A DNA stretch of 64,000 bases from a virus, in IMG/VR virus record IMGVR_UViG_3300022842_000007, positions 28,111-92,110 of that record; one strand, given 5' to 3'. How positions within the stretch are numbered: position 1 is the stretch's first letter; every line of letters begins with the position of its first letter. Below the pieces are notes generated by a model that worked only from the letters and a program-made list of their open reading frames with translations, ran no database searches and was not told where the DNA came from. Both the position numbers and the translations under genes were made by a program. Positions 1 through 64,000 of the stretch are shown here, in pieces.

Positions 1-27
1 CTTTCTTTGCAGTGATTCACTAAAAGA

Positions 28-35
28 GATAAATA
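28..35 (+). promoter_or_regulatory. late promoter, GATAAATA
   Basis: GATAAATA matches the T4 late consensus TATAAATA at seven of eight positions. It ends 5 nt before the ATG at 41, so the expected start point is at or next to the initiation codon. Confidence 0.65.
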
Positions 36-40
36 GTATT

Positions 41-2962
41 ATGGCCATAGATCAAGAAACATACAATACACGACTTTTCAAAAACTTAGATGTGCGAGGT
101 TATAAGCCAGTACCTAAGGATGCAAATAATGAGAGAACCAATCCACAACTTGCAGAAATAATAGAGTTTCAATTCATTAAAGACGGTGAAAACTACGGCA
201 AATGCTGGGCAACCATCGACAAAGCATCACAATTAAAAATATACTACGATACTAAGGTCTCGGAAAGTCCTCCAGGCCAAACAAAAGGAGTAGAATACGA
301 TGACTCCTGGTATGGCTTAATAAAACACCTAAAAAAATGGGCAATGGATAAACAATTATCATTCGATTTGATAGACAATCCAAAACAGATAAACGGTGAC
401 ATGAAGCAAAGGGAACATTATAAAATGAAAGAAAAAACAAATGAAGCGTATCATGCAGTCAACAAAACAACTTCGTACAACGACAACATACCAAATGTAA
501 AAGTTGTTATACAGCATGATAGAGCAGTACAAGAAGGCGAACAACGTTGGAGAAATGTACAGAAAATCTTCGTAGAAAATACAGAAGGTGAAAGATTTGC
601 GGTCCCTACTAGAATGCCTGGCATTGCACGAGTCTATGGTAGACACGTAGCAGAAGGCGGAACACCTTATGATGAACGTGGTAAGCACATCACTGCATTA
701 GTAGAAGAATACACTAAAATGGCGGGATTTGTCCGCGCCACTCGGAAAGGACAATTTAATGAATCAGTTGCGAAACTGATAGCAGAAGGCATCAACCATC
801 ACAAATCATTAAAAGAATCATTGCAAAGAATGCAAAGTCATAGAGGTTACAATCATTACTTCGAGTCTTGGACTCCACCATTAATGGAAGATGAGAGTGA
901 TTCATCCAGCATCGCAGAGATGTTTGCACAAGACACAATTGATCCACGAATTGAAAGTGTTTTACCTATTCTAAACAGATTAAACAGTGGCATCATTAAT
1001 GAAATTGAAGAAGTCAATGAGTTAGATCAGTGGGCTAAAGGAATCACGGAGATTACCGAAGCGCAAGAAGAGCGTCCATACATTTGCGTACATGCGCGAA
1101 AAGGCAGACACGAATGTCATGCGTCATCTTCATACGAAGCCGTTAAGAAAGCCGCGGATCATTGGAAATTAAAGTCAACGGCAGGCATTGATGCTTATCT
1201 AGCAGATGTTACTCATAGTACAGCGTCACTTGAAGAAGATTCTGGTTGTGCATGTGGATGTGGACCAAAAGACAAATGCACATGTGATGCGAGTTGCACT
1301 AAATGCGACTGTGCGAAAGACGACCTGAAAGAAGGGGCAATGTCTGAAATTCACATAGATGCTCAAGAAATGAGCAAAGAAGAATTTACAAAGAAACACC
1401 CCAAATTTGCCAAAGATTATGATTCAATTAATGCGTCTGCTCGTGATGAGAAAAAACCGACACAGGGTGAACTTGCTTTGCAAGGAGAACTTAATTTAAA
1501 AGAAGAATCGGTTTCCAAATTTGACGTTAAAGCTTTTGTCGCTAACCTGGAAAAGCAATATTCAGATGATGAAGGCAGTATTAAGCTTCTTGTTAAACAA
1601 AGAGTGTTAGAACTGAAGGCAGAATACCGAAAAAGTAAGCACGGGGACGCCAACACAGCAAAGAAAATACGGTTTCTTGAGCAATACCTACAACGTGAAG
1701 GGTATGCTCAAGTAGGTACTGCCGCAACGGCAGCCGAGAGAGAAATGAAGAAGCAGATTGGTACATTTGGTAGAGGGAAGATAGACCCCTCAGGAGCTGA
1801 TAATATGGATAGCAAAATTTCAATAGGTAAAGCATTAAGTGGGATTATAGGCATGGCCGCAGAGAGTCTTAACGAGTTCCAAGAAGAAGACTTCGATGAT
1901 GATCGTGAAGATGCACCCAAAAAATACAAACCTATATTAGTTGATATGGAAGGTAATGAAGTAGATTTGCCGTATCATACCAAAGACTTTAGAGGAGATC
2001 CTCTTACAGTAATAGGCTTCGAAGCACCTAGACACACAGCATCATCAGGAAGAATCTATACAGACACTGATAGAAGTTTTTTCCCAAGTGTAGCAAAATT
2101 AAAAATTATAAATCACGAATTTGATGACAATTTAGATGAGGCCGGCATGCCTTCGTCTGTTATTAAAAACAAACAGAGATTGGCTAGTATGTCAGATATT
2201 GAATTAGCAAAACTTCTCGGTAGCAAATCAAGTGAAGAACTAAAACAAATGGCATGGAGACACGGCTACAAAATGAAGTCTAATTACTATATAGACAGAG
2301 TTGCCAGGGGTTCTAAAGTAGATGAATCTGGTACGAAAACAGGTGCGCATGGTTATACTGTCCACACTGACGGTGCCCCATTAAGTTTTGCAGACTGGTG
2401 TAGCGAAAACAAGAGCGAAGATGCAGTATCGACAGATAATCGCAGTAAGGACGAACTAGAAGCATCATATAAAGAATACCGGAATGCAGTATCCTCTGCT
2501 CGCATGCAAGAGGACAATGAATTGTCTGAGATTAGAAAGTTGTCGGGCCATACCAAAGAAGCTAGTGTTGATGAAACGAGCGCAGGTGGCATGGACTTTG
2601 CTGGACATTTTAAAACAGGACCAGCTGGTCAGTGGAAGAATACAGGCAAGACTAAAGGTAAGCCTGCTAAAGTAGGTGACTTGGTTGGTGCAGAAGAAAG
2701 TGCAGATCCCTTGAAAGAAGACGAGATAGAATATGGAGAAGGTGATCTTGTAATCCTCAGAGGACAATCATACTACTTGCATATTGATGGAAACGGTACT
2801 ATATGGGCTGAGGATGATGACGGCGGAAGCTATGAGTTTATCCCAGGCACTGAACAACACCATGATCCTGCAGGTGAGAAAGAAGAAGAGATCGATGATA
2901 TTGATTTCGATCTAAACGAAGCAAATGACTTGCTCAATATTATCAAAAACATCAGAATATGA
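41..2962 (+). CDS. large late protein of unknown function, Cys-cluster containing
   Basis: This 973-residue acidic protein is probably virion-associated, since it follows a late promoter. I do not recognise a named family. A central segment (about residues 350-400) has a short basic, His/Cys-bearing module (ICVHARKGRHECHA) that I associate with large proteins of marine T4-like phages. It is followed near residues 405-430 by a dense cysteine cluster (CACGCG, then repeated CxC and CxxC), which could bind metal. The rest is hydrophilic with long charged stretches. The start is the ATG 5 nt after the late promoter, with no Shine-Dalgarno sequence. The stop overlaps the next gene in ATGA. Function is unknown; a structural or maturation role is inference from expression class only. 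Confidence 0.8.
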   Translation: MAIDQETYNTRLFKNLDVRGYKPVPKDANNERTNPQLAEIIEFQFIKDGENYGKCWATIDKASQLKIYYDTKVSESPPGQTKGVEYDDSWYGLIKHLKKWAMDKQLSFDLIDNPKQINGDMKQREHYKMKEKTNEAYHAVNKTTSYNDNIPNVKVVIQHDRAVQEGEQRWRNVQKIFVENTEGERFAVPTRMPGIARVYGRHVAEGGTPYDERGKHITALVEEYTKMAGFVRATRKGQFNESVAKLIAEGINHHKSLKESLQRMQSHRGYNHYFESWTPPLMEDESDSSSIAEMFAQDTIDPRIESVLPILNRLNSGIINEIEEVNELDQWAKGITEITEAQEERPYICVHARKGRHECHASSSYEAVKKAADHWKLKSTAGIDAYLADVTHSTASLEEDSGCACGCGPKDKCTCDASCTKCDCAKDDLKEGAMSEIHIDAQEMSKEEFTKKHPKFAKDYDSINASARDEKKPTQGELALQGELNLKEESVSKFDVKAFVANLEKQYSDDEGSIKLLVKQRVLELKAEYRKSKHGDANTAKKIRFLEQYLQREGYAQVGTAATAAEREMKKQIGTFGRGKIDPSGADNMDSKISIGKALSGIIGMAAESLNEFQEEDFDDDREDAPKKYKPILVDMEGNEVDLPYHTKDFRGDPLTVIGFEAPRHTASSGRIYTDTDRSFFPSVAKLKIINHEFDDNLDEAGMPSSVIKNKQRLASMSDIELAKLLGSKSSEELKQMAWRHGYKMKSNYYIDRVARGSKVDESGTKTGAHGYTVHTDGAPLSFADWCSENKSEDAVSTDNRSKDELEASYKEYRNAVSSARMQEDNELSEIRKLSGHTKEASVDETSAGGMDFAGHFKTGPAGQWKNTGKTKGKPAKVGDLVGAEESADPLKEDEIEYGEGDLVILRGQSYYLHIDGNGTIWAEDDDGGSYEFIPGTEQHHDPAGEKEEEIDDIDFDLNEANDLLNIIKNIRI

Positions 2963-3171
2963 AATTTATATTTTCCATTCTGATAGCATTTAGTTTAACT
3001 AATTGTGCTACTATCCCCAAAGGCGATACGGCCTTTACAGAAATGGCTGGGAGACCAGTCAATATTCGTCTAATAGGACAGAAAGAAATGTGTGAACGTG
3101 AGCCAGAATCACTATTATGCGATGTCGAAGACGATGAGATAGACAACACAACCGAGAGCGACAACTTATGA
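2959..3171 (+). CDS. small predicted lipoprotein, possible outer spanin
   Basis: The 70-residue product begins with a short basic N-terminus and a hydrophobic stretch ending in LTNC, a convincing lipobox with Cys16 as the lipidated residue. The mature part is short, hydrophilic and acidic, with two further cysteines. Phage lipoproteins of this size are often outer-membrane spanins (Rz1-like) acting in lysis. That role is inference: no inner spanin (one transmembrane segment plus coiled coil) lies beside it. It overlaps both neighbours by ATGA, so it is translationally coupled to the large late gene before it and the P-loop gene after it. Confidence 0.7.
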   Translation: MKFIFSILIAFSLTNCATIPKGDTAFTEMAGRPVNIRLIGQKEMCEREPESLLCDVEDDEIDNTTESDNL

Positions 3172-3512
3172 GCGTAAACTATAGAGAATTAGCAGTGTTA
3201 TTAGATTCACCTAAAGGAACAGGCAAGACCACTAGTATGGTTAACCAAGCCAAAGAGATAGGGGCGACAGTAATCGTCACTAATCCGCACATGCATTTAG
3301 GTCTCGGAAAGGCACACCAAATCGATACAGTAGGACTAAAACAATTACATACACTACATGGACTTAGAAAACCTTTATTAATCGATCACCATGCAATCAG
3401 TACGGTACTACTTGAAATGCAAAACGAGATCGACCGATTAACCTTTATAACCAATTCCAGCTGGTTGAGACGATTCTTTTCTTGGTTTGTCGTAAAACCA
3501 GCCAACGTTTAA
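3168..3512 (+). CDS. small P-loop NTPase-like protein
   Basis: The 114-residue protein has a Walker A-type motif, GTGKTT (about residues 17-22), followed by a beta strand (ATVIVTNP) and a possible Walker B region near LLIDHH (about residues 70-75). It is much shorter than a usual P-loop ATPase and lacks a recognisable sensor or arginine finger, so it may bind nucleotide without full ATPase activity. The C-terminus is basic and aromatic. It overlaps the lipoprotein gene by 4 nt and sits 3 nt before the protease gene, so it belongs to the same transcript. Function is unknown. Confidence 0.65.
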   Translation: MSVNYRELAVLLDSPKGTGKTTSMVNQAKEIGATVIVTNPHMHLGLGKAHQIDTVGLKQLHTLHGLRKPLLIDHHAISTVLLEMQNEIDRLTFITNSSWLRRFFSWFVVKPANV

Positions 3513-3515
3513 CCA

Positions 3516-3926
3516 ATGAGTAAAGAAATAGCAATCAAAGTCCACAAACTAGTCGAAAGTAAATTCACCTATATTCACGATGATAAGCAATACATGCAGG
3601 CCGAACATTGGACGAGTCATGCTAAAGAAGTATTGGCTGGCAACGACTTTAAAGATGATTGTGACGGATTTGCTAACACTTGCGCAGAACTATTAATCAG
3701 AGAAGGCATCGATAGAAAAAAGGTGTCTATTGCATATTGCGTAACTGAAACAGGCGAAGATCATCTAGTATGTGGTGTCGTGATTGACGGCAAGACTTAT
3801 ATATTAGAAAACAGATTCAGTGAGATATACGATTGGAAAGACAAGACAAAGTATGATTTTAAATACTATATGAAGATGGACGATCCAGGCCAATGGTTTG
3901 AATTACCAACCAACCAACCTTATTAA
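3516..3926 (+). CDS. transglutaminase-like cysteine peptidase (BTLCP type)
   Basis: This 136-residue protein has the arrangement of the bacterial transglutaminase-like cysteine protease family. A catalytic Cys49 lies in the DDCDGFA motif, a His83 in the EDHLV motif, and Asn99 in the LENR motif would complete the triad. There is no signal peptide, so it would act in the cytoplasm or virion. Possible roles are processing of a phage or host protein or cleavage of an isopeptide bond; the substrate is unknown. It is the last gene of the first operon, followed by the gp32 control region. Confidence 0.75.
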   Translation: MSKEIAIKVHKLVESKFTYIHDDKQYMQAEHWTSHAKEVLAGNDFKDDCDGFANTCAELLIREGIDRKKVSIAYCVTETGEDHLVCGVVIDGKTYILENRFSEIYDWKDKTKYDFKYYMKMDDPGQWFELPTNQPY

Positions 3927-3951
3927 AAAATAATTAAACGGGTAAATTCGG

Positions 3952-3959
3952 GATAAATA
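3952..3959 (+). promoter_or_regulatory. late promoter, GATAAATA, upstream of gp32
   Basis: A perfect GATAAATA lies 5 bp upstream of the -35 hexamer of a sigma70-like promoter. Gene 32 would thus have tandem early and late promoters. Confidence 0.55.
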
Positions 3960-3963
3960 CATA

Positions 3964-3991
3964 TTGACACAGGTAGCTATTAGTGTATAAT
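3964..3991 (+). promoter_or_regulatory. strong sigma70-like promoter of gp32
   Basis: Consensus TTGACA (3964-3969) and consensus TATAAT (3986-3991) are separated by 16 bp. Both hexamers are perfect, so host RNA polymerase should use it strongly. The predicted transcript has a leader of about 100 nt before the gp32 ATG. Confidence 0.85.
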
Positions 3992-4032
3992 AGTTAAATG
4001 TGTTAGATACTGTTTTGAATAAAACTACACAA

Positions 4033-4050
4033 GTGAGACTTCGGTCTTAC
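4033..4050 (+). promoter_or_regulatory. UUCG-tetraloop hairpin in the gp32 leader
   Basis: A 7-bp stem (GTGAGAC with GTCTTAC, one G-U pair) is capped by a C(UUCG)G tetraloop, an unusually stable loop. It lies mid-leader, about 50 nt before the gp32 start. T4 gene 32 is autoregulated through a structured leader, so this is a candidate control element or mRNA-stability hairpin. Confidence 0.6.
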
Positions 4051-4101
4051 GACTACTAAACGAAAGCTAAAATTAAAGCATATTACAAAGGAGAAACAAG
4101 T

Positions 4102-5133
4102 ATGGCAAGTCTAGCTGACATCCGTGCCCGTCTGGCGGAACAAGAAACAAACACTAATACCCCTAAATCTGACGGGGCGATATATCCACATTGGAATATA
4201 GACGTAGGTGCATTAGCAACTGTGCGCTTCCTACCCGATGGCGATCCAGAGAACGCATTCTTTTGGATCGAACGTCAAATCATCAAACTACCATTTAATG
4301 GTATAAAAGGTGATACAAACTCAAAACACACCACTGTGCAAGTTCCTTGCGTAGAAATGTTTGGAGACAACTGTCCTATACTCGCAGAAGTTCGTCCTTG
4401 GTACAAAGACGAAACATTAAAAGCTATGGCAGGGAAATATTGGAAGAAACGTACTTACATCTTCCAAGGGTTTGTACGTCAAAATCCGATCGGAGAGGAC
4501 GAGACTCCTGCGAACCCAATTCGTAGATTCATTGTTGCACCACAAATCTTTGCTGGTATCAAAGCATCATTAATGGATACTGAGATTGAAGAAATGCCAA
4601 CTGATTCACTGCGTGGTCTTGATTTTAATATCAGAAAGACGCAGAAAGGTGAGTATGCTGATTATGCAACTTCGTCTTGGTCTCGTAAAGAGACTGCATT
4701 GACTGAAGCAGAACAAGCGGCTGTCGATGCGCATGGTCTATGGGATCTAAAAGAATTCTTACCCAAGAAGCCAAGTGAGTCAGAGTTACGTGTTATCAAA
4801 GAAATGTTTGAAGCATCAGTTGATGGTCTTCCATATGATCTTGAGAAGTGGGGAGCATACTATCGTCCATATGGTATGCAACTACCAGATCAGGCCTCAA
4901 AATCTGATTCTGCGGCACCAGCAGATCCTGCAACACCTGCAACACCTGCAACACCAGCAGATCCTGCACCACTACCAGAGGCGGCTATACCACAAGCCGC
5001 ATCACAGGCACCAGCTGAACCTGAGGCAAATATTCAAACCCCAAGTGCTGAACCTGTTAAAGATCCAGGTACTTCAAGTGATAAAGCACAAGACATTCTA
5101 GCAATGATTCGTGCAAGACAACGTACTGATTAA
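4102..5133 (+). CDS. 32: single-stranded DNA-binding protein gp32
   Basis: The 343-residue protein matches T4-like gp32, which coats single-stranded DNA during replication, recombination and repair. An N-terminal basic helix (MASLADIRARLAEQ) is followed by the OB-fold core (about residues 30-250). In the core, His76, Cys83 and Cys91 lie where T4 gp32 has its zinc site. The T4 CPVC-like pair reads CPIL here, so one zinc ligand looks lost. A low-complexity Pro/Ala linker with repeated PATPA and PADPA units covers about residues 270-325. The C-terminus ends in a helix (DILAMIRARQ) rather than the very acidic T4 tail. A good AAGGAG site precedes the ATG. It leads an operon with UvsX and UvsY, its usual recombination partners. 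Confidence 0.92.
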   Translation: MASLADIRARLAEQETNTNTPKSDGAIYPHWNIDVGALATVRFLPDGDPENAFFWIERQIIKLPFNGIKGDTNSKHTTVQVPCVEMFGDNCPILAEVRPWYKDETLKAMAGKYWKKRTYIFQGFVRQNPIGEDETPANPIRRFIVAPQIFAGIKASLMDTEIEEMPTDSLRGLDFNIRKTQKGEYADYATSSWSRKETALTEAEQAAVDAHGLWDLKEFLPKKPSESELRVIKEMFEASVDGLPYDLEKWGAYYRPYGMQLPDQASKSDSAAPADPATPATPATPADPAPLPEAAIPQAASQAPAEPEANIQTPSAEPVKDPGTSSDKAQDILAMIRARQRTD

Positions 5134-5143
5134 TATGGTTATC

Positions 5144-5168
5144 GGGGGAAGGCAACTTCCCCCATTTT
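5144..5168 (+). terminator. hairpin terminator or attenuator after gp32
   Basis: A GC-rich 8-bp stem (GGGGGAAG with CTTCCCCC) is capped by a GCAA tetraloop and followed by ATTTT. The T tract is short, so it is probably partial, letting gp32 be expressed above the downstream uvsX genes. Confidence 0.7.
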
Positions 5169-5182
5169 GCAGGAGAAAAACA

Positions 5183-5407
5183 ATGACCTTACCAGAAGAA
5201 AGATTCAGGGCTCTCAAACAAGGCAAAAAATTATTAGAAGAATTATGCGACCCAGGCAAGACTCCAAGAGTTCCAAGTCTCGTTAGAGATAGGGCCAAAG
5301 CCGCACTTAGACATTTTCCTACTGATTTTGATTTAGATGATATTTTACAAAGTTGCCCAGAGTTACTAGATAAACCAACAATTCCAAAAAAACAATCTAA
5401 CCGATAG
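5183..5407 (+). CDS. small conserved protein, BPSL0761-like
   Basis: The 74-residue protein starts MTLPEERFRALKQGKKLL and contains PRVPSLVRDRAKAALRHFP. This pattern resembles the small BPSL0761 family seen in bacteria and phages, whose function is unknown. The ATG at 5183 was chosen because AGGAG lies just upstream; an upstream in-frame start at 5111 would overlap gp32 and read through the terminator hairpin. It sits between gp32 and uvsX. Confidence 0.75.
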   Translation: MTLPEERFRALKQGKKLLEELCDPGKTPRVPSLVRDRAKAALRHFPTDFDLDDILQSCPELLDKPTIPKKQSNR

Positions 5408-5416
5408 GAGAATATT

Positions 5417-6499
5417 TTGGCTAAACCATTTGATGTGTCGAAATTTAGGAAAGACATAACAAAGTCCATTGAAGGACTTTCAGTAGGATTTCATGATCCA
5501 ACAGACTGGATCAGTACTGGCTCATATGCACTTAATTATTTAATCAGTGGAGACTTTCATAAAGGAGTCCCCTTAGGAAAAGTAACAGTCTTTGCAGGCG
5601 AATCAGGCGCAGGTAAATCATACTTTGCCGCCGGCAACATAGTGAAGTCAGCACAAGATCAAGGTATCTTTGTAGTCTTAATTGACACAGAGAATGCACT
5701 TGATGAGGCTTGGTTACAGGCTTTGCAAGTTGACACTAGCCCAGAAAAGTTAATTAAACTTAGTATGAGTATGATCGACGATGTAGCAAAAACTATATCA
5801 ACCTTTATGATAGATTACAAAGCGATGGCAGAAGAGGAACGTCCCAAAGTTCTGTTTGTAATTGATTCACTGGGTATGATGCTAACACCGACTGATGTTG
5901 CACAGTTTGAAAAAGGTGACATGAAAGGAGATATGGGTCGAAAACCCAAAGCACTTACATCTTTAGTAAGAAACACAGTTAATATGTTCGGCAGTTACAA
6001 TGTTGGACTCGTCGCAACCAATCACACATACGCATCACAAGATATGTTTGACCCAGATGACAAGATATCAGGTGGTCAAGGATTTATCTACGCATCAAGT
6101 ATCGTTGTTGCTATGAAAAAGATGAAACTGAAAGAAGATGATGATGGTAACAAGATTTCTGATGTCAGAGGTATTCGTGCAGGATGTAAAGTAATGAAGA
6201 CTCGTTATGCAAAACCTTTTGAAGGTGTGCAAGTGAAGATTCCTTACGAGACGGGCATGAACCCACATTCTGGACTTGTAGACTTGTTTGAAAAAGGAGG
6301 CGTGTTAACTAAGCAAGGGAATCGTTTAAAGTACATCACTCAAGATGGCACTGAAATTCTTCAATTTAGAAAGCCTTGGGAAGCTAATGTAGACGGTTGT
6401 TTAGATAAAGTGATGGAAGAATATGCTGAAGTCAAAGAAGCACTAGACAAACAAACTAACGAACAAGCTCAGGAAACTGAAGAAGGGGTATTACAGTGA
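5417..6499 (+). CDS. uvsX: UvsX RecA-like recombinase
   Basis: The 360-residue protein is the T4-type RecA homologue that forms filaments on single-stranded DNA and drives strand exchange and recombination-dependent replication. The Walker A motif GESGAGKS is at about residues 61-68. Walker B is in VLFVIDSLGM (about residues 145-154). A downstream DNA-binding loop region follows VATNHTY. The start is TTG at 5417 with a good GGAG site upstream. Length is close to T4 UvsX (about 390). It sits directly after gp32 and its small neighbour, and the stop overlaps the next gene as GTGA. Confidence 0.95.
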   Translation: MAKPFDVSKFRKDITKSIEGLSVGFHDPTDWISTGSYALNYLISGDFHKGVPLGKVTVFAGESGAGKSYFAAGNIVKSAQDQGIFVVLIDTENALDEAWLQALQVDTSPEKLIKLSMSMIDDVAKTISTFMIDYKAMAEEERPKVLFVIDSLGMMLTPTDVAQFEKGDMKGDMGRKPKALTSLVRNTVNMFGSYNVGLVATNHTYASQDMFDPDDKISGGQGFIYASSIVVAMKKMKLKEDDDGNKISDVRGIRAGCKVMKTRYAKPFEGVQVKIPYETGMNPHSGLVDLFEKGGVLTKQGNRLKYITQDGTEILQFRKPWEANVDGCLDKVMEEYAEVKEALDKQTNEQAQETEEGVLQ

Positions 6500-6741
6500 A
6501 CGTATCAGACTTAGCTGAAGTTTGGACACTAATCAAACCAAGTATTGTAGATGGTGATGTAAATGAAGCATCTGATCTATTGATTAATCACTTGATTGAT
6601 GGTGGACATTCTGCAATTGAACTTAAAAAAGCATTCGGAGATGACGAATCTATCACAGCGGCACTATCATATTTCACAGACGTTGATGTTGATGATAATG
6701 ACGATGAGGATGAGGATGACACCGACGATAATTGGGATTAG
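6496..6741 (+). CDS. small acidic protein, unknown
   Basis: The 81-residue product starts with GTG overlapping the uvsX stop, which implies translational coupling. The first 55 residues look helical. The C-terminus is an almost pure Asp/Glu tail (DVDVDDNDDEDEDD). Such tails can mimic DNA or dock on gp32-type proteins, but no function is recognised. Confidence 0.7.
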   Translation: MNVSDLAEVWTLIKPSIVDGDVNEASDLLINHLIDGGHSAIELKKAFGDDESITAALSYFTDVDVDDNDDEDEDDTDDNWD

Positions 6742-6751
6742 TGAGCATAAA

Positions 6752-6943
6752 ATGAGTAAACCAGATCCTCATAGCTACCTTAACTTAAACGTTTATATTA
6801 AAGACATGAAAAGTTATGCACAACGGGTAGGTAAGAACCCTAATAAATTTGAACTGTATCGGTACAAAGAGTTAGGGATTTATTCAATAACCGATCTGGT
6901 AGCACATCGCAAAAACAATCCATGGAGCAAAGTGGACCTATGA
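6752..6943 (+). CDS. small conserved protein, unknown
   Basis: The 63-residue protein starts MSKPDPHSYLNL. It is read in the same frame as a longer open frame that runs back through the acidic gene; the ATG at 6752 is the sensible start because it lies between the two neighbours and the upstream part is out-of-frame noise. It overlaps the start of uvsY. It is basic, without a recognisable motif. Confidence 0.7.
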   Translation: MSKPDPHSYLNLNVYIKDMKSYAQRVGKNPNKFELYRYKELGIYSITDLVAHRKNNPWSKVDL

Positions 6944-7398
6944 ATTGGTATACCAGAGTAAGCCATGATCTGTCTGTAATACCAGACTTTATTACTCATT
7001 ATGAAAATGAGTTGATATCGTCTAAGATCGATGTACGAATTACCGGTTCGGTAGAAAAGCAAATCACTGCCTTGCCAGGTGTCACTGAGCATCGCTTCAA
7101 TCAATTACAAGAGGTTGAAGCGATACTCAATTTACTTAACATTAAATTACGCAAGATTCGCAGAACTCACTTTCAAAAGTACTTAGAGAAGTATCAACGA
7201 GCATTGACCTCGCGTGATGCTGAGAAGTATGTAGATGGTGAAGATGAAGTCATTGACTTTGAATACTTGATTAATGAGGTTGCTTTACTAAGAAACAAAT
7301 ATTTAGGCATAATGAAAGGATTGGACGCTAAACAGTGGCAGATGGGACACATTGTACGTCTCAGGACTGCTGGAATGGAAGATATTAGAGTAGATTAA
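6922..7398 (+). CDS. uvsY: UvsY recombination mediator
   Basis: The protein (up to 158 residues) matches T4 UvsY, which helps UvsX displace gp32 from single-stranded DNA. The family-like C-terminus reads GLDAKQWQMGHIVRLR followed by TAGMEDI. The middle is helical and charged, as in UvsY, and length is close to T4 UvsY (137). The start may be ATG 6922 or ATG 6940 (MNWYTRV). The second gives a length nearer the family and a smaller overlap with the gene before. Its position in a gp32-uvsX-uvsY cluster supports the call. Confidence 0.88.
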   Translation: MEQSGPMNWYTRVSHDLSVIPDFITHYENELISSKIDVRITGSVEKQITALPGVTEHRFNQLQEVEAILNLLNIKLRKIRRTHFQKYLEKYQRALTSRDAEKYVDGEDEVIDFEYLINEVALLRNKYLGIMKGLDAKQWQMGHIVRLRTAGMEDIRVD

Positions 7399-7429
7399 GT
7401 ATTATTTTACAAATTAAAGTGAAAAAGTG

Positions 7430-7459
7430 TTGACAACCTTACCCAAAAGGTGTTAAGAT
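7430..7459 (+). promoter_or_regulatory. sigma70-like promoter of the AAA+ ATPase gene
   Basis: TTGACA (7430-7435) and TAAGAT (7454-7459) are 18 bp apart. The spacer holds a short inverted repeat (ACCTT with AAGGT) and the octamer ACCCAAAA, which recurs near other sigma70-like promoters in this window. Confidence 0.65.
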
Positions 7460-7500
7460 AACATCTTTAAACGCACTGACACTCTAAGGTAGAAAATAAT

Positions 7501-8553
7501 ATGTCTAAAAATATAGTTGTTAAATTTGGCGAATACAGAAATCAGCCAATTGTTAATCAAGAATTCGTTCTCGTTAAAGGCTTCTCAGAAGGCAAACGCG
7601 GTCCTTATATCACTGTTAGAAACGATGGTCAATTTCCAAATATCAGCACTGCTAATGTTAAAGTAAAACTTAATAACGTTAATGATGTTCTTTGGAGTGG
7701 TGACCCAGTACTAGCAAGTGAATTTATCTCGCAACCTGGTGTTGTAGAAGAAGATTTAATCATAGAATCTGATGATGAGGCTATGGACAGAATCAGAAGT
7801 AGATTCGATATCTTAGATGATATGGCGGCTGCCGCTATCAGTGGAGACATTAGAGCAATGATCGTCTCAGGTCCTCCAGGAGTAGGCAAGTCATATGGTG
7901 TTGAACAGCAAATGATAGGTGCTTCGTTGTTTAGTCAACTGGAAAAAAATGTATTACCTCGATATGAAGTCGTTAAGGGAGCGATGACAGCATTGGGACT
8001 TTACAGAGTTCTTTATAAGTTTTCTGATCCCAAGAACGTCTTGGTGTTTGATGACTGTGATTCGGTATTTACTGATGATCTTGCTCTTAACATTCTTAAA
8101 GCGGCATTAGATTCAGGTAAGTCTAGGAAGATTTGCTGGAACTCAGATTCAAGTCTATTACGTAAAGAAGACATTCCAAACTCATTCGAGTTCAAAGGTA
8201 GTGCAATCTTTATTACTAACTTGAAGTTCGAGAACATTAAGTCTAAGAAGTTACAAGATCACTTGGATGCTTTGCAATCTAGGTGTCACTTTCTCGATCT
8301 AACTATCGATACTGATCGCGACAAGATGTTGCGTATCAAACAAGTTGACAGAGATTGTGCTGGTGGCCTGTTTAGAGATTACGATTTCGAAGACGGTGAA
8401 GATGAACAGGTACTTCAGTTTATGGAAGATAACGCAGACAGGTTAAGAGAAGTCTCAATGAGAATGGCTCTTAAACTCGCTGACTTGTTTAAGATCCAGA
8501 AGGACAATAACTGGGTCTTGTTAGCTGAATCAACTTGTATGCGTAGAGGTTAA
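7501..8553 (+). CDS. AAA+ family ATPase of unknown role
   Basis: The 350-residue protein has an N-terminal domain (residues 1-90) of unknown fold, then an AAA+ module. Walker A is GPPGVGKS at residues 124-131 and Walker B is VLVFDDCDS near 181-189. A sensor-1-like segment is AIFITNLKF, and an arginine-finger candidate lies in LQSRCH. It belongs to a family of phage AAA ATPases found across marine and other phages. It is distinct from the gp44 clamp loader, also present here. It has its own promoter and ends at a strong terminator, so it is a monocistronic unit. The target it remodels is unknown. Confidence 0.85.
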   Translation: MSKNIVVKFGEYRNQPIVNQEFVLVKGFSEGKRGPYITVRNDGQFPNISTANVKVKLNNVNDVLWSGDPVLASEFISQPGVVEEDLIIESDDEAMDRIRSRFDILDDMAAAAISGDIRAMIVSGPPGVGKSYGVEQQMIGASLFSQLEKNVLPRYEVVKGAMTALGLYRVLYKFSDPKNVLVFDDCDSVFTDDLALNILKAALDSGKSRKICWNSDSSLLRKEDIPNSFEFKGSAIFITNLKFENIKSKKLQDHLDALQSRCHFLDLTIDTDRDKMLRIKQVDRDCAGGLFRDYDFEDGEDEQVLQFMEDNADRLREVSMRMALKLADLFKIQKDNNWVLLAESTCMRRG

Positions 8554-8573
8554 AACTCTGTGTCAGGAGTGTT

Positions 8574-8597
8574 GGCGCCTTTCGGGGCGCCTTTTTT
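8574..8597 (+). terminator. rho-independent terminator
   Basis: GGCGCC pairs with GGCGCC around a TTTCGG loop, followed directly by TTTTTT. It closes the AAA+ ATPase unit. Confidence 0.88.
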
Positions 8598-8600
8598 ATT

Positions 8601-8615
8601 ACCAAACAGTTTGGT
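8601..8615 (+). promoter_or_regulatory. inverted repeat overlapping a -35 element, candidate operator
   Basis: ACCAAA and TTTGGT form a 6-bp inverted repeat around CAG. The right half includes most of the -35 hexamer TTGGTT of the following promoter. Confidence 0.45.
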
Positions 8616-8639
8616 TTAATAGTTTAAAGGATATATAAT
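8611..8639 (+). promoter_or_regulatory. sigma70-like promoter, leaderless arrangement
   Basis: TTGGTT (8611-8616) and TATAAT (8634-8639) are 17 bp apart. The ATG at 8646 lies 6 nt after the -10, so transcription should begin at or beside the start codon. Confidence 0.65.
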
Positions 8640-8645
8640 ATACAC

Positions 8646-9677
8646 ATGAGAGACGAATTTACATGCAAAGAACATATCCTTTGGTTTATGATGACCAATG
8701 CCATTAGCTTGTCTCATTACGATCATAAATTTATTTCCAATATGCAAGTGTTCACGCACGAAAAGAAACAAATTACAAGCAACCAATCAGCGTTATTTAA
8801 TAAGTTACTGGGTAAATACACAAAGCAATTAATTAAATGTAAAAAGGATCCAGTAGAACTTGTAAAACTTCCATGGAAATGCGAAGTAATTTCAAGTCTG
8901 CCTCAATATACTAATGCTAATGTTGCCTACGATTCTGAGAATAACCTATTAACAGTTAGGGCGCCATTCAAAAGGCAGTTCCTTCAATATCAGCAGGGAA
9001 AGAAGGGAAATCCATGGCTATGGAATCCAACGAAAAAACGATATGAGGCTGTACCCGATACAAGAGCATTACGGGTTGCATATGATCATTTGCCCAAGTT
9101 TTTCAATACTGTGTATCACGATGGCCTCAATGATCTAATAGCCGAGATGGAAAAAGAAAAACAGCAATTCAATCGGCCAACACTGACCATTATTAATGGA
9201 GAATATGTTGTTGCAGTTTCCAATAAAATATTAGATGAGAAACTCGAAGGAATAGAACTTAATGCTACACCACAATGCCTGTATCAAATGTCATTACTGG
9301 GCATCAGCGTAGACAGCATCATCTTACAAAACGATCCTAAGTTGCTGTTTGCTTCTAAATACGCTAATGAATGTGATGTAGATGATTTAGATAAGATTCT
9401 GTCATGGATAGCTGAGTTGGGTTGTCGTTACCTGAGCCACCAATACAGCATGGGTGGAGAAATCGGCGGAGAAGTAAGACGGGCACTTGAAAAGGCAGGC
9501 ATAGCGTTAATACCACCTGGGCCTAAGTTCGACAAGATAGCGAAGAAAAAATGTAACAACACCTTGCCAATGTTGTGTCAATTTACTTCTACTATTAACT
9601 CGGACCAACATCATGGAGCCGGTGCTGTTGGTAAAATAATTGTAATAAAAAATGGAAGAGCGATAAAAATATTATGA
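8646..9677 (+). CDS. UvsW-linked protein, possible HARP-like region, unknown
   Basis: This 343-residue protein is not a family I can name with certainty. A segment near residues 95-150 has the pattern VAYDSENNLLTVRAPF, then WLWNPTKKRYEAV, then a predicted helix. That resembles HARP-like modules that precede SNF2 and DEAD-like helicase cores and recognise branched DNA. The C-terminal third has a Gly-rich turn (GGEIGGEVRR). The gene overlaps uvsW by ATGA, so the two are co-translated. A role in helping UvsW act on branched DNA is inference. Confidence 0.65.
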   Translation: MRDEFTCKEHILWFMMTNAISLSHYDHKFISNMQVFTHEKKQITSNQSALFNKLLGKYTKQLIKCKKDPVELVKLPWKCEVISSLPQYTNANVAYDSENNLLTVRAPFKRQFLQYQQGKKGNPWLWNPTKKRYEAVPDTRALRVAYDHLPKFFNTVYHDGLNDLIAEMEKEKQQFNRPTLTIINGEYVVAVSNKILDEKLEGIELNATPQCLYQMSLLGISVDSIILQNDPKLLFASKYANECDVDDLDKILSWIAELGCRYLSHQYSMGGEIGGEVRRALEKAGIALIPPGPKFDKIAKKKCNNTLPMLCQFTSTINSDQHHGAGAVGKIIVIKNGRAIKIL

Positions 9678-11137
9678 GCAAAGGAACTGCTATACTTAAA
9701 ATTAAAGACGAGGTCAATCTCAAGATTGAAGGGCTTGACCTCGATGCTCGCAGAACATTGATGCAGAAATTCGAGTACGAAGTCCCTGGCGCACGTTATA
9801 TGCCTGCTGTAAAACTAGGCAGATGGAATGGTAAAGTAAGTTACTGTTCATTAGCAGGATCAACGTTTATTAATTTACTCCCTGAGATTATACCAATCTT
9901 AGAAGACCTTAATTATAATATTGAGTTAGCAGACCTAAGAGAATATAAGACTTCGTTCAACTTCTCTGAGATCACATCTGAATCATATGCAGAGTGTAAG
10001 TGGCCTAAGGGTCACGTACATGAAGGAGAGTCTATTAAGCTAAGAGACTATCAAGTAGAAATTATTAATCAGTTCTTGGCACACCCTCAATCGATTCAAG
10101 AAATAGCAACTGGCGCAGGTAAGACTATCATGTCAGCCGCCTTGAGTCATAGTGTAGAATCATATGGTCGTAGCATTGTCATTGTTCCCAATAAGAGCTT
10201 GGTAACACAGACAGAAGAGGATTACATTAACCTGGGATTGGAGGTTGGTGTTTATTTTGGTGACAGAAAAGAATACTTTAAACAACATACAATCTGCACA
10301 TGGCAGTCGCTGAACAATCTATTAAAGAATACTAAAAAAGGCGAAGCACTATGCACGATAGACGAATTTATAGAAGGGGTAGTCTGTGTGATAGTAGATG
10401 AAGTGCATATGGCAAAAGCAGATGCATTAAAGACATTATTAACTGGTGTTATGGCTCATGTTCCCATACGTTGGGGACTGACAGGAACCGTCCCTAAAGC
10501 ACATTACGAACGATTAGCACTACAAGTTAGTCTTGGCGAAGTTATTAACAAATTGTCTGCCAGTGAGTTGCAGGACCAGGGAGTGTTAGCAAAATGTCAT
10601 GTGAACATAATGCAACTGCAAGACAACGCGGACTTTGGTGATTATCAAGGTGAGTTAAAATATTTACTCGGCGATAAAAAACGATTAGACAAATTGGCTA
10701 GTCTTATAGATGCAATATCTCTGTCAGGAAACACTCTGATACTAGTAGATCGTATCAATGCAGGCCATGAATTAGTCGAGCGTTTAGACGATGCAGTATT
10801 TGTATCAGGAGGAATGAAAGTTGTTGACAGAAAAGAAGAATATGACGATGTGGCCACGGCTACTAATAAAATTATTGTTGCTACTTACGGCGTGGCTAGT
10901 ACTGGTATTAATATTCCTAGGATTTTTAATCTTGTACTCCTTGAACCAGGTAAGAGTTTTGTTCGTGTCATACAGTCTATCGGTCGTGGCATTCGTAAAG
11001 CAGAAGACAAAGATTTTGTTCAAATCTGGGACTTGACAAGTTCATGTAAATTTGCAAAAAGGCATTTGACACAGCGCAAGGCTTTCTACAAAGAAGCAAA
11101 CTATCCATTTGTTGTTGAGAAAATACAATACAAATGA
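9674..11137 (+). CDS. uvsW: UvsW-type DNA helicase
   Basis: The 487-residue superfamily 2 helicase matches T4 UvsW, which unwinds branched DNA and R-loops and helps switch replication from origin to recombination mode. An N-terminal DNA-recognition domain (residues 1-115) precedes RecA-like domain 1. Walker A is ATGAGKT (about 145-151), motif II is DEVH (242-245) and motif III is GLTGT. RecA-like domain 2 ends with motif VI, QSIGRGIRK. Length is close to T4 UvsW (about 500). It is coupled to the preceding gene and runs into a clamp-loader cluster. Confidence 0.93.
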   Translation: MSKGTAILKIKDEVNLKIEGLDLDARRTLMQKFEYEVPGARYMPAVKLGRWNGKVSYCSLAGSTFINLLPEIIPILEDLNYNIELADLREYKTSFNFSEITSESYAECKWPKGHVHEGESIKLRDYQVEIINQFLAHPQSIQEIATGAGKTIMSAALSHSVESYGRSIVIVPNKSLVTQTEEDYINLGLEVGVYFGDRKEYFKQHTICTWQSLNNLLKNTKKGEALCTIDEFIEGVVCVIVDEVHMAKADALKTLLTGVMAHVPIRWGLTGTVPKAHYERLALQVSLGEVINKLSASELQDQGVLAKCHVNIMQLQDNADFGDYQGELKYLLGDKKRLDKLASLIDAISLSGNTLILVDRINAGHELVERLDDAVFVSGGMKVVDRKEEYDDVATATNKIIVATYGVASTGINIPRIFNLVLLEPGKSFVRVIQSIGRGIRKAEDKDFVQIWDLTSSCKFAKRHLTQRKAFYKEANYPFVVEKIQYK

Positions 11138-11183
11138 TACCATTAAACTTGACTATCCTACTAGGAGCAGTTACAATAACATC

Positions 11184-11687
11184 ATGAGAATATTAACACT
11201 AGAAGAAAACCTGTACTATAATTTAGAAACACTTCCGGAAGAGATTGATGATATGCGATTTGCAATATTAGACAACTCTAATCCGTCGTATGTGGATTAC
11301 TATTACATACCATTAATCTTTATTGAATCTTTCAATGCACCAGCAGTCGTATTGCAGATAGGTAACAGACAGATTAAGATGCCAGTTGATTGGCAAGTGT
11401 TAATAGGTGATGAAGAAGGAGGAGATTTAGAAACGCTCCCACTCTCAAGTCTAAACGATAGAGGTTTCTCTGTATTTGCGTTCAATCCTTTAAGTTCATT
11501 CTCACCTAGTTTCTTACCAATCGAAATAGTTGACATCTATTCTGATGTGACATGGTATGCTCCTAGACTACGCAATGGTCAGTTCCTGTGCGTGCCTATT
11601 GATGATAGTCCTAAGCCAAGATGTGTTTATTTCATTAAGGAGATAAGTCGTAATTGTGAGATCGTAGACTATGCACAGGTATTCTGA
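11184..11687 (+). CDS. conserved phage protein, unknown
   Basis: The 167-residue protein starts MRILTLEENLYY. The ATG at 11184 was chosen because the longer frame from 11109 begins inside uvsW. It is acidic and rich in aromatic residues, with no transmembrane segment or recognised motif. It lies just before the gp62 gene (2-nt gap), so it is in the replication operon. Confidence 0.7.
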   Translation: MRILTLEENLYYNLETLPEEIDDMRFAILDNSNPSYVDYYYIPLIFIESFNAPAVVLQIGNRQIKMPVDWQVLIGDEEGGDLETLPLSSLNDRGFSVFAFNPLSSFSPSFLPIEIVDIYSDVTWYAPRLRNGQFLCVPIDDSPKPRCVYFIKEISRNCEIVDYAQVF

Positions 11688-11689
11688 AA

Positions 11690-12277
11690 ATGGCTAAGGC
11701 GAAGGTTCCGATTGAAGAGAAGTTTGAGAAACAAGAGTTTGACTTATTTGAGGCAATTACTGCTATCGATAACAAAGATTATGGTTATTACGATAGACTA
11801 ACTCCAGAACAGCAAAGGAAGTTTGTTCCTTATATGATGTTACATTGGATCAGTGCGGTAAACGGTTCGCGAAAAATGGCACAGTATTATTTACAGAGTG
11901 TAGACTATCATGCTAACAAGTACGTGTTTAATGAAAATGTGATCAAGCATCCTAAACTACAGTGGTTGATGTTGTGTTCAGCCAGTCCCGGTATTGGTAA
12001 ACAATATCATGCATGGATACCGCAAATTAAAGCAGGTGTATCTAAGTTGAGAGACAAAGCAATACCAAAAGATATTAAAACGTATTTTAAAAAGATATAT
12101 CCTGCACTAACAGTGGGAGATTTGGCAGAAATGTCAGAAGCATATTGCGATCAACATAAACGCAAAATGTATTTGGCAAGCAAATTCCCTGAATTAAAAT
12201 TTGATGAGGTAGAATTACTGAGTGACATCGTTACCGAAAATGACATCGAAGAATACGAAAAAGAACTCGGCAACTAA
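11690..12277 (+). CDS. 62: clamp-loader small subunit gp62
   Basis: The 195-residue protein resembles T4 gp62 (187 residues), the small subunit that joins gp44 to load the sliding clamp. An N-terminal motif, FDLFEAITAIDNKD, parallels the T4 FFEIIGAINNK region. The middle segment, with YMMLHWISA and later GKQYHAWIP, parallels the T4 helix and its GKRYGKWAK motif. The large subunit gp44 is found at 59.3 kb, so the two subunits are about 47 kb apart rather than adjacent as in T4. Confidence 0.75.
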   Translation: MAKAKVPIEEKFEKQEFDLFEAITAIDNKDYGYYDRLTPEQQRKFVPYMMLHWISAVNGSRKMAQYYLQSVDYHANKYVFNENVIKHPKLQWLMLCSASPGIGKQYHAWIPQIKAGVSKLRDKAIPKDIKTYFKKIYPALTVGDLAEMSEAYCDQHKRKMYLASKFPELKFDEVELLSDIVTENDIEEYEKELGN

Positions 12278-12947
12278 ATTCGGTTGTGACTTCTGCGGTC
12301 GTAAATTTCTTAGAGAGAGTACGATTGAAGTACACCTATGTGAAAGTAAACGTAGATGGAGTGACAAAGGCCTTAAAGGCAATCGTATTGGGTTCGCCGC
12401 TTGGTTAAACTTTTATGCAAAGAATACGCCAACCAAAAAGCAAAAAACATATTTGGATTTTGTTAAAAGTTCCTATTATATTGCATTCGTTAAGTTTGGT
12501 CATTATTGTGTTAACATAAGATGCATCAATATCAATCAATATGCAGATTGGTTACTGAAGAGTCAAATCAAGATAGACAAGTGGACGAGTGATACAAATT
12601 ACACTAGATTTATTGTGGAGTATCTTAGAGCAGAAGATCCATTAGATGCAATTGCTCGTAGTATAGAATCTGCGATTAACATTGCACAGGACGCAAAGAT
12701 AGAGAACCACGATACTTTTAGATATGGTCCTCCGAATAAAATCTGTTACGAAATAACATCAGGTAGAATCTCTCCTTGGATTTTGTATCAAAGTAAATCT
12801 GGAGTAGAGTTTTTAGGGAAATTAGATTCAGGTCAACAAAACATGATATTAGAATACATCGATCCAGAACTATGGGCCATTAAGTTCTTAAGAAACACTG
12901 ACATCATTAGTGAAGTAAAAGATTTACTCAATCAAGCAGGTTATTAA
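12222..12947 (+). CDS. zinc-finger protein of unknown role
   Basis: The protein (up to 241 residues) carries an N-terminal zinc-binding motif, CDFCGRKF...HLC, of C2H2-like spacing (about residues 22-41), followed by a basic stretch. The remaining 190 residues are helical and lack a recognised catalytic motif. The start is GTG 12222 or ATG 12240, both inside gp62, so translation is coupled. It may be a DNA- or RNA-binding regulator, but this is inference. Confidence 0.7.
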   Translation: MTSLPKMTSKNTKKNSATKFGCDFCGRKFLRESTIEVHLCESKRRWSDKGLKGNRIGFAAWLNFYAKNTPTKKQKTYLDFVKSSYYIAFVKFGHYCVNIRCININQYADWLLKSQIKIDKWTSDTNYTRFIVEYLRAEDPLDAIARSIESAINIAQDAKIENHDTFRYGPPNKICYEITSGRISPWILYQSKSGVEFLGKLDSGQQNMILEYIDPELWAIKFLRNTDIISEVKDLLNQAGY

Positions 12948-13349
12948 ATGGCCAGTATAGTATCTAAAAAACTTGATAATAGATTCACTGGCTATAAACA
13001 TTTTAAATATCGTGCTAATTTGACCTCGTCCCAGCCAGTGCCAGAGATGTTTAGTTCAACACAAGGCGGCTATGCTGATTTAATCAATATCATAGACCAC
13101 GTTAAATTGCGAGATTGGTGCTGGGATACTTGGGGACCAAGCTGTGACTTAAAAGACTATATTAGAATTGCTGAACTAAGAGTATTTCTTGCTGTCAATG
13201 AGCGCACCAGACAGTCTGAAGATTATGAACTTAATGAACATTGGTGCTTTTCTAATGAATCAATAGTAAACACCAGAATAGGAAGAGAACGTCGAATTTA
13301 TTTAGCAGGTGATGCAGAACTTGCATGGCTAGGCCTAAAATGGCAATAA
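12948..13349 (+). CDS. conserved phage protein, unknown
   Basis: The 133-residue protein starts immediately after the stop of the zinc-finger gene and overlaps the dioxygenase gene. It is rich in Trp and charged residues (RDWCWDTWGPSC). No family is recognised. It is unlike T4 RegA, which is the neighbour of gp62 in T4. Confidence 0.65.
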   Translation: MASIVSKKLDNRFTGYKHFKYRANLTSSQPVPEMFSSTQGGYADLINIIDHVKLRDWCWDTWGPSCDLKDYIRIAELRVFLAVNERTRQSEDYELNEHWCFSNESIVNTRIGRERRIYLAGDAELAWLGLKWQ

Positions 13350-14047
13350 ACGAATTACACTATGACGGTAAAGGTTATGTCATTGAATATAAGGTTGTGG
13401 CAGATGAATTACTGGATGCAATCAGTGACAAACTAGATACCTGTTATCCAGTCAGAGCATCTACACATAGAAAAAAATATGCAGAGGCAGAAGACACACA
13501 GAAACTGCAAGGCGTTGCTGTTTGGTGGTCACAACTGACTGATGAATGGGATGAAGTTCAGACAATTAACAATTTGGTTTATCCAATAATTCAACAACAT
13601 ATGCCTAAGGCAAAGTTCTATGCGAGTGACATTGTAACTATTAATGGACCTTCTCGTTGGATTGGTCCGCATGTTGACACGCCTCATAGATTCACAGAAT
13701 ACAATGACGTAGCGCCAGACGAACTCTTGGGCATACAAGTCATTATACCATTAGAGACACTAGACGAGACTACAGGGGCTACCGGCCTGATCCCTTTCAG
13801 CCATAGAGAAGATTGGGATATACAAGATTGTTACGATGGTGTACATGATGATATGTTCAAAGACGAAGCAGTACAGCACGAGTTACCAAAAGGGTCGGTG
13901 TTGTTCTATAACACTCGATTGATGCATTCTACAATGCCATTAAATTTACCCAAAAAGCGATCTATTCTCTTGCTTAACTATTTACGGGATGATATAATAC
14001 AATCTGTAACAAAAATTGACAATATATGGAGTAGTAATGGCAAATGA
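13325..14047 (+). CDS. 2-oxoglutarate/Fe(II) dioxygenase, phytanoyl-CoA dioxygenase-like
   Basis: The 240-residue protein has the double-stranded beta-helix signature of the PhyH group of non-haem iron oxygenases. The iron ligands are His116 and Asp118 (in GPHVDTPH) and His201 (in LMHSTMP). Arg212 (KKRSIL) is placed to bind 2-oxoglutarate. Such enzymes hydroxylate small molecules, lipids or side chains; marine phages carry several kinds, with mostly unknown substrates. The start may be ATG 13325 or ATG 13340. It overlaps both neighbours, inside a replication operon. Confidence 0.82.
   Translation: MARPKMAINELHYDGKGYVIEYKVVADELLDAISDKLDTCYPVRASTHRKKYAEAEDTQKLQGVAVWWSQLTDEWDEVQTINNLVYPIIQQHMPKAKFYASDIVTINGPSRWIGPHVDTPHRFTEYNDVAPDELLGIQVIIPLETLDETTGATGLIPFSHREDWDIQDCYDGVHDDMFKDEAVQHELPKGSVLFYNTRLMHSTMPLNLPKKRSILLLNYLRDDIIQSVTKIDNIWSSNGK
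13970..13998 (+). promoter_or_regulatory. sigma70-like promoter of the exonuclease and polymerase fragment B
   Basis: TTGCTT (13970-13975) and TATAAT (13993-13998) are 17 bp apart, inside the end of the dioxygenase gene. The octamer CTTGCTTA (13969-13976) also forms the -35 of the promoter of polymerase fragment A at 57.6 kb. It recalls the T4 MotA box, but the spacing to -10 fits a -35 better. Confidence 0.6.
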
Positions 14048-14576
14048 TATAATGATAGATATGGAAACATTAAGCACGAGAGCCGACTGTGTGATATTAA
14101 CTATTGGTGCTGTGCGATTTGATCCCAGGGGCATTGGTGTAGTAGAGCGCATTGAAATCAGACCCACAATAGAAGAACAAACTGCCGATTTTGACAGACA
14201 TATTGATGAAGAGACTCTGGATTGGTGGGGAAGACAATCAGATGATGCAATCAATGAATCAATGGGTGATACAGGTCGAGTACCATTTAAAGTCGCAATG
14301 GAACAGTTGCACAAATTTTGTTGGAATCAAGGAAAGATATGGTCCAATGGTTCTGTTTTTGATGTAATCATAGCTGAACATGCATTCAATCAATTAGATA
14401 TAACTCATCCATGGCGATTCTGGAACATCAGAGACTGTCGAACAATATATAATCTTTGTAAAGTATCTTTAAAAGATGGTTCTCATGTAACCTCTCACAA
14501 AGCAGTAGAGGATGCTGAACACCAAGCAATAGTAGTGCAACGAGCATATTTAAAATTAACGGAAGCAGGATTGTAA
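14037..14576 (+). CDS. DEDDh 3'-5' exonuclease
   Basis: The 179-residue protein has the DEDDh exonuclease motifs. Exo I is Asp8 and Glu10 (MIDMETLST), Exo II is Asp109 (GSVFDVII), and Exo III is His154 and Asp159 (SHKAVEDAEH). It resembles T4 DexA and the Rv2179c-like 3'-5' exonuclease group. The ATG at 14037 was chosen for the GGAG site upstream, over TTG 14016. It overlaps the next gene, a polymerase III alpha fragment, by one base. That is the proofreading-exonuclease and polymerase pairing of bacterial Pol III, so it could proofread for it. That pairing is inference. Confidence 0.88.
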   Translation: MANDIMIDMETLSTRADCVILTIGAVRFDPRGIGVVERIEIRPTIEEQTADFDRHIDEETLDWWGRQSDDAINESMGDTGRVPFKVAMEQLHKFCWNQGKIWSNGSVFDVIIAEHAFNQLDITHPWRFWNIRDCRTIYNLCKVSLKDGSHVTSHKAVEDAEHQAIVVQRAYLKLTEAGL

Positions 14577-15160
14577 TGCATCAATCGGATATTGACATAG
14601 ATTTTGGTGATAGGACGAAGTTGTTAAAAGTAATACAACATATTCCTGCATCCATGCGTAATGTCAGTCCGATTAAAAAGCATCCTACTGGTGTATACAT
14701 TACAGAAGTTCCGTATGATCCTGTTAATGATATGTGTGCATTGGATTACAAAGAAGCCGATGCTCGTAAATATTTTAAATTAGATTTGTTGAATGTAAAT
14801 GTGTATCAACAAGTTAAAGATGAACATCATTTGATTAGTCTTATGGCAGAGCCAAATTGGGAACGCCTTAAGGAAAAAGACTTCGTAGAGCAATTAATAC
14901 ACTTAAATAAACAATATGATATTTTACAAAAAATGCCACAAGAAATAAATAGTATTCCAAGATTAGCAATGTTCCTGGCTATCATTAGGCCTGCTAAAAG
15001 AACGCTCATAGGAAGAACGTGGGAACACATTAGTAAAACAGTATGGATAGATAACAATCGTGGGTACACATTTAAGAAATCGCATGCTGTAGCATACGCA
15101 CAATTAGTTGTGGTACATATGAATTTAATCGAAGAAGGAAAAACCCGTGACGGAATATAG
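14576..15160 (+). CDS. DNA polymerase III alpha-like fragment B (catalytic DxD half)
   Basis: The 194-residue protein matches scattered conserved pieces of family C polymerases. SDIDIDFGDR (residues 4-13) corresponds to PDFDVDF, with Asp7 and Asp9 in the places of the two metal-binding aspartates. HPTGVYIT (36-43) corresponds to the HAAGVVI region. FKLDLLNV (67-74) corresponds to KFDFLGL, with Asp70 as the third carboxylate. FLAIIRPAKR resembles the LYRPGPL region, and GYTFKKSHAVAYA (163-175) matches GYGFNKSHAAAYA. The PHP domain, most of the fingers and the clamp-binding C-terminus are missing. The GRGS part of the palm is encoded separately at 57685. It overlaps the exonuclease gene before it and the small gene after it. 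Confidence 0.72.
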   Translation: MHQSDIDIDFGDRTKLLKVIQHIPASMRNVSPIKKHPTGVYITEVPYDPVNDMCALDYKEADARKYFKLDLLNVNVYQQVKDEHHLISLMAEPNWERLKEKDFVEQLIHLNKQYDILQKMPQEINSIPRLAMFLAIIRPAKRTLIGRTWEHISKTVWIDNNRGYTFKKSHAVAYAQLVVVHMNLIEEGKTRDGI

Positions 15161-15410
15161 CGATACAGTAGAAAGACAGCGGTTGCGCATAAACTCAGAG
15201 AAGTGGGGGAAGGGTATTACAACACTTCATGCGCATTCATTAACATCTATGTGGTATGATACACGCAAGACAGATGGCTCGGTAATAGACACTGAATACA
15301 ATAATGGTTCTATTAAACGAGTAATACAAAACACTGGTGAAATTATTTACTTTGGAAAAGCACTCACAGGAGATGCATTAATGGATGCATACGGAAGTCA
15401 TGGGCAATAA
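15147..15410 (+). CDS. small conserved protein, unknown
   Basis: The 87-residue protein starts with GTG preceded by an AAGGA site, inside the end of polymerase fragment B. It has beta-rich character with a GSVIDTEYNNGSIKRV hairpin-like segment. No family is recognised. It overlaps the deformylase start. Confidence 0.65.
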   Translation: MTEYSDTVERQRLRINSEKWGKGITTLHAHSLTSMWYDTRKTDGSVIDTEYNNGSIKRVIQNTGEIIYFGKALTGDALMDAYGSHGQ

Positions 15411-15957
15411 ACTAGAACTTACGCTAATTGATGAAAGTAATCCTTTATTAAAAGAACCCTGCACTGCCTGGGATTTTACATCAGACGGTTCACCAACTGA
15501 ACTGGTGTCTGCTTTGACAAGAGTTATGTTTAGCCCTAATCATGGTGGTATTGGGTTGGCCGCACCACAGTGTGGAGTGATGAAAAATATATTTGTCATG
15601 GGAAGCAATGAAAATTTGATTGCTGTTATTAATCCTGTCATTGATGAATTAATTGGCGACAAAGAGATGTACTTAGAAGGTTGTTTAAGTTATCCTGATC
15701 TTTGGTTACATGTACTAAGACATCCAGAATGCATCGTATCGTATCAAACACTCGACGGCACTGCGGTTGAAAGAAAACATCTTACGGATCTACAAGCAAG
15801 AGTATTTTTACACGAATTTGATCATTTATTAGGTATAACATTTGAAGAACGAGTACAGAGTAAACTTAGTTTAGAATTAGCTAAGAAGCGTAGAGTAAAG
15901 AAGAGGCGTCAAACAGAAAAAGCTATCAAAAGAATGAAAGCGAAAGCAACTCAGTAG
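15400..15957 (+). CDS. def: peptide deformylase
   Basis: The 185-residue protein carries all three deformylase motifs: GIGLAAPQCG (50-59), EGCLSYP (93-99, Cys is a metal ligand) and HEFDHLLG (138-145, two His ligands and the catalytic Glu). It removes the formyl group from nascent proteins. Marine phages often carry it, possibly to support fast maturation of phage or host proteins. The C-terminal 30 residues are a very basic tail (KKRRVKKRR). The ATG at 15400 follows GGAAG. It converges with a minus-strand gene. Confidence 0.94.
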   Translation: MGNKLELTLIDESNPLLKEPCTAWDFTSDGSPTELVSALTRVMFSPNHGGIGLAAPQCGVMKNIFVMGSNENLIAVINPVIDELIGDKEMYLEGCLSYPDLWLHVLRHPECIVSYQTLDGTAVERKHLTDLQARVFLHEFDHLLGITFEERVQSKLSLELAKKRRVKKRRQTEKAIKRMKAKATQ

Positions 15958-16343
15958 GTTCGTTTTACTAACGTAATAGATTTTCTCTTAACACGTTTCT
16001 TTTGAAAATCAGTCATACTAACAACAGGGCCGTGTAGTAAATTTAGTGCTTTGTTGTTGAATGTTCTGATAAAAGGTTTGAAGGCTGTCCATTCATCTTT
16101 CAAGAACAGGTTGATTGGTATTTGTCTATTCGATTCCCACCACCATACATCGCCTAATTCTAAAAACAGAACTTTAAGATCAGCATCATGTATCGCTCCG
16201 TAATCATACATAGTAGTGACCAGATCATCTCGGTTCTGTATGATGCCCACGTGGTCTTGTCCAGCATACTGAAGCACCGATATGAAAGGGTGAGTTTCGG
16301 TCAGTTTCTGAAAATAATCTAGTGGGTTCTTTGCATCTGTCAT
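15951..16343 (-). CDS. conserved phage protein, unknown
   Basis: The 130-residue minus-strand protein has a Trp-rich segment (GDVWWWESNRQIPINLFL) that I associate with conserved proteins of marine T4-like phages. No catalytic motif is recognised. It overlaps the end of the deformylase gene by 7 nt tail to tail, and is the only minus-strand gene in this half of the window. Confidence 0.7.
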   Translation of the reverse strand: MTDAKNPLDYFQKLTETHPFISVLQYAGQDHVGIIQNRDDLVTTMYDYGAIHDADLKVLFLELGDVWWWESNRQIPINLFLKDEWTAFKPFIRTFNNKALNLLHGPVVSMTDFQKKRVKRKSITLVKRTY

Positions 16344-16402
16344 AGTCTAATAGTATTTAACTCTGGAAAATAATTGGTGTAATTTCTTTAGATTGGGTTA
16401 AA

Positions 16403-16410
16403 GATAAATA
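16403..16410 (+). promoter_or_regulatory. late promoter, GATAAATA
   Basis: It lies 26 nt before the ATG at 16437, with AGGAG between, a normal leader for a virion gene. Confidence 0.65.
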
Positions 16411-16436
16411 TAGTTAATAAAGGAGATTAGAATGCC

Positions 16437-17237
16437 ATGTCTTACACGACATCAGTTTACACATACACAGTCCGACAGATTGTTGTCGTCCTGTCAGGTA
16501 CAAGTCCGAGGAAATATATGCCAGTTTATGCAAAACCATTAACACTAAACAAGGGTGTTGACAATCAACTACAGTTTCAGTTTCTGAATCAAGAGCAGAA
16601 GCCAGTAAACCTGTCGGCATTAGCGGCCGCTAACTTGCAAATTTCTTTCAGAGCATTAAACTCAGACGGTACCTCGGTCCTTTTTAGAAAGGCATTAGAA
16701 CCCGTATATGATGTTACTGGCATCTTTGTGCTAAACACCTCTGCCGCACTGATAGAAGACATTGTTGCTCAAAAAGGATCGTATTCTTTAGAATGGCCTA
16801 GTGGAAATCTAAAGTTACCGGTATTCACTGATTCAAAAGCAGGCGCACGTGGGGATTTAAATATTGTAGATTCGGTTCTACCGTCATTCGTCCCTTCACA
16901 ACTTGTCACGATTCCAAGCTCCCAGACGCTCCCTGCCGCAAATGCCAATGCGAATACGGTAGCTGTCACGTTTTTCTCAAGTACGATTGATACGCAATCT
17001 AATCCAATCCTATCGACCTCACTTGATTACGCAAATTTTGTTGGTAATATGACAATTCAAGGTTCAACTACGTCTGATGCAGACTATTATGACATCAGTT
17101 CATATGAATATGGCAACGCCGCAAATGGTGCATCTGAGTCTGGTACAATTGGTTACACGATCAATGGGTATCATCCATTCATCCAACTTAAATTTACTGC
17201 AAATGTGGGTAACATAACAACGATTCTAGCAAGATAA
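16437..17237 (+). CDS. probable virion structural protein
   Basis: The 266-residue protein is rich in Ser, Thr, Ala and Asn and beta strands, typical of phage tail or decoration proteins. The segment MPVYAKPLTLNKGVDN followed by a hydrophobic strand is a recurrent opening of marine phage structural proteins. Other possible starts are ATG 16518 (preceded by GAGG), which would remove 27 residues. A separate 36-codon frame starts at ATG 16432 and is better spaced from the AGGAG, so the true start is uncertain. It is expressed from a late promoter. Confidence 0.72.
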   Translation: MSYTTSVYTYTVRQIVVVLSGTSPRKYMPVYAKPLTLNKGVDNQLQFQFLNQEQKPVNLSALAAANLQISFRALNSDGTSVLFRKALEPVYDVTGIFVLNTSAALIEDIVAQKGSYSLEWPSGNLKLPVFTDSKAGARGDLNIVDSVLPSFVPSQLVTIPSSQTLPAANANANTVAVTFFSSTIDTQSNPILSTSLDYANFVGNMTIQGSTTSDADYYDISSYEYGNAANGASESGTIGYTINGYHPFIQLKFTANVGNITTILAR

Positions 17238-17251
17238 GTTACCCTCTTTAC

Positions 17252-17280
17252 TTGTTTTCTCATTCTTTTTAGTATATAAT
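17252..17280 (+). promoter_or_regulatory. sigma70-like promoter of primase, near-leaderless
   Basis: TTGTTT (17252-17257) and consensus TATAAT (17275-17280) are 17 bp apart. The primase ATG at 17288 is 7 nt after the -10. Confidence 0.7.
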
Positions 17281-17287
17281 TACAGAT

Positions 17288-18265
17288 ATGTTTGATATAC
17301 TCACGATTATTCCTGGCAAAAAGAAAAAGACACAAAGCGGTTGGAATTCATTCAATGCTCCGTGCTGTGCTCATAATGGCCACACTCCCGATAAACGCAT
17401 GCGTGGCGGTATCAAACAAGATGGAGACAATTGGCAGTTTCATTGTTTCAATTGCAACTTCAAGTGTGGCTTCCAGTTAGGTAGATCGATCAGCAAAACG
17501 TGTCGTAGATTTCTACTCTGGCAAGGCATGCCTGAAACAGACATTAACAAATGGTCTTTGCATTCTGTTCAGCACAAAGACTTGATTAATTCGATATTGT
17601 CGAAAAAGAAACAGCTGGTGGTGCCGGCGTTTAAAGAAATGCCTATGCCTGCAGGCGAGTTGATTTACGCAGGGAACAAAAAGCATAAAGTTTATATAGA
17701 CTACCTACATACCAGAGGGATGACTCAAAATGATTATCCTTTTTTAGTAACCCCTGATGAAGAAGGTAGAGAAGCAAATAAATTGATTATACCCTTTACA
17801 TATCAAAACAAAGTTGTAGGTAGCACTAGTAGATACATAGATGGTAGAAAGCCCAAGTTTATAAGCGATCAACAACCAGGTTATGTATTCGGCACAGACT
17901 TGCAAAGGGACACGTGGGGAATAGTCTTGGTGTTTGAAGGCATCTTTGATGCAATCTCAATGAATGGGTTAGCAGTGACAGGTAGCGAAATCAATGATAA
18001 TCAAGCCGTGATTATTAAAAGATTGGGTAAACGTGTTATTGTTGTTCCTGATCAAGATAAAACAGGATTAGAGATATGTGATCGTGCATTAGACCTGGGT
18101 TTTGAGGTAGCACTACCAAATTGGTATGGTGCTGACAAAATGGATGCAAATGAGGCAATAATAAAATATGGTAAATTAAATACCCTACTAAGTATACTTG
18201 ATGCCGCAACCAGTAGTAAAATAGTTGTGGAAATGATGAGGAATAAAATTGCTAAAAGAATTTAA
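17288..18265 (+). CDS. 61: DNA primase gp61
   Basis: The 325-residue protein is the T4-type primase that makes RNA primers for lagging-strand synthesis with gp41. A zinc-binding domain has Cys26, Cys27, His29 and the CFNCNFKC cluster (53-60). A TOPRIM domain follows, with VFEGIFD (Glu217, Asp221) and PDQDKTG (Asp255, Asp257). Length is close to T4 gp61 (342). It overlaps the gp41 helicase gene, matching the physical primosome partnership. Confidence 0.92.
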   Translation: MFDILTIIPGKKKKTQSGWNSFNAPCCAHNGHTPDKRMRGGIKQDGDNWQFHCFNCNFKCGFQLGRSISKTCRRFLLWQGMPETDINKWSLHSVQHKDLINSILSKKKQLVVPAFKEMPMPAGELIYAGNKKHKVYIDYLHTRGMTQNDYPFLVTPDEEGREANKLIIPFTYQNKVVGSTSRYIDGRKPKFISDQQPGYVFGTDLQRDTWGIVLVFEGIFDAISMNGLAVTGSEINDNQAVIIKRLGKRVIVVPDQDKTGLEICDRALDLGFEVALPNWYGADKMDANEAIIKYGKLNTLLSILDAATSSKIVVEMMRNKIAKRI

Positions 18266-19691
18266 CATAGAAGTGCAAGAGTTATTCTTGCGAATGATGG
18301 TAACGAACGCAGAACTATTTATAAGAACCAGTAATATATTTAACGCGGAAAATTTTGATCGTAAATTACAGCCAGTTGCAGAATTTATGATTGAACATTC
18401 AACTGAATATAAATGTCTGCCTGATCCTACACAGATCAAAGCAACAACTGGTGAAACAATAGAAGCAGTTTCAGATTTAGATGAAGGCCACTATGAATGG
18501 TTTATGGATGAGTTTGAAGCATTCACACGTAGACAAGAATTAGAAAGAGCCATCATGAAGTCGGTTGACCTTTTAGAACAAGGTGATTACAACCCTGTTG
18601 AGAAACTTATCAAAGATGCGGTGCAAATCTCATTACTAAGAAACATGGGCATCGACTATTTTGATGATCCACGTGGTCGATTGATGCATCTTAAACAGAG
18701 TAATGGAGAGTCCTCTACGGGCTGGCCTTGTCTTGATCAGAAACTCTATGGTGGCTTTAACAAAGGCGAACTACAGATTTTCGCTGGTGGCTCCGGTTCA
18801 GGTAAATCGTTGATGATGCAAAATCTATCAGTTAACTGGTTATTACAGGGCAAGTCAGGGGCATTCATCACACTTGAGTTAAGTGAGGAATTAACAGCAA
18901 TGCGTGTTGACTCAATGATAACTGGTACAAAAACAAAAGAGGTGTTTAAAGATTTAGATAATGTCGAGATGAAAGTGAAGATGAAACAAAAAGTATCCGG
19001 CAACTTTCGAATTAAGTATCTTGCGGCACAATCAACAGCAAACGATATTCGAGCATACGTCAAAGAATTGCAAATACAAACTGGCATGAAAATAGATTTC
19101 TTGTGTGTCGATTACTTAGATTTGCTAATGCCTGTTAGTGCAAAGGTATCTCCGAGTGACTTGTTTGTTAAAGACAAATATGTCTCTGAAGAACTTCGTA
19201 ACCTTGCAAAAGAGTTTGATATAATCTTTGTAACAGCATCACAGTTAAACAGAGGGGCAGTAGAAGAACTCGAATTTGATCACAGTCACATCTCTGGAGG
19301 CATCTCTAAAATACATACTGCTGATAATGTGTTTGGTATCTTTACTAGTCGTAGTATGCGAGAACGCGGTCGATATCAAATACAGTTGATGAAAACTAGA
19401 TCGAGTTCTGGAGTAGGACAAACAGTAGAACTAGCATTTGACACAGAAACATTGCGTATTACCGACCCAGGGGCAACTAGCACAACCGCATATGGAGCAT
19501 CCTCACCTGCATTGCCAGCACCGGTACGGAACTCCGCACAAATTCTCATGGAAAAATTCAAGACAACTTCAGCAGTTGGAGCAACGGATGAGTTAGTACA
19601 TGCTCAATTAGAGCCATCGAACAAAAAACCTGTCGGTGATATTCAAAGTACTAAATTAAAATCATTGTTGAACTCTCTAAAAGACAAATAA
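18249..19691 (+). CDS. 41: replicative DNA helicase gp41 (DnaB-like)
   Basis: The 480-residue protein is the T4-type hexameric replicative helicase. A helical N-terminal domain (1-150) precedes a RecA-like core. Walker A is GGSGSGKS (180-187), Walker B ends in FLCVDYLDLL, and a HISGG...KIHTADNV segment is typical of DnaB-like helicases. The start is TTG 18249 with GAGG upstream, inside the primase end; ATG 18294 would give a shorter form. The tail is Ala/Ser-rich, then basic. Confidence 0.93.
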   Translation: MLKEFNIEVQELFLRMMVTNAELFIRTSNIFNAENFDRKLQPVAEFMIEHSTEYKCLPDPTQIKATTGETIEAVSDLDEGHYEWFMDEFEAFTRRQELERAIMKSVDLLEQGDYNPVEKLIKDAVQISLLRNMGIDYFDDPRGRLMHLKQSNGESSTGWPCLDQKLYGGFNKGELQIFAGGSGSGKSLMMQNLSVNWLLQGKSGAFITLELSEELTAMRVDSMITGTKTKEVFKDLDNVEMKVKMKQKVSGNFRIKYLAAQSTANDIRAYVKELQIQTGMKIDFLCVDYLDLLMPVSAKVSPSDLFVKDKYVSEELRNLAKEFDIIFVTASQLNRGAVEELEFDHSHISGGISKIHTADNVFGIFTSRSMRERGRYQIQLMKTRSSSGVGQTVELAFDTETLRITDPGATSTTAYGASSPALPAPVRNSAQILMEKFKTTSAVGATDELVHAQLEPSNKKPVGDIQSTKLKSLLNSLKDK

Positions 19692-19693
19692 TA

Positions 19694-19707
19694 TGCCCAT
19701 ATGGGCA
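19694..19707. repeat. 14-bp perfect palindrome
   Basis: TGCCCATATGGGCA is a perfect palindrome 2 bp after the helicase stop and just before the variant late promoter ACTAAATA. It lacks a T tract, so an operator or RNA-end hairpin is as likely as a terminator. Confidence 0.5.
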
Positions 19708-19713
19708 CTAAAG

Positions 19714-19721
19714 ACTAAATA
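19714..19721 (+). promoter_or_regulatory. variant late promoter, ACTAAATA
   Basis: ACTAAATA is 20 nt before the ATG at 19742, with AAGGA between. The same variant stands exactly 5 nt before the ATG of another gene at 22405, which supports it as a real late element. Confidence 0.5.
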
Positions 19722-19741
19722 GTACTAAGGAAAATACACTT

Positions 19742-19984
19742 ATGCAAAAGAAAACCCGAAGTCTATTAGAAGAACTTGAATCCATTGGTGTTAACCGCGA
19801 CATTCCTCATCTGGTTGAGTCTCGTGGTAGCAATATCATTACTAGTGCAGTTAATCTATTAGAATTCATTGAGAAAAACTTTAGCGAGGATGACGCTGAT
19901 ATGTTAGAGAAAAAATTATTAAGTGCTATTAAAGGAAGGGATAAAACTCGTTTTTCTAAGACGATGAAAAAAATACAAGGGTAA
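19742..19984 (+). CDS. small helical protein, unknown
   Basis: The 80-residue protein is predicted to be almost entirely helical and highly charged (LLEELESIGV..., FIEKNFSEDDADMLEKKL). No motif is recognised. It starts a late block of three genes running to 21841. Confidence 0.7.
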   Translation: MQKKTRSLLEELESIGVNRDIPHLVESRGSNIITSAVNLLEFIEKNFSEDDADMLEKKLLSAIKGRDKTRFSKTMKKIQG

Positions 19985-19988
19985 TACA

Positions 19989-20690
19989 ATGAAGTTCGAT
20001 GATGTAATCACAGAAGCCGGTATATTTAAGTTTGGTAACGACAAGAGCGCAGAAAAAGCACCTAGTATTAAAGGCGGAACGAATCGTGCTACAAAATTAT
20101 CAAAGAAAATCTTTCTTGACGATTTTTCAAGTGATTTAATAGGTTCCATACAAAGTGGATTGCAATCCGGCTTGATTCAGCCACCAATTATTGCAACAGC
20201 AAACGAAAATTATAACAGATTAAATCAAATACTCGAAACTGTCATCATGACATCTGAAAATACAGCATCCGCATCCGCAGGAATGGATATAAAGACATAT
20301 ATCGCGCAATGGCTTGGACAATATATGCAAGGGGTTGATTACACTGCGCATAAACCTGCTTTGTCTCGAATAATAGATCAAATAGCAGTAGCATATAACA
20401 ACAGTACTAATCCAAACAGTCCTAATATTGACAGAAATCTTGTAACTCAGTTAGGCAACGGTGGCTGGGCCGCATCAAAAAGTGTAGTGCCAAAAGGCGC
20501 AAAGAATTCAGTACCTGGCAGTACTATCTTGCCACCCAATGCTCCAGATGGACCGATTGATCACGATGCCGCAGACAATACAGGCGACCGAATTGATTAC
20601 GATGAGCCAGCATACAAAAGAGTAATTCCAAGAGAGAAATTCAGTGAGTCAGCCAAACGAGCAGAAAAACTGAAGAATCTGAAGAAGTAA
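19989..20690 (+). CDS. late protein, unknown, possible virion component
   Basis: The 233-residue protein begins MKFDDVITEAGIF and contains a helical middle and a disordered, Pro/Asn/Asp-rich part (SKSVVPKGAK, LPPNAPDGP) before a basic helix at the C-terminus. It is 4 nt after its upstream neighbour. I do not recognise a family. Confidence 0.7.
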   Translation: MKFDDVITEAGIFKFGNDKSAEKAPSIKGGTNRATKLSKKIFLDDFSSDLIGSIQSGLQSGLIQPPIIATANENYNRLNQILETVIMTSENTASASAGMDIKTYIAQWLGQYMQGVDYTAHKPALSRIIDQIAVAYNNSTNPNSPNIDRNLVTQLGNGGWAASKSVVPKGAKNSVPGSTILPPNAPDGPIDHDAADNTGDRIDYDEPAYKRVIPREKFSESAKRAEKLKNLKK

Positions 20691-20692
20691 TT

Positions 20693-21841
20693 ATGAACCT
20701 TGCCGAGTCACTCGCCAGTTTAACAAAAAAATTAAACGCGATCAGTATAGTTGAGGGCAAAGGACACTTGGACCACCCAGAAGACTTGGTATTTTTAGAT
20801 GATATCGCCGGCGCAAAACAAGCTATCTCAGCAATAGAACAGACTGTAAACAATCCAAACAATATAACAATCAAATGGGATGGTTATCCTGCCCTGATCT
20901 TCGGTCGTGGTACAGACGGTAGATTCTCTGTTATGGACAAGCATATGTTCAATAAGAGAGATGGTACTGGTCGTCAAGTATTCTCTCCTAAAGAATTTAA
21001 AGCATACGATGTAGCACGTGGAGTAAACAGAGGTGACTTGTACAATATTATTAATGGAATATGGTCAGGACTAGAAGCAAGTGATCGAGGCACGTTAGGT
21101 TTTTACTGGGGAGACTTGTTATTTTCTAAACCTCTCACCGCAGTTAACGGCGAGTATTCTTTCAAGGGAAATCCAAATGGCATCGCATACAAAGTCACCG
21201 CAGACAGTGATGTTGGTAAATTGTTAGCAAATAAAAAAGCTGGTATTGCAGTACATCAGTTTATTCCGGCAACTGCATCATCAATTGATGAAGCAGAATC
21301 ACTTGACGGTACAATAGGTACTCTCAAGGACAATTCAGACGTAGCAATTGTTCCTAGCAAAATGCCGATCACGCCTAACATCAAAATGCCAACTGATCTT
21401 AAAGGAAAAGCAGAACAAGAGATTGCCACAAATGCTAATGCTGTGCATTCTCTCATGCAGGCAGCACCTCAGTCCCGCAACTCATTTAACATGCTGTTTA
21501 CAGTATACGTTAACAAGAAAATTGTCTCTCAAGATTTGTCAAACATGTACAGTGGTTTTACAGATTTTATACAAAACCGCAAAATGACAGACTCGATGAG
21601 AACTAAAATTACTACTCATTTCAATAACCATAAAGCCGGTGTTGCTGGCGCATTTAAGATTTGGATAGCAATATATAATCTAAAACAAAATATCATTGCC
21701 CAACTAGATCAGGCCGCTAAGGCCAGCCCGGTTAAAGGGTTTTTAGATGATGGCACAGAGACCCATGAAGGGTTTGTTGCAAATGGTGTTAAGTTTGTCA
21801 ATCGTCAGGGCTTTTCTGCTCAAAATCTCGCTAAAAGATAG
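20693..21841 (+). CDS. nucleotidyltransferase/ligase-like protein (DUF6267-like)
   Basis: The 382-residue protein contains TIKWDGYPALIFGR (about residues 58-71). This fits the KxDG nucleotidyl-attachment motif of ATP-dependent ligases and capping enzymes. A later HEGFVANGVKFVNR segment near the C-terminus resembles the EGFV and lysine motifs of ligases. I associate it with the DUF6267 family of marine T4-like phages, whose activity is not established. It is late-expressed, 2 nt after the preceding gene, and its use in DNA or RNA joining is inference. Confidence 0.6.
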   Translation: MNLAESLASLTKKLNAISIVEGKGHLDHPEDLVFLDDIAGAKQAISAIEQTVNNPNNITIKWDGYPALIFGRGTDGRFSVMDKHMFNKRDGTGRQVFSPKEFKAYDVARGVNRGDLYNIINGIWSGLEASDRGTLGFYWGDLLFSKPLTAVNGEYSFKGNPNGIAYKVTADSDVGKLLANKKAGIAVHQFIPATASSIDEAESLDGTIGTLKDNSDVAIVPSKMPITPNIKMPTDLKGKAEQEIATNANAVHSLMQAAPQSRNSFNMLFTVYVNKKIVSQDLSNMYSGFTDFIQNRKMTDSMRTKITTHFNNHKAGVAGAFKIWIAIYNLKQNIIAQLDQAAKASPVKGFLDDGTETHEGFVANGVKFVNRQGFSAQNLAKR

Positions 21842-21869
21842 TCTTATAACCTTGTTTTTTTACATTTAG

Positions 21870-21877
21870 CATAAATA
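21870..21877 (+). promoter_or_regulatory. variant late promoter, CATAAATA
   Basis: CATAAATA stands 73 nt before the ATG at 21951. Between them lies a leader with a GACTC...GAGTC hairpin (21916-21930) and a good AAGGAA site. Confidence 0.5.
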
Positions 21878-21950
21878 AATGTATGGACCTCATGCTGAGG
21901 GACAACAAACTACAGGACTCGGAACGAGTCTTTAAAAAAGGAATATTATA

Positions 21951-22337
21951 ATGGCACAATTTACAAGAGCAAATGGTGATTTTCAACCAGTATTAAGATT
22001 AGACAGCACTTCTTATACTAACGGCGGCGTTAACGTTGCAACTACAGGCGTAACAGTACAACCACAAGGACCCAAGTTAGACTATTGGACAATCACTGCG
22101 GCCGGTGCTTTAACTCCTGCTGACCTTAAAGTCGGTTTTGATATAATTCAAAATAAAGCAACAATCTACATTTATGAGTATACAGACGCGGCTTCTGATC
22201 TATTAGCTATCGCAGTATACCCAACAGCGGCATATGATGCGGCTACGTTGCAGGTTGATGTTCGATTAGGACTTAACGGTTGGGTTGGATGTACAGCCGC
22301 GAGTGGTGCAGAATTTAGTGGTCTAGCACAAGCGTAA
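21951..22337 (+). CDS. small structural protein, decoration-like
   Basis: The 128-residue protein is rich in Ala, Thr, Val and Tyr with strong beta pattern, no cysteine pair and no enzyme motif. It is a stand-alone late unit with a long hairpin-bearing leader and a strong terminator, the usual setting of an abundant small virion protein such as a head decoration protein. The specific role is inference. Confidence 0.65.
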   Translation: MAQFTRANGDFQPVLRLDSTSYTNGGVNVATTGVTVQPQGPKLDYWTITAAGALTPADLKVGFDIIQNKATIYIYEYTDAASDLLAIAVYPTAAYDAATLQVDVRLGLNGWVGCTAASGAEFSGLAQA

Positions 22338-22359
22338 GCTAACAACGTAACAAATTAAG

Positions 22360-22388
22360 AAGCCTCTTTTATTAGGGGCTTTTTTTTG
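22360..22388 (+). terminator. rho-independent terminator
   Basis: AAGCCTC pairs with GGGGCTT (one G-U pair) around an AT-rich loop and is followed by a run of eight Ts. Confidence 0.82.
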
Positions 22389-22391
22389 GTT

Positions 22392-22399
22392 ACTAAATA
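22392..22399 (+). promoter_or_regulatory. variant late promoter, ACTAAATA, leaderless spacing
   Basis: ACTAAATA ends exactly 5 nt before the ATG at 22405, the same spacing as at several GATAAATA promoters in this window. Confidence 0.55.
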
Positions 22400-22404
22400 G
22401 TCAT

Positions 22405-22851
22405 ATGAAAAGAATTTCATGTCATACTCTATTTGATATTACCAACACCAATGTGTTGAATCGTTCAAAGCCTGTGGGAGATAATATCGAGTTGTGGACG
22501 ATGCAACGAAATTCACAAGCAAATTTTGACACAATATTACAGTGTATAAGTCTTCGTGGCACACCAGACTTACTACAATATCCTCATAAAATAGAATTTG
22601 ATCCATACTTCGCAACCAAACATTTTGGTTTTTTAATAGACACGTTTAAAGATTTCTGGCATTGGCGATTTGATTTCTCGGTTCAACAGGACTCTGTATT
22701 TGATAACGGCATTGATTCTCTTGGTTATTTGATAAACGATTGTCACGAGATACCTATGCTAACCGTCGGCACAGAATGCCTAAGCAGTTTACCTAACTTC
22801 TTAGACTCTACACCAGAACTAGCCAACATTTACTTCGAGGAGCATGTATGA
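22405..22851 (+). CDS. conserved phage protein, unknown
   Basis: The 148-residue protein starts MKRISCHTLFDITNTNVLNRS. I associate this opening, with the following RNSQANFDTILQ and WRFDFSVQQDSVF segments, with a conserved marine T4-like phage family of unknown function. No Shine-Dalgarno site exists because the late promoter is only 5 nt upstream. It overlaps the next gene by ATGA. Confidence 0.75.
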   Translation: MKRISCHTLFDITNTNVLNRSKPVGDNIELWTMQRNSQANFDTILQCISLRGTPDLLQYPHKIEFDPYFATKHFGFLIDTFKDFWHWRFDFSVQQDSVFDNGIDSLGYLINDCHEIPMLTVGTECLSSLPNFLDSTPELANIYFEEHV

Positions 22852-23402
22852 TGACGAAAGGTGAACTAATAGACAGGGATAAGATAACGCAATTATTTAA
22901 AGCAGAATTGCTCGATGGGTTAAAACACTCGTATATCAGCAATGATGATAGCGGTATCAAATTATTCGGTGAATACAGTATTCGGAGTACACCTGATAAT
23001 TGTTATGTAGTTAGCAAACCTCATTGGGGAGAAGACCTAGAATTTACAAATGCTAAAAATGCCACGACATATTGTGTATTGCATCATAATAATTTCTCAG
23101 AGATCGCAGGAAAAGTTTATACATTAGATGGTAAATTAGCAAGTATTAACTTAGATATTGCTATCCATACAAAAGGATACCAGAATTCTGGTAATACACT
23201 TGATCATAGATTAATTCAATTGACTAAATTGCAACATGATTTAGAAAAAAAGAAACAAATTGTCATACAGTTAACAAAACATATAAATACATCTAAAGAA
23301 ACACAACGCGCCATTTTTGCAAAACAAAAAAATAAGCGGCACCTAAAGACCAGGAATTCTACTGGCGATGATAAATACAAGTACAGATTAACTAGGAACT
23401 GA
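22848..23402 (+). CDS. coiled-coil protein, unknown
   Basis: The 184-residue protein is coupled to the preceding gene by an ATGA overlap with a GAGGAG site. A mixed N-terminal half is followed by a long Leu/Lys/Gln helix (residues 120-155) likely to form a coiled coil, and a very basic C-terminal tail. No family is recognised. A perfect GATAAATA lies near its 3' end. Confidence 0.68.
   Translation: MMTKGELIDRDKITQLFKAELLDGLKHSYISNDDSGIKLFGEYSIRSTPDNCYVVSKPHWGEDLEFTNAKNATTYCVLHHNNFSEIAGKVYTLDGKLASINLDIAIHTKGYQNSGNTLDHRLIQLTKLQHDLEKKKQIVIQLTKHINTSKETQRAIFAKQKNKRHLKTRNSTGDDKYKYRLTRN
23370..23377 (+). promoter_or_regulatory. possible late promoter inside a coding region
   Basis: GATAAATA occurs 27 nt before the ATG at 23405, a useful distance, but it lies within the preceding gene and could be coincidental. 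Confidence 0.4.
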
Positions 23403-23404
23403 TT

Positions 23405-24118
23405 ATGAAATTAAATGATTTAAACACGAAGAAAGGCCACGCCGTCACAGCGTTAAAAGAAAACTTTGAAGTTGATCTTAAAGTAAAGGGTCTTACTAAA
23501 ATACAAACCGAAACAATGCTTAATAAGCTAAAAGGTTTGCTCAAGGAAGCAAAAGAATCACGCACTTTTGGTGCAGACTATCCATCATACATGAAAATGG
23601 TGTTCATGGAACAGGCTCTCCGGGAGCATTACAAAACAGTTCCTGCTACACCAAGAACTAGAGTAATCACTGAAAACGAAGAAGTTAATCGTTCTCAAGT
23701 CATCTTGGCCGCACAGGACATGGTTGATTCTGTTCAAAAAATGTTAGAAGAAGTTTCTGATATGCTGGTCAAAGAAATGCCTGCACTTACGGACAGTATT
23801 CAAAGTGAAATTGGTGTCAATGAAGCACAAGCATTTGATCAAACAGCAGGCCAAGGTCTAGCTGAACTTAATCAATGTTTAGTTTCTGTTAAAGGTCAAC
23901 TTGATCAAGCATTATCTGGTGTCACCGGTGGCGAAGTTATTGATGCATTTGACGGAGACATTGATATGGGCATGGGCGACGGTGAAGTAGCTGTTGATGA
24001 CATGGATGTATCTGCACCAGTTGATGTTGTCGGTAATATAGACGGACCAACAATTGATGATGTAGAAGATATTGACGTAGACGTTTCTACAGGGCCAGTC
24101 GGCAGAGCAAGAAGGTAA
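23405..24118 (+). CDS. acidic late protein, possible virion core component
   Basis: The 237-residue protein has a helical N-terminal two-thirds, with a motif SQVILAAQDMVDSVQKMLEE that recurs in marine T4-like phage late proteins. A glycine/aspartate-rich acidic C-terminal third (DGDIDMGMGDGEVAVDD) ends in a short basic tail. The acidic, helical make-up is compatible with a scaffold or core protein, but there is no direct evidence. Confidence 0.68.
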   Translation: MKLNDLNTKKGHAVTALKENFEVDLKVKGLTKIQTETMLNKLKGLLKEAKESRTFGADYPSYMKMVFMEQALREHYKTVPATPRTRVITENEEVNRSQVILAAQDMVDSVQKMLEEVSDMLVKEMPALTDSIQSEIGVNEAQAFDQTAGQGLAELNQCLVSVKGQLDQALSGVTGGEVIDAFDGDIDMGMGDGEVAVDDMDVSAPVDVVGNIDGPTIDDVEDIDVDVSTGPVGRARR

Positions 24119-24124
24119 GACCCA

Positions 24125-24487
24125 ATGAGGTTTTTCGAATTTGTTGAGCCTGCAGAAGAAGATGCACAGGTTGCCTCTATTATTGCAGTATCTAATCAAT
24201 TGCAACAGCACGTAGAAGACGAGACAGTCAATACGGACGATTTTATGGTTGATGATTTATTAGATTTGTTTCAAGCTAACGGTGTCATCTTAGATGTACA
24301 AGACCTCTACACAATGATTGATAAACCTTTACTTAAAGGAATCATATCAAATATAGAAGGTGACAAAATAGTCTTCAAAGGACACGAGCCAGTTAATATT
24401 GATCCAGATGATAGCAAATCTGATGGTGAAAGTACAGTTGCTAATATGGCAAAATCTGCTCAAACATCACCTGAATTCAAAATTTAA
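24125..24487 (+). CDS. small acidic protein, unknown
   Basis: The 120-residue protein begins MRFFEFVEPAEED and is acidic and helical in its first 90 residues; the last 30 are Ser/Asp-rich and probably disordered. It sits 6 nt after the previous gene, in the same late transcript. Confidence 0.68.
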   Translation: MRFFEFVEPAEEDAQVASIIAVSNQLQQHVEDETVNTDDFMVDDLLDLFQANGVILDVQDLYTMIDKPLLKGIISNIEGDKIVFKGHEPVNIDPDDSKSDGESTVANMAKSAQTSPEFKI

Positions 24488-24497
24488 CCCAATTTAA

Positions 24498-24526
24498 TAG
24501 ACACAGGTAAAGAAATGCTTTATACT
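24498..24526 (+). promoter_or_regulatory. sigma70-like promoter of the Fe-S carrier gene
   Basis: TAGACA (24498-24503) and TATACT (24521-24526) are 17 bp apart, with the ATG at 24550. ACCCAATT lies just upstream of the -35, similar to the ACCCAAAA seen at other promoters. Confidence 0.65.
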
Positions 24527-24549
24527 TGTGTATAAGGACAATTACTTTA

Positions 24550-24867
24550 ATGGACGTTACACAAATAGCAAAAGAAAAAATTAAAATGCACCTTGACAAC
24601 AGGGGCAAAGGCTTTGGTATACGTATAGGTATTGAAACGACTGGTTGCAGTGGTTATGCCTACAAACTTGAGTTTGCTGACATAATAGAGCCTGAAGATA
24701 TCAGATCAGATTATGATGGTTTCTCGGTGTTCATTGATCCCAAGGCTAAAACAATGCTTGACGGCATAACAGTTGATTATCAGAAAAAAGGACTCAATGA
24801 AGGTTTCGAGTTCATCAATCCAATAGAAAAAGCACGATGTGGTTGCGGAGAGAGCTTTACAATTTGA
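24550..24867 (+). CDS. A-type Fe-S carrier (HesB/IscA/SufA-like)
   Basis: The 105-residue protein has the three conserved cysteines of A-type carriers: Cys33 (TTGCSGYAY) and the C-terminal pair Cys97 and Cys99 in RCGCGESF. Such proteins pass iron-sulfur clusters to target enzymes. HesB-like genes are known in marine T4-like phages and are thought to support host or phage Fe-S enzymes during infection. The ATG at 24550 fits the domain start; an upstream frame start overlaps the promoter. It has its own promoter and overlaps the next gene. Confidence 0.9.
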   Translation: MDVTQIAKEKIKMHLDNRGKGFGIRIGIETTGCSGYAYKLEFADIIEPEDIRSDYDGFSVFIDPKAKTMLDGITVDYQKKGLNEGFEFINPIEKARCGCGESFTI

Positions 24868-25769
24868 AGTTGAAGATATCTCATTTAGTAGCCAATGGTT
24901 GTAGTTATACCTACGGTCATGGAATTCCTAATCCACTAGAAGATGCTTGGCCTTCTCTAGTAGCAAAAGAATTAGGTGTTCCTTTAGTCAATCTAGCTAT
25001 TCCTGGACAAGGGAATGACGCGATATATAGACACACAAATCGATATTTTTATAAAAATTTATACTATGATAACAATCCGTTATATATTCATGCATATTCT
25101 CAGTCTGCACGACAAGAAATATATGCTCACACAGATGTCCAGGGAAATATTAGCCAAGCGCATCAGTTACTTGATTCGAGCCCAGGCAACAAGTTGGCAC
25201 TTGATAAAGAAGTATTGTTGCAAACTGATGAGTGGGCATACCATTTACTAGAAGAACACAAATGTCATCTCTGGGCCAGCATTAATGCATTGTTAGATTC
25301 TTATAAGATTAACCACTTAGCAAGTGACTATATGCCACAGACAGATGGTGCAGTCCGGTCCTGGATGTGGCAACATAATTACAATTTACAGGCTGAAATA
25401 TACACTCATAGTAATAAATTAACAGACTTTAATATAGTCACTCACCATATACCTAAAACTTCATGCTTGCATGAGACTGAAGAAGGACACCGATACCTTG
25501 CAGATTATATCCTGCGGCAAATAAATGCTAGATGGGACGGTGTAGAAGTAATAACAGAAGACTATGCAACATTAGGAGACTCGATGGTAGTAGCACCAAA
25601 TGCAAGTGATCGTATTCGACGTATAGGTATAGACAGAACAAAAGTAGATGAAGTAAAAGAATTGCCTAGTCAGTGGCTACACAATCTTTATTATCTAAAT
25701 GAATTAGGTTTGCCTTGGCTCGATATGCATTGGATGGGTAAACCACACCTCGAGGCTGAACTACCATGA
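24864..25769 (+). CDS. SGNH-hydrolase-like protein
   Basis: The protein of about 301 residues opens with a SGNH-type block I, ANGCSYTYG, with the catalytic serine in GCS, followed by NLAIPGQGND, which supplies the glycine and asparagine blocks. A later HETEEGHRYLADYI segment may supply the Asp/Glu-His pair. SGNH enzymes are esterases or acyl-carbohydrate hydrolases. Related genes in marine phages are uncharacterised. The start is probably TTG 24864, overlapping the Fe-S carrier stop; the longer frame from 24837 is less likely. The stop overlaps the next gene. Confidence 0.7.
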   Translation: MKLKISHLVANGCSYTYGHGIPNPLEDAWPSLVAKELGVPLVNLAIPGQGNDAIYRHTNRYFYKNLYYDNNPLYIHAYSQSARQEIYAHTDVQGNISQAHQLLDSSPGNKLALDKEVLLQTDEWAYHLLEEHKCHLWASINALLDSYKINHLASDYMPQTDGAVRSWMWQHNYNLQAEIYTHSNKLTDFNIVTHHIPKTSCLHETEEGHRYLADYILRQINARWDGVEVITEDYATLGDSMVVAPNASDRIRRIGIDRTKVDEVKELPSQWLHNLYYLNELGLPWLDMHWMGKPHLEAELP

Positions 25770-26449
25770 TAACACCTAAATATCCCTACAAAATCCTTGA
25801 GAAAGGTGACTACAATGGATCGCGCAAATACCATGCTCCAGGCGGCCAGAAACTTCCGAGTGTTACAACTATATTAAGTGCCACTTCATCAGAAGAAAAG
25901 AAACAAGGATTAGAGGCCTGGCGCAAGCGAGTTGGATATGCCCAAGCGGAAGCGATCACTCTTGAAGCGGGAAGTCGTGGAACACGCATGCACAAGTGGC
26001 TCGAAGACTACATCAAAACAGATGTGAGAGGGACTCCTGGTTCAAACCCATACAGTAAACAAAGTTATAAAATGGCTCGGGAGATTATTGGTAAAGGACT
26101 TAAAAACTGTGATGAGTATTGGGGTACTGAAATTTCATTATGGTTCCCTGACATCTATGCTGGCACCACTGATTTAGTCGGTGTACACGCAGGTGATGAC
26201 GCTATCATGGATCACAAACAATCGAACAAGCCCAAAAAGCGTGAATGGATTGATGAGTACTTCATTCAGCTAACCGCTTACGCTGATGCTCACAACGAAC
26301 TCTACGGCACAAAAATACGCAAAGGTGTTATCTTTATGTGTAGTAAAGATTACCAATACCAAGAATTTATTGTCCAAGGCAATGAGTTTGATAGGTATCA
26401 CCAACTGTGGTTAAAGAAATTAGATCAATACTATACCCAGTTTCTGTAG
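25766..26449 (+). CDS. PD-(D/E)XK exonuclease, RecB/Cas4-like
   Basis: The 227-residue protein has the RecB/Cas4-type nuclease pattern: His76 (TRMHKW), Glu122 (GTEISL), Asp136 (GTTDLVG), Asp149-x-Lys151 (IMDHKQS) and the QxxxY motif (FIQLTAYA). It lacks the iron-sulfur cysteines of Cas4. Phage nucleases of this class act as single-strand annealing or DNA-processing exonucleases. It is coupled to the SGNH-like gene by ATGA. Confidence 0.85.
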   Translation: MITPKYPYKILEKGDYNGSRKYHAPGGQKLPSVTTILSATSSEEKKQGLEAWRKRVGYAQAEAITLEAGSRGTRMHKWLEDYIKTDVRGTPGSNPYSKQSYKMAREIIGKGLKNCDEYWGTEISLWFPDIYAGTTDLVGVHAGDDAIMDHKQSNKPKKREWIDEYFIQLTAYADAHNELYGTKIRKGVIFMCSKDYQYQEFIVQGNEFDRYHQLWLKKLDQYYTQFL

Positions 26450-26474
26450 TCTTCTAGCTTTCTAAAATTTCTAA

Positions 26475-26482
26475 GATAAATA
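26475..26482 (+). promoter_or_regulatory. late promoter, GATAAATA
   Basis: It stands 26 nt before the ATG of the first fibre gene, with AGGAAAG between. Confidence 0.7.
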
Positions 26483-26508
26483 AGTATAATCACAGGAAAG
26501 TTATACTT

Positions 26509-28773
26509 ATGGCTATTATTCAAATCTCTAAACTTCAACAACGAGCAGGTAACCTGGTTGACTTACCTCAACTAGTGGAAGCAGAAATGGCCTGGGCATC
26601 TGATGCCAGAAGACTTTTCATTGGTAAAACAGTTAGCGGCTTAGAGAATGTTGAAGTATTAACCTCGTATTCTGCTATTACTTTTAGTCAAATTGACGGC
26701 GCAGTCGGAAATCTAAACATCTCAAATACAGTGGCTGATGGCCAAGTACTTGCATACGATGGTACTAATTGGGTCAACAAGGGTGGAACTGTTGGTGGCA
26801 CAGTCGATCTAGGTGCAGTAGGTAATGTATCAATCGCAGGTGGATCAACTGGTTATGTCTTAGAAACTGATGGTCTTGGTAATCTTACGTGGTCTTCAAA
26901 AGGCACAGAAACTGCATTCATTCAATCAATTTCACAAGCAAATCCAGGTTTAGTCACGACTGCTGATAACAGTTCACTAGTCTCGGGTGCGGCAGTCACG
27001 ATTACTAACTGTCCAGGAATGACTGAGGTCAACGGTGGCACATATTATGCAAACGTGCAGACATCAAATACATTTACACTTTACTCTGATCTAGCGTTAT
27101 CTACTGCGGTGGATACATCTGGATTTACTGCCTACTCGAACACATCAATGACTGCGACTTCTACTGCTACTAATATTATCACAGTCGGTGATGCGACATT
27201 GTTTGCCCTGAATATACCAGCAAGATTTGTCGGTGATGTCAGCGGAACAAACCTAGATAACGCGAATACTTTTTATATTAAAACAGCATCAGGTACTTCT
27301 GTCACAGTTTCAGACGAATTGTTAGCTAACGGAGTTGCTGGTAGTGTATTTGCATTACAGACGGTCTCTGGTCTTTCTGTTAGCATGTATGGAACGGGCG
27401 GTAGATTAGTATCTCCATTAGGTGGCGCAACTAGCGCGGCAAGTGCAGGGTCATCAACAAATACACAAGTTTTGTACAATGACACAAATTTAATACAAGG
27501 CGATGCAGACTTTACATACGACTCTACTGGAGCCGGATTGTTAACATTAACTGGCAACGCTAATGTTGGTAACTTGAACAGCACTGGTTCAGTTACATCA
27601 TCAAGACTTTTTTCAAACGTAGCAACAGGTACAACTCCAATTGTTGTCACATCTACCACACGAGTAGCAAATTTAAACGTATCAAATTCACTTGTCTCAG
27701 GTACGGTATATACAGCGGCACAGCCGGCAATTACTTCTGTTGGTACACTAGTATCGTTAGCAGTAACAGGAAATATTACTTCGGGTAATGTAGCAGGTAC
27801 AGGTGGAGTATTCACGTATGTCTCGGGAGATGGAGCAAACTTAACTGCTTTGTCTGGCGCAAATGTAACTGGTGAAGTGCCGTTCGCGGATACAGCAAAC
27901 GCAGTAGCAGGAGCTAATGTATCAGGCGCAGTAAGTTTCGCAACTACAGCAAACAATGTAGCAGGAGCAAACGTCTCTGGTGAAGTTGATTTTGCACAAG
28001 TAGCAAACGCAGTAGCAGGAGCAAATGTATCAGGTGCTGTCGCATTAGCAACAAGTGCTACATCTGCAAATGCAGTAGCTGGAGCTAACGTCTCTGGTAC
28101 TGTTCCTTCAGCAACTCTAGCAACTTTTGCAACAACAGCAAACGCAGTAGCAGGTGGTAACGTATCAGGTACAGTTGCTTTGGCAACAACAGCAGGCTCT
28201 GTAACAACTGCGGCACAAGGAAATATCACATCAGTCGGTGCACTTACTTCACTCACTGTCAGTGGAGCATTGAATGTATTAGCTGGTACATTACAAGCAG
28301 ACACATTAACAACAGGTGCATCAGGCACTGCGGGTTCGATCACGGGTAACTGGACATTGACATCAGGCTCACGCCTTACTGCAACATATGCGGATTTGGC
28401 TGAGTACTATGAAGGTGATAGTGAATACGAATCTGGGCAAGTTTTAGATTTCGGTGGCGAAAAAGAAGTTCATCTTTCTGCTACTGAATGCAGTCAACGA
28501 GTAGCTGGTATTGTTACCACTTCACCAGCATATGTCATGAACGACGATTGTCCAGGACTTAAAGTTGCGGTTGCTCTACAAGGGCGAGTACCGACTAAAG
28601 TAACAGGCAAATGTGAGAAAGGAGACATGATGGTCTCTGATGGTGCAGGACATGCAACTGCTTGGTACAATGTAGTAACCAGTATGCAACCAGGTGTTGT
28701 TATAGGTAAAGCAATTCAAGCACGTACGGACACTGATCTTGGTATTATAGAAATAGCAGTCGGCCGACTCTAG
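26509..28773 (+). CDS. repeat-rich tail fibre or virion protein with C-terminal processing-type domain
   Basis: The 754-residue protein has an N-terminal domain (ISKLQQRAGNLVDLPQL) typical of marine phage fibre proteins, then beta-rich spacer modules. It then has at least six degenerate units of about 18-23 residues built on ANAVAGANVSG (about residues 450-565). The C-terminal 130 residues (DLAEYYEGDSEYESGQVL..., RVAGIVTTSPAYVMN) resemble the autoprocessing peptidase-G2-like or chaperone domains of phage fibres. The repeats are nearly identical in DNA to those in the second fibre gene at 49.4 kb. It is a likely host-recognition protein. Confidence 0.8.
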   Translation: MAIIQISKLQQRAGNLVDLPQLVEAEMAWASDARRLFIGKTVSGLENVEVLTSYSAITFSQIDGAVGNLNISNTVADGQVLAYDGTNWVNKGGTVGGTVDLGAVGNVSIAGGSTGYVLETDGLGNLTWSSKGTETAFIQSISQANPGLVTTADNSSLVSGAAVTITNCPGMTEVNGGTYYANVQTSNTFTLYSDLALSTAVDTSGFTAYSNTSMTATSTATNIITVGDATLFALNIPARFVGDVSGTNLDNANTFYIKTASGTSVTVSDELLANGVAGSVFALQTVSGLSVSMYGTGGRLVSPLGGATSAASAGSSTNTQVLYNDTNLIQGDADFTYDSTGAGLLTLTGNANVGNLNSTGSVTSSRLFSNVATGTTPIVVTSTTRVANLNVSNSLVSGTVYTAAQPAITSVGTLVSLAVTGNITSGNVAGTGGVFTYVSGDGANLTALSGANVTGEVPFADTANAVAGANVSGAVSFATTANNVAGANVSGEVDFAQVANAVAGANVSGAVALATSATSANAVAGANVSGTVPSATLATFATTANAVAGGNVSGTVALATTAGSVTTAAQGNITSVGALTSLTVSGALNVLAGTLQADTLTTGASGTAGSITGNWTLTSGSRLTATYADLAEYYEGDSEYESGQVLDFGGEKEVHLSATECSQRVAGIVTTSPAYVMNDDCPGLKVAVALQGRVPTKVTGKCEKGDMMVSDGAGHATAWYNVVTSMQPGVVIGKAIQARTDTDLGIIEIAVGRL
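27858..28200 (+). repeat. fibre repeat array 1
   Basis: Tandem degenerate units of about 51-69 nt encode variants of ANAVAGANVSG followed by EVDFAQV, AVSFATT or TVALATT. The core DNA (gcagtagcaggagcaaatgt) is shared with arrays 2 and 3. Confidence 0.85.
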
Positions 28774-28800
28774 TACAAATAGCTAAAATCTCAAACTAAT

Positions 28801-28808
28801 CATAAATA
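28801..28808 (+). promoter_or_regulatory. variant late promoter, CATAAATA
   Basis: It begins a 112-nt leader before the ATG at 28920. The leader carries an AT-rich hairpin (GATTG...CAATC, about 28812-28852) and a CGGG...CCCG hairpin (28857-28870), then AGGAG. Confidence 0.5.
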
Positions 28809-28919
28809 CATTTGATTGTTCTCGTTTATTCGAAAACTCAAATAAACAATCTCATGCGGGTTTGCCCCCGAACGTGCGACCTAGAACGTCTCAAACTCAA
28901 ATCTTAGGAGAAAAACAAA

Positions 28920-30713
28920 ATGGCAAATCGATTAAAAATCACAAAAGCTACCAAAACGTTTAGTATTACTGGTATCGGCGCATCAACAGCCGCTGGCACT
29001 AATAGACAAGCGATTATCACAGTAGCCGCAGGCGGATTAAAACCTGCAACTAAAACTATGACAAATTCAGACCTTCAAGTTGGCGACAAATTCTTAGTTG
29101 CAACTACTCAAAATGGACTAACAGCAGGTACTACTTACTATGTAGGTGAAGTACTTTCTGACACAACATTCGTACCCTTTCGATTATCACCAGATGATAT
29201 GCAACCAGCAGCCGGCACAACAAGTCCACAATGGCCAGGTGGCGGATCACCTGTTACTACTGCAAGTGGCGCAATAGCAGTAGCTACTACAGTAGCAATA
29301 TCAGGTAGTGGATACCCGACGCCTAGCAACGCAACAGGCCCTCAAATGGGTGTAGTTGGTGGAGACACATCATTATTTGGTTCACAACTTACAGTGACTT
29401 CGGCCATTGCTGTAGCGGCTCCAGGCAGGTATTGGTTCGATGCCGCGTCAGCAGACGTATTCGGTGACAAAGACGCAGACTTTGCAACTAATGCAACAGT
29501 AGGCGAGCAATTGTCAAAAAGCTTTACACAAGATAATGTTCCATTTGTAGTAGGTGATCTTATTGTTGGATATTCATACATTATTAGTAACGCAGGCACT
29601 ACAGACTTTACAGGAATTGGTGCAGAAAACAACAATCATGGTACAGTCTTTGTAGCAACTGGTGTTGGCGCAGGTACAGGTACAGTACTTTATTCAGGTT
29701 CTGGTTCTCTTAACTTAGAATTAGGAACAGTGGGTTCTGTAGATGTAGTAGCAACAAACACTGCAAGTTCTTCAGCAGGCACAGGTTTAATTACATGCGC
29801 TTCGACTGCGGATTTTGATCTATTTGCTCCTATCTGGTTTACAGCAACTATCGGTGGACTAACAGCAAACACAACATACTTTGTTTTAACAATCCCAAGT
29901 GCGACTACATTCAGTGTCTCAGCAACTAGAAATGGAGCAGGATTAGCACTATCTACTACAACTGTAACAACTCCCGCTAACATAGAAAAATTAACTCTAG
30001 GCGCTGTTTCTAATCTTACAGCATACGACGAGGCTTCAATCTATGGCGCAAACGATGATGCGGATTCTTTCATTCTACGTCAAAAAGGCAAAAGAAAATA
30101 CTTAGTACAGAATTCAGCAGGTAACTCAGGAATTTGTACATTAGTTGACGGTGCTGGAGCAACATTGAATGCAAATGAAATGAGTATTTCAGGTACATAC
30201 AGAGCATCAACAGGTAATGCTGGTGGACTTGCGGGTGTTACATCCTTTGCACAATCAATCTCTGATGTTAATGGATTGCCATTCACTAATGCTGAAGGCA
30301 CTACAGTTACTGCCGCATATAACCCAGGCATGCAAGCAACATTCGTAGCGGCACCAGCGGCTATTGCTTACCCGGCAATTGTTTCGGGTACTAGATACGC
30401 AGTTATTTCAGATGGCACTACTACAGCGGCATTACTAACAGCAGTTGGTTCAACAAGTGTTGCGGCCGCGACAGGATATACAATAGGAAAGTCTTACATC
30501 ATTACAACGGCAGGCACTACAGACTTTACACTTATCGGTGCTGATGATAGTGTAGTAGGTACTATCTTTACTGCAACTGGTGTAGGCTCAGGTACAGGTT
30601 TTGCAAGTGACGCGATCTTTACAGCGACTAATGCCGGAACTGGTGCAACGACAGGTACATTCCAACAGTACTCTCAGACTGGTTCTAACAAGCCAATTAT
30701 TGCATTTGCATAA
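28920..30713 (+). CDS. modular virion structural protein
   Basis: The 597-residue protein is beta-rich and built from repeated modules. Two copies of a YIIxxAGTTDFTxIGA...GTxFxATGVGxGTG module lie near residues 217-257 and 523-563. Modules of the type TAGTTYYVGE and TANTTYFVL...TTFSVSATRNG are also present. Similar modules occur in gp15 and in the Ig-like proteins further on. It has a late promoter with a long structured leader, so it is probably an abundant virion component; location is unknown. Confidence 0.75.
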   Translation: MANRLKITKATKTFSITGIGASTAAGTNRQAIITVAAGGLKPATKTMTNSDLQVGDKFLVATTQNGLTAGTTYYVGEVLSDTTFVPFRLSPDDMQPAAGTTSPQWPGGGSPVTTASGAIAVATTVAISGSGYPTPSNATGPQMGVVGGDTSLFGSQLTVTSAIAVAAPGRYWFDAASADVFGDKDADFATNATVGEQLSKSFTQDNVPFVVGDLIVGYSYIISNAGTTDFTGIGAENNNHGTVFVATGVGAGTGTVLYSGSGSLNLELGTVGSVDVVATNTASSSAGTGLITCASTADFDLFAPIWFTATIGGLTANTTYFVLTIPSATTFSVSATRNGAGLALSTTTVTTPANIEKLTLGAVSNLTAYDEASIYGANDDADSFILRQKGKRKYLVQNSAGNSGICTLVDGAGATLNANEMSISGTYRASTGNAGGLAGVTSFAQSISDVNGLPFTNAEGTTVTAAYNPGMQATFVAAPAAIAYPAIVSGTRYAVISDGTTTAALLTAVGSTSVAAATGYTIGKSYIITTAGTTDFTLIGADDSVVGTIFTATGVGSGTGFASDAIFTATNAGTGATTGTFQQYSQTGSNKPIIAFA

Positions 30714-30739
30714 TCTAACAACTTAAAGGGAATTAGGTA

Positions 30740-31066
30740 ATGGCACAAAATAATGCACAGAGAGTAGGAGCGAATGAATCTAGCATCGCAGTCCTCCAAG
30801 TTGAATTCAGAAATTTGGATTCTAAATTTGATACATCTTTAGCTGATGTGAGAGCAGACGTTAAAGAAGTATCAGAAAAAATAGACAAGTACAGTGAAAG
30901 TACGCTTCAGATACTGAAAGAGGTTCAATTAATAAACCTTAATTCTTATACTGAGATATCGAACAAAGTAGCAGGACTTGAAAAATGGAGATGGATGATG
31001 ATGGGTGCAGGTGTTGTACTTGGTGGGCTAGGATATTCAGGTATTGAATCTTTTATGTCACCCTAA
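30740..31066 (+). CDS. XhlA-like membrane-anchored coiled-coil protein, possible lysis accessory
   Basis: The 108-residue protein has a long heptad-like coiled coil (residues 10-80) and a single C-terminal transmembrane segment (about 85-103, WRWMMMGAGVVLGGLGYSGIESF). This resembles haemolysin XhlA-type proteins that work beside holins. A holin-like or virion-membrane role is inference. It ends at a bidirectional terminator facing the minus-strand block. Confidence 0.65.
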   Translation: MAQNNAQRVGANESSIAVLQVEFRNLDSKFDTSLADVRADVKEVSEKIDKYSESTLQILKEVQLINLNSYTEISNKVAGLEKWRWMMMGAGVVLGGLGYSGIESFMSP

Positions 31067-31083
31067 CAAATGATATGACGTTT

Positions 31084-31113
31084 AAGAATGGGGACTTCGG
31101 TCCCCATTCTTTT
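31084..31113. terminator. bidirectional rho-independent terminator
   Basis: A 12-bp perfect stem (AAGAATGGGGAC with GTCCCCATTCTT) with a TTCG loop lies between converging genes, with T-rich sequence on the plus side and A-rich sequence before it, so it can stop transcription from both directions. Confidence 0.85.
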
Positions 31114-31119
31114 GGATGT

Positions 31120-31533
31120 CTATAAGGAAGTTAATACTTTCATTTTTTCTACTACATTATCAATATTAATAGTGGAAAACAAGCCAGGATGTAATGGTTT
31201 GGGATACATGTTGTTTCCTACCCAAGCGTAACCACAATGCTCATCGTTTAAGATAGGTGTAAATTCATTCTCTATTGCACAAAAGAATGTATGATATGCA
31301 AATGTATTATTGACAAACTTTTGAATTGGTACTAATTTAAAATCATCAGACCAAATTTGAATTTCTTCGTTGCATTCTCTTTTTAACCCGATAAGCAAAG
31401 TTTCGTTCTTTTCGATCTTGCCGCCTGGAATAGACCATGTAGGATTCTTGTTCTCATTTCTAAGTAGATATAAAAATCGATGAGTAGATTTACTGTAAAA
31501 AAAGATGCCAGCGGATTGATTAACAATGATCAT
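31120..31533 (-). CDS. Nudix hydrolase
   Basis: The 137-residue protein has a Nudix box at about residues 38-57 (GKIEKNE, then RECNEE), matching GX5EX7REUXEE; the later Gly of the full signature is replaced by Gln. It would hydrolyse a nucleoside diphosphate derivative, such as an oxidised nucleotide, ADP-ribose or NAD-like compound; the substrate cannot be told. The start codon lies 5 nt from an AATAAATA element on the same strand, so the mRNA may be leaderless. Confidence 0.85.
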   Translation of the reverse strand: MIIVNQSAGIFFYSKSTHRFLYLLRNENKNPTWSIPGGKIEKNETLLIGLKRECNEEIQIWSDDFKLVPIQKFVNNTFAYHTFFCAIENEFTPILNDEHCGYAWVGNNMYPKPLHPGLFSTINIDNVVEKMKVLTSL

Positions 31534-31538
31534 ACAGT

Positions 31539-31546
31539 TATTTATT
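31539..31546 (-). promoter_or_regulatory. variant late promoter (AATAAATA, minus strand)
   Basis: Read on the minus strand the sequence is AATAAATA, ending 5 nt before the Nudix ATG, the same spacing as at five other late genes here. Confidence 0.45.
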
Positions 31547-31563
31547 AGGTGAACAAAGGTGCC

Positions 31564-33162
31564 TTAAATAACTACGCTGTAATCACCTTCACCATAGTAA
31601 CCTTCGTAAGACTTCATCCATGCCGCCACCTTTGCTGGATGGTCAGGATCTTCTGGTGTTGCCGCCCATCTATATTGAATCTGTGTAGTTAGATTAGTTA
31701 CGTAATCGACTTGATCTTCATTTACATTTGCATCATATGAAACAAACCATTTCGAAATATCTGCGTTGAATTGTAGAATATCATTTGCTTGTGCTGTAAC
31801 AACATTATACACTGTACCGGTACCAGCTGGCTGTACATTATTCATCGTGAAGATAGTGCCGATTGTGTTTGTTGCCGCACTATACTGAGCAAAATTAGAT
31901 GTACCTACACTAGCAATCATGTATTTTGATCCAGAGACCATAGCAGTTGCAATTATTGCTTGGGGTATTTCAGATTCTCCAGTGACACTTCCTATGATTG
32001 TCCCCCAAGAGGATGAATCACTTCCTATACTGTCTACTAACAAATATCTAACTCCGATTACTGGTCCTGGCAGACCGGCATTCGGTCCAGTGATCTGTGG
32101 ATTAATAACACTGTTAACTGGTGTCAATGTGTTTGCCGGCAATGTATCTGGATCAACACTAAATATCAAGTATCTATCATCCAGCGGGTCAACTACTATT
32201 GTACCTACAATTTCATGGTCCATGTATGGATTTACTAGCCATATCTGAGAAATACCTGGACGATATGCTCCGTATACTTGTAATAGTGCAGTCCAAAAGA
32301 TACTAGTATCTGGATTGACTGGTGCATCTAATGAATCATTGGGTACTAAGGCAGTTGTTTCGTTCTGTGGCAGTAACTGCAATGAGTTGCCTATAAACAA
32401 TAACTGATAACCGTACGGTGATACTTTCTGTCTAGTTCCCATAAGCAAGTCATCGTTATCCATATCTTCAATTGTCTTGCCGTCAAAAATAGAAGCAATA
32501 ACTTTGTTAATGACACCATACTTTCTAAGTTTTGCCGATGTTGTCAACCATATGGGTATGTAAAATTTCCAGGACATCACATCGATTGGATTTCCTGTGC
32601 CTTGCGGAATACTACGAGATGAGAATGTTAACCCATCTTGATAAACGACTGACAATGAAGTCCAATCTACAAAATTATCGGTGCTTTGAATTTCTAAACT
32701 TGGATTGAATAATGTTCCTAACTGTTCAATTATTTCTAGTTTTTGCTGATAGTTAGTTGTCCAAATATCAACTTGTACTCTCAATGTATACGGTACCGGC
32801 ATTAGTTTCTCAACAGTGAATGCCTGACCCTGTGTTGTCTCGTAAGAGCCAGTAGCACTGTCAAACGATCTTTGTCTTATGTTTTGTTTCTCTACGAAAT
32901 AAGGCTCTTGTGTGCGTTTCTGATCATATTCGAGTCCATTAATAAAATATGTCATTAGTGGAGCCGAAGGCAGATTGCTTGCAGAATTATTCGCCATAAT
33001 AGTAGCAGCCTGCCTACTCGCATCACCATATTGAACTGGTACACGCCGTAAGATGAGATTACCGTTTGGATCCTTTCCGTTAGAAACATACCATTCACTA
33101 AAGATTTTTTGAAACTGTAATAAAAATCTTCTTATCTGATTATCGTAAAAATATTGTGCCAT
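31564..33162 (-). CDS. 15: tail sheath stabiliser gp15, enlarged
   Basis: The N-terminal 230 residues match T4 gp15, the tail-completion protein that caps sheath and tube at the neck. The opening FYDNQIRRFLLQFQKIFSEW parallels the T4 FYNSSFRRYATLMGDLFSN, and later WTTNYQQKLEIIEQLGTLFNPS matches the YEDDMFQIVEQILPYFQP region. At 532 residues it is about twice T4 gp15 (272). The extra C-terminal half includes a YMIASVGTSNF...GTIFTMNN...GTGTV module also present twice in the protein at 28.9 kb. It follows gp14 with overlapping start and stop. Confidence 0.85.
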   Translation of the reverse strand: MAQYFYDNQIRRFLLQFQKIFSEWYVSNGKDPNGNLILRRVPVQYGDASRQAATIMANNSASNLPSAPLMTYFINGLEYDQKRTQEPYFVEKQNIRQRSFDSATGSYETTQGQAFTVEKLMPVPYTLRVQVDIWTTNYQQKLEIIEQLGTLFNPSLEIQSTDNFVDWTSLSVVYQDGLTFSSRSIPQGTGNPIDVMSWKFYIPIWLTTSAKLRKYGVINKVIASIFDGKTIEDMDNDDLLMGTRQKVSPYGYQLLFIGNSLQLLPQNETTALVPNDSLDAPVNPDTSIFWTALLQVYGAYRPGISQIWLVNPYMDHEIVGTIVVDPLDDRYLIFSVDPDTLPANTLTPVNSVINPQITGPNAGLPGPVIGVRYLLVDSIGSDSSSWGTIIGSVTGESEIPQAIIATAMVSGSKYMIASVGTSNFAQYSAATNTIGTIFTMNNVQPAGTGTVYNVVTAQANDILQFNADISKWFVSYDANVNEDQVDYVTNLTTQIQYRWAATPEDPDHPAKVAAWMKSYEGYYGEGDYSVVI

Positions 33163-34910
33163 TATGTTCCGTCACTTGGTGGATTGTCATCTGGTGCTAA
33201 GTCTAAGAGTGAAGATAGCGGTTGTGCAGATGCTATGTTCCCTTCATCATTATTTATGTAAATATTATCATCGTTATTAATAAATCCAGATTGCAATGAT
33301 TTATCGACCGAGGTATAGCCTGTTTCAGTTCTAACATTCTCGTCCACTCTTAACCAGAGTGTTCCTGACCAACGATACAATACATTCGGTGAGTAATCGA
33401 TTCGTAAGAAGTAATATCCTACTGTAGGTGATGATGGGAATGAGATTCCTGCACCAGTCGGCAAGCCATTAGGGGCAGTACCATCACCAGTTAAGTATCC
33501 TGATGTGTAACCAAATGACTTTGGCGTAGAACGAGCAATGAATTGGAATCTAGGATCACAATCTGCTCTATAGTCCATTGTGTTAGGACCATATGGCTCA
33601 GTACCTGTGAAGCCTGACTGTTCAGGATCTTGGTCTGCCGTTGCATAAGTGTTATCAGCCGTACCATATGGACCAGTAACTGGTCCAGAAATATTAACTG
33701 CTAATAATTTAGTACCTTCTAGTGCTCCTGAGCCTGTAGCAGACATCTCTGGTGCTTCAATCATTATCGATAAGCTTGCTTCTACGAATTTAGCAATCAC
33801 CTGATCTAGGTCAATATCTTGACCCTTCATTTTAGACTGCATAACTTCAAGCACTTCTTTTGGTATCTTTATGCCAGTTGATGCGTTTCTATAGTTAGCA
33901 CTTTTCATCGTCACTACTTGGCCGGTTGCTGATAATGGTGAATTGCCTGGCATCCATGCTCGAACATCAGTCGGCGGTGCCGGTTGATTCTCTTTCTGAG
34001 ACAAAACACCATTTGCTTCGTACAATCCATAAGTAGGGATAATGTAAAACTTCGAGGAGTCATATCCTGCTTTCGGTAGAATCCGATCTGCTTCTTTTAG
34101 TACAGCATCATTGATTCTAATATTTTCGTTGTAACGGCCTAATACATCTTTTAATGTATTAGATGCGTCTAGTTCCCAATATAGATCAGGGTCAGTTGCA
34201 CCAGGTTTAGTACCAGCTGGTACTTCTTGCAATGATGTGTAATTTTTATCACCGAACGTAATTACATATCCAGGTGGATAATCTGATGTTATATCCCAAT
34301 CTCCTAGGTAGTTGTCGATGTCGGTTGGTTGTTCAAGGATATTAGAGAACTCTTGGCTATCAACCATTTTCTCACATTTAATACGCCAAAGATGCGGGTA
34401 CCAATCAGACGCAAATCCTTCACTTGCGTAGTTCGAATCCGTAACTTGATAAAATCTTCTCAGTGCAGTTGGGAATGTCTCGTTAAGACCATCGTAGTCA
34501 AGCAAGTGAGGTAACTCAATGACATCACCGACCATTAATTTTCTACCAACGATGTCAATCATATTATTGTAATGAATAGTTACAAAAATAGTATCATTAC
34601 TTAAGAATAAACCGAATTGGCTCAGGTCAAAATCTAAGTTCTGTACATTATAATGACCACGTAATCTGTAAATATCTTTTGCATACTTTCTATCTCTGTT
34701 CTCTAGGAACAGTAAATCTTGTATGTTATTTGGGTTTAATGCATCATATTGTGGTTGACTGAAATCTGCTGAGGCACCTTGGTCCTCAGGACCAAGATAT
34801 TTGTGTACGAACAAGTCCGTACCGCCCACAGTCATTTGTTCAGAAATATTTCTGTCGAAAAAACGGTAGTCGTTTTGTTTTTCTTCTCTGTATAAACTGA
34901 GTCTAGGCAT
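33162..34910 (-). CDS. 14: neck protein gp14, enlarged
   Basis: The protein from ATG 34910 has 582 residues against 256 in T4 gp14. An opening RFFDRNISEQMTVGGTDLFVHKYLGP and following LSQFGLFLSNDTIFVTIH match gp14 of marine T4-like phages, which joins the neck ring to the tail. The C-terminal half has a module (TVGYYFLRIDYSPNVLYRWSG) common to phage neck and baseplate proteins. An upstream in-frame ATG would add 44 residues, but the late promoter lies 5 nt before ATG 34910, so that start is preferred. It heads the minus-strand block. Confidence 0.85.
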   Translation of the reverse strand: MPRLSLYREEKQNDYRFFDRNISEQMTVGGTDLFVHKYLGPEDQGASADFSQPQYDALNPNNIQDLLFLENRDRKYAKDIYRLRGHYNVQNLDFDLSQFGLFLSNDTIFVTIHYNNMIDIVGRKLMVGDVIELPHLLDYDGLNETFPTALRRFYQVTDSNYASEGFASDWYPHLWRIKCEKMVDSQEFSNILEQPTDIDNYLGDWDITSDYPPGYVITFGDKNYTSLQEVPAGTKPGATDPDLYWELDASNTLKDVLGRYNENIRINDAVLKEADRILPKAGYDSSKFYIIPTYGLYEANGVLSQKENQPAPPTDVRAWMPGNSPLSATGQVVTMKSANYRNASTGIKIPKEVLEVMQSKMKGQDIDLDQVIAKFVEASLSIMIEAPEMSATGSGALEGTKLLAVNISGPVTGPYGTADNTYATADQDPEQSGFTGTEPYGPNTMDYRADCDPRFQFIARSTPKSFGYTSGYLTGDGTAPNGLPTGAGISFPSSPTVGYYFLRIDYSPNVLYRWSGTLWLRVDENVRTETGYTSVDKSLQSGFINNDDNIYINNDEGNIASAQPLSSLLDLAPDDNPPSDGT

Positions 34911-34915
34911 ATATA

Positions 34916-34923
34916 TATTTATC
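34916..34923 (-). promoter_or_regulatory. late promoter, GATAAATA (minus strand)
   Basis: Read on the minus strand it is GATAAATA, ending 5 nt before the gp14 ATG. Confidence 0.65.
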
Positions 34924-35035
34924 GTAAAGAATGCCAAGTACATATTCTGGGGAAAAAAGATATTGCTTTGTAAAAAAATATAACGTATAATTCGCGAGAT
35001 ATATAAGTACGTATTAAAATTAGCAGAGGATACTA

Positions 35036-36181
35036 ATGGCAAAGAGAAAAGGAAAGCCGGTTTATTTTACCCCAGAACCGAAGTGGACAGACTATCAATC
35101 TATCACCGACCCAGATGCACAAGCAAAAGCATATCAGGATTGTCAGTACTTTATTCGTACTGAGATCGCAGATAAGAAAAAAATTACAATCATAAGAGCA
35201 TGGATAAAAGAGGAATCTGGTTGGCCTGACAAAGATATTGAGGTCATTCTTCGAAATCCAGACTGGGCATTCAGTACTCAATCTGAAGCTGTCTTCTTCA
35301 AAACAAAAGTAGGCTATCTGCCACAAGCAAATAGAGATTATGTTGAAAAGCAAAGGCCCGATTGGGTAGAGCGCGGTTTGCAAATTAAACAAGAAAAAGA
35401 AGAGAAGACCAGTGACAACCCGAATCGGCCCTCGATTCAAGACATTATGAATGACAAGTTACTTGAGGCTGGTGGGGAAATTGATGGTTTGATCGATGAA
35501 TGGTTTAAAAATAAACGTAAACTAGATGTGCCCATGATACAATCGAGTATAATGAAATTTCTTAATCTTTACAGTCCTTTAGCACAACATATACCCAAAT
35601 TAGTTTTGTTATATGAAAAAGAAAAGCTTGAGTTTATCGAAGTAATAAAAGGCAAAGACGACCAGTTAGTTGAGGGATATGAACATCTCACTAAAACAAA
35701 ATTAAAACAAAGTGTAATTCTTTATGATCACATCATAAGCACGTTAAATTCATATGCTACTCTCAAGATTCAATCTAGGACAAAACGCAAGACTAAGCCT
35801 ATCTCTCCCGAGAAGGCTGTATCTAAGTTAAAATATTTAAAAGAATTCACCACTGATCAACTGAAGCTGAAAAGCGTCAAACCAACTGCACTGCATCTAT
35901 CAAAAGAAGCATGGGTATATGATACAGGAAAACGTAAACTGCATCATTATGTAGCAGACGATTTAGGTGGAGAAATGTTTGTCAAGGGCAACACATTGCT
36001 AGGCTTTGATAAAGTAAAGAGTCAGATCAAAACTCTGCGCAAGCCTCATGAACAAATCAAAGAAGTAATGGGGAGCAAGCCAGCCGCAAGGACTTACTTC
36101 GACAAGATCAAATCTGTTGGCATTAGACCAACAGGTCGCTTCAACGACCATATCATTATCTTAAAGGCTCACCAGAGATAA
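35036..36181 (+). CDS. conserved late protein, unknown
   Basis: The 381-residue protein is basic and helical, with an N-terminal KRKGKPVYFTPEPKWTDY and a Lys-rich middle (SRTKRKTKPISPEK). I associate it with a conserved marine T4-like phage family placed near neck genes, but cannot name a function. It is divergent from gp14; the 125-nt gap holds the gp14 late promoter and a possible plus-strand element, TATATAAGTA. Its 3' end overlaps the gp13 late promoter. Confidence 0.7.
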   Translation: MAKRKGKPVYFTPEPKWTDYQSITDPDAQAKAYQDCQYFIRTEIADKKKITIIRAWIKEESGWPDKDIEVILRNPDWAFSTQSEAVFFKTKVGYLPQANRDYVEKQRPDWVERGLQIKQEKEEKTSDNPNRPSIQDIMNDKLLEAGGEIDGLIDEWFKNKRKLDVPMIQSSIMKFLNLYSPLAQHIPKLVLLYEKEKLEFIEVIKGKDDQLVEGYEHLTKTKLKQSVILYDHIISTLNSYATLKIQSRTKRKTKPISPEKAVSKLKYLKEFTTDQLKLKSVKPTALHLSKEAWVYDTGKRKLHHYVADDLGGEMFVKGNTLLGFDKVKSQIKTLRKPHEQIKEVMGSKPAARTYFDKIKSVGIRPTGRFNDHIIILKAHQR

Positions 36182-36184
36182 ATA
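36177..36184 (+). promoter_or_regulatory. late promoter, GATAAATA, over a stop codon
   Basis: The element includes the TAA stop of the upstream gene, and the gp13 ATG is 22 nt downstream with AGGAAA between. Confidence 0.65.
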
Positions 36185-36205
36185 CTCGTAACAGGAAATA
36201 TTTTT

Positions 36206-36991
36206 ATGGCAGCCGATAACTTAGCAGTACCAAACAACGAGAATCTTGAGCAACTTAAAGAAGACATGTTCGAAAACCTACGCATGCGTTTAGGTGACGG
36301 TATCATCGATATAGAACTTGATCCAAATCACTACGAACAAGCCTATAAATATGCTGTACTTACTTATAGACAAAGAGCAGAGAACTCGGTGCAGGAAACT
36401 TACACTTTGCTAACAGTAGAAAGAGATAGAGATACATACACGTTGCCGTCAGAGTTTATTAATGTCAGGCAAGTATTCAGAAGAACAATCGGTTTAGAGA
36501 CTGGGCCAGGCGCATCGTCATTCGATCCATTCTCAAGCGCCATCTTAAATACATACCTATTGAACTATAACCATTCAGGTGGTTTAGCAACATATGACTT
36601 CTATGCAAGCTATGTAGAACTTGCCGCAAGAATGTTCGGTGGCTTTGTAGTTTATACATTCGATTCAGTAACCAAACAAATCAGACTTGTCAGAGATTTT
36701 AAAGGCTCTGGAGAACAAATTCTTATATGGGCTGACATTTCTCGTCCAGAAACTTCGTTATTACAAGATCCAGGCATCACACCTTGGATATATGATTTCA
36801 CATTAGGAACACTCAAACTTATCATTGGTGAAGCACGTGAAAAGTTCTCGACTATTCAAGGTCCAGGTGGTGGTACTGCTCTAAACGGTGCCGCTATGAA
36901 AGCAGAAGGCAAAGCAGAGCAAGAAAGATGCCTGAAAGACCTCAGAGACTATGTTGATTACTCACAGCCACTCACTTGGGTTCAAGGCTAG
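36206..36991 (+). CDS. 13: neck protein gp13
   Basis: The 261-residue protein matches T4-type gp13 (309 residues), a head-tail neck protein. The N-terminal pattern LKEDMFENLRMRLGDGIIDIELDPNH followed by YKYAVLTYRQRAEN is the gp13-like opening (a helix, then LGxxVIxIELDxxQxxxAI.A). Later GSGEQILIWADISRPE fits the beta core. Its partner gp14 is on the opposite strand 1.3 kb away, unlike the collinear T4 order. Confidence 0.82.
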   Translation: MAADNLAVPNNENLEQLKEDMFENLRMRLGDGIIDIELDPNHYEQAYKYAVLTYRQRAENSVQETYTLLTVERDRDTYTLPSEFINVRQVFRRTIGLETGPGASSFDPFSSAILNTYLLNYNHSGGLATYDFYASYVELAARMFGGFVVYTFDSVTKQIRLVRDFKGSGEQILIWADISRPETSLLQDPGITPWIYDFTLGTLKLIIGEAREKFSTIQGPGGGTALNGAAMKAEGKAEQERCLKDLRDYVDYSQPLTWVQG

Positions 36992-36999
36992 CATCTAAG

Positions 37000-37146
37000 G
37001 TGATTAACAGTATTCAATTCACAGACAATATTTGGTATATCGGAATTGAATGTGGGGATATCGCATCCATGATGCCGTTTAAAGGCCATATCGACACTAT
37101 TGATATTACAACCACTGATTTAGAAAACGTAGACCCTTGTATCTGA
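37000..37146 (+). CDS. possible 48-residue protein
   Basis: A GTG-started frame of 48 codons fills most of the gap between gp13 and dNMP kinase. It has protein-like composition (SIQFTDNIWYIGIECGDIAS) and ends TGA. The ribosome site is weak (AAGG adjoining GTG). It is short and unsupported by any family. Confidence 0.4.
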   Translation: MINSIQFTDNIWYIGIECGDIASMMPFKGHIDTIDITTTDLENVDPCI

Positions 37147-37175
37147 ATGGGTAGAGTAGATTAGACCCAAAACAT

Positions 37176-37204
37176 TTGACTTTCGCTTCAATATACTCTA
37201 ATAT
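37176..37204 (+). promoter_or_regulatory. sigma70-like promoter of dNMP kinase
   Basis: TTGACT (37176-37181) and TAATAT (37199-37204) are 17 bp apart. ACCCAAAA lies 4-11 bp upstream of the -35, as also seen near other early-type promoters. Confidence 0.6.
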
Positions 37205-37228
37205 GACTATCTAAATAAAGGATTATCA

Positions 37229-37846
37229 ATGATAGTAGGTATTACAGGCTTGATGGGCAGTGGTAAAGATACCGCCGCTGATTATCTCATCGACGTTCAT
37301 GGTTTCACTAGACTCAGTTATGCAGGCGCCCTCAAAGATTCTATTTCCTCAATTTTTGGTTGGGACCGAGAAATGTTAGAAGGTACCACACCACGCAGTA
37401 GAGAATGGCGAGAAGAAGTCGATGTATGGTGGTCAAATAGATTACAAATGCCAGATTTAACTCCTCGTTGGGTTTTGCAGTATTGGGGAACAGAAGTAGC
37501 TAGGCGCACCTTTCACGATGATATCTGGATAGCATCTGTAGATAATAAAATGCGAGCTACAACCGACAATATTGTCATCACTGATTGTCGTTTTAAAAAT
37601 GAATTTACTTCAATCAAAAATGCTGGTGGTTTCACTATTCGAGTTGAACGAGGTGAACAACCGCTATGGCTACCATTTGCAAGAGATTATAATCTGACAA
37701 GTAACCCACAAGCATTGGCTGAGTTAACCAATTTCAATGTACATGCAAGTGAATACAGCGCCATTGGCGTAGAGTACGATTATAAGATTGATAACAATGG
37801 CACAATAGACGAGTTGCATAAAAACATAGAGCGCCGATTGTTTTAA
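37229..37846 (+). CDS. 1: deoxynucleoside monophosphate kinase (T4 gp1-like)
   Basis: The 205-residue protein has a P-loop GLMGSGKDT (residues 7-15) and matches T4 gp1-type dNMP kinase, which phosphorylates dNMPs from host DNA breakdown to dNDPs. WVLQYWGTEVARR and ITDCRFKNE are characteristic downstream segments, the latter being a Walker B-like core. It has its own sigma70-like promoter inside a late region. Confidence 0.88.
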   Translation: MIVGITGLMGSGKDTAADYLIDVHGFTRLSYAGALKDSISSIFGWDREMLEGTTPRSREWREEVDVWWSNRLQMPDLTPRWVLQYWGTEVARRTFHDDIWIASVDNKMRATTDNIVITDCRFKNEFTSIKNAGGFTIRVERGEQPLWLPFARDYNLTSNPQALAELTNFNVHASEYSAIGVEYDYKIDNNGTIDELHKNIERRLF

Positions 37847-38193
37847 TAATCTACAGTTAAATCTCCACGTATCCACAATACGTTCTTTTTCTTAACAACC
37901 TCGACGCAGTTTAAGCAGATCGTTCTTAGATTTGTAAAATCTGTGTTTTGTGGGTTACCATCTATATGAAACACTGTCATTTGGCTAGAGTATAAACCCT
38001 GAAAGCCACAAAGAAAACAAGTAGTATCTTTCTTGTATCCTGCTTTTTGCCACAAGTATACAGTCGCCCTCTTAGGATTATTCTTCCCACAGGTATCGCA
38101 TATGCTCCGATAATGTCGAGTGCCGTTCTTTATATAATTGACGGCACATACATTTTTGTTGCATTTTTTGCATATTGGTCTTGACACTGACAT
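37843..38193 (-). CDS. zinc-ribbon HNH-like protein
   Basis: The 116-residue minus-strand protein has three CxxC pairs (CKKC, CDTC, CFLC) and a final FHIDGNPQNTDFTNLRTICLNC. That is an HNH-nuclease-type core in which H-x-D-G-N, N and N-L-x-x-x-C are retained. It could be a small DNA nuclease or a DNA-binding zinc protein. It ends 4 nt into the dNMP kinase gene. The start codon is 5 nt from a CATAAATA element on its strand. Confidence 0.72.
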   Translation of the reverse strand: MSVSRPICKKCNKNVCAVNYIKNGTRHYRSICDTCGKNNPKRATVYLWQKAGYKKDTTCFLCGFQGLYSSQMTVFHIDGNPQNTDFTNLRTICLNCVEVVKKKNVLWIRGDLTVDY

Positions 38194-38198
38194 ATACG

Positions 38199-38206
38199 TA
38201 TTTATG
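38199..38206 (-). promoter_or_regulatory. variant late promoter (CATAAATA, minus strand)
   Basis: Read on the minus strand it is CATAAATA, ending 5 nt before the ATG of the zinc-ribbon gene, the spacing shared by other leaderless-type late genes. Confidence 0.5.
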
Positions 38207-38251
38207 AAATACCTTCGAAGGTGTCGTTATCCGCTATTTTTTTCATTCCGA

Positions 38252-38259
38252 GATAAATA
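38252..38259 (+). promoter_or_regulatory. late promoter, GATAAATA, of gp18
   Basis: It ends 5 nt before the ATG of a 19-codon leader frame and 55 nt before the sheath ATG. Confidence 0.68.
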
Positions 38260-38264
38260 ATAGT

Positions 38265-38324
38265 ATGAAAAACACAGGGTGTAACCCTCACAATCATACA
38301 AAAGGACTAATATTATGGCACTAA
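38265..38324 (+). CDS. possible leader peptide upstream of gp18
   Basis: A 19-residue frame (MKNTGCNPHNHTKGLILWH) starts exactly 5 nt after the late promoter and ends 10 nt inside gp18, out of frame. If translated from a leaderless mRNA, ribosomes would terminate next to the gp18 start and its AAGGA site, which would couple the two. It may also be chance. Confidence 0.4.
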   Translation: MKNTGCNPHNHTKGLILWH

Positions 38325-41300
38325 CATCACCAGGCGTACAAGTATCGATAATTGATGAAAGTCAATATCTGGCAGGGGCTCCTGCATCAATCCCATTTAT
38401 TGTTTTAGCAACAGCAGAAAACAAAGCGGACCCAACAAGTACCGGCACAGCGGCGGCAACCACTGCGGCTAATGCAGGTAAAATGTATAGAGTTACAAGT
38501 CAACGCGACCTGGTTACTTTATATGGAAACCCATTCTTCTATTCTTCAGCAAGCGGAACAGCACTTCAAGGATATGAATTAAATGAATACGGTTTGTTAG
38601 CGGCTTACTCAGCACTTGGTATTTCTAATCAAGTTTTCTGTTTAAGAGCAGACATTGATCTAGCTAGTTTAGTGGGATCAACAGGTCGCCCAACAGGAGC
38701 TCCTAAAAACGGTTCTTACTGGTTAGACACAACTAGTTCTACTTGGGGAATTAACGAATTTAATGCAACAACCGGCGCATTTACTGCAACGGCACCAACT
38801 GTTATATCACTATCTACTTTAGTATCAGCTGGCGCACCATTATCATCAATCGGAAATATCGGTGATTATGCAATTGTATCAATCCCTGATTATACATTAC
38901 CAAATTCATCTACTGCACCAACTTATTGGTACAAAGATCGCACTAACACTTGGGTAGGCATAGGAAGTACAGGATGGCTTTCTGCTCATCCTGCACTTCA
39001 AAGTACAGTTTCAGATCCTGTACTAACAGCTACTGATACTGTTACTTTCGTTCTAAACGGAACAAACAGTGCAGTGCTTACTGTTTCGGCAGCACCTAAC
39101 AACACTGTAGCAGACTTAGCATCACAGATTAATGCATTGAATTGGAAGTGGATCTCAGCGGCAGTAGAGTCTGGTAAACTTACTATCTATTCTGCTCAAA
39201 CAGGTGGAAGCACAGTCGATCCTTACTACGTTAGATTTAACGATGCAGGCTCCGGCGACACCATTATGGCTGATTTAGGATTTACTGGTACTACAGTAAC
39301 TGGATTTCAACCTAAAGCATTCTACGGCACATCTGCTCAACAACCATCATGGCAAGTTGGGCAGGCTGCACCAGCTCCAACTGGATCTGTTTGGGTTAAA
39401 GTAGCAGGAACTGGCTTACAGCCAGTTATCTCAGAGTATGATTCAACATCTATATCATATACTGCAAAGACACCAACATTTGCTTCAAGTGACTGGGCAC
39501 AGATTTATGCTTCAGACTCAACAGGCGGACAAGCAATACCAGCTGGTAGTGTTTATGCACAGTATGGATTTGATTCAGATTACTTAGCTAGCCCACTTTA
39601 CTATTTCTACAGAGCCACAACAGGTGCAACTACAGTTCAGGGTACTAATACGACTCCTGACTTTACATCTGGTCCTTACGTTGCTTCTGTTCAAATTACT
39701 ACACCTGGCGCTTCTGCACTAAGTACTAAGTACACATTTAATCTAGCAAATAACACTGATGCAACAGACTTTGTAACTTCATGGCAATCAATGAATCTTC
39801 CTTATACATCAGCGACAGTTAATGATGACGGAACTATAACACTATCTCACACAGCAGGTGGAGTTATTGTATTAGATGATTTTTCTGATTCTACCGGTGT
39901 ATCTTCTGGTCTCTGGTTAGAAGCAGGATTCGAAGATGCAACAGTCGGATGCAAACCTGGACCATTCAGAAATGATATTTCATTCTCTGTAACACAAAGT
40001 TCAACTACAGGGTCAGGCGCAGGCTTAAACATTGCTGTATCAAACGATTATGGCTACTATACTTTCGAACCAACAAGTGTTGGTTCAGGTGGTACTGGTC
40101 ATGCAGTCGGAGATCAAGTTACGTTCTTAGGCTCTGGCTTAGGTGGAGCTACAACAGCTAATGATTTAGTCGTTGTTGTTTCTTCTGTGAATGCTGGCGT
40201 AGTTACTTCTTATACTTGGTTCTCAGGTGTAGGTGCAAACGCATTTACAGTTCAATTGTCTAACTGGAAAGAGTTTTCTGTTACTACAACAGGCGCGAAT
40301 TCATTGACAGCGAACGAAGGCGCTCCAACAGCAGTCCCAACTAACATGGCTAACTGGTATTACTCATCAACTGATCAAGTTGATATTATGGTAAACTACG
40401 GTGGCGGATGGAAGGGTTATAAAAATCAAGGATATGATGCAAATGGATTACCTAGCCCATCAGTAGCTAACGCAACTAATGCAAATGGTCCACTAGTAAG
40501 TGCGACTGAGCCGACTACACAAGATAATGCTGGCTTATCAGCATTAGTATACGGCGATCTTTGGTTAAGCACTGCTGATTTAGAACGGTATCCTCTTCTG
40601 TATAGATATCAACAAATTACTCAAGTAGGTGGCGGATCAGCAACTGATGAATGGGTGTTAATAGACAACTCAGATCAAACTAATCCATCTGGAATTTTGT
40701 TTAATGACGTTCGTTGGGCAACTAATGCTACAACTAACCCAGCAAATGATCCAATTCCAACTGTTATCTCATTGCTATCAAGTGATTACGCAGATATTGA
40801 TGCTCCTTCAGAAGCAAACTACCCACAAGGTATGTTAGTTTGGAACACAAGACGTTCTAGTTACAATGTAAAACAGTACAGAGTTAACTGGTTTAATGCT
40901 GACAGATTCCCAAATAAAGTTCTTCCTTCTGAGAAGGATGCATGGGTAACTGCTTCAGGCGAACAATCAAACGGCGCTATGTATGCAGGTCGTAAAGCAC
41001 AAAGAGCAATGGTTGTACAGTCAATGAGGTCAGCGATAGACAGCAATACGGCTATCAGAGATGAAGATAACTTCTTCAATTTACAAGCATCTCCGAACTA
41101 CCCAGAACTACAACCCAATATGATTGCGTTGAACTCTGACAGAGGTGAGACATCTTACATTGTTGGTGATACTCCAATGAGACTTAAAGATGATGCAACT
41201 GAAATTCAGGCTTGGGCAACTAACACAGCGTTAGCGGCTTCTACAGGAGAAGACGGACTTGTAACTAGAAATACTTACATGGGTCTATTCTATCCATCGG

Positions 41301-41926
41301 GTATCACTACTGACTTAGCAGGTAAATTAGTGGCTGTTCCATCATCACACATGATGATAAGAACAATGTTGCGTAACGATAATGTTGCTTATCCTTGGTT
41401 AGCTCCAGCGGGAACTAGACGTGGACTTATTGACAATGCGGCAAACATTGGTTATCTTGATGCAGAGGGCGAGTTCCAAGCAATAAGAACACGCATTGGT
41501 ATCAGAGATGTGTTATACACAAACTTTATCAACCCAATGGTATTCTTCACAGGTAATGGTTTATTGAACTATGGTAACAAAACATCATTCAATTCATCAT
41601 CTGCACTTGATAGAATCAACGTAGCACGATTGATTGCTTACATACGTAGACAATTGATATTAGCGGCGAGACCATTCGTATTCGAACCAAACGATGCTCA
41701 AACAAGAAAGTCTATTACATCAGTAGTAGAGTCATTGTTCCAGGATCTAGTTTCAACACGTGGTTTGTATGACTATTCAATTGTTTGTGATTCATCTAAC
41801 AATACACCAGCAAGAATAGATAGAAATGAACTTTGGATCGACATAGCAGTGGAGCCAGTCAAGGCGGCTGAATTCATCTATGTTCCAGTTAGAATATTCA
41901 ACACTGGCGAATTATCAGGTTCATAA
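38315..41926 (+). CDS. 18: tail sheath protein gp18, unusually large
   Basis: The 1203-residue protein matches T4 gp18, the contractile sheath. Its N-terminus (TSPGVQVSIIDESQY, then PFIVLATAENKADP) and C-terminus (GLVTRNTYMGLFYPSGI, LAPAGTRRGLIDN, YVPVRIFNTGELSGS) are sheath signatures. T4 gp18 has 659 residues, so this one carries extra inserted domains in the middle (about residues 120-700). The inserts are Ser/Thr/Gly-rich beta modules, with repeated PKNGSYWLDT and PTGSVWVKV motifs. They would decorate the outside of the sheath. A leader frame and late promoter precede it; a strong terminator follows. Confidence 0.93.
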   Translation: MALTSPGVQVSIIDESQYLAGAPASIPFIVLATAENKADPTSTGTAAATTAANAGKMYRVTSQRDLVTLYGNPFFYSSASGTALQGYELNEYGLLAAYSALGISNQVFCLRADIDLASLVGSTGRPTGAPKNGSYWLDTTSSTWGINEFNATTGAFTATAPTVISLSTLVSAGAPLSSIGNIGDYAIVSIPDYTLPNSSTAPTYWYKDRTNTWVGIGSTGWLSAHPALQSTVSDPVLTATDTVTFVLNGTNSAVLTVSAAPNNTVADLASQINALNWKWISAAVESGKLTIYSAQTGGSTVDPYYVRFNDAGSGDTIMADLGFTGTTVTGFQPKAFYGTSAQQPSWQVGQAAPAPTGSVWVKVAGTGLQPVISEYDSTSISYTAKTPTFASSDWAQIYASDSTGGQAIPAGSVYAQYGFDSDYLASPLYYFYRATTGATTVQGTNTTPDFTSGPYVASVQITTPGASALSTKYTFNLANNTDATDFVTSWQSMNLPYTSATVNDDGTITLSHTAGGVIVLDDFSDSTGVSSGLWLEAGFEDATVGCKPGPFRNDISFSVTQSSTTGSGAGLNIAVSNDYGYYTFEPTSVGSGGTGHAVGDQVTFLGSGLGGATTANDLVVVVSSVNAGVVTSYTWFSGVGANAFTVQLSNWKEFSVTTTGANSLTANEGAPTAVPTNMANWYYSSTDQVDIMVNYGGGWKGYKNQGYDANGLPSPSVANATNANGPLVSATEPTTQDNAGLSALVYGDLWLSTADLERYPLLYRYQQITQVGGGSATDEWVLIDNSDQTNPSGILFNDVRWATNATTNPANDPIPTVISLLSSDYADIDAPSEANYPQGMLVWNTRRSSYNVKQYRVNWFNADRFPNKVLPSEKDAWVTASGEQSNGAMYAGRKAQRAMVVQSMRSAIDSNTAIRDEDNFFNLQASPNYPELQPNMIALNSDRGETSYIVGDTPMRLKDDATEIQAWATNTALAASTGEDGLVTRNTYMGLFYPSGITTDLAGKLVAVPSSHMMIRTMLRNDNVAYPWLAPAGTRRGLIDNAANIGYLDAEGEFQAIRTRIGIRDVLYTNFINPMVFFTGNGLLNYGNKTSFNSSSALDRINVARLIAYIRRQLILAARPFVFEPNDAQTRKSITSVVESLFQDLVSTRGLYDYSIVCDSSNNTPARIDRNELWIDIAVEPVKAAEFIYVPVRIFNTGELSGS

Positions 41927-41931
41927 GAAAT

Positions 41932-41960
41932 ATCAAAGAGGCTTCGGCCTCTTTGATTTT
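41932..41960 (+). terminator. rho-independent terminator after gp18
   Basis: An 11-bp perfect stem (ATCAAAGAGGC with GCCTCTTTGAT) with TTCG loop is followed by a T tract. Confidence 0.9.
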
Positions 41961-41964
41961 AAAA

Positions 41965-41972
41965 GATAAATA
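41965..41972 (+). promoter_or_regulatory. late promoter, GATAAATA, of gp19
   Basis: It lies 35 nt before the tube ATG with AGGAG between, immediately after the gp18 terminator, so the tube has an independent transcript. Confidence 0.72.
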
Positions 41973-42007
41973 TATATAGATATATTTAATATTAGGAGAT
42001 TAATAAC

Positions 42008-42658
42008 ATGGCATCAGCCTCAGAGACATTAGCAAAACTATCGGTTAATACCGATGACGCAACCGGTAATCAAAGCCTATTGATGCCGAAACTTCAATAT
42101 AGGTTCCGGGTGAACTTTGTTGGGTTTGGTAATATAGGTGCAACGAACGAAGAACTTTCCCTTACACGACAAGTAATTGATTGTGCTAGACCACAAGTTC
42201 AATTCGATCAGATTACATTGAATGCATATAATTCACGTGTTTATCTAGCTGGTAAGCACACATGGCAAACCCTTGCTCTCAACGTCAGAGATGATGCTTC
42301 AGGTTTAGTATCTCAAGCAGTTGGCGCACAGTTACAACGTCAATTAGATTTCTACGAGCAGTCTTCTGCCCCAACTGGTTCAGACTACAAGTTCCAAATG
42401 GAAATTCAAATCTTAGATGGTGGTAACGGCGTTACTACACCAAACGTTTTGGAAAACTGGTCAGTAGCAGGTTGTTTCTTACAGCAAGCAAACTATCAGC
42501 AACTTAACTATGGAACATCTGACGCGGTGTCCATTGCATTGACAATCCAGTTCGACAATGCAGTTCAAACAAATGGATCGGAAGGATCATTAGATTCTTT
42601 ACCTGGCGCAGGTGTAGGACAATCAGGCATCTTAACAACAGGTGGTACAACTGTCTAA
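42008..42658 (+). CDS. 19: tail tube protein gp19
   Basis: The 216-residue protein is the T4-type tail tube subunit. Its core has KLQYRFRVNFVGFG (strand after a Leu-rich helix), then VIDCARPQVQFDQITLNAYNSRVYLAG, the loop and beta pattern of gp19. A long helix (LQRQLDFYEQ) follows, then a QILDG and WSVAGCFLQQANY tube-like ending. T4 gp19 has 163 residues. Its own late promoter and terminator suit an abundant protein. Confidence 0.9.
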   Translation: MASASETLAKLSVNTDDATGNQSLLMPKLQYRFRVNFVGFGNIGATNEELSLTRQVIDCARPQVQFDQITLNAYNSRVYLAGKHTWQTLALNVRDDASGLVSQAVGAQLQRQLDFYEQSSAPTGSDYKFQMEIQILDGGNGVTTPNVLENWSVAGCFLQQANYQQLNYGTSDAVSIALTIQFDNAVQTNGSEGSLDSLPGAGVGQSGILTTGGTTV

Positions 42659-42683
42659 ATTATAGACATTTTAACATTAAAAG

Positions 42684-42705
42684 AACTGGGCCTCCCAGTT
42701 TTTTT
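42684..42705 (+). terminator. rho-independent terminator after gp19
   Basis: AACTGGG pairs with CCCAGTT around a 3-nt CCT loop, then a run of Ts follows. Confidence 0.88.
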
Positions 42706-42721
42706 ATGGCTTTTATCTTTA

Positions 42722-42729
42722 GATAAATA
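42722..42729 (+). promoter_or_regulatory. late promoter, GATAAATA
   Basis: It is 21 nt before the ATG at 42751 with AGGAG between. Confidence 0.7.
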
Positions 42730-42750
42730 ATACTATAGGAGATAATATAA

Positions 42751-43935
42751 ATGGGTGCATTAGACGGAGTAGTATCCGGAATTAAAAGAGACATTTTGGG
42801 CCAAACATACTTGCGTGATTATACTCATGCGTCCAAGATATTCTTGCCGGGCAGTCAGAGTAATGCTCCGAAAGTCAAATTTATATTTCATACCTATTTT
42901 GAAATCAATGAGCAGGCATGGAAACCACCCACTGGACAAAACTATGGTCTACTAGTAAAACAAGTTAAGTTACCTTCTTTTAGTTTTGACACCACTGAAC
43001 TTAATCAGTATAATCGAAAACGCATAATTCAATCTAAAATTAAATATCAACCGATAGACATTGTATTCCACGATGACAATGCATCACAAATGACTGCGAT
43101 GTGGAATGCTTACTATCAGTATAATTACGCTGATTCTTGGAATCCAGAAGTTAACACTACTACCACTGGCGTAGATCGAACAAAGGCTTATAATAGGCGT
43201 AACATATACGATCCTTCTTTGACTGAAGACATGCAATACGGGTATAGGGGTGGGTCTACCAATGATAATACGACTGATCTAAATCCAAACTTTGGTTCAA
43301 AAGTTCCTTTCTTTAACAATATTACTATATACGGCATGTGGCAGGGTAAATTCTTGTCATATACATTAATCAATCCTATTATAACAAATTTTGCACATGA
43401 TACGTATGATTACAATGAAGGTGGCGGCATCATGCAAAACACAATGACATTTGATTATGAAACTGTCATATACAACACCGGCCAGATAGATGATGATGAA
43501 AAGACAGCAGATGTTGTAGGATTTGCAGATCAGTCAAACTACGATCTTTCGCCAAGCCCACTCGCTAGCGGTCCTCTAAATTCTCTATCGGATGTTCTCA
43601 AGAGAATGGCTAGTATGGACTCTATTAGTATTGCTGAGTTATATGCATTACAGAAAAGAATATCCTCAGGTGAATTTACAGAAAATGGGATAAACGAAGC
43701 AAGGAACGGACTTCAAGCCTTGATCTTAAATAGAATTGCAGGTGGCAACATGACATTCAAAGAGGCATTCTTCCCAACAAATGGTGTTAGTGGAACGATG
43801 GTCAACATTGCTAACCAAGGCACTGTTACAGGTACAATCCCAGTTTCAGCCGAAGCAGGTGAACCACTTACCGCAGGACAACAAGTTTTTAATCAAGCCG
43901 CGACTCTAGTAGTCGGACGATTGTTGGGAGGCTAA
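42751..43935 (+). CDS. tail tube paralogue, tube-initiator-like
   Basis: The 394-residue protein shares the tube fold pattern: KVKFIFHTYFEIN, then LVKQVKLPSFSFDTTELNQYNRKRIIQSKIKYQPIDIVFHDDN, with a following strand and helix. It is larger than the tube protein and has a C-terminal helical extension (residues 275-394). Position after gp19 and size fit a tube-initiator or baseplate-tube protein (T4 gp54 or gp48 have this fold), but the exact equivalent is not decided. Confidence 0.72.
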   Translation: MGALDGVVSGIKRDILGQTYLRDYTHASKIFLPGSQSNAPKVKFIFHTYFEINEQAWKPPTGQNYGLLVKQVKLPSFSFDTTELNQYNRKRIIQSKIKYQPIDIVFHDDNASQMTAMWNAYYQYNYADSWNPEVNTTTTGVDRTKAYNRRNIYDPSLTEDMQYGYRGGSTNDNTTDLNPNFGSKVPFFNNITIYGMWQGKFLSYTLINPIITNFAHDTYDYNEGGGIMQNTMTFDYETVIYNTGQIDDDEKTADVVGFADQSNYDLSPSPLASGPLNSLSDVLKRMASMDSISIAELYALQKRISSGEFTENGINEARNGLQALILNRIAGGNMTFKEAFFPTNGVSGTMVNIANQGTVTGTIPVSAEAGEPLTAGQQVFNQAATLVVGRLLGG

Positions 43936-43938
43936 ACA

Positions 43939-44316
43939 ATGGCATTAGATATAACACAGCAAGAGACTACGGTAGAAATATTCGACACGTTTTACTCAAC
44001 AAAAGTAACAGTGCCAGCTGATCAATGGGACGTGGTAAATTCATATTTTGCAGGCGTGTTAAAGGGCGATCCTAATTCAGCATCAGCAAAAAAGACAGCA
44101 TCACAATTTGCAACAGTACTCTTTAGAATAGCACAAGAGACTGGCACCGACATCATGGTATTCATGGATTACTTCAGAACTAACGTAACAACAAAATTAC
44201 AAGTAACAGAAGAAATGGCATTTTATCTTAATCTATTGAAGTCCAAAACAGCATTGTACGGAATATCTCAAGTACCTATTCCGAATCAAACAGTTCAACG
44301 AAATGTAATTCCATAA
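43939..44316 (+). CDS. conserved late protein between tail and head-completion genes
   Basis: The 125-residue protein is helical at its C-terminus with an N-terminal strand region (TTVEIFDTFYSTKVTVPADQW). I associate it with a conserved marine T4-like family next to gp4. It starts 3 nt after the tube paralogue. A tail-assembly role is inference. Confidence 0.7.
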   Translation: MALDITQQETTVEIFDTFYSTKVTVPADQWDVVNSYFAGVLKGDPNSASAKKTASQFATVLFRIAQETGTDIMVFMDYFRTNVTTKLQVTEEMAFYLNLLKSKTALYGISQVPIPNQTVQRNVIP

Positions 44317-44326
44317 GGTTTACTTA

Positions 44327-44776
44327 ATGGCGCGCAAACGTAAATACGCAAACGGTATCTATACAATAAAAAATCCAGCAAAGTATGTAGGCAAGGGCAA
44401 GCCTAGATACAGATCGGGATGGGAACTTACGTTTATGATTTTTTGTGATAACAATGACAAGATACTCAACTGGGCGAGTGAATCATTAGTTATACCATAC
44501 ATACACCCTTTTACTGGTAAACGTACTAATTATATACCTGACTTCTTTATTGTTTATCAAGACAAATATGGTAAAACAAGAGCAGAGTTAATAGAGATTA
44601 AACCAAAGAAAGAAAGCATTATTGAAGCTAAAGTTGCAAACGCAAGAACACAGGCAATCGTAGCAATTAATCATGCTAAGTGGAGATCAGCACAGGCGTA
44701 CTGTAAGGCACAGGGATTGGTTTTCCGTGTCGTAACTGAAGATGACATCTGGTACCAAGGCGGGAAAAAGAGATAA
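44327..44776 (+). CDS. 4: head completion protein gp4
   Basis: The 149-residue protein matches T4 gp4 (gp50), a head-completion protein with a nuclease-like fold. The pattern YRSGWELTFMIFCDNN, then VIPYIHPFTGKRTNYIPDFFI and AELIEIKPKK, is a TnsA/PD-(D/E)XK-like arrangement, with Asp in PDFFI and Glu-x-Lys in IEIKP. Length matches T4 gp4 (150). Confidence 0.92.
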   Translation: MARKRKYANGIYTIKNPAKYVGKGKPRYRSGWELTFMIFCDNNDKILNWASESLVIPYIHPFTGKRTNYIPDFFIVYQDKYGKTRAELIEIKPKKESIIEAKVANARTQAIVAINHAKWRSAQAYCKAQGLVFRVVTEDDIWYQGGKKR

Positions 44777-44779
44777 ATA
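44772..44779 (+). promoter_or_regulatory. late promoter, GATAAATA, over the gp4 stop
   Basis: It includes the gp4 TAA stop and lies 63 nt before the homing endonuclease ATG. It may originally have served the gp16-like gene now displaced downstream by the endonuclease. Confidence 0.6.
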
Positions 44780-44842
44780 AAAGTGTAGATCGCGATACTG
44801 TAATATCCATCTACTCTAACAGCTTAAAAGGAGCCACCAGCA

Positions 44843-45646
44843 ATGATATTTATTAAAAACAAATACACAAAAACATATTATAGCATTATATCTATTGCAT
44901 CCACCAGAACGGTATCTAAAGAAATTTATACAGAAAAGCATCATGTAATCCCTAAATCTTTGGGTGGTGACAACAGCAAAAGTAATTTATCTGTGTTAAC
45001 TGCTCGCGAGCATTTTATATGCCACTTACTATTAACAAAAATGCTAACAGGGCCCGCAAAATCTAAAATGGTATATGCGCTTAGTATGCTAATGAATGGT
45101 AAGCGGATAGGAAAGCGCAGTGATTACACCATAAATGGACGGTGGTATGCACACGCTAAGATATTAGTTGCTAACGCCACCACCGAATACTGGACACCCA
45201 AGCGACGGAAAACTAGATCAGAACAAGTTACTGCATATTATGCAAAGGTTGATAAAACAACAGAGGCATACAAGAATCGCAATAACAGCATACGAGAATA
45301 TCAGCTTAATAAAGTATGGACACAAAAGGCAATAGACAATAGACTTGCAAACTGTTTAAAATCAGCAGTTAAAAGCAAAGGTGTTAAAAATCCAGAGCAT
45401 AGTCAGCGGTTGAAGGGTGGAACCCAAACAGCAGAATCTAATGCCAAGCGATCAGCATCACTTCGGGGCAGAAAAACATCTTCGGGTTCCTTAGGTCATA
45501 CCTGGTCTGATGAAACTAAACAAAAGATGTCAGAATCCCAAAAGAATGTGCCATTATGGGAATGCCCACATTGTAATATAAGGGTACGAGCTAGCCATTT
45601 TAAAAGGTGGCATAATGACAACTGTAAGCACAAGACCACAAAATGA
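44843..45646 (+). CDS. HNH homing endonuclease with NUMOD3-like motif
   Basis: The 267-residue protein has an HNH core, EKHHVIPKSLGGDNSKSNL and the following HFICHLLL helix (residues 31-64). The C-terminal third has a NUMOD3-like DNA-binding motif, HTWSDETKQKMSES, then a zinc finger CPHCNIRVRASHFKRWH...C. This is a freestanding homing endonuclease of the kind common in T4-like phages, inserted between gp4 and the gp16-like gene. Its last 32 nt overlap the next gene and cover that gene's AGGTGG site. Confidence 0.88.
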   Translation: MIFIKNKYTKTYYSIISIASTRTVSKEIYTEKHHVIPKSLGGDNSKSNLSVLTAREHFICHLLLTKMLTGPAKSKMVYALSMLMNGKRIGKRSDYTINGRWYAHAKILVANATTEYWTPKRRKTRSEQVTAYYAKVDKTTEAYKNRNNSIREYQLNKVWTQKAIDNRLANCLKSAVKSKGVKNPEHSQRLKGGTQTAESNAKRSASLRGRKTSSGSLGHTWSDETKQKMSESQKNVPLWECPHCNIRVRASHFKRWHNDNCKHKTTK

Positions 45647-46190
45647 TTTTCGTGCTGCCGGCATTAAGCTAAATACATATATGACTAACAAACTTGAAGA
45701 ACTTTTTGATCTAGCAGTAAGTGAAAGAAATAATGAAGGCAATGAACTGGCGGAACCGTTACCTGATCAAACCGGAGACGTTACTCTGGAAGCTATAAAC
45801 AGTCTCGAAAAGATAGATCAGGCACTGCCAACTGTTAGAGGATTAGACGCATCTGATGCGGAGATGGATGAACTGTCTGATATGGCAAAAGATAGTTACA
45901 GAGATTTGATGGATTTAGGCATGCAAGTAGACTCTCGTTTCAGTGGAGACATTTTCAGTGTAGCTAGTACCATGTTAAGTCATGCTATCACTGCTAAAAC
46001 TGCCAAACTAAACAAGAAATTAAAGATGATTGATTTGCAATTAAAAAAAGTCACATTAGAGCAACGTCAATCAAAAGTAGATGAAAAACTAAACAACATA
46101 CCTCTAGGCGAGATCGGAGGGGACGGTGGTCAGAATCTGTCTCGCAATGAATTACTGCGTCTTTTAAATCCGAAAATCTCAGAGGAATGA
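45615..46190 (+). CDS. 16: probable small terminase subunit gp16
   Basis: The 191-residue protein has a central helical pair, MAKDSYRDLMDLGMQV and FSVASTMLSHAITAKTAKLNKKLKMIDLQLKK. This parallels the coiled-coil oligomerisation region of T4-type gp16 (the ARENFYNLVEKG and EVLAQTIKNVADVTDKLIDLQKK segments). The gp16 ring recognises phage DNA and stimulates the gp17 motor. Length is near T4 gp16 (164). No large terminase follows in the window, so the call rests on the coiled-coil pattern and neighbours gp4 and gp18. Confidence 0.6.
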   Translation: MTTVSTRPQNDFRAAGIKLNTYMTNKLEELFDLAVSERNNEGNELAEPLPDQTGDVTLEAINSLEKIDQALPTVRGLDASDAEMDELSDMAKDSYRDLMDLGMQVDSRFSGDIFSVASTMLSHAITAKTAKLNKKLKMIDLQLKKVTLEQRQSKVDEKLNNIPLGEIGGDGGQNLSRNELLRLLNPKISEE

Positions 46191-46196
46191 TAAATA
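46189..46196 (+). promoter_or_regulatory. late promoter, GATAAATA
   Basis: It overlaps the stop of the gp16-like gene and is 21 nt before the ATG at 46218. Confidence 0.62.
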
Positions 46197-46217
46197 TATT
46201 ACACGGGAACAAAACAT

Positions 46218-46838
46218 ATGAGAAGTCTTAAACAATACATTGCAGAAAGCGTCCACACTTATGATTATACAATCAAAGTTGCAGGTGACGTAGAGAAACA
46301 GTTTTTAGAGTTGTTTAAATACAACCTAGACAAGTTCTCCCCCATCGACATTAAAGGTCCAACCTCAACGCCAGTGCAAAAAGATCCATATGGATTTCCT
46401 AATCTTAATAATGAACCTGTTCATATTTTTAAGTGTAAATTTGCATATCCCTGCACTGAACCAATGGTTCAGCAGATGGCACAATTATTAGGTCACAATA
46501 TTAATTATGTTCGTATGGTACCAACAGCGTTCAACGATAGCATCAATAACGAAATGGACCAGTATGAAAATCAAGCATCTCATTCCCCTCTATTAGATCA
46601 TCCAGATCTGGAAGACAACGGAAAAGAAGCCGCCGACGAATATGGTAACAAGTATATTAATAGTATCAAAGCTCAATCAGAAGACCAAAAGAAAATAGGC
46701 CTGCCAGTTGATCAACGAAATACTAAAGATGCATTTGATCCTTGGAAGCCCTGGACAGATGATCAACAAGGCGGAAACAAAAGCCCAATGACTGATATTA
46801 AACGGGCTCCTAAGCCTGAAACTTCGGCTGGGTACTAA
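46218..46838 (+). CDS. late protein, unknown, probable virion component
   Basis: The 206-residue protein opens MRSLKQYIAESVHTYDYTIK, a start I associate with marine T4-like structural proteins, with a mixed alpha/beta N-terminal domain to residue 110. The C-terminal half is charged and probably disordered. It is 10 nt before the large acidic gene and belongs to the same late transcript. Confidence 0.7.
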   Translation: MRSLKQYIAESVHTYDYTIKVAGDVEKQFLELFKYNLDKFSPIDIKGPTSTPVQKDPYGFPNLNNEPVHIFKCKFAYPCTEPMVQQMAQLLGHNINYVRMVPTAFNDSINNEMDQYENQASHSPLLDHPDLEDNGKEAADEYGNKYINSIKAQSEDQKKIGLPVDQRNTKDAFDPWKPWTDDQQGGNKSPMTDIKRAPKPETSAGY

Positions 46839-46848
46839 GGAAAAAATT

Positions 46849-49320
46849 ATGGATTTTAAAAATATATTAACTACATTGGGCGAGATCACAGAGACTGCAC
46901 CAATAGAAAACCCTAAAGTCTCACCACCCACTACAAAAGAAGTATTAAATGAGTCCGCACCTGTTGCCACTTCACGTGCTTACACAGGTCCTTCATTGAA
47001 GGATGTCTTCACAGATTTAATGGAAGCAGATATTTCATTAGAGCCAGTTCAATCAGGTGCACAAACAATTAAATCAGACGGAGAAGCAGTTGGTGTAGCA
47101 CATACACCCCAAGCCGCAACTCAAATGAAAGCCTCATTAGAAAACGGCGAGATCACATTTAATGGCGACAGTGATACTGGAATGAACGAAGACTGCACAG
47201 ATGAACAAATACAAGAAGCAGAAGATTGGATTGACGGCGCAGTTAAGAAGCCTGGCGCATTTAGAGCCCAAGCAGAAAACGCAGGAATGTCTACAGCGGC
47301 ATTTGCTAAATATGTTCTGGCCCACAAAGACAAATTCAATGCTAAAACAGAAAAACGAGCAAATCTTGCAAAAACATTTAGTAAGATGGCATCAGAAGGT
47401 GATGGATCTGGATCTACAGGTGGACAATCTCCACTAACTTACGTTGAGAGCAAATCTCCGAAATTGCCTTCTTTGTCACGTGTTAAATCAATGTGCAACG
47501 AAGGACTGACTGTATCCAGTATATTACAACTGCACTCAAGGTGCAACCAAAAAGAACTAAAAACTATGATTAATAAAACCAAAACACAATTAAAAGAAGG
47601 CGCTGATCACATTCTTAAGGCCGCAAAGCACATGGGTAAATCTCATGGTCTATGTAAAGGTGGATATTCGTGTCCACATGATGAAGGTTCTGAAGGACAT
47701 AGAGCATACCATGAAGGTTATGTAGAAGGACTTGATGAATGCATGGGCATTCGCAATGAACCAGTAGTAGGCCTTGTTAAAGAAGAACCACCAATCGTAG
47801 ACACTATGGCATCTTACGGTGCAATGGGCGAAGCAGAAACTTCACCAGACGGAAACGTCGGTGCTGATGATTCCGGCGCATATGACAAGTATGACTGGAA
47901 TGCAGAGACAGTAGCACGTAAAGGAATTGCTGAAGAAGATGATGCTTGGACTTTTGAATCATTTGAAAGCGATTTAGATGCATTGTTAAATGAAGACAAA
48001 GTAGATGAAGGTGTTACGATCTCTATCACTCAAGGTGAAGGAGAGGAAGACAGAGTTAGTGTTAACGCAACTGATGCTGAAGCAGATAGCTTACTTAAAT
48101 TTGTTAAAGACGTTGGGTTAGGCAACTACGGTGATGCAGAAGTCGAGGCAGACGCTATAGAGCCAGGCGAGGTATCATTTTATGGTTCACCAGATGCTCC
48201 AGCAGAAGAAATGGGTTCACATGATGACATGCTTAAATTGATGGGTATTATGGACTTGGGAGACGAGATAGAAGATCCTGCTACAGGCACCGAATATGAT
48301 ACTAATGATTTCGAAGACGAAGTTGACGTAGAAGTAATTGACGGTGATACAGAAGAATGCTGTGAAGGTTGCGGAAACAAACTAAGCGAAGGTTGTGGTT
48401 GTGATAAAACGGATGAAGGCGCTAATATGGCCGCTCAATACGGACCAGACTCTGGTGCAGATAACTCATCAAACGATGAGAAAGGCAACGCCGCGGCAAA
48501 CGCCGCATTGGCATCAAATGATGCTGACACTCCTCAGCTAGTTAAAGAAAAAGAATCTGGTGTCGAAATAGATGCCAACGATGTTAAACCTGAGTCAGAC
48601 GATATGCACGAAGATCAAGGTTATAATGACGAGGAAGATGAGTCATTGGGTATGAGAGATGGCAGAGCTTCTCATAAAGACGATAATTATCATTCACGTA
48701 GAGATCAGTCTAGGGGTGATTACGGGAACAGGGACGCCGGTTCTATTATGAAAGAGATGTTAAACATGCTATCAGAAGTTGGTGCAGAATCTTCAGAAGA
48801 ACCAGAGCAACCACTTTCCCAACACGATGATCCAGGTTTATTAACAGCAGAAAGCGCAGAAGATGCACCAGCTGATGATCTTCAAGGTGATACAGAGGAA
48901 CTAGCAGAGACTGAAACTGATGATCAAAGAGAATTCAAAGTTGCAGAAGGTAAATTACCTGCAGGACTACAAGCATATCAAGATAAAAAGAACGGCAAGA
49001 AAGATGATAGTGCTGAGGAAGAGACAGATGAAGATAAGGAAGTCGATGAAGATAAGGAAGAAGAATTGAATGAATGGGCCAATGATGCTGGTAAAAATGG
49101 CACAGAAACATCATTCGAACAAGACATCGACTTTATGACTAATGTAATCTCTGGTGGACTTAACAAGCAGAAATCAACAGGGCAAGCAACAGTCCCAGTC
49201 ATTGCGGATCAAAAAGATCGCACTGGTTACAATGGTTCAGATTTAGTTAAAGAAGGGTCTATCATGTCACATGATGGTTTAGCAGGCTTAATGCTCAAAA
49301 TGGACGAACTAAGTAAATAA
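46849..49320 (+). CDS. large acidic protein with Cys clusters and a KPGAF module
   Basis: The 823-residue protein is strongly acidic and mostly low complexity. A folded module near residues 120-190 (DWIDGAVKKPGAF...AGMSTAAFAKYVLAHKDKFN) resembles a short domain found in marine phage and large-virus proteins. A His/Cys-rich segment lies near residues 265-310 and a CCEGCGN...EGCGCDK cluster near 503-520. Together with the Cys-rich first gene it suggests metal-binding virion-associated proteins. Runs of EEDDE-type sequence occupy the C-terminal half. Function is unknown; a strong terminator follows. Confidence 0.72.
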   Translation: MDFKNILTTLGEITETAPIENPKVSPPTTKEVLNESAPVATSRAYTGPSLKDVFTDLMEADISLEPVQSGAQTIKSDGEAVGVAHTPQAATQMKASLENGEITFNGDSDTGMNEDCTDEQIQEAEDWIDGAVKKPGAFRAQAENAGMSTAAFAKYVLAHKDKFNAKTEKRANLAKTFSKMASEGDGSGSTGGQSPLTYVESKSPKLPSLSRVKSMCNEGLTVSSILQLHSRCNQKELKTMINKTKTQLKEGADHILKAAKHMGKSHGLCKGGYSCPHDEGSEGHRAYHEGYVEGLDECMGIRNEPVVGLVKEEPPIVDTMASYGAMGEAETSPDGNVGADDSGAYDKYDWNAETVARKGIAEEDDAWTFESFESDLDALLNEDKVDEGVTISITQGEGEEDRVSVNATDAEADSLLKFVKDVGLGNYGDAEVEADAIEPGEVSFYGSPDAPAEEMGSHDDMLKLMGIMDLGDEIEDPATGTEYDTNDFEDEVDVEVIDGDTEECCEGCGNKLSEGCGCDKTDEGANMAAQYGPDSGADNSSNDEKGNAAANAALASNDADTPQLVKEKESGVEIDANDVKPESDDMHEDQGYNDEEDESLGMRDGRASHKDDNYHSRRDQSRGDYGNRDAGSIMKEMLNMLSEVGAESSEEPEQPLSQHDDPGLLTAESAEDAPADDLQGDTEELAETETDDQREFKVAEGKLPAGLQAYQDKKNGKKDDSAEEETDEDKEVDEDKEEELNEWANDAGKNGTETSFEQDIDFMTNVISGGLNKQKSTGQATVPVIADQKDRTGYNGSDLVKEGSIMSHDGLAGLMLKMDELSK

Positions 49321-49348
49321 ATAATAAGAAACGTAGTTACACGCTTCA

Positions 49349-49376
49349 AATACCCGGCTAAGTCGGGTATTTTTTT
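49349..49376 (+). terminator. rho-independent terminator
   Basis: ATACCCG pairs with CGGGTAT around GCTAAGT and ends in a run of Ts. Confidence 0.88.
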
Positions 49377-49399
49377 GGATCGATGATATGGATGGGAAT

Positions 49400-49407
49400 G
49401 ATAAATA
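49400..49407 (+). promoter_or_regulatory. late promoter, GATAAATA, of fibre 2
   Basis: It lies 22 nt before the fibre ATG with AGGAA between. Confidence 0.7.
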
Positions 49408-49429
49408 CTACTATTAGGAACTAATCCAT

Positions 49430-52400
49430 ATGGCACAAAGAAATATTGACTTCGGCGCATTCCCAGACGATCCAGATGCAGATGCGATACGCTCGGCATT
49501 CGAAAAAGTACAATTAAATTTTACAGAAGTATTTGCGGGTCTAGGTGATCAAGCAGTTGTCTCTGTCAATAAAACAGCGGGCGCAGGTGTAACAGTAAAT
49601 CAATCTACTGGTAACGTAGTTGTTACTGCCAACCTCGCATGTGTGCAGATGACCACCACTACATTACAATTAGGGCAATCTGGTCCTGGTAATGGTGTAG
49701 CTGGCGGTACTATTATACTTAATGCTTCTACCCAACAAGCAACGATTGATTTACCAACAAACATTGTTACAGGTCTAGTAAATCTGACTGCGACAGGAAA
49801 TGTCACTGGTGGCAATGTCAATGCGACTTCTGGTGGTGGTAATTTTCAATGGGTTAAGGGTGATGGAGCAAATTTAACAAATATCGTAGCGTTAGTAGCA
49901 CAAACCGTATCAAACGCGGCACAGCCAAATATTACATCAGTGGGAACATTATCTGGATTAGCAGTAACAGGCAATATTACTTCGGGTAATGTAGCAGGTA
50001 CAGGTGGGGTATTCACGTATTTCTCGGGAGATGGCGCAAATTTAAGTTTTATTGCAGGTGGTAACGTAACAGGTACTGTACCATTTGCAACAACAGCGAA
50101 CGCAGTATCAGGGGCTAATGTCTCAGGTGAAGTAGATTTTGCTCAAGTAGCAAATGCAGTAGCAGGCGCAAATGTCTCGGGTACTGTTCCTTTAGCGACA
50201 TCGGCCACGACAGCAGGCACAGTAACAACTGCCGCACAACCAAATATTACATCAACGGGTACACTCACTGTATTAAATTCAAGTGGCACGATAACTGCTC
50301 CTGCATTTACAGCGAACACTGGTATCTTTACTGGTGATGGTGCGGGCTTAACCAATGTTACTGGCGCAAACGTCTCAGGCGCTGTTCCGTTTGCAGGAAC
50401 AGCAAATGCAGTAGCAGGCGCAAATGTCTCGGGTGAAGTTGATTTTGCACAAGTAGCAAACGCAGTAGCAGGGGCAAATGTCTCAGGTGAAGTAACCTTC
50501 GCCGCAACAGCAAATGCAGTAGCAGGCGCAAATGTAACAGGTACTGTTTCTTTAGCATCTTTGGCAACGTTCGCAACCACAGCAAATGCAGTAGCAGGAG
50601 CTAATGTCTCAGGTACAGTCCCAGTAGCGACAAGTGCTACATCAGCAAACGCAGTAGCAGGAGCAAATGTCTCAGGTACTGTTCCATTAGCAACTACAGC
50701 AGGTACTGTAACAACTGCGGCTCAGCCAAATATTACTTCTGTAGGTACTTTAACCGCATTAACTGTGACAGCAGATATTGTTGGTAGTGTTACGGGTAGC
50801 GCGGCTACTATAACAACGGCCGCACAACCAAATATTACTTCTGTAGGTACATTATCTACACTAGCAGTTACTGGAAATATTGCATCAGGTAATGTTGCAG
50901 GCACAGGTGGAGTATTCACGTATGTCTCGGGAGATGGAGCGAACTTAACAAACCTCTCAGTATCAGCAGGATCAAGCATTGTCAATGGATCTAGTAACGC
51001 AACAGTTGATGCTAGTGGTGCATTCAGAGTTTCGACTGGTGGAACAGCAAATTTATTAGTAGTACAAGATACAGGTGTAACAGCAATAGTAACAGGTTCT
51101 ATGTCAGTAACAGGTGGATTAGAAGCCATAAACTTTAATAGTACATCAAACTTAGGCCCAGTAGCTAATGTAACAATCACTGGTGGAACCAGTGGTGGCT
51201 TCTTAAAGACAAATGGTTCAGGTACCTTATCGTTCGACACTGCAACACTAGTTCCAGCACAAGGTGCAGACACACAGATCATATTTAATGATGGTGGCTC
51301 TACATATGCTGGTAACACAGGCTTTACGTTTAATAAAGCATCTGGTGATGTTGCTGTCCCAGGTAATATCAATGTACCTGCAGGAAAGAATATAGTAGCA
51401 GGTGGCAATGTTAATGCTACTTTACTCGGTGGAGCTTTATCAACTGCCGCACAACCTAACATTACATCAGTGGGTACATTGACATCATTGATTTTAGGCG
51501 GTGCATTTAACACAAACAGCAATATCATTACTAACGCTGGTAATATCGAAATATCTAGCGGCTCGGGAACATTCAAAGGTAATGGCGGTGGATTAACAAA
51601 TTTACCAGGTGCTAACGTATCAGGTGCTGTCCCATTAGCAACAAGTGCTACATCAGCGAACGCAGTAGCAGGTGCCAATGTCTCAGGTGAAGTTGATTTT
51701 GCACAAGTAGCAAACGCAGTAGCAGGTGCCAATGTCTCAGGTACAGTCGCACTAGCAACTACAGCAACTACCGCAAGTACAGCGAACGCAGTAGCAGGTG
51801 GTAACGTATCAGGTGCAGTCGCATTAGCATCAAGTGCTACATCAGCAAACGCAGTAGCAGGGGCAAATGTCTCAGGTGCAGTCGCATTAGCATCAAGTGC
51901 TACATCAGCAAACGCAGTAGCAGGTGGTAACGTATCAGGTGCAGTAAGTTTCGCAACAACAGCAAACGCAGTAGCAGGTGGTAACGTATCAGGTGCAGTA
52001 AGTTTCGCAAGTACAGCGAACGCAGTAGCGGGTGCCAACGTATCTGGTCAAGTAGCAAATTCACTTGTCTCAGGTACGGTATATACAGCGGCACAACCCA
52101 ACGTTACATCAGTTGGTACATTGCTGTTGCATTCAAATACCGATACTGTCTCGGCCGCCGGAACGACACAAGGCGATGCAACACAATTAACAACTGAGAT
52201 AAACAGAGTTACAACTGTCGGTGCAAGTTCAGGTGTTAAACTACCGAATGCTGTCGGTGGATTAATAATTTTTATTACTAATACATCAGCAACTACATTG
52301 GCAGTATATCCTAACACGAGCGATATAATTAATTCACTCGGTACTAACGCATCGTACTCGCATCCTGCAGGCGGAACATTACAGTATATCTGTACCAACG

Positions 52401-52438
52401 CTACAAATTGGTATACTGTAGGCGCGACATATGCATAA
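49430..52438 (+). CDS. repeat-rich virion/fibre protein 2
   Basis: The 1002-residue protein opens with RNIDFGAFPDDPDADAIRSAFEKVQLNFTEVF, a short helical domain common in marine phage structural proteins. It then has modules of the type GNITSGNVAGTGGVFTYVSGDGANLT and more than a dozen ANAVAGANVSG units in two arrays (about residues 210-425 and 727-885). The C-terminus (LPNAVGGLIIFITNTSATTLAVYP) is a beta-rich virion domain. It lacks the C-terminal processing domain of fibre 1. Long stretches match fibre 1 almost base for base. Confidence 0.82.
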   Translation: MAQRNIDFGAFPDDPDADAIRSAFEKVQLNFTEVFAGLGDQAVVSVNKTAGAGVTVNQSTGNVVVTANLACVQMTTTTLQLGQSGPGNGVAGGTIILNASTQQATIDLPTNIVTGLVNLTATGNVTGGNVNATSGGGNFQWVKGDGANLTNIVALVAQTVSNAAQPNITSVGTLSGLAVTGNITSGNVAGTGGVFTYFSGDGANLSFIAGGNVTGTVPFATTANAVSGANVSGEVDFAQVANAVAGANVSGTVPLATSATTAGTVTTAAQPNITSTGTLTVLNSSGTITAPAFTANTGIFTGDGAGLTNVTGANVSGAVPFAGTANAVAGANVSGEVDFAQVANAVAGANVSGEVTFAATANAVAGANVTGTVSLASLATFATTANAVAGANVSGTVPVATSATSANAVAGANVSGTVPLATTAGTVTTAAQPNITSVGTLTALTVTADIVGSVTGSAATITTAAQPNITSVGTLSTLAVTGNIASGNVAGTGGVFTYVSGDGANLTNLSVSAGSSIVNGSSNATVDASGAFRVSTGGTANLLVVQDTGVTAIVTGSMSVTGGLEAINFNSTSNLGPVANVTITGGTSGGFLKTNGSGTLSFDTATLVPAQGADTQIIFNDGGSTYAGNTGFTFNKASGDVAVPGNINVPAGKNIVAGGNVNATLLGGALSTAAQPNITSVGTLTSLILGGAFNTNSNIITNAGNIEISSGSGTFKGNGGGLTNLPGANVSGAVPLATSATSANAVAGANVSGEVDFAQVANAVAGANVSGTVALATTATTASTANAVAGGNVSGAVALASSATSANAVAGANVSGAVALASSATSANAVAGGNVSGAVSFATTANAVAGGNVSGAVSFASTANAVAGANVSGQVANSLVSGTVYTAAQPNVTSVGTLLLHSNTDTVSAAGTTQGDATQLTTEINRVTTVGASSGVKLPNAVGGLIIFITNTSATTLAVYPNTSDIINSLGTNASYSHPAGGTLQYICTNATNWYTVGATYA
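50058..50710 (+). repeat. fibre repeat array 2
   Basis: Tandem degenerate units encode ANAVAGANVSG followed by variable octapeptides (EVDFAQVA, EVTFAATA, TVPLATSA). Several units are nearly identical at the DNA level to arrays 1 and 3. Confidence 0.85.
51608..52080 (+). repeat. fibre repeat array 3
   Basis: At least seven further units, alternating AVAGANVSG and AVAGGNVSG. Adjacent 63-nt units (around 51800-51935) are almost identical, suggesting recent duplication. Confidence 0.85.
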
Positions 52439-52467
52439 TGTTTTGCATATTTAGAAGGAAAAAGCAA

Positions 52468-52929
52468 ATGAAATTAAGTAACAATTTCACAGTAGCAGAG
52501 TTTATCAAAAGCCAAACTGCATTACGTCATGATTTGGATAATAGCATGTCCGAAGAACATTTCGAAAATGCAAAATTACTATGTGAAAATGTAATACAAT
52601 TAGTTAGGGATCATTTTGGCCCTACAACGATTTCCAGTGGATATCGCGGCACCGCTCTTAATAAAAAAGTAGGTGGAAGCAGTAAATCACAGCATTGTGA
52701 GGGGAAAGCGGCCGATACTGAAGTGGCTGGCGTGACTAATTATGAACTTGCGAAATGGATAGAAGAGAATTGTGAATTTGATCAACTTATTTTAGAGTTT
52801 TATACTCCTGGCATCCCCGATTCAGGATGGGTGCATGTTTCATATAATAAAGACGGAAACAGAAAAGAAACATTGACTGCATCCAGAATAAATAAAAAAA
52901 CTCATTACTCATATGGATTACAAAAATGA
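52468..52929 (+). CDS. M15-type peptidase, probable endolysin or virion peptidase
   Basis: The 153-residue protein matches the peptidase M15 (D-Ala-D-Ala carboxypeptidase-like) group. SSGYR (56-60), the zinc ligands His76 and Asp83 in SQHCEGKAAD, and His123 in WVHVSY are present. Such enzymes cleave peptidoglycan stem peptides and serve as phage endolysins. There is no signal peptide, so a holin would be needed for lysis. The ATG at 52468 follows AGAAGGA; the longer frame from 52408 overlaps fibre 2. The stop overlaps the next gene. Confidence 0.85.
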   Translation: MKLSNNFTVAEFIKSQTALRHDLDNSMSEEHFENAKLLCENVIQLVRDHFGPTTISSGYRGTALNKKVGGSSKSQHCEGKAADTEVAGVTNYELAKWIEENCEFDQLILEFYTPGIPDSGWVHVSYNKDGNRKETLTASRINKKTHYSYGLQK

Positions 52930-55469
52930 GCCATGGTCCAGACTGGACAACCCCTGCAGGGACAATAGGAACGTATCCATCTCAAGTTGAGATGTCATTT
53001 ACATTTTCTGCGACTGCAATTTCCCCAGGTACAGCAGTTACATATACTGTCTTAAGTGGCAGTATACCTAGCGGTCTCGTACTAAACACAACTACTGGTG
53101 TATTATCAGGAGTACCATCTACCATTGGTGGTGATACCGTGTATAATTTTGCTATTAGAGCATCTGACAATCAAGTAGGTACAGATCAAACAATAGCAGA
53201 CAGAACATTTAGCGTAGAAATTAGTGGTGTTGCGGCACCTACCTTTACTACGCCAACAGGCACAATTTTAAATACGAACGACAGTGTTTGGAGAGAAATC
53301 CAAATTGAAATTTCTAATCCAGTTACTACTAATGCATATTCTATTAGAGTAGCACAAGGAAAATTGCCGCCTGGACTTGAGATAAACACTCAAGGATTAA
53401 TAAGAGGCTATGCTGATGCACCTATCATTAATGTTAACTATCCTTTAGTGACAACATCAGCATTGGCTATATCTTCAAACATTATACAAGTACTAAGCAC
53501 GACTGGATTTATACTAGAAAGACCTATTAACTTCTCGGGAACAGTCTATGGAGACATTGTTGCTGGTAGAACGTATTTTATTAAAACTATCATAGATGCA
53601 ACAACTTTTACTATATCAGACTCTAGGGGTGGAAGTGAAGTTGTACTGGTTGACGCTGTTGGTAATATGACGGCATCACTACCACAAATTCAAGTTGGTC
53701 AACCAACTGTTCAAACTTATAGCTTTACATTAGGACTTGATTCATTGTTGGGGACGGCAATCGAATCATACATTATCGTGGTTGCCAATCAAAATGCATC
53801 GTCAAGTGAAGGTGGTCCTGGATATCCAGGCAACAGCAGAACACCAACAATCTTTAACACTCGACCTGCAACATTTGACGTAGGTAAAAATGATCCTACT
53901 AATTATGGATATTATGTTTTCCCTAACGACAACGAGAATACCACATATTTACCAGCCCAGCCAGCAGATATTGGACAGTATCAAAGTGGGGAGTATTTTG
54001 CTTTTAAAATGTTGGGAAAAGATTTTGATGGTGACGCATTAACATATCTATACGCAGATTTACCCTTGGGAATAGTCGGAGATCCAGTTACTGGATGGAT
54101 TACTGGATATCCCACGATTGCTGAAGGCATAAGTGAATTTTCTTTTTCTGTGAATGTCAGAAAGTCAAGTTTTACTAATGTATCTAGTACAACATTTAAT
54201 TATAGCATGCGTGTTACTAACGGTATACTCGGTACAGTGACGTGGATCACGCCTACTGCATTAGGCACTATGTTTAATAGCCAAACATCTGTATTAGCAG
54301 TGAGTGCAACAGCAGACGTGGACCTATCTTTCAGAGTAACTAGTGGCGCACTCCCATCTAATTTAGTATTACTAGATAGTGGTGAAATATCTGGTATCGT
54401 CGCTTATCAACCAACTGTTGGTATTCTTCCAGCTAATGCAGAGACATCGTTTGACTTTACAATTGAAGCATACTCACCTATCTACCCAATAGTTCATTCT
54501 ACTAAAGAATTTACACTTGAAATCAAGCAAGAGTTTTCCCAACCAACAGACACATTATATATTAAATGCGTTCCATCAATCGCGGATAGAAATATTATCA
54601 ACCAATTGTTAACAAGTACCACGATCATTCCATCAGCAGACTTGTATAGAGCAGAAGATGTGAATTTTGGAAAATCGACTAGTATTGTATACGAACATGC
54701 ATATGGCATTTATGCGAGTGACTTTGATGAATATGTAATAGCATTAGAAAAGAATCATTACTGGAGAAACATTACTCTCGGTGAGATAAAGACAGCAGTT
54801 GCAAAAAACAATGCCGGTGATGTAGTCTATGAAGTTGTTTATTCACAAGTACAAGACAATTTAGTTAATCCTAAGGGAAAAAGTGTTAGCAAAACGATTA
54901 CGTGGCCCAGAGACATTCCGATAAACTTAGGAAACTGGTACACCAGTGCCACTGACATTTATTCCAGCTATGTTGGAGAAGGGACAGTAGCTGGTCAACC
55001 AGCATACTTTACATCATTAACACCAGGATTTGCCAGAACACTGTATCCAAATAGTTTAGACAACATGAGGGCACAGACAGGTGATGTGTTAGGACAGGAA
55101 TATGACTTTAGATTGTTGCCTGCTTGGATGACATCTCAGCAACCAAATGGCTCAACATTAGGGTATACTCCTGCTTGGGTCATAGCATACTGTCAGCCTG
55201 GAACATCAGCCCAGATTAAAACGAATGTAGAAACACTCTGGGTTGATCCTATAGGAAACCCATACACATTAAACACGATTAATTTTGAATTAGACAGGAT
55301 AACGGTTGATAAATCTATTACTTACGACTATGATAATAATGTAGTACCTCCTGCATGGACAGGTTTACCAAGTGCATCGCCTCCTCCGTCCCCAACAGAT
55401 TCTAAAGATTTCCATGTGTTGTTTCCAAGAAAAACCATCTTACCAGACGAGAAAAATGTATCTGGTTAA
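52926..55469 (+). CDS. Ig-like (He_PIG) virion structural protein
   Basis: The 847-residue protein has several putative Ig-like domains of the He_PIG pattern: TYTVLSGSIPSGLVLNTTTGVLSGVPS near residue 40, PPGLEINTQGLIRGYA near 150, then ALPSNLVLLDSGEISGI near 480. A shared AGRTYFIKTIIDATTFTISDSRGG module lies near residue 215. The C-terminal 300 residues (IKCVPSIADRNIINQLL...) are a separate domain seen in marine phage structural proteins. It is coupled to the peptidase gene by ATGA. Probably on the tail or baseplate surface. Confidence 0.82.
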   Translation: MSHGPDWTTPAGTIGTYPSQVEMSFTFSATAISPGTAVTYTVLSGSIPSGLVLNTTTGVLSGVPSTIGGDTVYNFAIRASDNQVGTDQTIADRTFSVEISGVAAPTFTTPTGTILNTNDSVWREIQIEISNPVTTNAYSIRVAQGKLPPGLEINTQGLIRGYADAPIINVNYPLVTTSALAISSNIIQVLSTTGFILERPINFSGTVYGDIVAGRTYFIKTIIDATTFTISDSRGGSEVVLVDAVGNMTASLPQIQVGQPTVQTYSFTLGLDSLLGTAIESYIIVVANQNASSSEGGPGYPGNSRTPTIFNTRPATFDVGKNDPTNYGYYVFPNDNENTTYLPAQPADIGQYQSGEYFAFKMLGKDFDGDALTYLYADLPLGIVGDPVTGWITGYPTIAEGISEFSFSVNVRKSSFTNVSSTTFNYSMRVTNGILGTVTWITPTALGTMFNSQTSVLAVSATADVDLSFRVTSGALPSNLVLLDSGEISGIVAYQPTVGILPANAETSFDFTIEAYSPIYPIVHSTKEFTLEIKQEFSQPTDTLYIKCVPSIADRNIINQLLTSTTIIPSADLYRAEDVNFGKSTSIVYEHAYGIYASDFDEYVIALEKNHYWRNITLGEIKTAVAKNNAGDVVYEVVYSQVQDNLVNPKGKSVSKTITWPRDIPINLGNWYTSATDIYSSYVGEGTVAGQPAYFTSLTPGFARTLYPNSLDNMRAQTGDVLGQEYDFRLLPAWMTSQQPNGSTLGYTPAWVIAYCQPGTSAQIKTNVETLWVDPIGNPYTLNTINFELDRITVDKSITYDYDNNVVPPAWTGLPSASPPPSPTDSKDFHVLFPRKTILPDEKNVSG

Positions 55470-55477
55470 TTTGAGTT

Positions 55478-55485
55478 GATAAATA
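55478..55485 (+). promoter_or_regulatory. late promoter, GATAAATA
   Basis: It is 26 nt before the ATG at 55512, with GAGAG between. Confidence 0.68.
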
Positions 55486-55511
55486 AGTATAGCAGAGAGA
55501 ACTAATAAATT

Positions 55512-56813
55512 ATGAGCACGATCAATACAAACGGCATCGATGTTAATTATCCAAAACCTGGAGTGAACAACTCGACGCAGGGATTCAGAGATAATACAAC
55601 TGCTATTAAGAATAATCTTAATACGGCTGGAATAGAAATCACGGACTTACAAGAGAAGGTTGTTGTTAAAGCAGGCTTGGTAGGAATACCTATCAATAAT
55701 GACATGGCCAATACTCTTATTAGCAATGCGGCAATCAGATCGTTTCGTTCTACCACATACAATCTAGGAAATTCTATTGCAGGCACAATTGTAATTGATG
55801 CTACCTTAGGTGATGTGCAATATGGCACAATCACAGGCAACACTACCCTGCAACTAGCAGGTTGGGCACCAACTAATACTCAAAGTAAAATAGAATTAGA
55901 TTTAACGATAGCAAATACCGAAGCATATATTATTTTTCCAGGCACAGTAACTGGTAGTGATGTGATCATTGAAAATAATACAACTGTTGGTGGAAACCTA
56001 GCAATTACTGCACCGTACAATGTTACTAATCTACAATATTCATTAGTTACGACTGATTGTGGCAACTCGGTTACCATCGAACCTCTTAATAGACCCTATC
56101 AAACATCTCAAGTAGAAGTCAGAAATGTAATTACACCAACAGGTTATCAAGGTGATGTCAACGGAGACATCGCATTAGCACCAAAAATACAGCCAGTCTT
56201 AGTGACTGCCACGACAACATCATCTAATATCTTAACAACTGCATCAACAGAAGGTTTCTATCTAGGTATGCCAATTCAATTTTATGGAGTTGTGTTCGGT
56301 AACATCGTTGCAGGAACTATATATTATGTCCGAACAATAGTTGCAAACACTTCATTTACAGTTAGTGCATCAGAAGGCGGCGCAGACTTTGCTTTAGTCA
56401 CGGCCTCTGGGACAATGCAAGGCGCTCCCACAGTATACGTCTATCTATGCGTAGGCGCGTTTGATAGTAGTGTCACGACTGCAAACGTATATTCATCTGA
56501 TGCAACAACCGATAGAATAGAGTTTGCTACCACTGTATCGAACATTGCAAGTTATGGTCTTAATCAACCAATCGTATTTACAGGTGCAAATATCACAACT
56601 ACAGGTCTGTTAACAAATACTGCTTATTACATAAAAACGGTAAATGTAGGAGCAAATACAGAAATAACAGTAAGTCGCTCACGTGCCAATGGTATTGCAG
56701 GAACAACAGAGGAATTAACTACTGTCGCAGGTGGCTCGATAGCTTCTGTTACTGGAACTGCATACACTCAAGGCAATGATATTTGGAAACGAACAAATTT
56801 GGTTTCCTTTTAA
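55512..56813 (+). CDS. virion structural protein with shared modules
   Basis: The 433-residue protein opens with NTNGIDVNYPKPGVNNSTQGFRDN, a short motif repeatedly found at the N-terminus of marine phage fibre-like proteins. It contains two modules of the type AGTIYYVRTIVANTSFTVSASEGG and NTAYYIKTVNVGANTEITVSRSRANG, also seen in the proteins at 28.9 and 52.9 kb. It is Thr/Asn-rich and beta-structured. It is 9 nt upstream of the next gene, and an AAGGAGG site lies at its stop. Confidence 0.78.
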   Translation: MSTINTNGIDVNYPKPGVNNSTQGFRDNTTAIKNNLNTAGIEITDLQEKVVVKAGLVGIPINNDMANTLISNAAIRSFRSTTYNLGNSIAGTIVIDATLGDVQYGTITGNTTLQLAGWAPTNTQSKIELDLTIANTEAYIIFPGTVTGSDVIIENNTTVGGNLAITAPYNVTNLQYSLVTTDCGNSVTIEPLNRPYQTSQVEVRNVITPTGYQGDVNGDIALAPKIQPVLVTATTTSSNILTTASTEGFYLGMPIQFYGVVFGNIVAGTIYYVRTIVANTSFTVSASEGGADFALVTASGTMQGAPTVYVYLCVGAFDSSVTTANVYSSDATTDRIEFATTVSNIASYGLNQPIVFTGANITTTGLLTNTAYYIKTVNVGANTEITVSRSRANGIAGTTEELTTVAGGSIASVTGTAYTQGNDIWKRTNLVSF

Positions 56814-56822
56814 GGAGGCGTT

Positions 56823-57068
56823 ATGACAATACCACATCCTTTTGTCAGTGATTTATCTGATAAAAGCGTAGAAGAGTTGCAAGAAACTCTGAGTCAACTC
56901 ACCAATAAAATTACTATTGCTTATAGCATGGGCAACCAACCACTCATACATCAATTGACCATGGCCATAGTCAGCTACAAAGAAGAACATAGAAAACAAT
57001 TAGATGTTTTGTTTGGTGAGAAAGATTTAGCAGACAACATAAAGGTAGAGGGGGATAACAAACAGTGA
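56823..57068 (+). CDS. small helical protein, unknown
   Basis: The 81-residue protein is helical (SVEELQETLSQLTNKITIAYSMG, then a second helix rich in Gln and Lys). It follows a strong AAGGAGG ribosome site and overlaps the next gene by 4 nt. No function is recognised. Confidence 0.72.
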   Translation: MTIPHPFVSDLSDKSVEELQETLSQLTNKITIAYSMGNQPLIHQLTMAIVSYKEEHRKQLDVLFGEKDLADNIKVEGDNKQ

Positions 57069-57640
57069 GTACTAGGATTGAGCGCGATATTGCATTTGAT
57101 AGTGCTGTCCATTTCGCTGAAAACTTCTATATCAGTCAATATTACATTACCCTTTCGATGATAGTCCAAACAAACGTCATCTCAGAACAAAATAAAGCAT
57201 TAGAAAGAATACTACACTTTACACACACCGTACTTAATAACGCTTTGTTCATTGATCAGTCAGACCTCGACGCAATTGACAAATACAAAAACGCTGGCAT
57301 GAGAGTATGTGTTATGCCAGACGAACCATACGATCAAATAGTATCAATGACATTACTACAAAAGTTTAATGCTATCACAGAAGGCCGTCTACACATCACT
57401 GACTGTACCTTAGGATCTAGTTTAGGCGATGGCGTAAGATTCTGTACTGTGCAAGAAGCATCAGATAATGCTATTGAACATGGGCCCGGCCTTTGGTGGA
57501 ACTGTAGCAATCTATGCACCGAGCATACAGCAGATAAAGCACGAACAGAAAATATAGTCCATCTATTCACTGATGACGCTTGGGAAAGTCTAGACCTTAC
57601 CTTCGTAAAGAAAACGGGCAAATCAGCCCACAAAAAGTAA
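57065..57640 (+). CDS. conserved phage protein, unknown
   Basis: The 191-residue protein starts with GTG overlapping the preceding gene. It has a helical N-terminal half and a Cys/Trp-containing segment (HGPGLWWNCSNLCTEH). No enzyme motif is recognised. It is the last gene of the 55.5-57.6 kb late block. Confidence 0.7.
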   Translation: MSTRIERDIAFDSAVHFAENFYISQYYITLSMIVQTNVISEQNKALERILHFTHTVLNNALFIDQSDLDAIDKYKNAGMRVCVMPDEPYDQIVSMTLLQKFNAITEGRLHITDCTLGSSLGDGVRFCTVQEASDNAIEHGPGLWWNCSNLCTEHTADKARTENIVHLFTDDAWESLDLTFVKKTGKSAHKK

Positions 57641-57650
57641 TCCATTTTAC

Positions 57651-57678
57651 TTGCTTATTCACCTAATTACTGTACAAT
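57651..57678 (+). promoter_or_regulatory. sigma70-like promoter of polymerase fragment A, leaderless spacing
   Basis: TTGCTT (57651-57656) and TACAAT (57673-57678) are 16 bp apart. The octamer CTTGCTTA (57650-57657) is identical to the -35 octamer of the exonuclease/fragment B promoter at 13969. The ATG at 57685 is 6 nt after the -10. Confidence 0.65.
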
Positions 57679-57684
57679 AGACGC

Positions 57685-58191
57685 ATGATTGTAAATATCT
57701 TTGGACAGCCTGTCTACTCCGAAAATGACTTATTTGACCTATACATGGTTGATCCTAAACTAACGTTGAAAAAAACTCTAACTGATAGTAAAATAGATTT
57801 TAATGCAGAATTAGATTTGAGTGCAATTCCAGAATTAATTAAGCATGAATTAAAACATATATCTGTAGCAGAGTTTGATGAAGAAATGAGAAGCAACTGG
57901 TTCATGCCGGAATCATATAAAAACTTAGATATTGCAGAATGGGTGTTAAATCAATGCACACATGAAGAAGAACTCCAGCGTGTGGGCAAAGAATTGTTAC
58001 TGTACCAAAAACGAGAATTATTTCCTTTACTTCAATACATGAAGTATCTTGTAGACTTGATGAGGGAACATGACATCGTATGGGGCGTTGGGCGAGGATC
58101 TAGTGTTTCAAGTTTTGTTTTGTTTTTGATCGGTATTCACCGTATAAATAGTTTATATTACGATTTAGATATCAAAGAATTTTTAAAATAG
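57685..58191 (+). CDS. DNA polymerase III alpha-like fragment A (GRGS half)
   Basis: The 168-residue protein ends with WGVGRGSSVSSFVLFLIGIH and then RINSLYYDLDIKEFLK (residues 133-168). These match the family C palm motif PVGPGRGSGAGSLVAYALxIT followed by DPLxxDLLFERFLNP, in the same spacing. The preceding helix region (EELQRVGKELLLYQ..., LQYMKYLVDLMREHDI) also fits. The protein stops exactly where the DxDxDF segment begins in complete enzymes, and that segment opens fragment B at 14576. The PHP domain is absent; residues 1-90 match nothing I know. No intein sequence is visible at the C-terminus. Confidence 0.75.
   Translation: MIVNIFGQPVYSENDLFDLYMVDPKLTLKKTLTDSKIDFNAELDLSAIPELIKHELKHISVAEFDEEMRSNWFMPESYKNLDIAEWVLNQCTHEEELQRVGKELLLYQKRELFPLLQYMKYLVDLMREHDIVWGVGRGSSVSSFVLFLIGIHRINSLYYDLDIKEFLK
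58143..58150 (+). promoter_or_regulatory. possible late promoter TATAAATA inside fragment A
   Basis: An exact T4 late consensus, TATAAATA, lies 50 nt before the ATG at 58201 but within the coding region of fragment A, so it may be coincidental. Confidence 0.35.
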
Positions 58192-58200
58192 GAAAATAGC

Positions 58201-58833
58201 ATGAAAAATTACACAACAGCACGAGGAAAAAGTTTGGATATGTCTGGTTTAATCGCTAGACACGAAAAAACCAGAGCCGTGAGCAACAAAGGAAACGTGA
58301 ATGCGCGAGGGGACGAGATTGATTCCCAAGGACAAGTTGTTATACCTGCCAGTCAAAAAGCCGCAAAGTCTTATGCACAACAAGTAGGATCACAAACAGC
58401 GGTGGCCAGACCAGAGCAACCTAACATTAGTCCTAGTGCTAATCCTAATGCACCTCTATCTCCTAAGCAATTACGAGAACTCGAAGCATTAAAAAAGGCA
58501 GAACCTGTAGTCCCGAATCCAGATGTTGATACTCCGTTACTCGACAAACTGATTGAAAGTTCAGCGCCGGTAAAAAGTCTAAGTCCATCAGAGATTAGCC
58601 AAGCAGAATTAGAACCAATTGATGAACCCGAAAAAGTTGTAATGAAATCAGCAGATGATGCACCTGATAGTTTTGGTGCAGAGGGAGAATTGCATCGTGA
58701 AGAAACCGAACTTGCTGAGTTAGAAGAAGACTTTGACATCGAAGCAATCAAAAAAGCGGCATTAGAAAACATAGTCGTAGAACCAGCACCGAAAACTAAA
58801 CAAGTTAAATCTACCAAAAAGGGAAAAAAGTAA
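58201..58833 (+). CDS. conserved phage protein, largely disordered
   Basis: The 210-residue protein opens with a conserved-looking segment (KNYTTARGKSLDMSGLIARHEKTRAV, NVNARGDEIDSQG) that I associate with a marine T4-like phage family. A Pro/Ser/Glu-rich middle follows, then an acidic helix and a Lys-rich tail (TKQVKSTKKGKK). Function is unknown; it lies directly before the GroES-like gene. Confidence 0.72.
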   Translation: MKNYTTARGKSLDMSGLIARHEKTRAVSNKGNVNARGDEIDSQGQVVIPASQKAAKSYAQQVGSQTAVARPEQPNISPSANPNAPLSPKQLRELEALKKAEPVVPNPDVDTPLLDKLIESSAPVKSLSPSEISQAELEPIDEPEKVVMKSADDAPDSFGAEGELHREETELAELEEDFDIEAIKKAALENIVVEPAPKTKQVKSTKKGKK

Positions 58834-59211
58834 ATGGCGATTGGCCTTAAATCTAATATAAATGCAATCAATATATCGAGTCTTCGAGCGATTGCTGATA
58901 AAGTTATAGTACATGATATGAAATTTGGTAGCAACCAACTAGCCAGTGGCATTATCATTATGGATGATGATAAGAAGTCAGAAGGTATTAAACCAAGATG
59001 GGCGAGAGTCTATTCTATCGGTCCTCGTGCAACTATAGATGTAAAAGTAGGACAATATGTTCTTGTCGCTCATGGTCGTTGGGACCGTGGCATCAACATC
59101 GTAGACAAAAATGGTCCAACTACAATACGGTGCGTCGATCCGAAAGACTGCCTGTTAGTAAGTGATGAACCACAAAACGAGGCGGCATTCGGTCCCAACG
59201 AAGGCGCATAA
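58834..59211 (+). CDS. 31: GroES-like co-chaperonin (gp31-type)
   Basis: The 125-residue protein resembles phage GroES analogues. It has the GroES-like barrel pattern (IADKVIVHDM..., KPRWARVYSIGP, VKVGQYVLVAHGRW) and a mobile loop with a hydrophobic SGIIIM tip (residues 38-43), where GroES has its chaperonin-binding tripeptide. T4 gp31 replaces GroES to fold gp23. It starts immediately after the preceding stop. Confidence 0.82.
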   Translation: MAIGLKSNINAINISSLRAIADKVIVHDMKFGSNQLASGIIIMDDDKKSEGIKPRWARVYSIGPRATIDVKVGQYVLVAHGRWDRGINIVDKNGPTTIRCVDPKDCLLVSDEPQNEAAFGPNEGA

Positions 59212-59225
59212 TTTACCCGTTAAAA

Positions 59226-59254
59226 TTTACATCGCGAAATAATCAGAGTATAAT
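59226..59254 (+). promoter_or_regulatory. sigma70-like promoter of gp44
   Basis: TTTACA (59226-59231) and TATAAT (59249-59254) are 17 bp apart; the gp44 ATG is 21 nt downstream with AGAGG between. TTTACCCGTT lies just upstream, a reverse complement of AACGGGTAAA found upstream of the gp32 promoter. Confidence 0.7.
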
Positions 59255-59275
59255 ACATCATTACAGAGGAACTGC

Positions 59276-60199
59276 ATGAAAAATCAACTTTGGGTAGAGA
59301 AGTATCGTCCTAGTACCGTAGAAGATTATGTCTTCACAGACCCAATACAAAAAGGACAAGTAGAACATTGGATTAAAGAAGGATCGTTCCCTCATCTATT
59401 GATGTCTGGTGATCCAGGTACTGGCAAGACTACACTTGCTAAAGTATTAATACAAGAGTTAGGTGTAGAAGAATATGATGTTTTAACTATTAACGCATCT
59501 CGTGAAAATGGCATTGACGTTTTGCGTGACAAAATTAATGGCTTTGTACAAACTATGCCATTCGGTAAGTTCAAGGTTGTACTGTTAGACGAGGCTGATT
59601 ATTTAACTCAGCCTTCACAGGCCGCTTTAAGAAATGATATGGAACAATACCACGAGACAGTCAGATACATATTGACATGTAACTATGCTCACAAGATCAT
59701 TCCTGCGCTGAAGTCACGTTGTCATGTATATCACATTGCTAAGCCAGACATGGTTGAATTCACAGCACGAGGTGCAGTTGTACTAGCATCTGAGGGCGTT
59801 GACTTCGATTTAGACACGCTAGATACATATGTTCGTGCTACATACCCTGACTTACGTAAGTGTCTCAATCAATTGCAGGTAAACAGCAGTTCCGGCGCTC
59901 TGAGGGCACCTCAGGCAATAGGCCAGAGTGAAGATGAACTATTAGTCACTGCTACTACATTATTTAAAGCAGGAAAACTTACTGATGCTAGACAGCAGTT
60001 AATGCAGTATGTCGCATTGTATCCTACTAGAATAGAAGACACCTATCGTTGGATGTATGAAAACTTAGATTTATTCGGTGCATCAGACGAACAACGTGAC
60101 GCAAACATTGTCGTGATTAGAAATGGATTAGCGAATTTACCTTTAGTGGGTATTCCTGAAATCTCTCTAGCCGCAACTTTAGTTGAACTCACTTCATAA
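59276..60199 (+). CDS. 44: clamp-loader large subunit gp44
   Basis: The 307-residue AAA+ protein matches T4 gp44 (319 residues), the ATPase of the sliding-clamp loader. Walker A is GDPGTGKT (45-52), Walker B is LLDEAD (103-108), and the SRC arginine-finger motif is at 147-149. The opening LWVEKYRPSTVEDYVF is the classical RFC-family start. Its partner gp62 is at 11.7 kb. Confidence 0.95.
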   Translation: MKNQLWVEKYRPSTVEDYVFTDPIQKGQVEHWIKEGSFPHLLMSGDPGTGKTTLAKVLIQELGVEEYDVLTINASRENGIDVLRDKINGFVQTMPFGKFKVVLLDEADYLTQPSQAALRNDMEQYHETVRYILTCNYAHKIIPALKSRCHVYHIAKPDMVEFTARGAVVLASEGVDFDLDTLDTYVRATYPDLRKCLNQLQVNSSSGALRAPQAIGQSEDELLVTATTLFKAGKLTDARQQLMQYVALYPTRIEDTYRWMYENLDLFGASDEQRDANIVVIRNGLANLPLVGIPEISLAATLVELTS

Positions 60200-60217
60200 T
60201 TACAGAAGAATAAAACT

Positions 60218-60496
60218 ATGCGATATTTAATGATACAATTTATACGAAAACAGAACGGTCAAATTGACGAGTTGGTTAACGTAGCGAAAAAGATAAAAAT
60301 GTCTGATCACAGTACTAAGAACGTTATTTTAGACTATGCTAGGAAAACAGTTGAGAAGTGTGTTATCGAAGGTTCTGATCACGATACTACATTTGACAGT
60401 ATGCATTTATATTATAATAAAATCTATCCAACACTCATTGAACAGTTGGTAAAAGAAGCGCCAATCGAGAAAGAAACTCGCAAACAGAAAAAGTGA
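60218..60496 (+). CDS. small conserved protein downstream of gp44
   Basis: The 92-residue protein is basic and helical at the C-terminus (KEAPIEKETRKQKK). I associate it with a small family next to gp44 in marine T4-like phages. No motif is recognised. Confidence 0.7.
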   Translation: MRYLMIQFIRKQNGQIDELVNVAKKIKMSDHSTKNVILDYARKTVEKCVIEGSDHDTTFDSMHLYYNKIYPTLIEQLVKEAPIEKETRKQKK

Positions 60497-60502
60497 CACT
60501 AT

Positions 60503-60712
60503 ATGGCTAGTACAACATTAAATGACACCCCTGAGGAAGAACTACGATGCATGTTGGTTGATAAAAACAACGAATGTAATGCTCTTAGACAAGAAATCAT
60601 AATACTCAAGGAGAATGTAGCCGAAGAACAAGCAGGAAAATACCTAGCATATGCTAAGTTTATAAACTTACAAAAAGAGATGCAGAAACTGGTCGATGCA
60701 GATAGTCCATGA
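60503..60712 (+). CDS. small coiled-coil protein, unknown
   Basis: The 69-residue protein is almost one long heptad-like helix (EEELRCMLVDKNNECNALRQ onward). Its stop overlaps the methyltransferase start by 4 nt. Confidence 0.65.
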   Translation: MASTTLNDTPEEELRCMLVDKNNECNALRQEIIILKENVAEEQAGKYLAYAKFINLQKEMQKLVDADSP

Positions 60713-61488
60713 ACTTACCTGTACCAAACATGTATGTTTGGGAAATGCTGTTAGATAGTAATAGAACTAACGCATATATAAAGTACCTCAGACAACATGC
60801 CAAAGATAAAGTCATTGTTGATTGCGGTGCTGGTGCTGGTTTCTTTACATGGTTGAGTATAAAGTACGGAGCCAAAAAAGTTTATAGTTGTGAGATACAC
60901 TTTCCTTCTTATAATATTTTACGAAGCAAATATAGAGACACGGATCAAGTCGAAGTCTTAAACATAGACCTTTTTAATGACACGTTACCGAAAGGTGATA
61001 TCTATATACATGAGTTGTTTGGTCACTGTGCATTAACAGAAGGAATAATCTTCTTCCTTGCCAATTGTCAAAGGCAACAAATACATAATATTTTTCCAAA
61101 TAACTTAAAACTTATATCTTGTAAGATAGAGCATTTACAGCAGAAAGCCGTTACTTTAGAAAACTTCGATGATAGTAATTTAGACAAAGACTTAATTGAA
61201 TTTTTTGAGTTAAGTAATAAAAAGATTGACCCTGACAGATACCTGTACAATACAAATTATACTATTGCAGACGGTAGTGAAGAAGTAATATTTGATAGTA
61301 ATATATTTGATTTGTTAGATTTAAGTTTTGAACCAAGTGGATCGCACACCTATTTTGAAGCAGGATTTAATGATGAATATTATTCAAGTTTTGTTAAAAA
61401 ACAAAATTCATGGGAAATTAAAAAACAAATTACTTATCCTTATCTAGTATATCCAGCATATGCTCGGAGTGTACTGAATCGAAACTAG
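60709..61488 (+). CDS. PRMT-like SAM-dependent methyltransferase
   Basis: The 259-residue protein aligns by pattern with the core of protein arginine methyltransferases. WEMLLDSNRTNAYIKYL precedes KVIVDCGAGAGFF (motif I, 35-46), then KVYSCE ends with the ribose-binding Glu62. IHELFGHCALTEG (100-112) holds two glutamates, Glu102 and Glu111, nine residues apart, as in the PRMT double-E loop. A C-terminal GSHTYFEAGF segment may be a reduced THW-loop region. PRMTs are mostly eukaryotic; the family call is inference and other class I methyltransferases are possible. It ends at a strong terminator. Confidence 0.65.
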   Translation: MNLPVPNMYVWEMLLDSNRTNAYIKYLRQHAKDKVIVDCGAGAGFFTWLSIKYGAKKVYSCEIHFPSYNILRSKYRDTDQVEVLNIDLFNDTLPKGDIYIHELFGHCALTEGIIFFLANCQRQQIHNIFPNNLKLISCKIEHLQQKAVTLENFDDSNLDKDLIEFFELSNKKIDPDRYLYNTNYTIADGSEEVIFDSNIFDLLDLSFEPSGSHTYFEAGFNDEYYSSFVKKQNSWEIKKQITYPYLVYPAYARSVLNRN

Positions 61489-61523
61489 AAAGACCTTTTA
61501 GGGGACAAACCTATTCAGTAGTC

Positions 61524-61551
61524 GAAAGGGTCTTAATGACCCTTTCTTTTT
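61524..61551 (+). terminator. rho-independent terminator, left copy
   Basis: A 9-bp perfect stem GAAAGGGTC/GACCCTTTC with TTAAT loop is followed by TTTTT. It is nearly identical to the terminator at 62096, so the moron gene is flanked by repeats. Confidence 0.9.
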
Positions 61552-61563
61552 GGTTAAAACGGC

Positions 61564-61592
61564 TTGACTTTGGGTACCCAAAGTAGTATAAT
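61564..61592 (+). promoter_or_regulatory. strong sigma70-like promoter of the moron gene
   Basis: TTGACT (61564-61569) and consensus TATAAT (61587-61592) are 17 bp apart, with the ATG at 61626 after AAGGGT. Confidence 0.85.
61568..61583. promoter_or_regulatory. 16-bp perfect palindrome in promoter spacer, candidate operator
   Basis: CTTTGGGTACCCAAAG reads the same on both strands and covers the end of the -35 and most of the spacer, a classic repressor position. Confidence 0.65.
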
Positions 61593-61625
61593 AGTATCAT
61601 AAGTTAAACAAATAAGGGTATTATT

Positions 61626-62081
61626 ATGACTGAAGAACAATATTTAGACGAACAAGACAGATTCGAGGCTATAGAGGAGAAAGGAAGAAACTATGGAAAG
61701 GATTCTAAATTACCAAAGGTATTAGGAAGACTTGCTCTTATGTTTGGTGTATTTGTATTAGTTATTGCGTCTTTCGATGATAGCACTGATAGCACTTCGG
61801 AATCAGATCAAATTGCAATTGCTCAAAAAGCAGAAAAAGAACGTAAGGGTTTTCATTGTTTAAGTGCATGGGACGGATCAAATAGTTCTTTAGTCAGAAC
61901 CGCTAAAAATGTTATGAGAGATCCAAAAAGTTTTGAACATATCGAAACAAGGATTGCACCAGTTACTAATGGTCAGCATACAATTACAATGACATACAGA
62001 GGCAGAAATGGCTTTGGTGGAATGGCAGTTGAAAAAGCAGGAGCTTATGTCTCTAACGCAACATGTAAAGTGTTAATGTAA
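61626..62081 (+). CDS. membrane-anchored protein, moron-like
   Basis: The 151-residue protein has an acidic cytoplasmic N-terminus, one transmembrane segment (about residues 33-50) and an exported C-terminal domain. That domain has two cysteines (FHCLSAWDGS... and NATCKVLM) and segments MRDPKSFEHIETRI and YRGRNGFGGM, resembling domains of uncharacterised bacterial proteins. It has its own promoter, operator-like palindrome and terminator, so it is expressed independently. A role in altering the host surface or excluding other phages is inference. Confidence 0.75.
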   Translation: MTEEQYLDEQDRFEAIEEKGRNYGKDSKLPKVLGRLALMFGVFVLVIASFDDSTDSTSESDQIAIAQKAEKERKGFHCLSAWDGSNSSLVRTAKNVMRDPKSFEHIETRIAPVTNGQHTITMTYRGRNGFGGMAVEKAGAYVSNATCKVLM

Positions 62082-62095
62082 AGTTAAAGAGTAGT

Positions 62096-62123
62096 CGAAA
62101 GGGTCGTTAAGACCCTTTCGTTT
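62096..62123 (+). terminator. rho-independent terminator, right copy
   Basis: A 10-bp stem CGAAAGGGTC/GACCCTTTCG with GTTAA loop and TTT matches the left copy over AGTAGTCGAAAGGGTC. It also stands 3' of the converging phoH gene. Confidence 0.85.
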
Positions 62124-62144
62124 GGTTCATAAGGACCTATGAAA

Positions 62145-62930
62145 TTATTGATACATGTTTAAAATATGTTCGATTATTTTATGTCTCCTTATGTCTTTTT
62201 GATCGAATTCACATACAGTCATGCCTGGAACCTTATTTTTTTCAATTCGCCTTTGGAGATCAAGCAAGCCATTATCCGGAGTTTTTCGGTCAGTCTGTTC
62301 AATATCACCATTGATTACGATTTTACTACCTTCTGCAATCCGTGTCATTAACATTTTTATTTGTGACGGTGTTGCGTTCTGGGCTTCATCTAATATAATC
62401 CAACTGTGCTTGAAGTTTCTGCCTCGACAAAATGCTAACGGAGTAATCTCAATGATTCCTTCTTTTAACATATATTCGATTTCGCTCTGTCCATAGTATT
62501 CTTTAACTATGTCAAATAATGGCCTTACCCACGGTTCCATTTTTGAGTTTAAATCACCTGGTAAAAATCCATGTTTCTCATCATCTACTGCGACAGCTGG
62601 TCTTGTCAATAATATCTTTTTACACTGTCCGTTTCTTAATGCCCTCATTGCCGCCAACATTGCTAAGTAGGTTTTACCTGTGCCAGCAGGACCAGCGACC
62701 ATAACGATATCGGTTTCAGGGTCATTTAATGAAATAATATATTTTTCCTGATTTATACTCTGTGGTATTAATTCGATTGGTCTACGTGATGCTTGCTTTT
62801 TACTATACTTGTCAAAGTCAATAGTTTTAGAGGAATTCATATAATACGTATCCTCTGTCCCTGATCGAGTTTCCTTGTGCGTGTAGGGTTCATGTTTTTT
62901 TCTTAATGCTCCAGTTTTTCGTTTACTCAT
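62145..62930 (-). CDS. phoH: PhoH-like ATPase
   Basis: The 261-residue minus-strand protein is the PhoH-type P-loop ATPase common in marine phages. Walker A is GPAGTGKT (80-87), Walker B is WIILDEAQ (177-184), and KHGFLPGDLNSK and ITPLAFCRGR are further family segments. Its biochemical role is unsettled; links with phosphate stress and RNA handling have been proposed. The first 50 residues are basic and likely disordered. An ACAGGAAA site precedes the start. Confidence 0.93.
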   Translation of the reverse strand: MSKRKTGALRKKHEPYTHKETRSGTEDTYYMNSSKTIDFDKYSKKQASRRPIELIPQSINQEKYIISLNDPETDIVMVAGPAGTGKTYLAMLAAMRALRNGQCKKILLTRPAVAVDDEKHGFLPGDLNSKMEPWVRPLFDIVKEYYGQSEIEYMLKEGIIEITPLAFCRGRNFKHSWIILDEAQNATPSQIKMLMTRIAEGSKIVINGDIEQTDRKTPDNGLLDLQRRIEKNKVPGMTVCEFDQKDIRRHKIIEHILNMYQ

Positions 62931-63041
62931 AAATTGTTTCCTGTTGTTTAAGTTAGCGTGAGTGAGAATAACATATCCTCATATGTACTTACTATAGGTC
63001 ATTTACGTAAACTCTCATATGTCTTTAATTTGTGAATACGT

Positions 63042-63049
63042 GATAAATA
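63042..63049 (+). promoter_or_regulatory. late promoter, GATAAATA, first of a tandem pair
   Basis: It stands 64 bp upstream of a second identical octamer, in the 188-nt gap between divergent phoH and the next late gene. The gap also has a repeated CTCATATGT (around 62974 and 63013) of unknown meaning. Confidence 0.5.
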
Positions 63050-63105
63050 CATGTTCCCACAACATTAATAAACCAGCTTCAAAAATTATATTACAATTCA
63101 CTTTA

Positions 63106-63113
63106 GATAAATA
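63106..63113 (+). promoter_or_regulatory. late promoter, GATAAATA, leaderless spacing
   Basis: It ends exactly 5 nt before the ATG at 63119. Confidence 0.68.
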
Positions 63114-63118
63114 CTAGT

Positions 63119-63748
63119 ATGAGCGAAGGAATAACAGGCGACAATCTTGCTTCAGAGCAAGCAAATGCATTTTTTAAGAACATTGACTTTATAAGCATTG
63201 TAGACACTATTAAAAATATCTACATGTCAGACGGGTCGATGAATACTCTTTTGGATTTCGAAAGGGTCTTGGATGAAGCAGATGTGTATGCCTTCAGAAA
63301 TTGGATCAATGGTGAATTGGTGCAAGGCCCAGACATTGGAAGGTACGCATGTACATGTACTTTCATGTGGCCTTACGCCATGATGCCAGATCCAAGAGCC
63401 ACATTAAGATTATCTGCAATCGGTTGTAGTGTTAAGATAATGAAATCAAAAATTGAAGTCCCTGTCGCAGTCGAATCATATGAAGACTTTCAAGCAGGAA
63501 GTCGTTATCCTAAAATGCAAGAAAACAAAGTTTGGTTTGTGCAAATACAAATACCGTTTGATCTTATGGATGATATTAAAGAGGGTTCAGTTGATCTCGC
63601 TGATGAAACAATTGATTTATCAGAAATCGAGGACGCATATGACGCAGACCTTGACCAAGCAAAACCTGAAGATGCAGAAGATTCATCAGCCGCAATAGAT
63701 GATGTAGCTGGCCAAGATGAAAATGCAGACGGAGCATTCCAAATATAA
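63119..63748 (+). CDS. late protein, unknown, possible virion component
   Basis: The 209-residue protein has a compact N-terminal domain (to residue 150) with VYAFRNWINGELVQGPDIGRYACTCTFMWPYAMMPDP and a strand-rich middle, then an acidic disordered tail. I associate it with late genes of marine T4-like phages but cannot name it. No Shine-Dalgarno site is visible, consistent with the leaderless arrangement. Its stop overlaps the next start as TAATG. Confidence 0.75.
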   Translation: MSEGITGDNLASEQANAFFKNIDFISIVDTIKNIYMSDGSMNTLLDFERVLDEADVYAFRNWINGELVQGPDIGRYACTCTFMWPYAMMPDPRATLRLSAIGCSVKIMKSKIEVPVAVESYEDFQAGSRYPKMQENKVWFVQIQIPFDLMDDIKEGSVDLADETIDLSEIEDAYDADLDQAKPEDAEDSSAAIDDVAGQDENADGAFQI

Positions 63749-64000
63749 TGAGTACTATAACTGAAAGTTTGAATTATTTAGATATGGAGGGACAGATGAC
63801 CTCTTATCTTTCTATCGATGAATATGCCGCTAAGATGGGCGAAGACAAAGACATTATTACAGTAACATTTACAGTTAAATCAGAATCGGTAGGTGAGGAT
63901 TTAGTTTCTTGGTTCGAACGAGGATATTCATTTGTCCTAGACGCGAGTGTAAGTGACGGTGAACTTGAACCTGGCAAATATCTAGTATTTGTTGAAATGG
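63748..64000 (+). CDS. start of a further late gene, cut by the window end
   Basis: An open frame of 84 codons (MSTITESLNYLDMEGQ...) starts at the TAATG overlap and is still open at the last base. It is acidic with beta-pattern segments (IITVTFTVKS, YSFVLDASV, KYLVFVEM). By position it is probably a late virion protein; too little is visible for a call. Confidence 0.7.
   Translation, partial: MSTITESLNYLDMEGQMTSYLSIDEYAAKMGEDKDIITVTFTVKSESVGEDLVSWFERGYSFVLDASVSDGELEPGKYLVFVEM

Follow-up and report, generated by a model that had tools for sequence, protein, structure and literature searches.

A T4-type late octamer in register with the start codon points to leaderless late mRNAs in a marine jumbo phage lineage

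In an uncultured marine jumbo phage lineage, a subset of late genes carries a T4-type late promoter octamer exactly 5 nt before the start codon and no Shine-Dalgarno (SD) sequence, and the likely reading of this arrangement, a strong inference made without mapped RNA 5' ends, is that gp55-dependent promoters give rise there to leaderless late mRNAs. The stretch of DNA analysed (hereafter, the window) comprises 64 kb, bases 28111-92110, of a 92,110-base (92-kb) IMG/VR virus contig. In the mechanism proposed here, the octamer, a -10-like element, would be fixed, in that subset of late genes, at the distance that makes the A of the start codon the first transcribed base, and ribosomes would have to engage these mRNAs by their 5'-terminal AUG, a mode of initiation that is inferred. 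Other late genes, including those for tail sheath and tail tube, would be read from an identical octamer through a longer spacer (about 20-55 nt) with an SD, so that one late promoter type would run two translation-initiation modes. Phage leaderless mRNAs are mostly known from single genes, but in the widespread marine phages described here an entire class of late genes appears to be leaderless, with the promoter-ATG register held over long evolutionary distances. The elements are known and their arrangement is new, in the sense that no earlier report of leaderless late genes from T4-type late promoters, in T4-type phages, cyanophages or jumbo phages, was found in the literature searched (most subscription-journal papers and preprints lay outside it).

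The late octamer of the contig is N[A/C]TAAATA, chiefly GATAAATA; the T4-type late octamer form NNTAAATA is present, variable at -13/-12, while T4's own TATAAATA was rejected as the window's octamer, its four matches being no more than chance would give. The T4 late octamer is numbered from -13 to -6 (PMC2988020), and with the octamer at those positions and a 5-nt spacer the A of the ATG falls at +1, an exact position that is inferred here. A preceding reading of the letters without database searches (the sequence-only reading) had placed the T4 transcription start about 6 nt past the octamer, which agrees with that numbering, the sixth base being +1. Among the 55 sites of the 92-kb contig, eight are followed at exactly 5 nt by the start of an ORF, against 0.22 expected from jittering the sites by 14-60 nt, and that count was reached in none of 2000 trials. 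The relatives behave likewise (five genes at 5 nt in G001, eight in G002, seven in G005 and four in G008, each with p<=0.0005), in six genomes the 2000 jitter trials never matched the observed count, and backwards-pattern controls gave 0-1 matches against 11-18 real ones in the three jumbo genomes tested. In the contig, 8 of the 11 ATGs at +1 begin an ORF that reaches 60 aa, and no GTG or TTG start was found at 5 nt in the contig itself, G001, G002, G005 or G008.

The absence of an SD is equally plain: SD matches at the eight 5-nt genes of the contig never exceed 3 nt, and an SD of at least 4 nt precedes 1 of 33 leaderless starts vs 77 of 92 leadered ones. The base before the ATG is T in 26 of the 33 leaderless starts. 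When ORFs that reach 60 aa are considered, the octamer-ATG distances are bimodal: they cluster tightly at 5 nt (4-5 nt in some relatives), are almost absent between 6 nt and about 16-19 nt, and spread over about 18-36 nt in a second group, the one in which 77 of 92 starts have an SD. This is the fit expected for two classes of mRNA, one leaderless and the other with a leader long enough to hold an SD. In the leadered promoters of the contig, moreover, the fifth base after the octamer is T in 61% and the sixth is A in 61%, a preference that weakens in more distant genomes and is consistent with a start point common to both classes.

The sequence-only reading had listed seven ATGs exactly 5 nt past the octamer, taken them as gene starts without an SD and inferred mRNAs beginning at the start codon, a mode held to be not typical of T4. 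The spacing held for all seven, whose octamers all end in TAAATA, and six of them open real ORFs (973, 148, 137, 582, 116 and 209 aa), whereas the seventh, at 38265, fails; the lack of an SD held for the gene starts, and the list was incomplete, having missed 45681 on the plus strand. The inference on the mRNAs is supported by sequence, in the absence of RNA 5' end data, for one class of late genes and not for all, because divergent orthologues keep the spacing, no SD is present, hardly any distance falls between 6 and 19 nt and about half of the genes come first after a strand switch. Statistics of octamer-ATG distances in the contig and its relatives, the check that had been suggested, gave the strong excess at 5 nt described above, and a lack of conservation in relatives, which would have spoken against the idea, did not occur for most genes, 22405 being an exception.

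The first gene of the window (41..2962, plus strand, 973 aa) is preceded by GATAAATA at 28..35 with the spacer GTATT; its PA5oct orthologue, EST35_0206, is a structural protein detected by mass spectrometry (MS), and of 32 orthologue loci, 30 have a spacing of 5 nt and the other 2 one of 4 nt. The 148-aa ORF of unknown function at 22405..22851 (plus) follows the variant octamer ACTAAATA (22392..22399), and its 5-nt arrangement is kept only in G005 among the relatives examined, not in G001, G002 or G007. On the minus strand, AATAAATA (31539..31546) lies 5 nt before a NUDIX hydrolase gene (31120..31533, 137 aa; 5 nt in 57 of 69 orthologue loci), GATAAATA (34916..34923, spacer TATAT, in a 125-nt gap behind a divergent gene) before a gene for a virion structural protein of phrog_11591 (33162..34910, 582 aa; 5 nt in 73 of 84 loci, 4 nt in 5) and CATAAATA (38199..38206, divergent from the sheath promoter) before a 116-aa ORF with weak similarity to HNH nucleases (37843..38193; 5 nt in 32 of 38 loci, 4 nt in 3). 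The overlooked plus-strand case, with the sequence GCTAAATACATATATG, has its octamer GCTAAATA at 45668..45675, 5 nt before a 169-aa ORF of unknown function (45681..46190, phrog_16202) whose orthologues in G002, G005 and G007 show spacings of 4-5 nt. Finally, GATAAATA at 63106..63113 (plus, spacer CTAGT) precedes the gene for a virion structural protein of phrog_12928 (63119..63748, 209 aa; 5 nt in 23 of 25 loci), and a further 5-nt case, with an ORF of 407 aa, lies upstream of the window at contig position 12165. Genes 34910, 38193 and 63119 have a divergent neighbour upstream and are the first on their own strand.

Conservation of this register is shown by the orthologues. The TAAATA core is invariant in the upstream regions of the 5-nt orthologues of genes 41, 31533, 34910, 38193 and 63119, while the first one or two letters of the octamer and the letters of the spacer vary, and its length does not, apart from one sub-lineage with a 4-nt spacer at several of these genes. 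Across 32 distinct upstream regions of gene 34910, the mean top-base frequency is 0.57 at -60 to -14 vs 1.00 for TAAATA, and the same stretch upstream of gene 63119 is as poorly conserved (0.57). Orthologous proteins align from the Met at 5 nt onward while the DNA upstream diverges. Clean switching between modes is also shown: gene 34910 has an 18-nt spacer with an SD instead in G001 and G002 and a longer spacer with an SD in PA5oct, and a 59-aa gene is leaderless in G001 and G002 and leadered in G005. Such mode-switching orthologues provide natural gene pairs for comparing leaderless and SD-dependent initiation. Separately, two orthologues of gene 34910 (L082 732 and L083 6001) lack an ATG and show an ATT codon after GGAGG, and a non-AUG start with an SD is possible in them.

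Regarding the lineage, the virion proteins of the window share 26-54% identity with those of jumbo phages of the PA5oct, Atu_ph07, GAP32 and RaK2 kind, and a gp55-like late sigma factor is encoded in the relatives G001 (316 kb) and G002 (300 kb), with matches to phrog_234 and phrog_12791 at E values down to 1.9e-62. No gp55 was found in the window's own contig, which at 92 kb is a fragment. A gp45-type sliding clamp was searched for with phrog_223, which matched nowhere, as did its positive control, and no phage-encoded ribosomal protein bS21, looked for as a translation aid, was found. In jumbo phages of the RaK2/GAP32/CBB type, structural genes preceded by an ATAAATA motif have been described together with a gp55-like sigma factor, and a gp45-type clamp and a gp33 co-activator were likewise not found by the authors (PMC5259590); the motif, the sigma factor and homologous virion proteins are shared with the window's lineage, but GAP32 differs in having no gene at 5 nt.

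T4 resembles the window's lineage in that its octamer spans -13 to -6 and varies mainly in its first two bases, and Aeh1 has been described with A/G-C at -13/-12 (PMC2988020). The late genes of T4, however, have leaders and SDs, and the single 5-nt match in this phage falls inside mobB. Since no real gene lies at 5 nt in T4, Syn9 or GAP32, which show the leadered distance group only, leaderless late genes as a trait of all T4-type phages are ruled out, and the description of the mode as not typical of T4 held. AR9 was rejected as a precedent, its leaders measuring 26-491 nt (PMC5312081). Known leaderless mRNAs, such as that of lambda cI, have a 5'-terminal AUG and no SD, features shared with the genes of the window (whose 5' ends are predicted); the difference is that a whole promoter class is involved here.

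From sequence alone, many late genes are inferred to have the leaderless arrangement both in widespread giant phages of the sea that have not been cultured and, as a separate case, in phages that infect the ocean bacterium SAR11. In the cultured SAR11 phage HTVC008M the 5-nt spacing occurs at 11 genes where 0.20 would be expected, and all ten of those checked are annotated starts in the public record; Mosig (11 vs 3 in controls) and G009 show a similar excess. HTVC008M and Mosig, pelagimyophages with SAR11 hosts, differ from the window's lineage in being smaller T4-type phages (Kyanoviridae) and not jumbo. In HTVC008M, a 26-nt gap between two divergent starts contains both octamers and is too short for either promoter to produce a leader. 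By annotated product names, its leaderless genes include those of the gp2, gp4, gp48, gp53 and gp3 types, and its major head protein gene has an SD; related contigs retain the arrangement before the gp2-type gene, a few of them with a spacer of 8 nt. Late-promoter prediction in pelagimyophages has been attempted and reported as unsuccessful (PMC7029224), a failure of standard prediction that the leaderless arrangement may help to explain, and the joint annotation of start codons and promoters becomes feasible in uncultured phages. PA5oct has two 5-nt candidates, a count not above chance, and the only convincing one is EST35_0222, an annotated structural protein detected by MS whose start lies exactly at +1; together with HTVC008M, this cultured example makes the leaderless model testable now. 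The annotated start of PA5oct EST35_0271 (L241, 180252-180267) lies 15 nt upstream, overlapping the GATAAATA octamer; under the leaderless model it would be 180252.

Several other explanations could be put forward. Translation might take place mainly from longer transcripts with SD-less leaders, produced from a distal promoter or by read-through, the proximal octamer being minor or unused. A second, distal GATAAATA (63042..63049, plus) does lie upstream of gene 63119, the tandem pair being kept in relatives and the distal octamer conserved about 53-64 nt further up, so that a second mRNA, leadered but without an SD, is possible there; in relatives the second octamer lies 58-60 nt from the ATG, and its purpose is unexplained. 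About half of the genes, among them 41, 22405, 31533 and 45681, also have a same-strand neighbour upstream, which makes read-through possible. Against this, genes 34910 and 38193 come first after a strand switch, with the proximal octamer as the only one on their strand within 200 nt, the two divergent starts of HTVC008M are separated by just 26 nt, and a non-functional promoter would not stay in register with the ATG, as shown by the conserved spacing of exactly 5 nt and the avoidance of 6-19 nt. This explanation is therefore regarded as unlikely.

Even less support exists for the ATG being part of an extended promoter consensus, a TATG-like initiator from which translation would sometimes not start: neither at 38265 nor at contig position 49993 (21883 of the window) does the ATG at +1 lead into a gene reaching 60 aa, and T at -1 with A at +1 is common in leadered promoters too, but ORFs of at least that length open at 8 of the 11 such ATGs of the contig, and the alignment of orthologous proteins from the Met onward, over diverging upstream DNA, makes the idea very unlikely. 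A chance coincidence of octamer and ATG, suggested by an AT-rich core that is common in AT-rich genomes, is all but excluded by the jitter trials in six genomes, the backwards-pattern controls and the conservation in dozens of orthologue loci. Leaderless late transcription thus remains the preferred reading.

In two separate lineages, the jumbo PA5oct relatives and the pelagimyophages, leaders with an SD may serve the bulk virion proteins and the leaderless mode the minor virion and accessory proteins, possibly setting protein amounts or suiting the ribosome pool of the host or of late infection, a proposal with as much to be said against it as for it. Any effect on protein output is inferred, and the idea that leaderless genes encode the low-copy proteins is no more than an untested suggestion.

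The leadered class is illustrated by three plus-strand GATAAATA promoters, that of the tail-sheath gene (38252..38259; gene start at 38315, SD AAAGGA) and those of two tail-tube genes (41965..41972, with a 35-nt spacer containing an SD before 42008, and 42722..42729, with a 21-nt spacer containing an SD before 42751). The ATG at 38265 was rejected as a leaderless gene start, since it opens only a 19-codon frame, the start of the tail-sheath gene lying further down at 38315 behind a separate SD; in L054 and L057 the frame is cut to two codons, and in L079 and L084 the ATG is lost. This frame (38265-38324), whose first base is the sheath promoter's predicted +1 and which overlaps the start of the sheath gene, changes length in-frame in many relatives and is broken in others. 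The leader of the sheath mRNA also contains a short hairpin, AGGGTGTAACCCT (38276-38288), kept in relatives with changes in its pairing (AGGGTTGTTACCCT, AGGTGGTAAACCT). Between the two divergent late promoters of this region, just upstream of the octamer of the minus-strand gene 38193, lies the palindrome CCTTCGAAGG (38212-38221), kept in G005-G007 and L084 and replaced by another one, CCTTTGCAAAGG, in G001 and G002; the site may be an operator.
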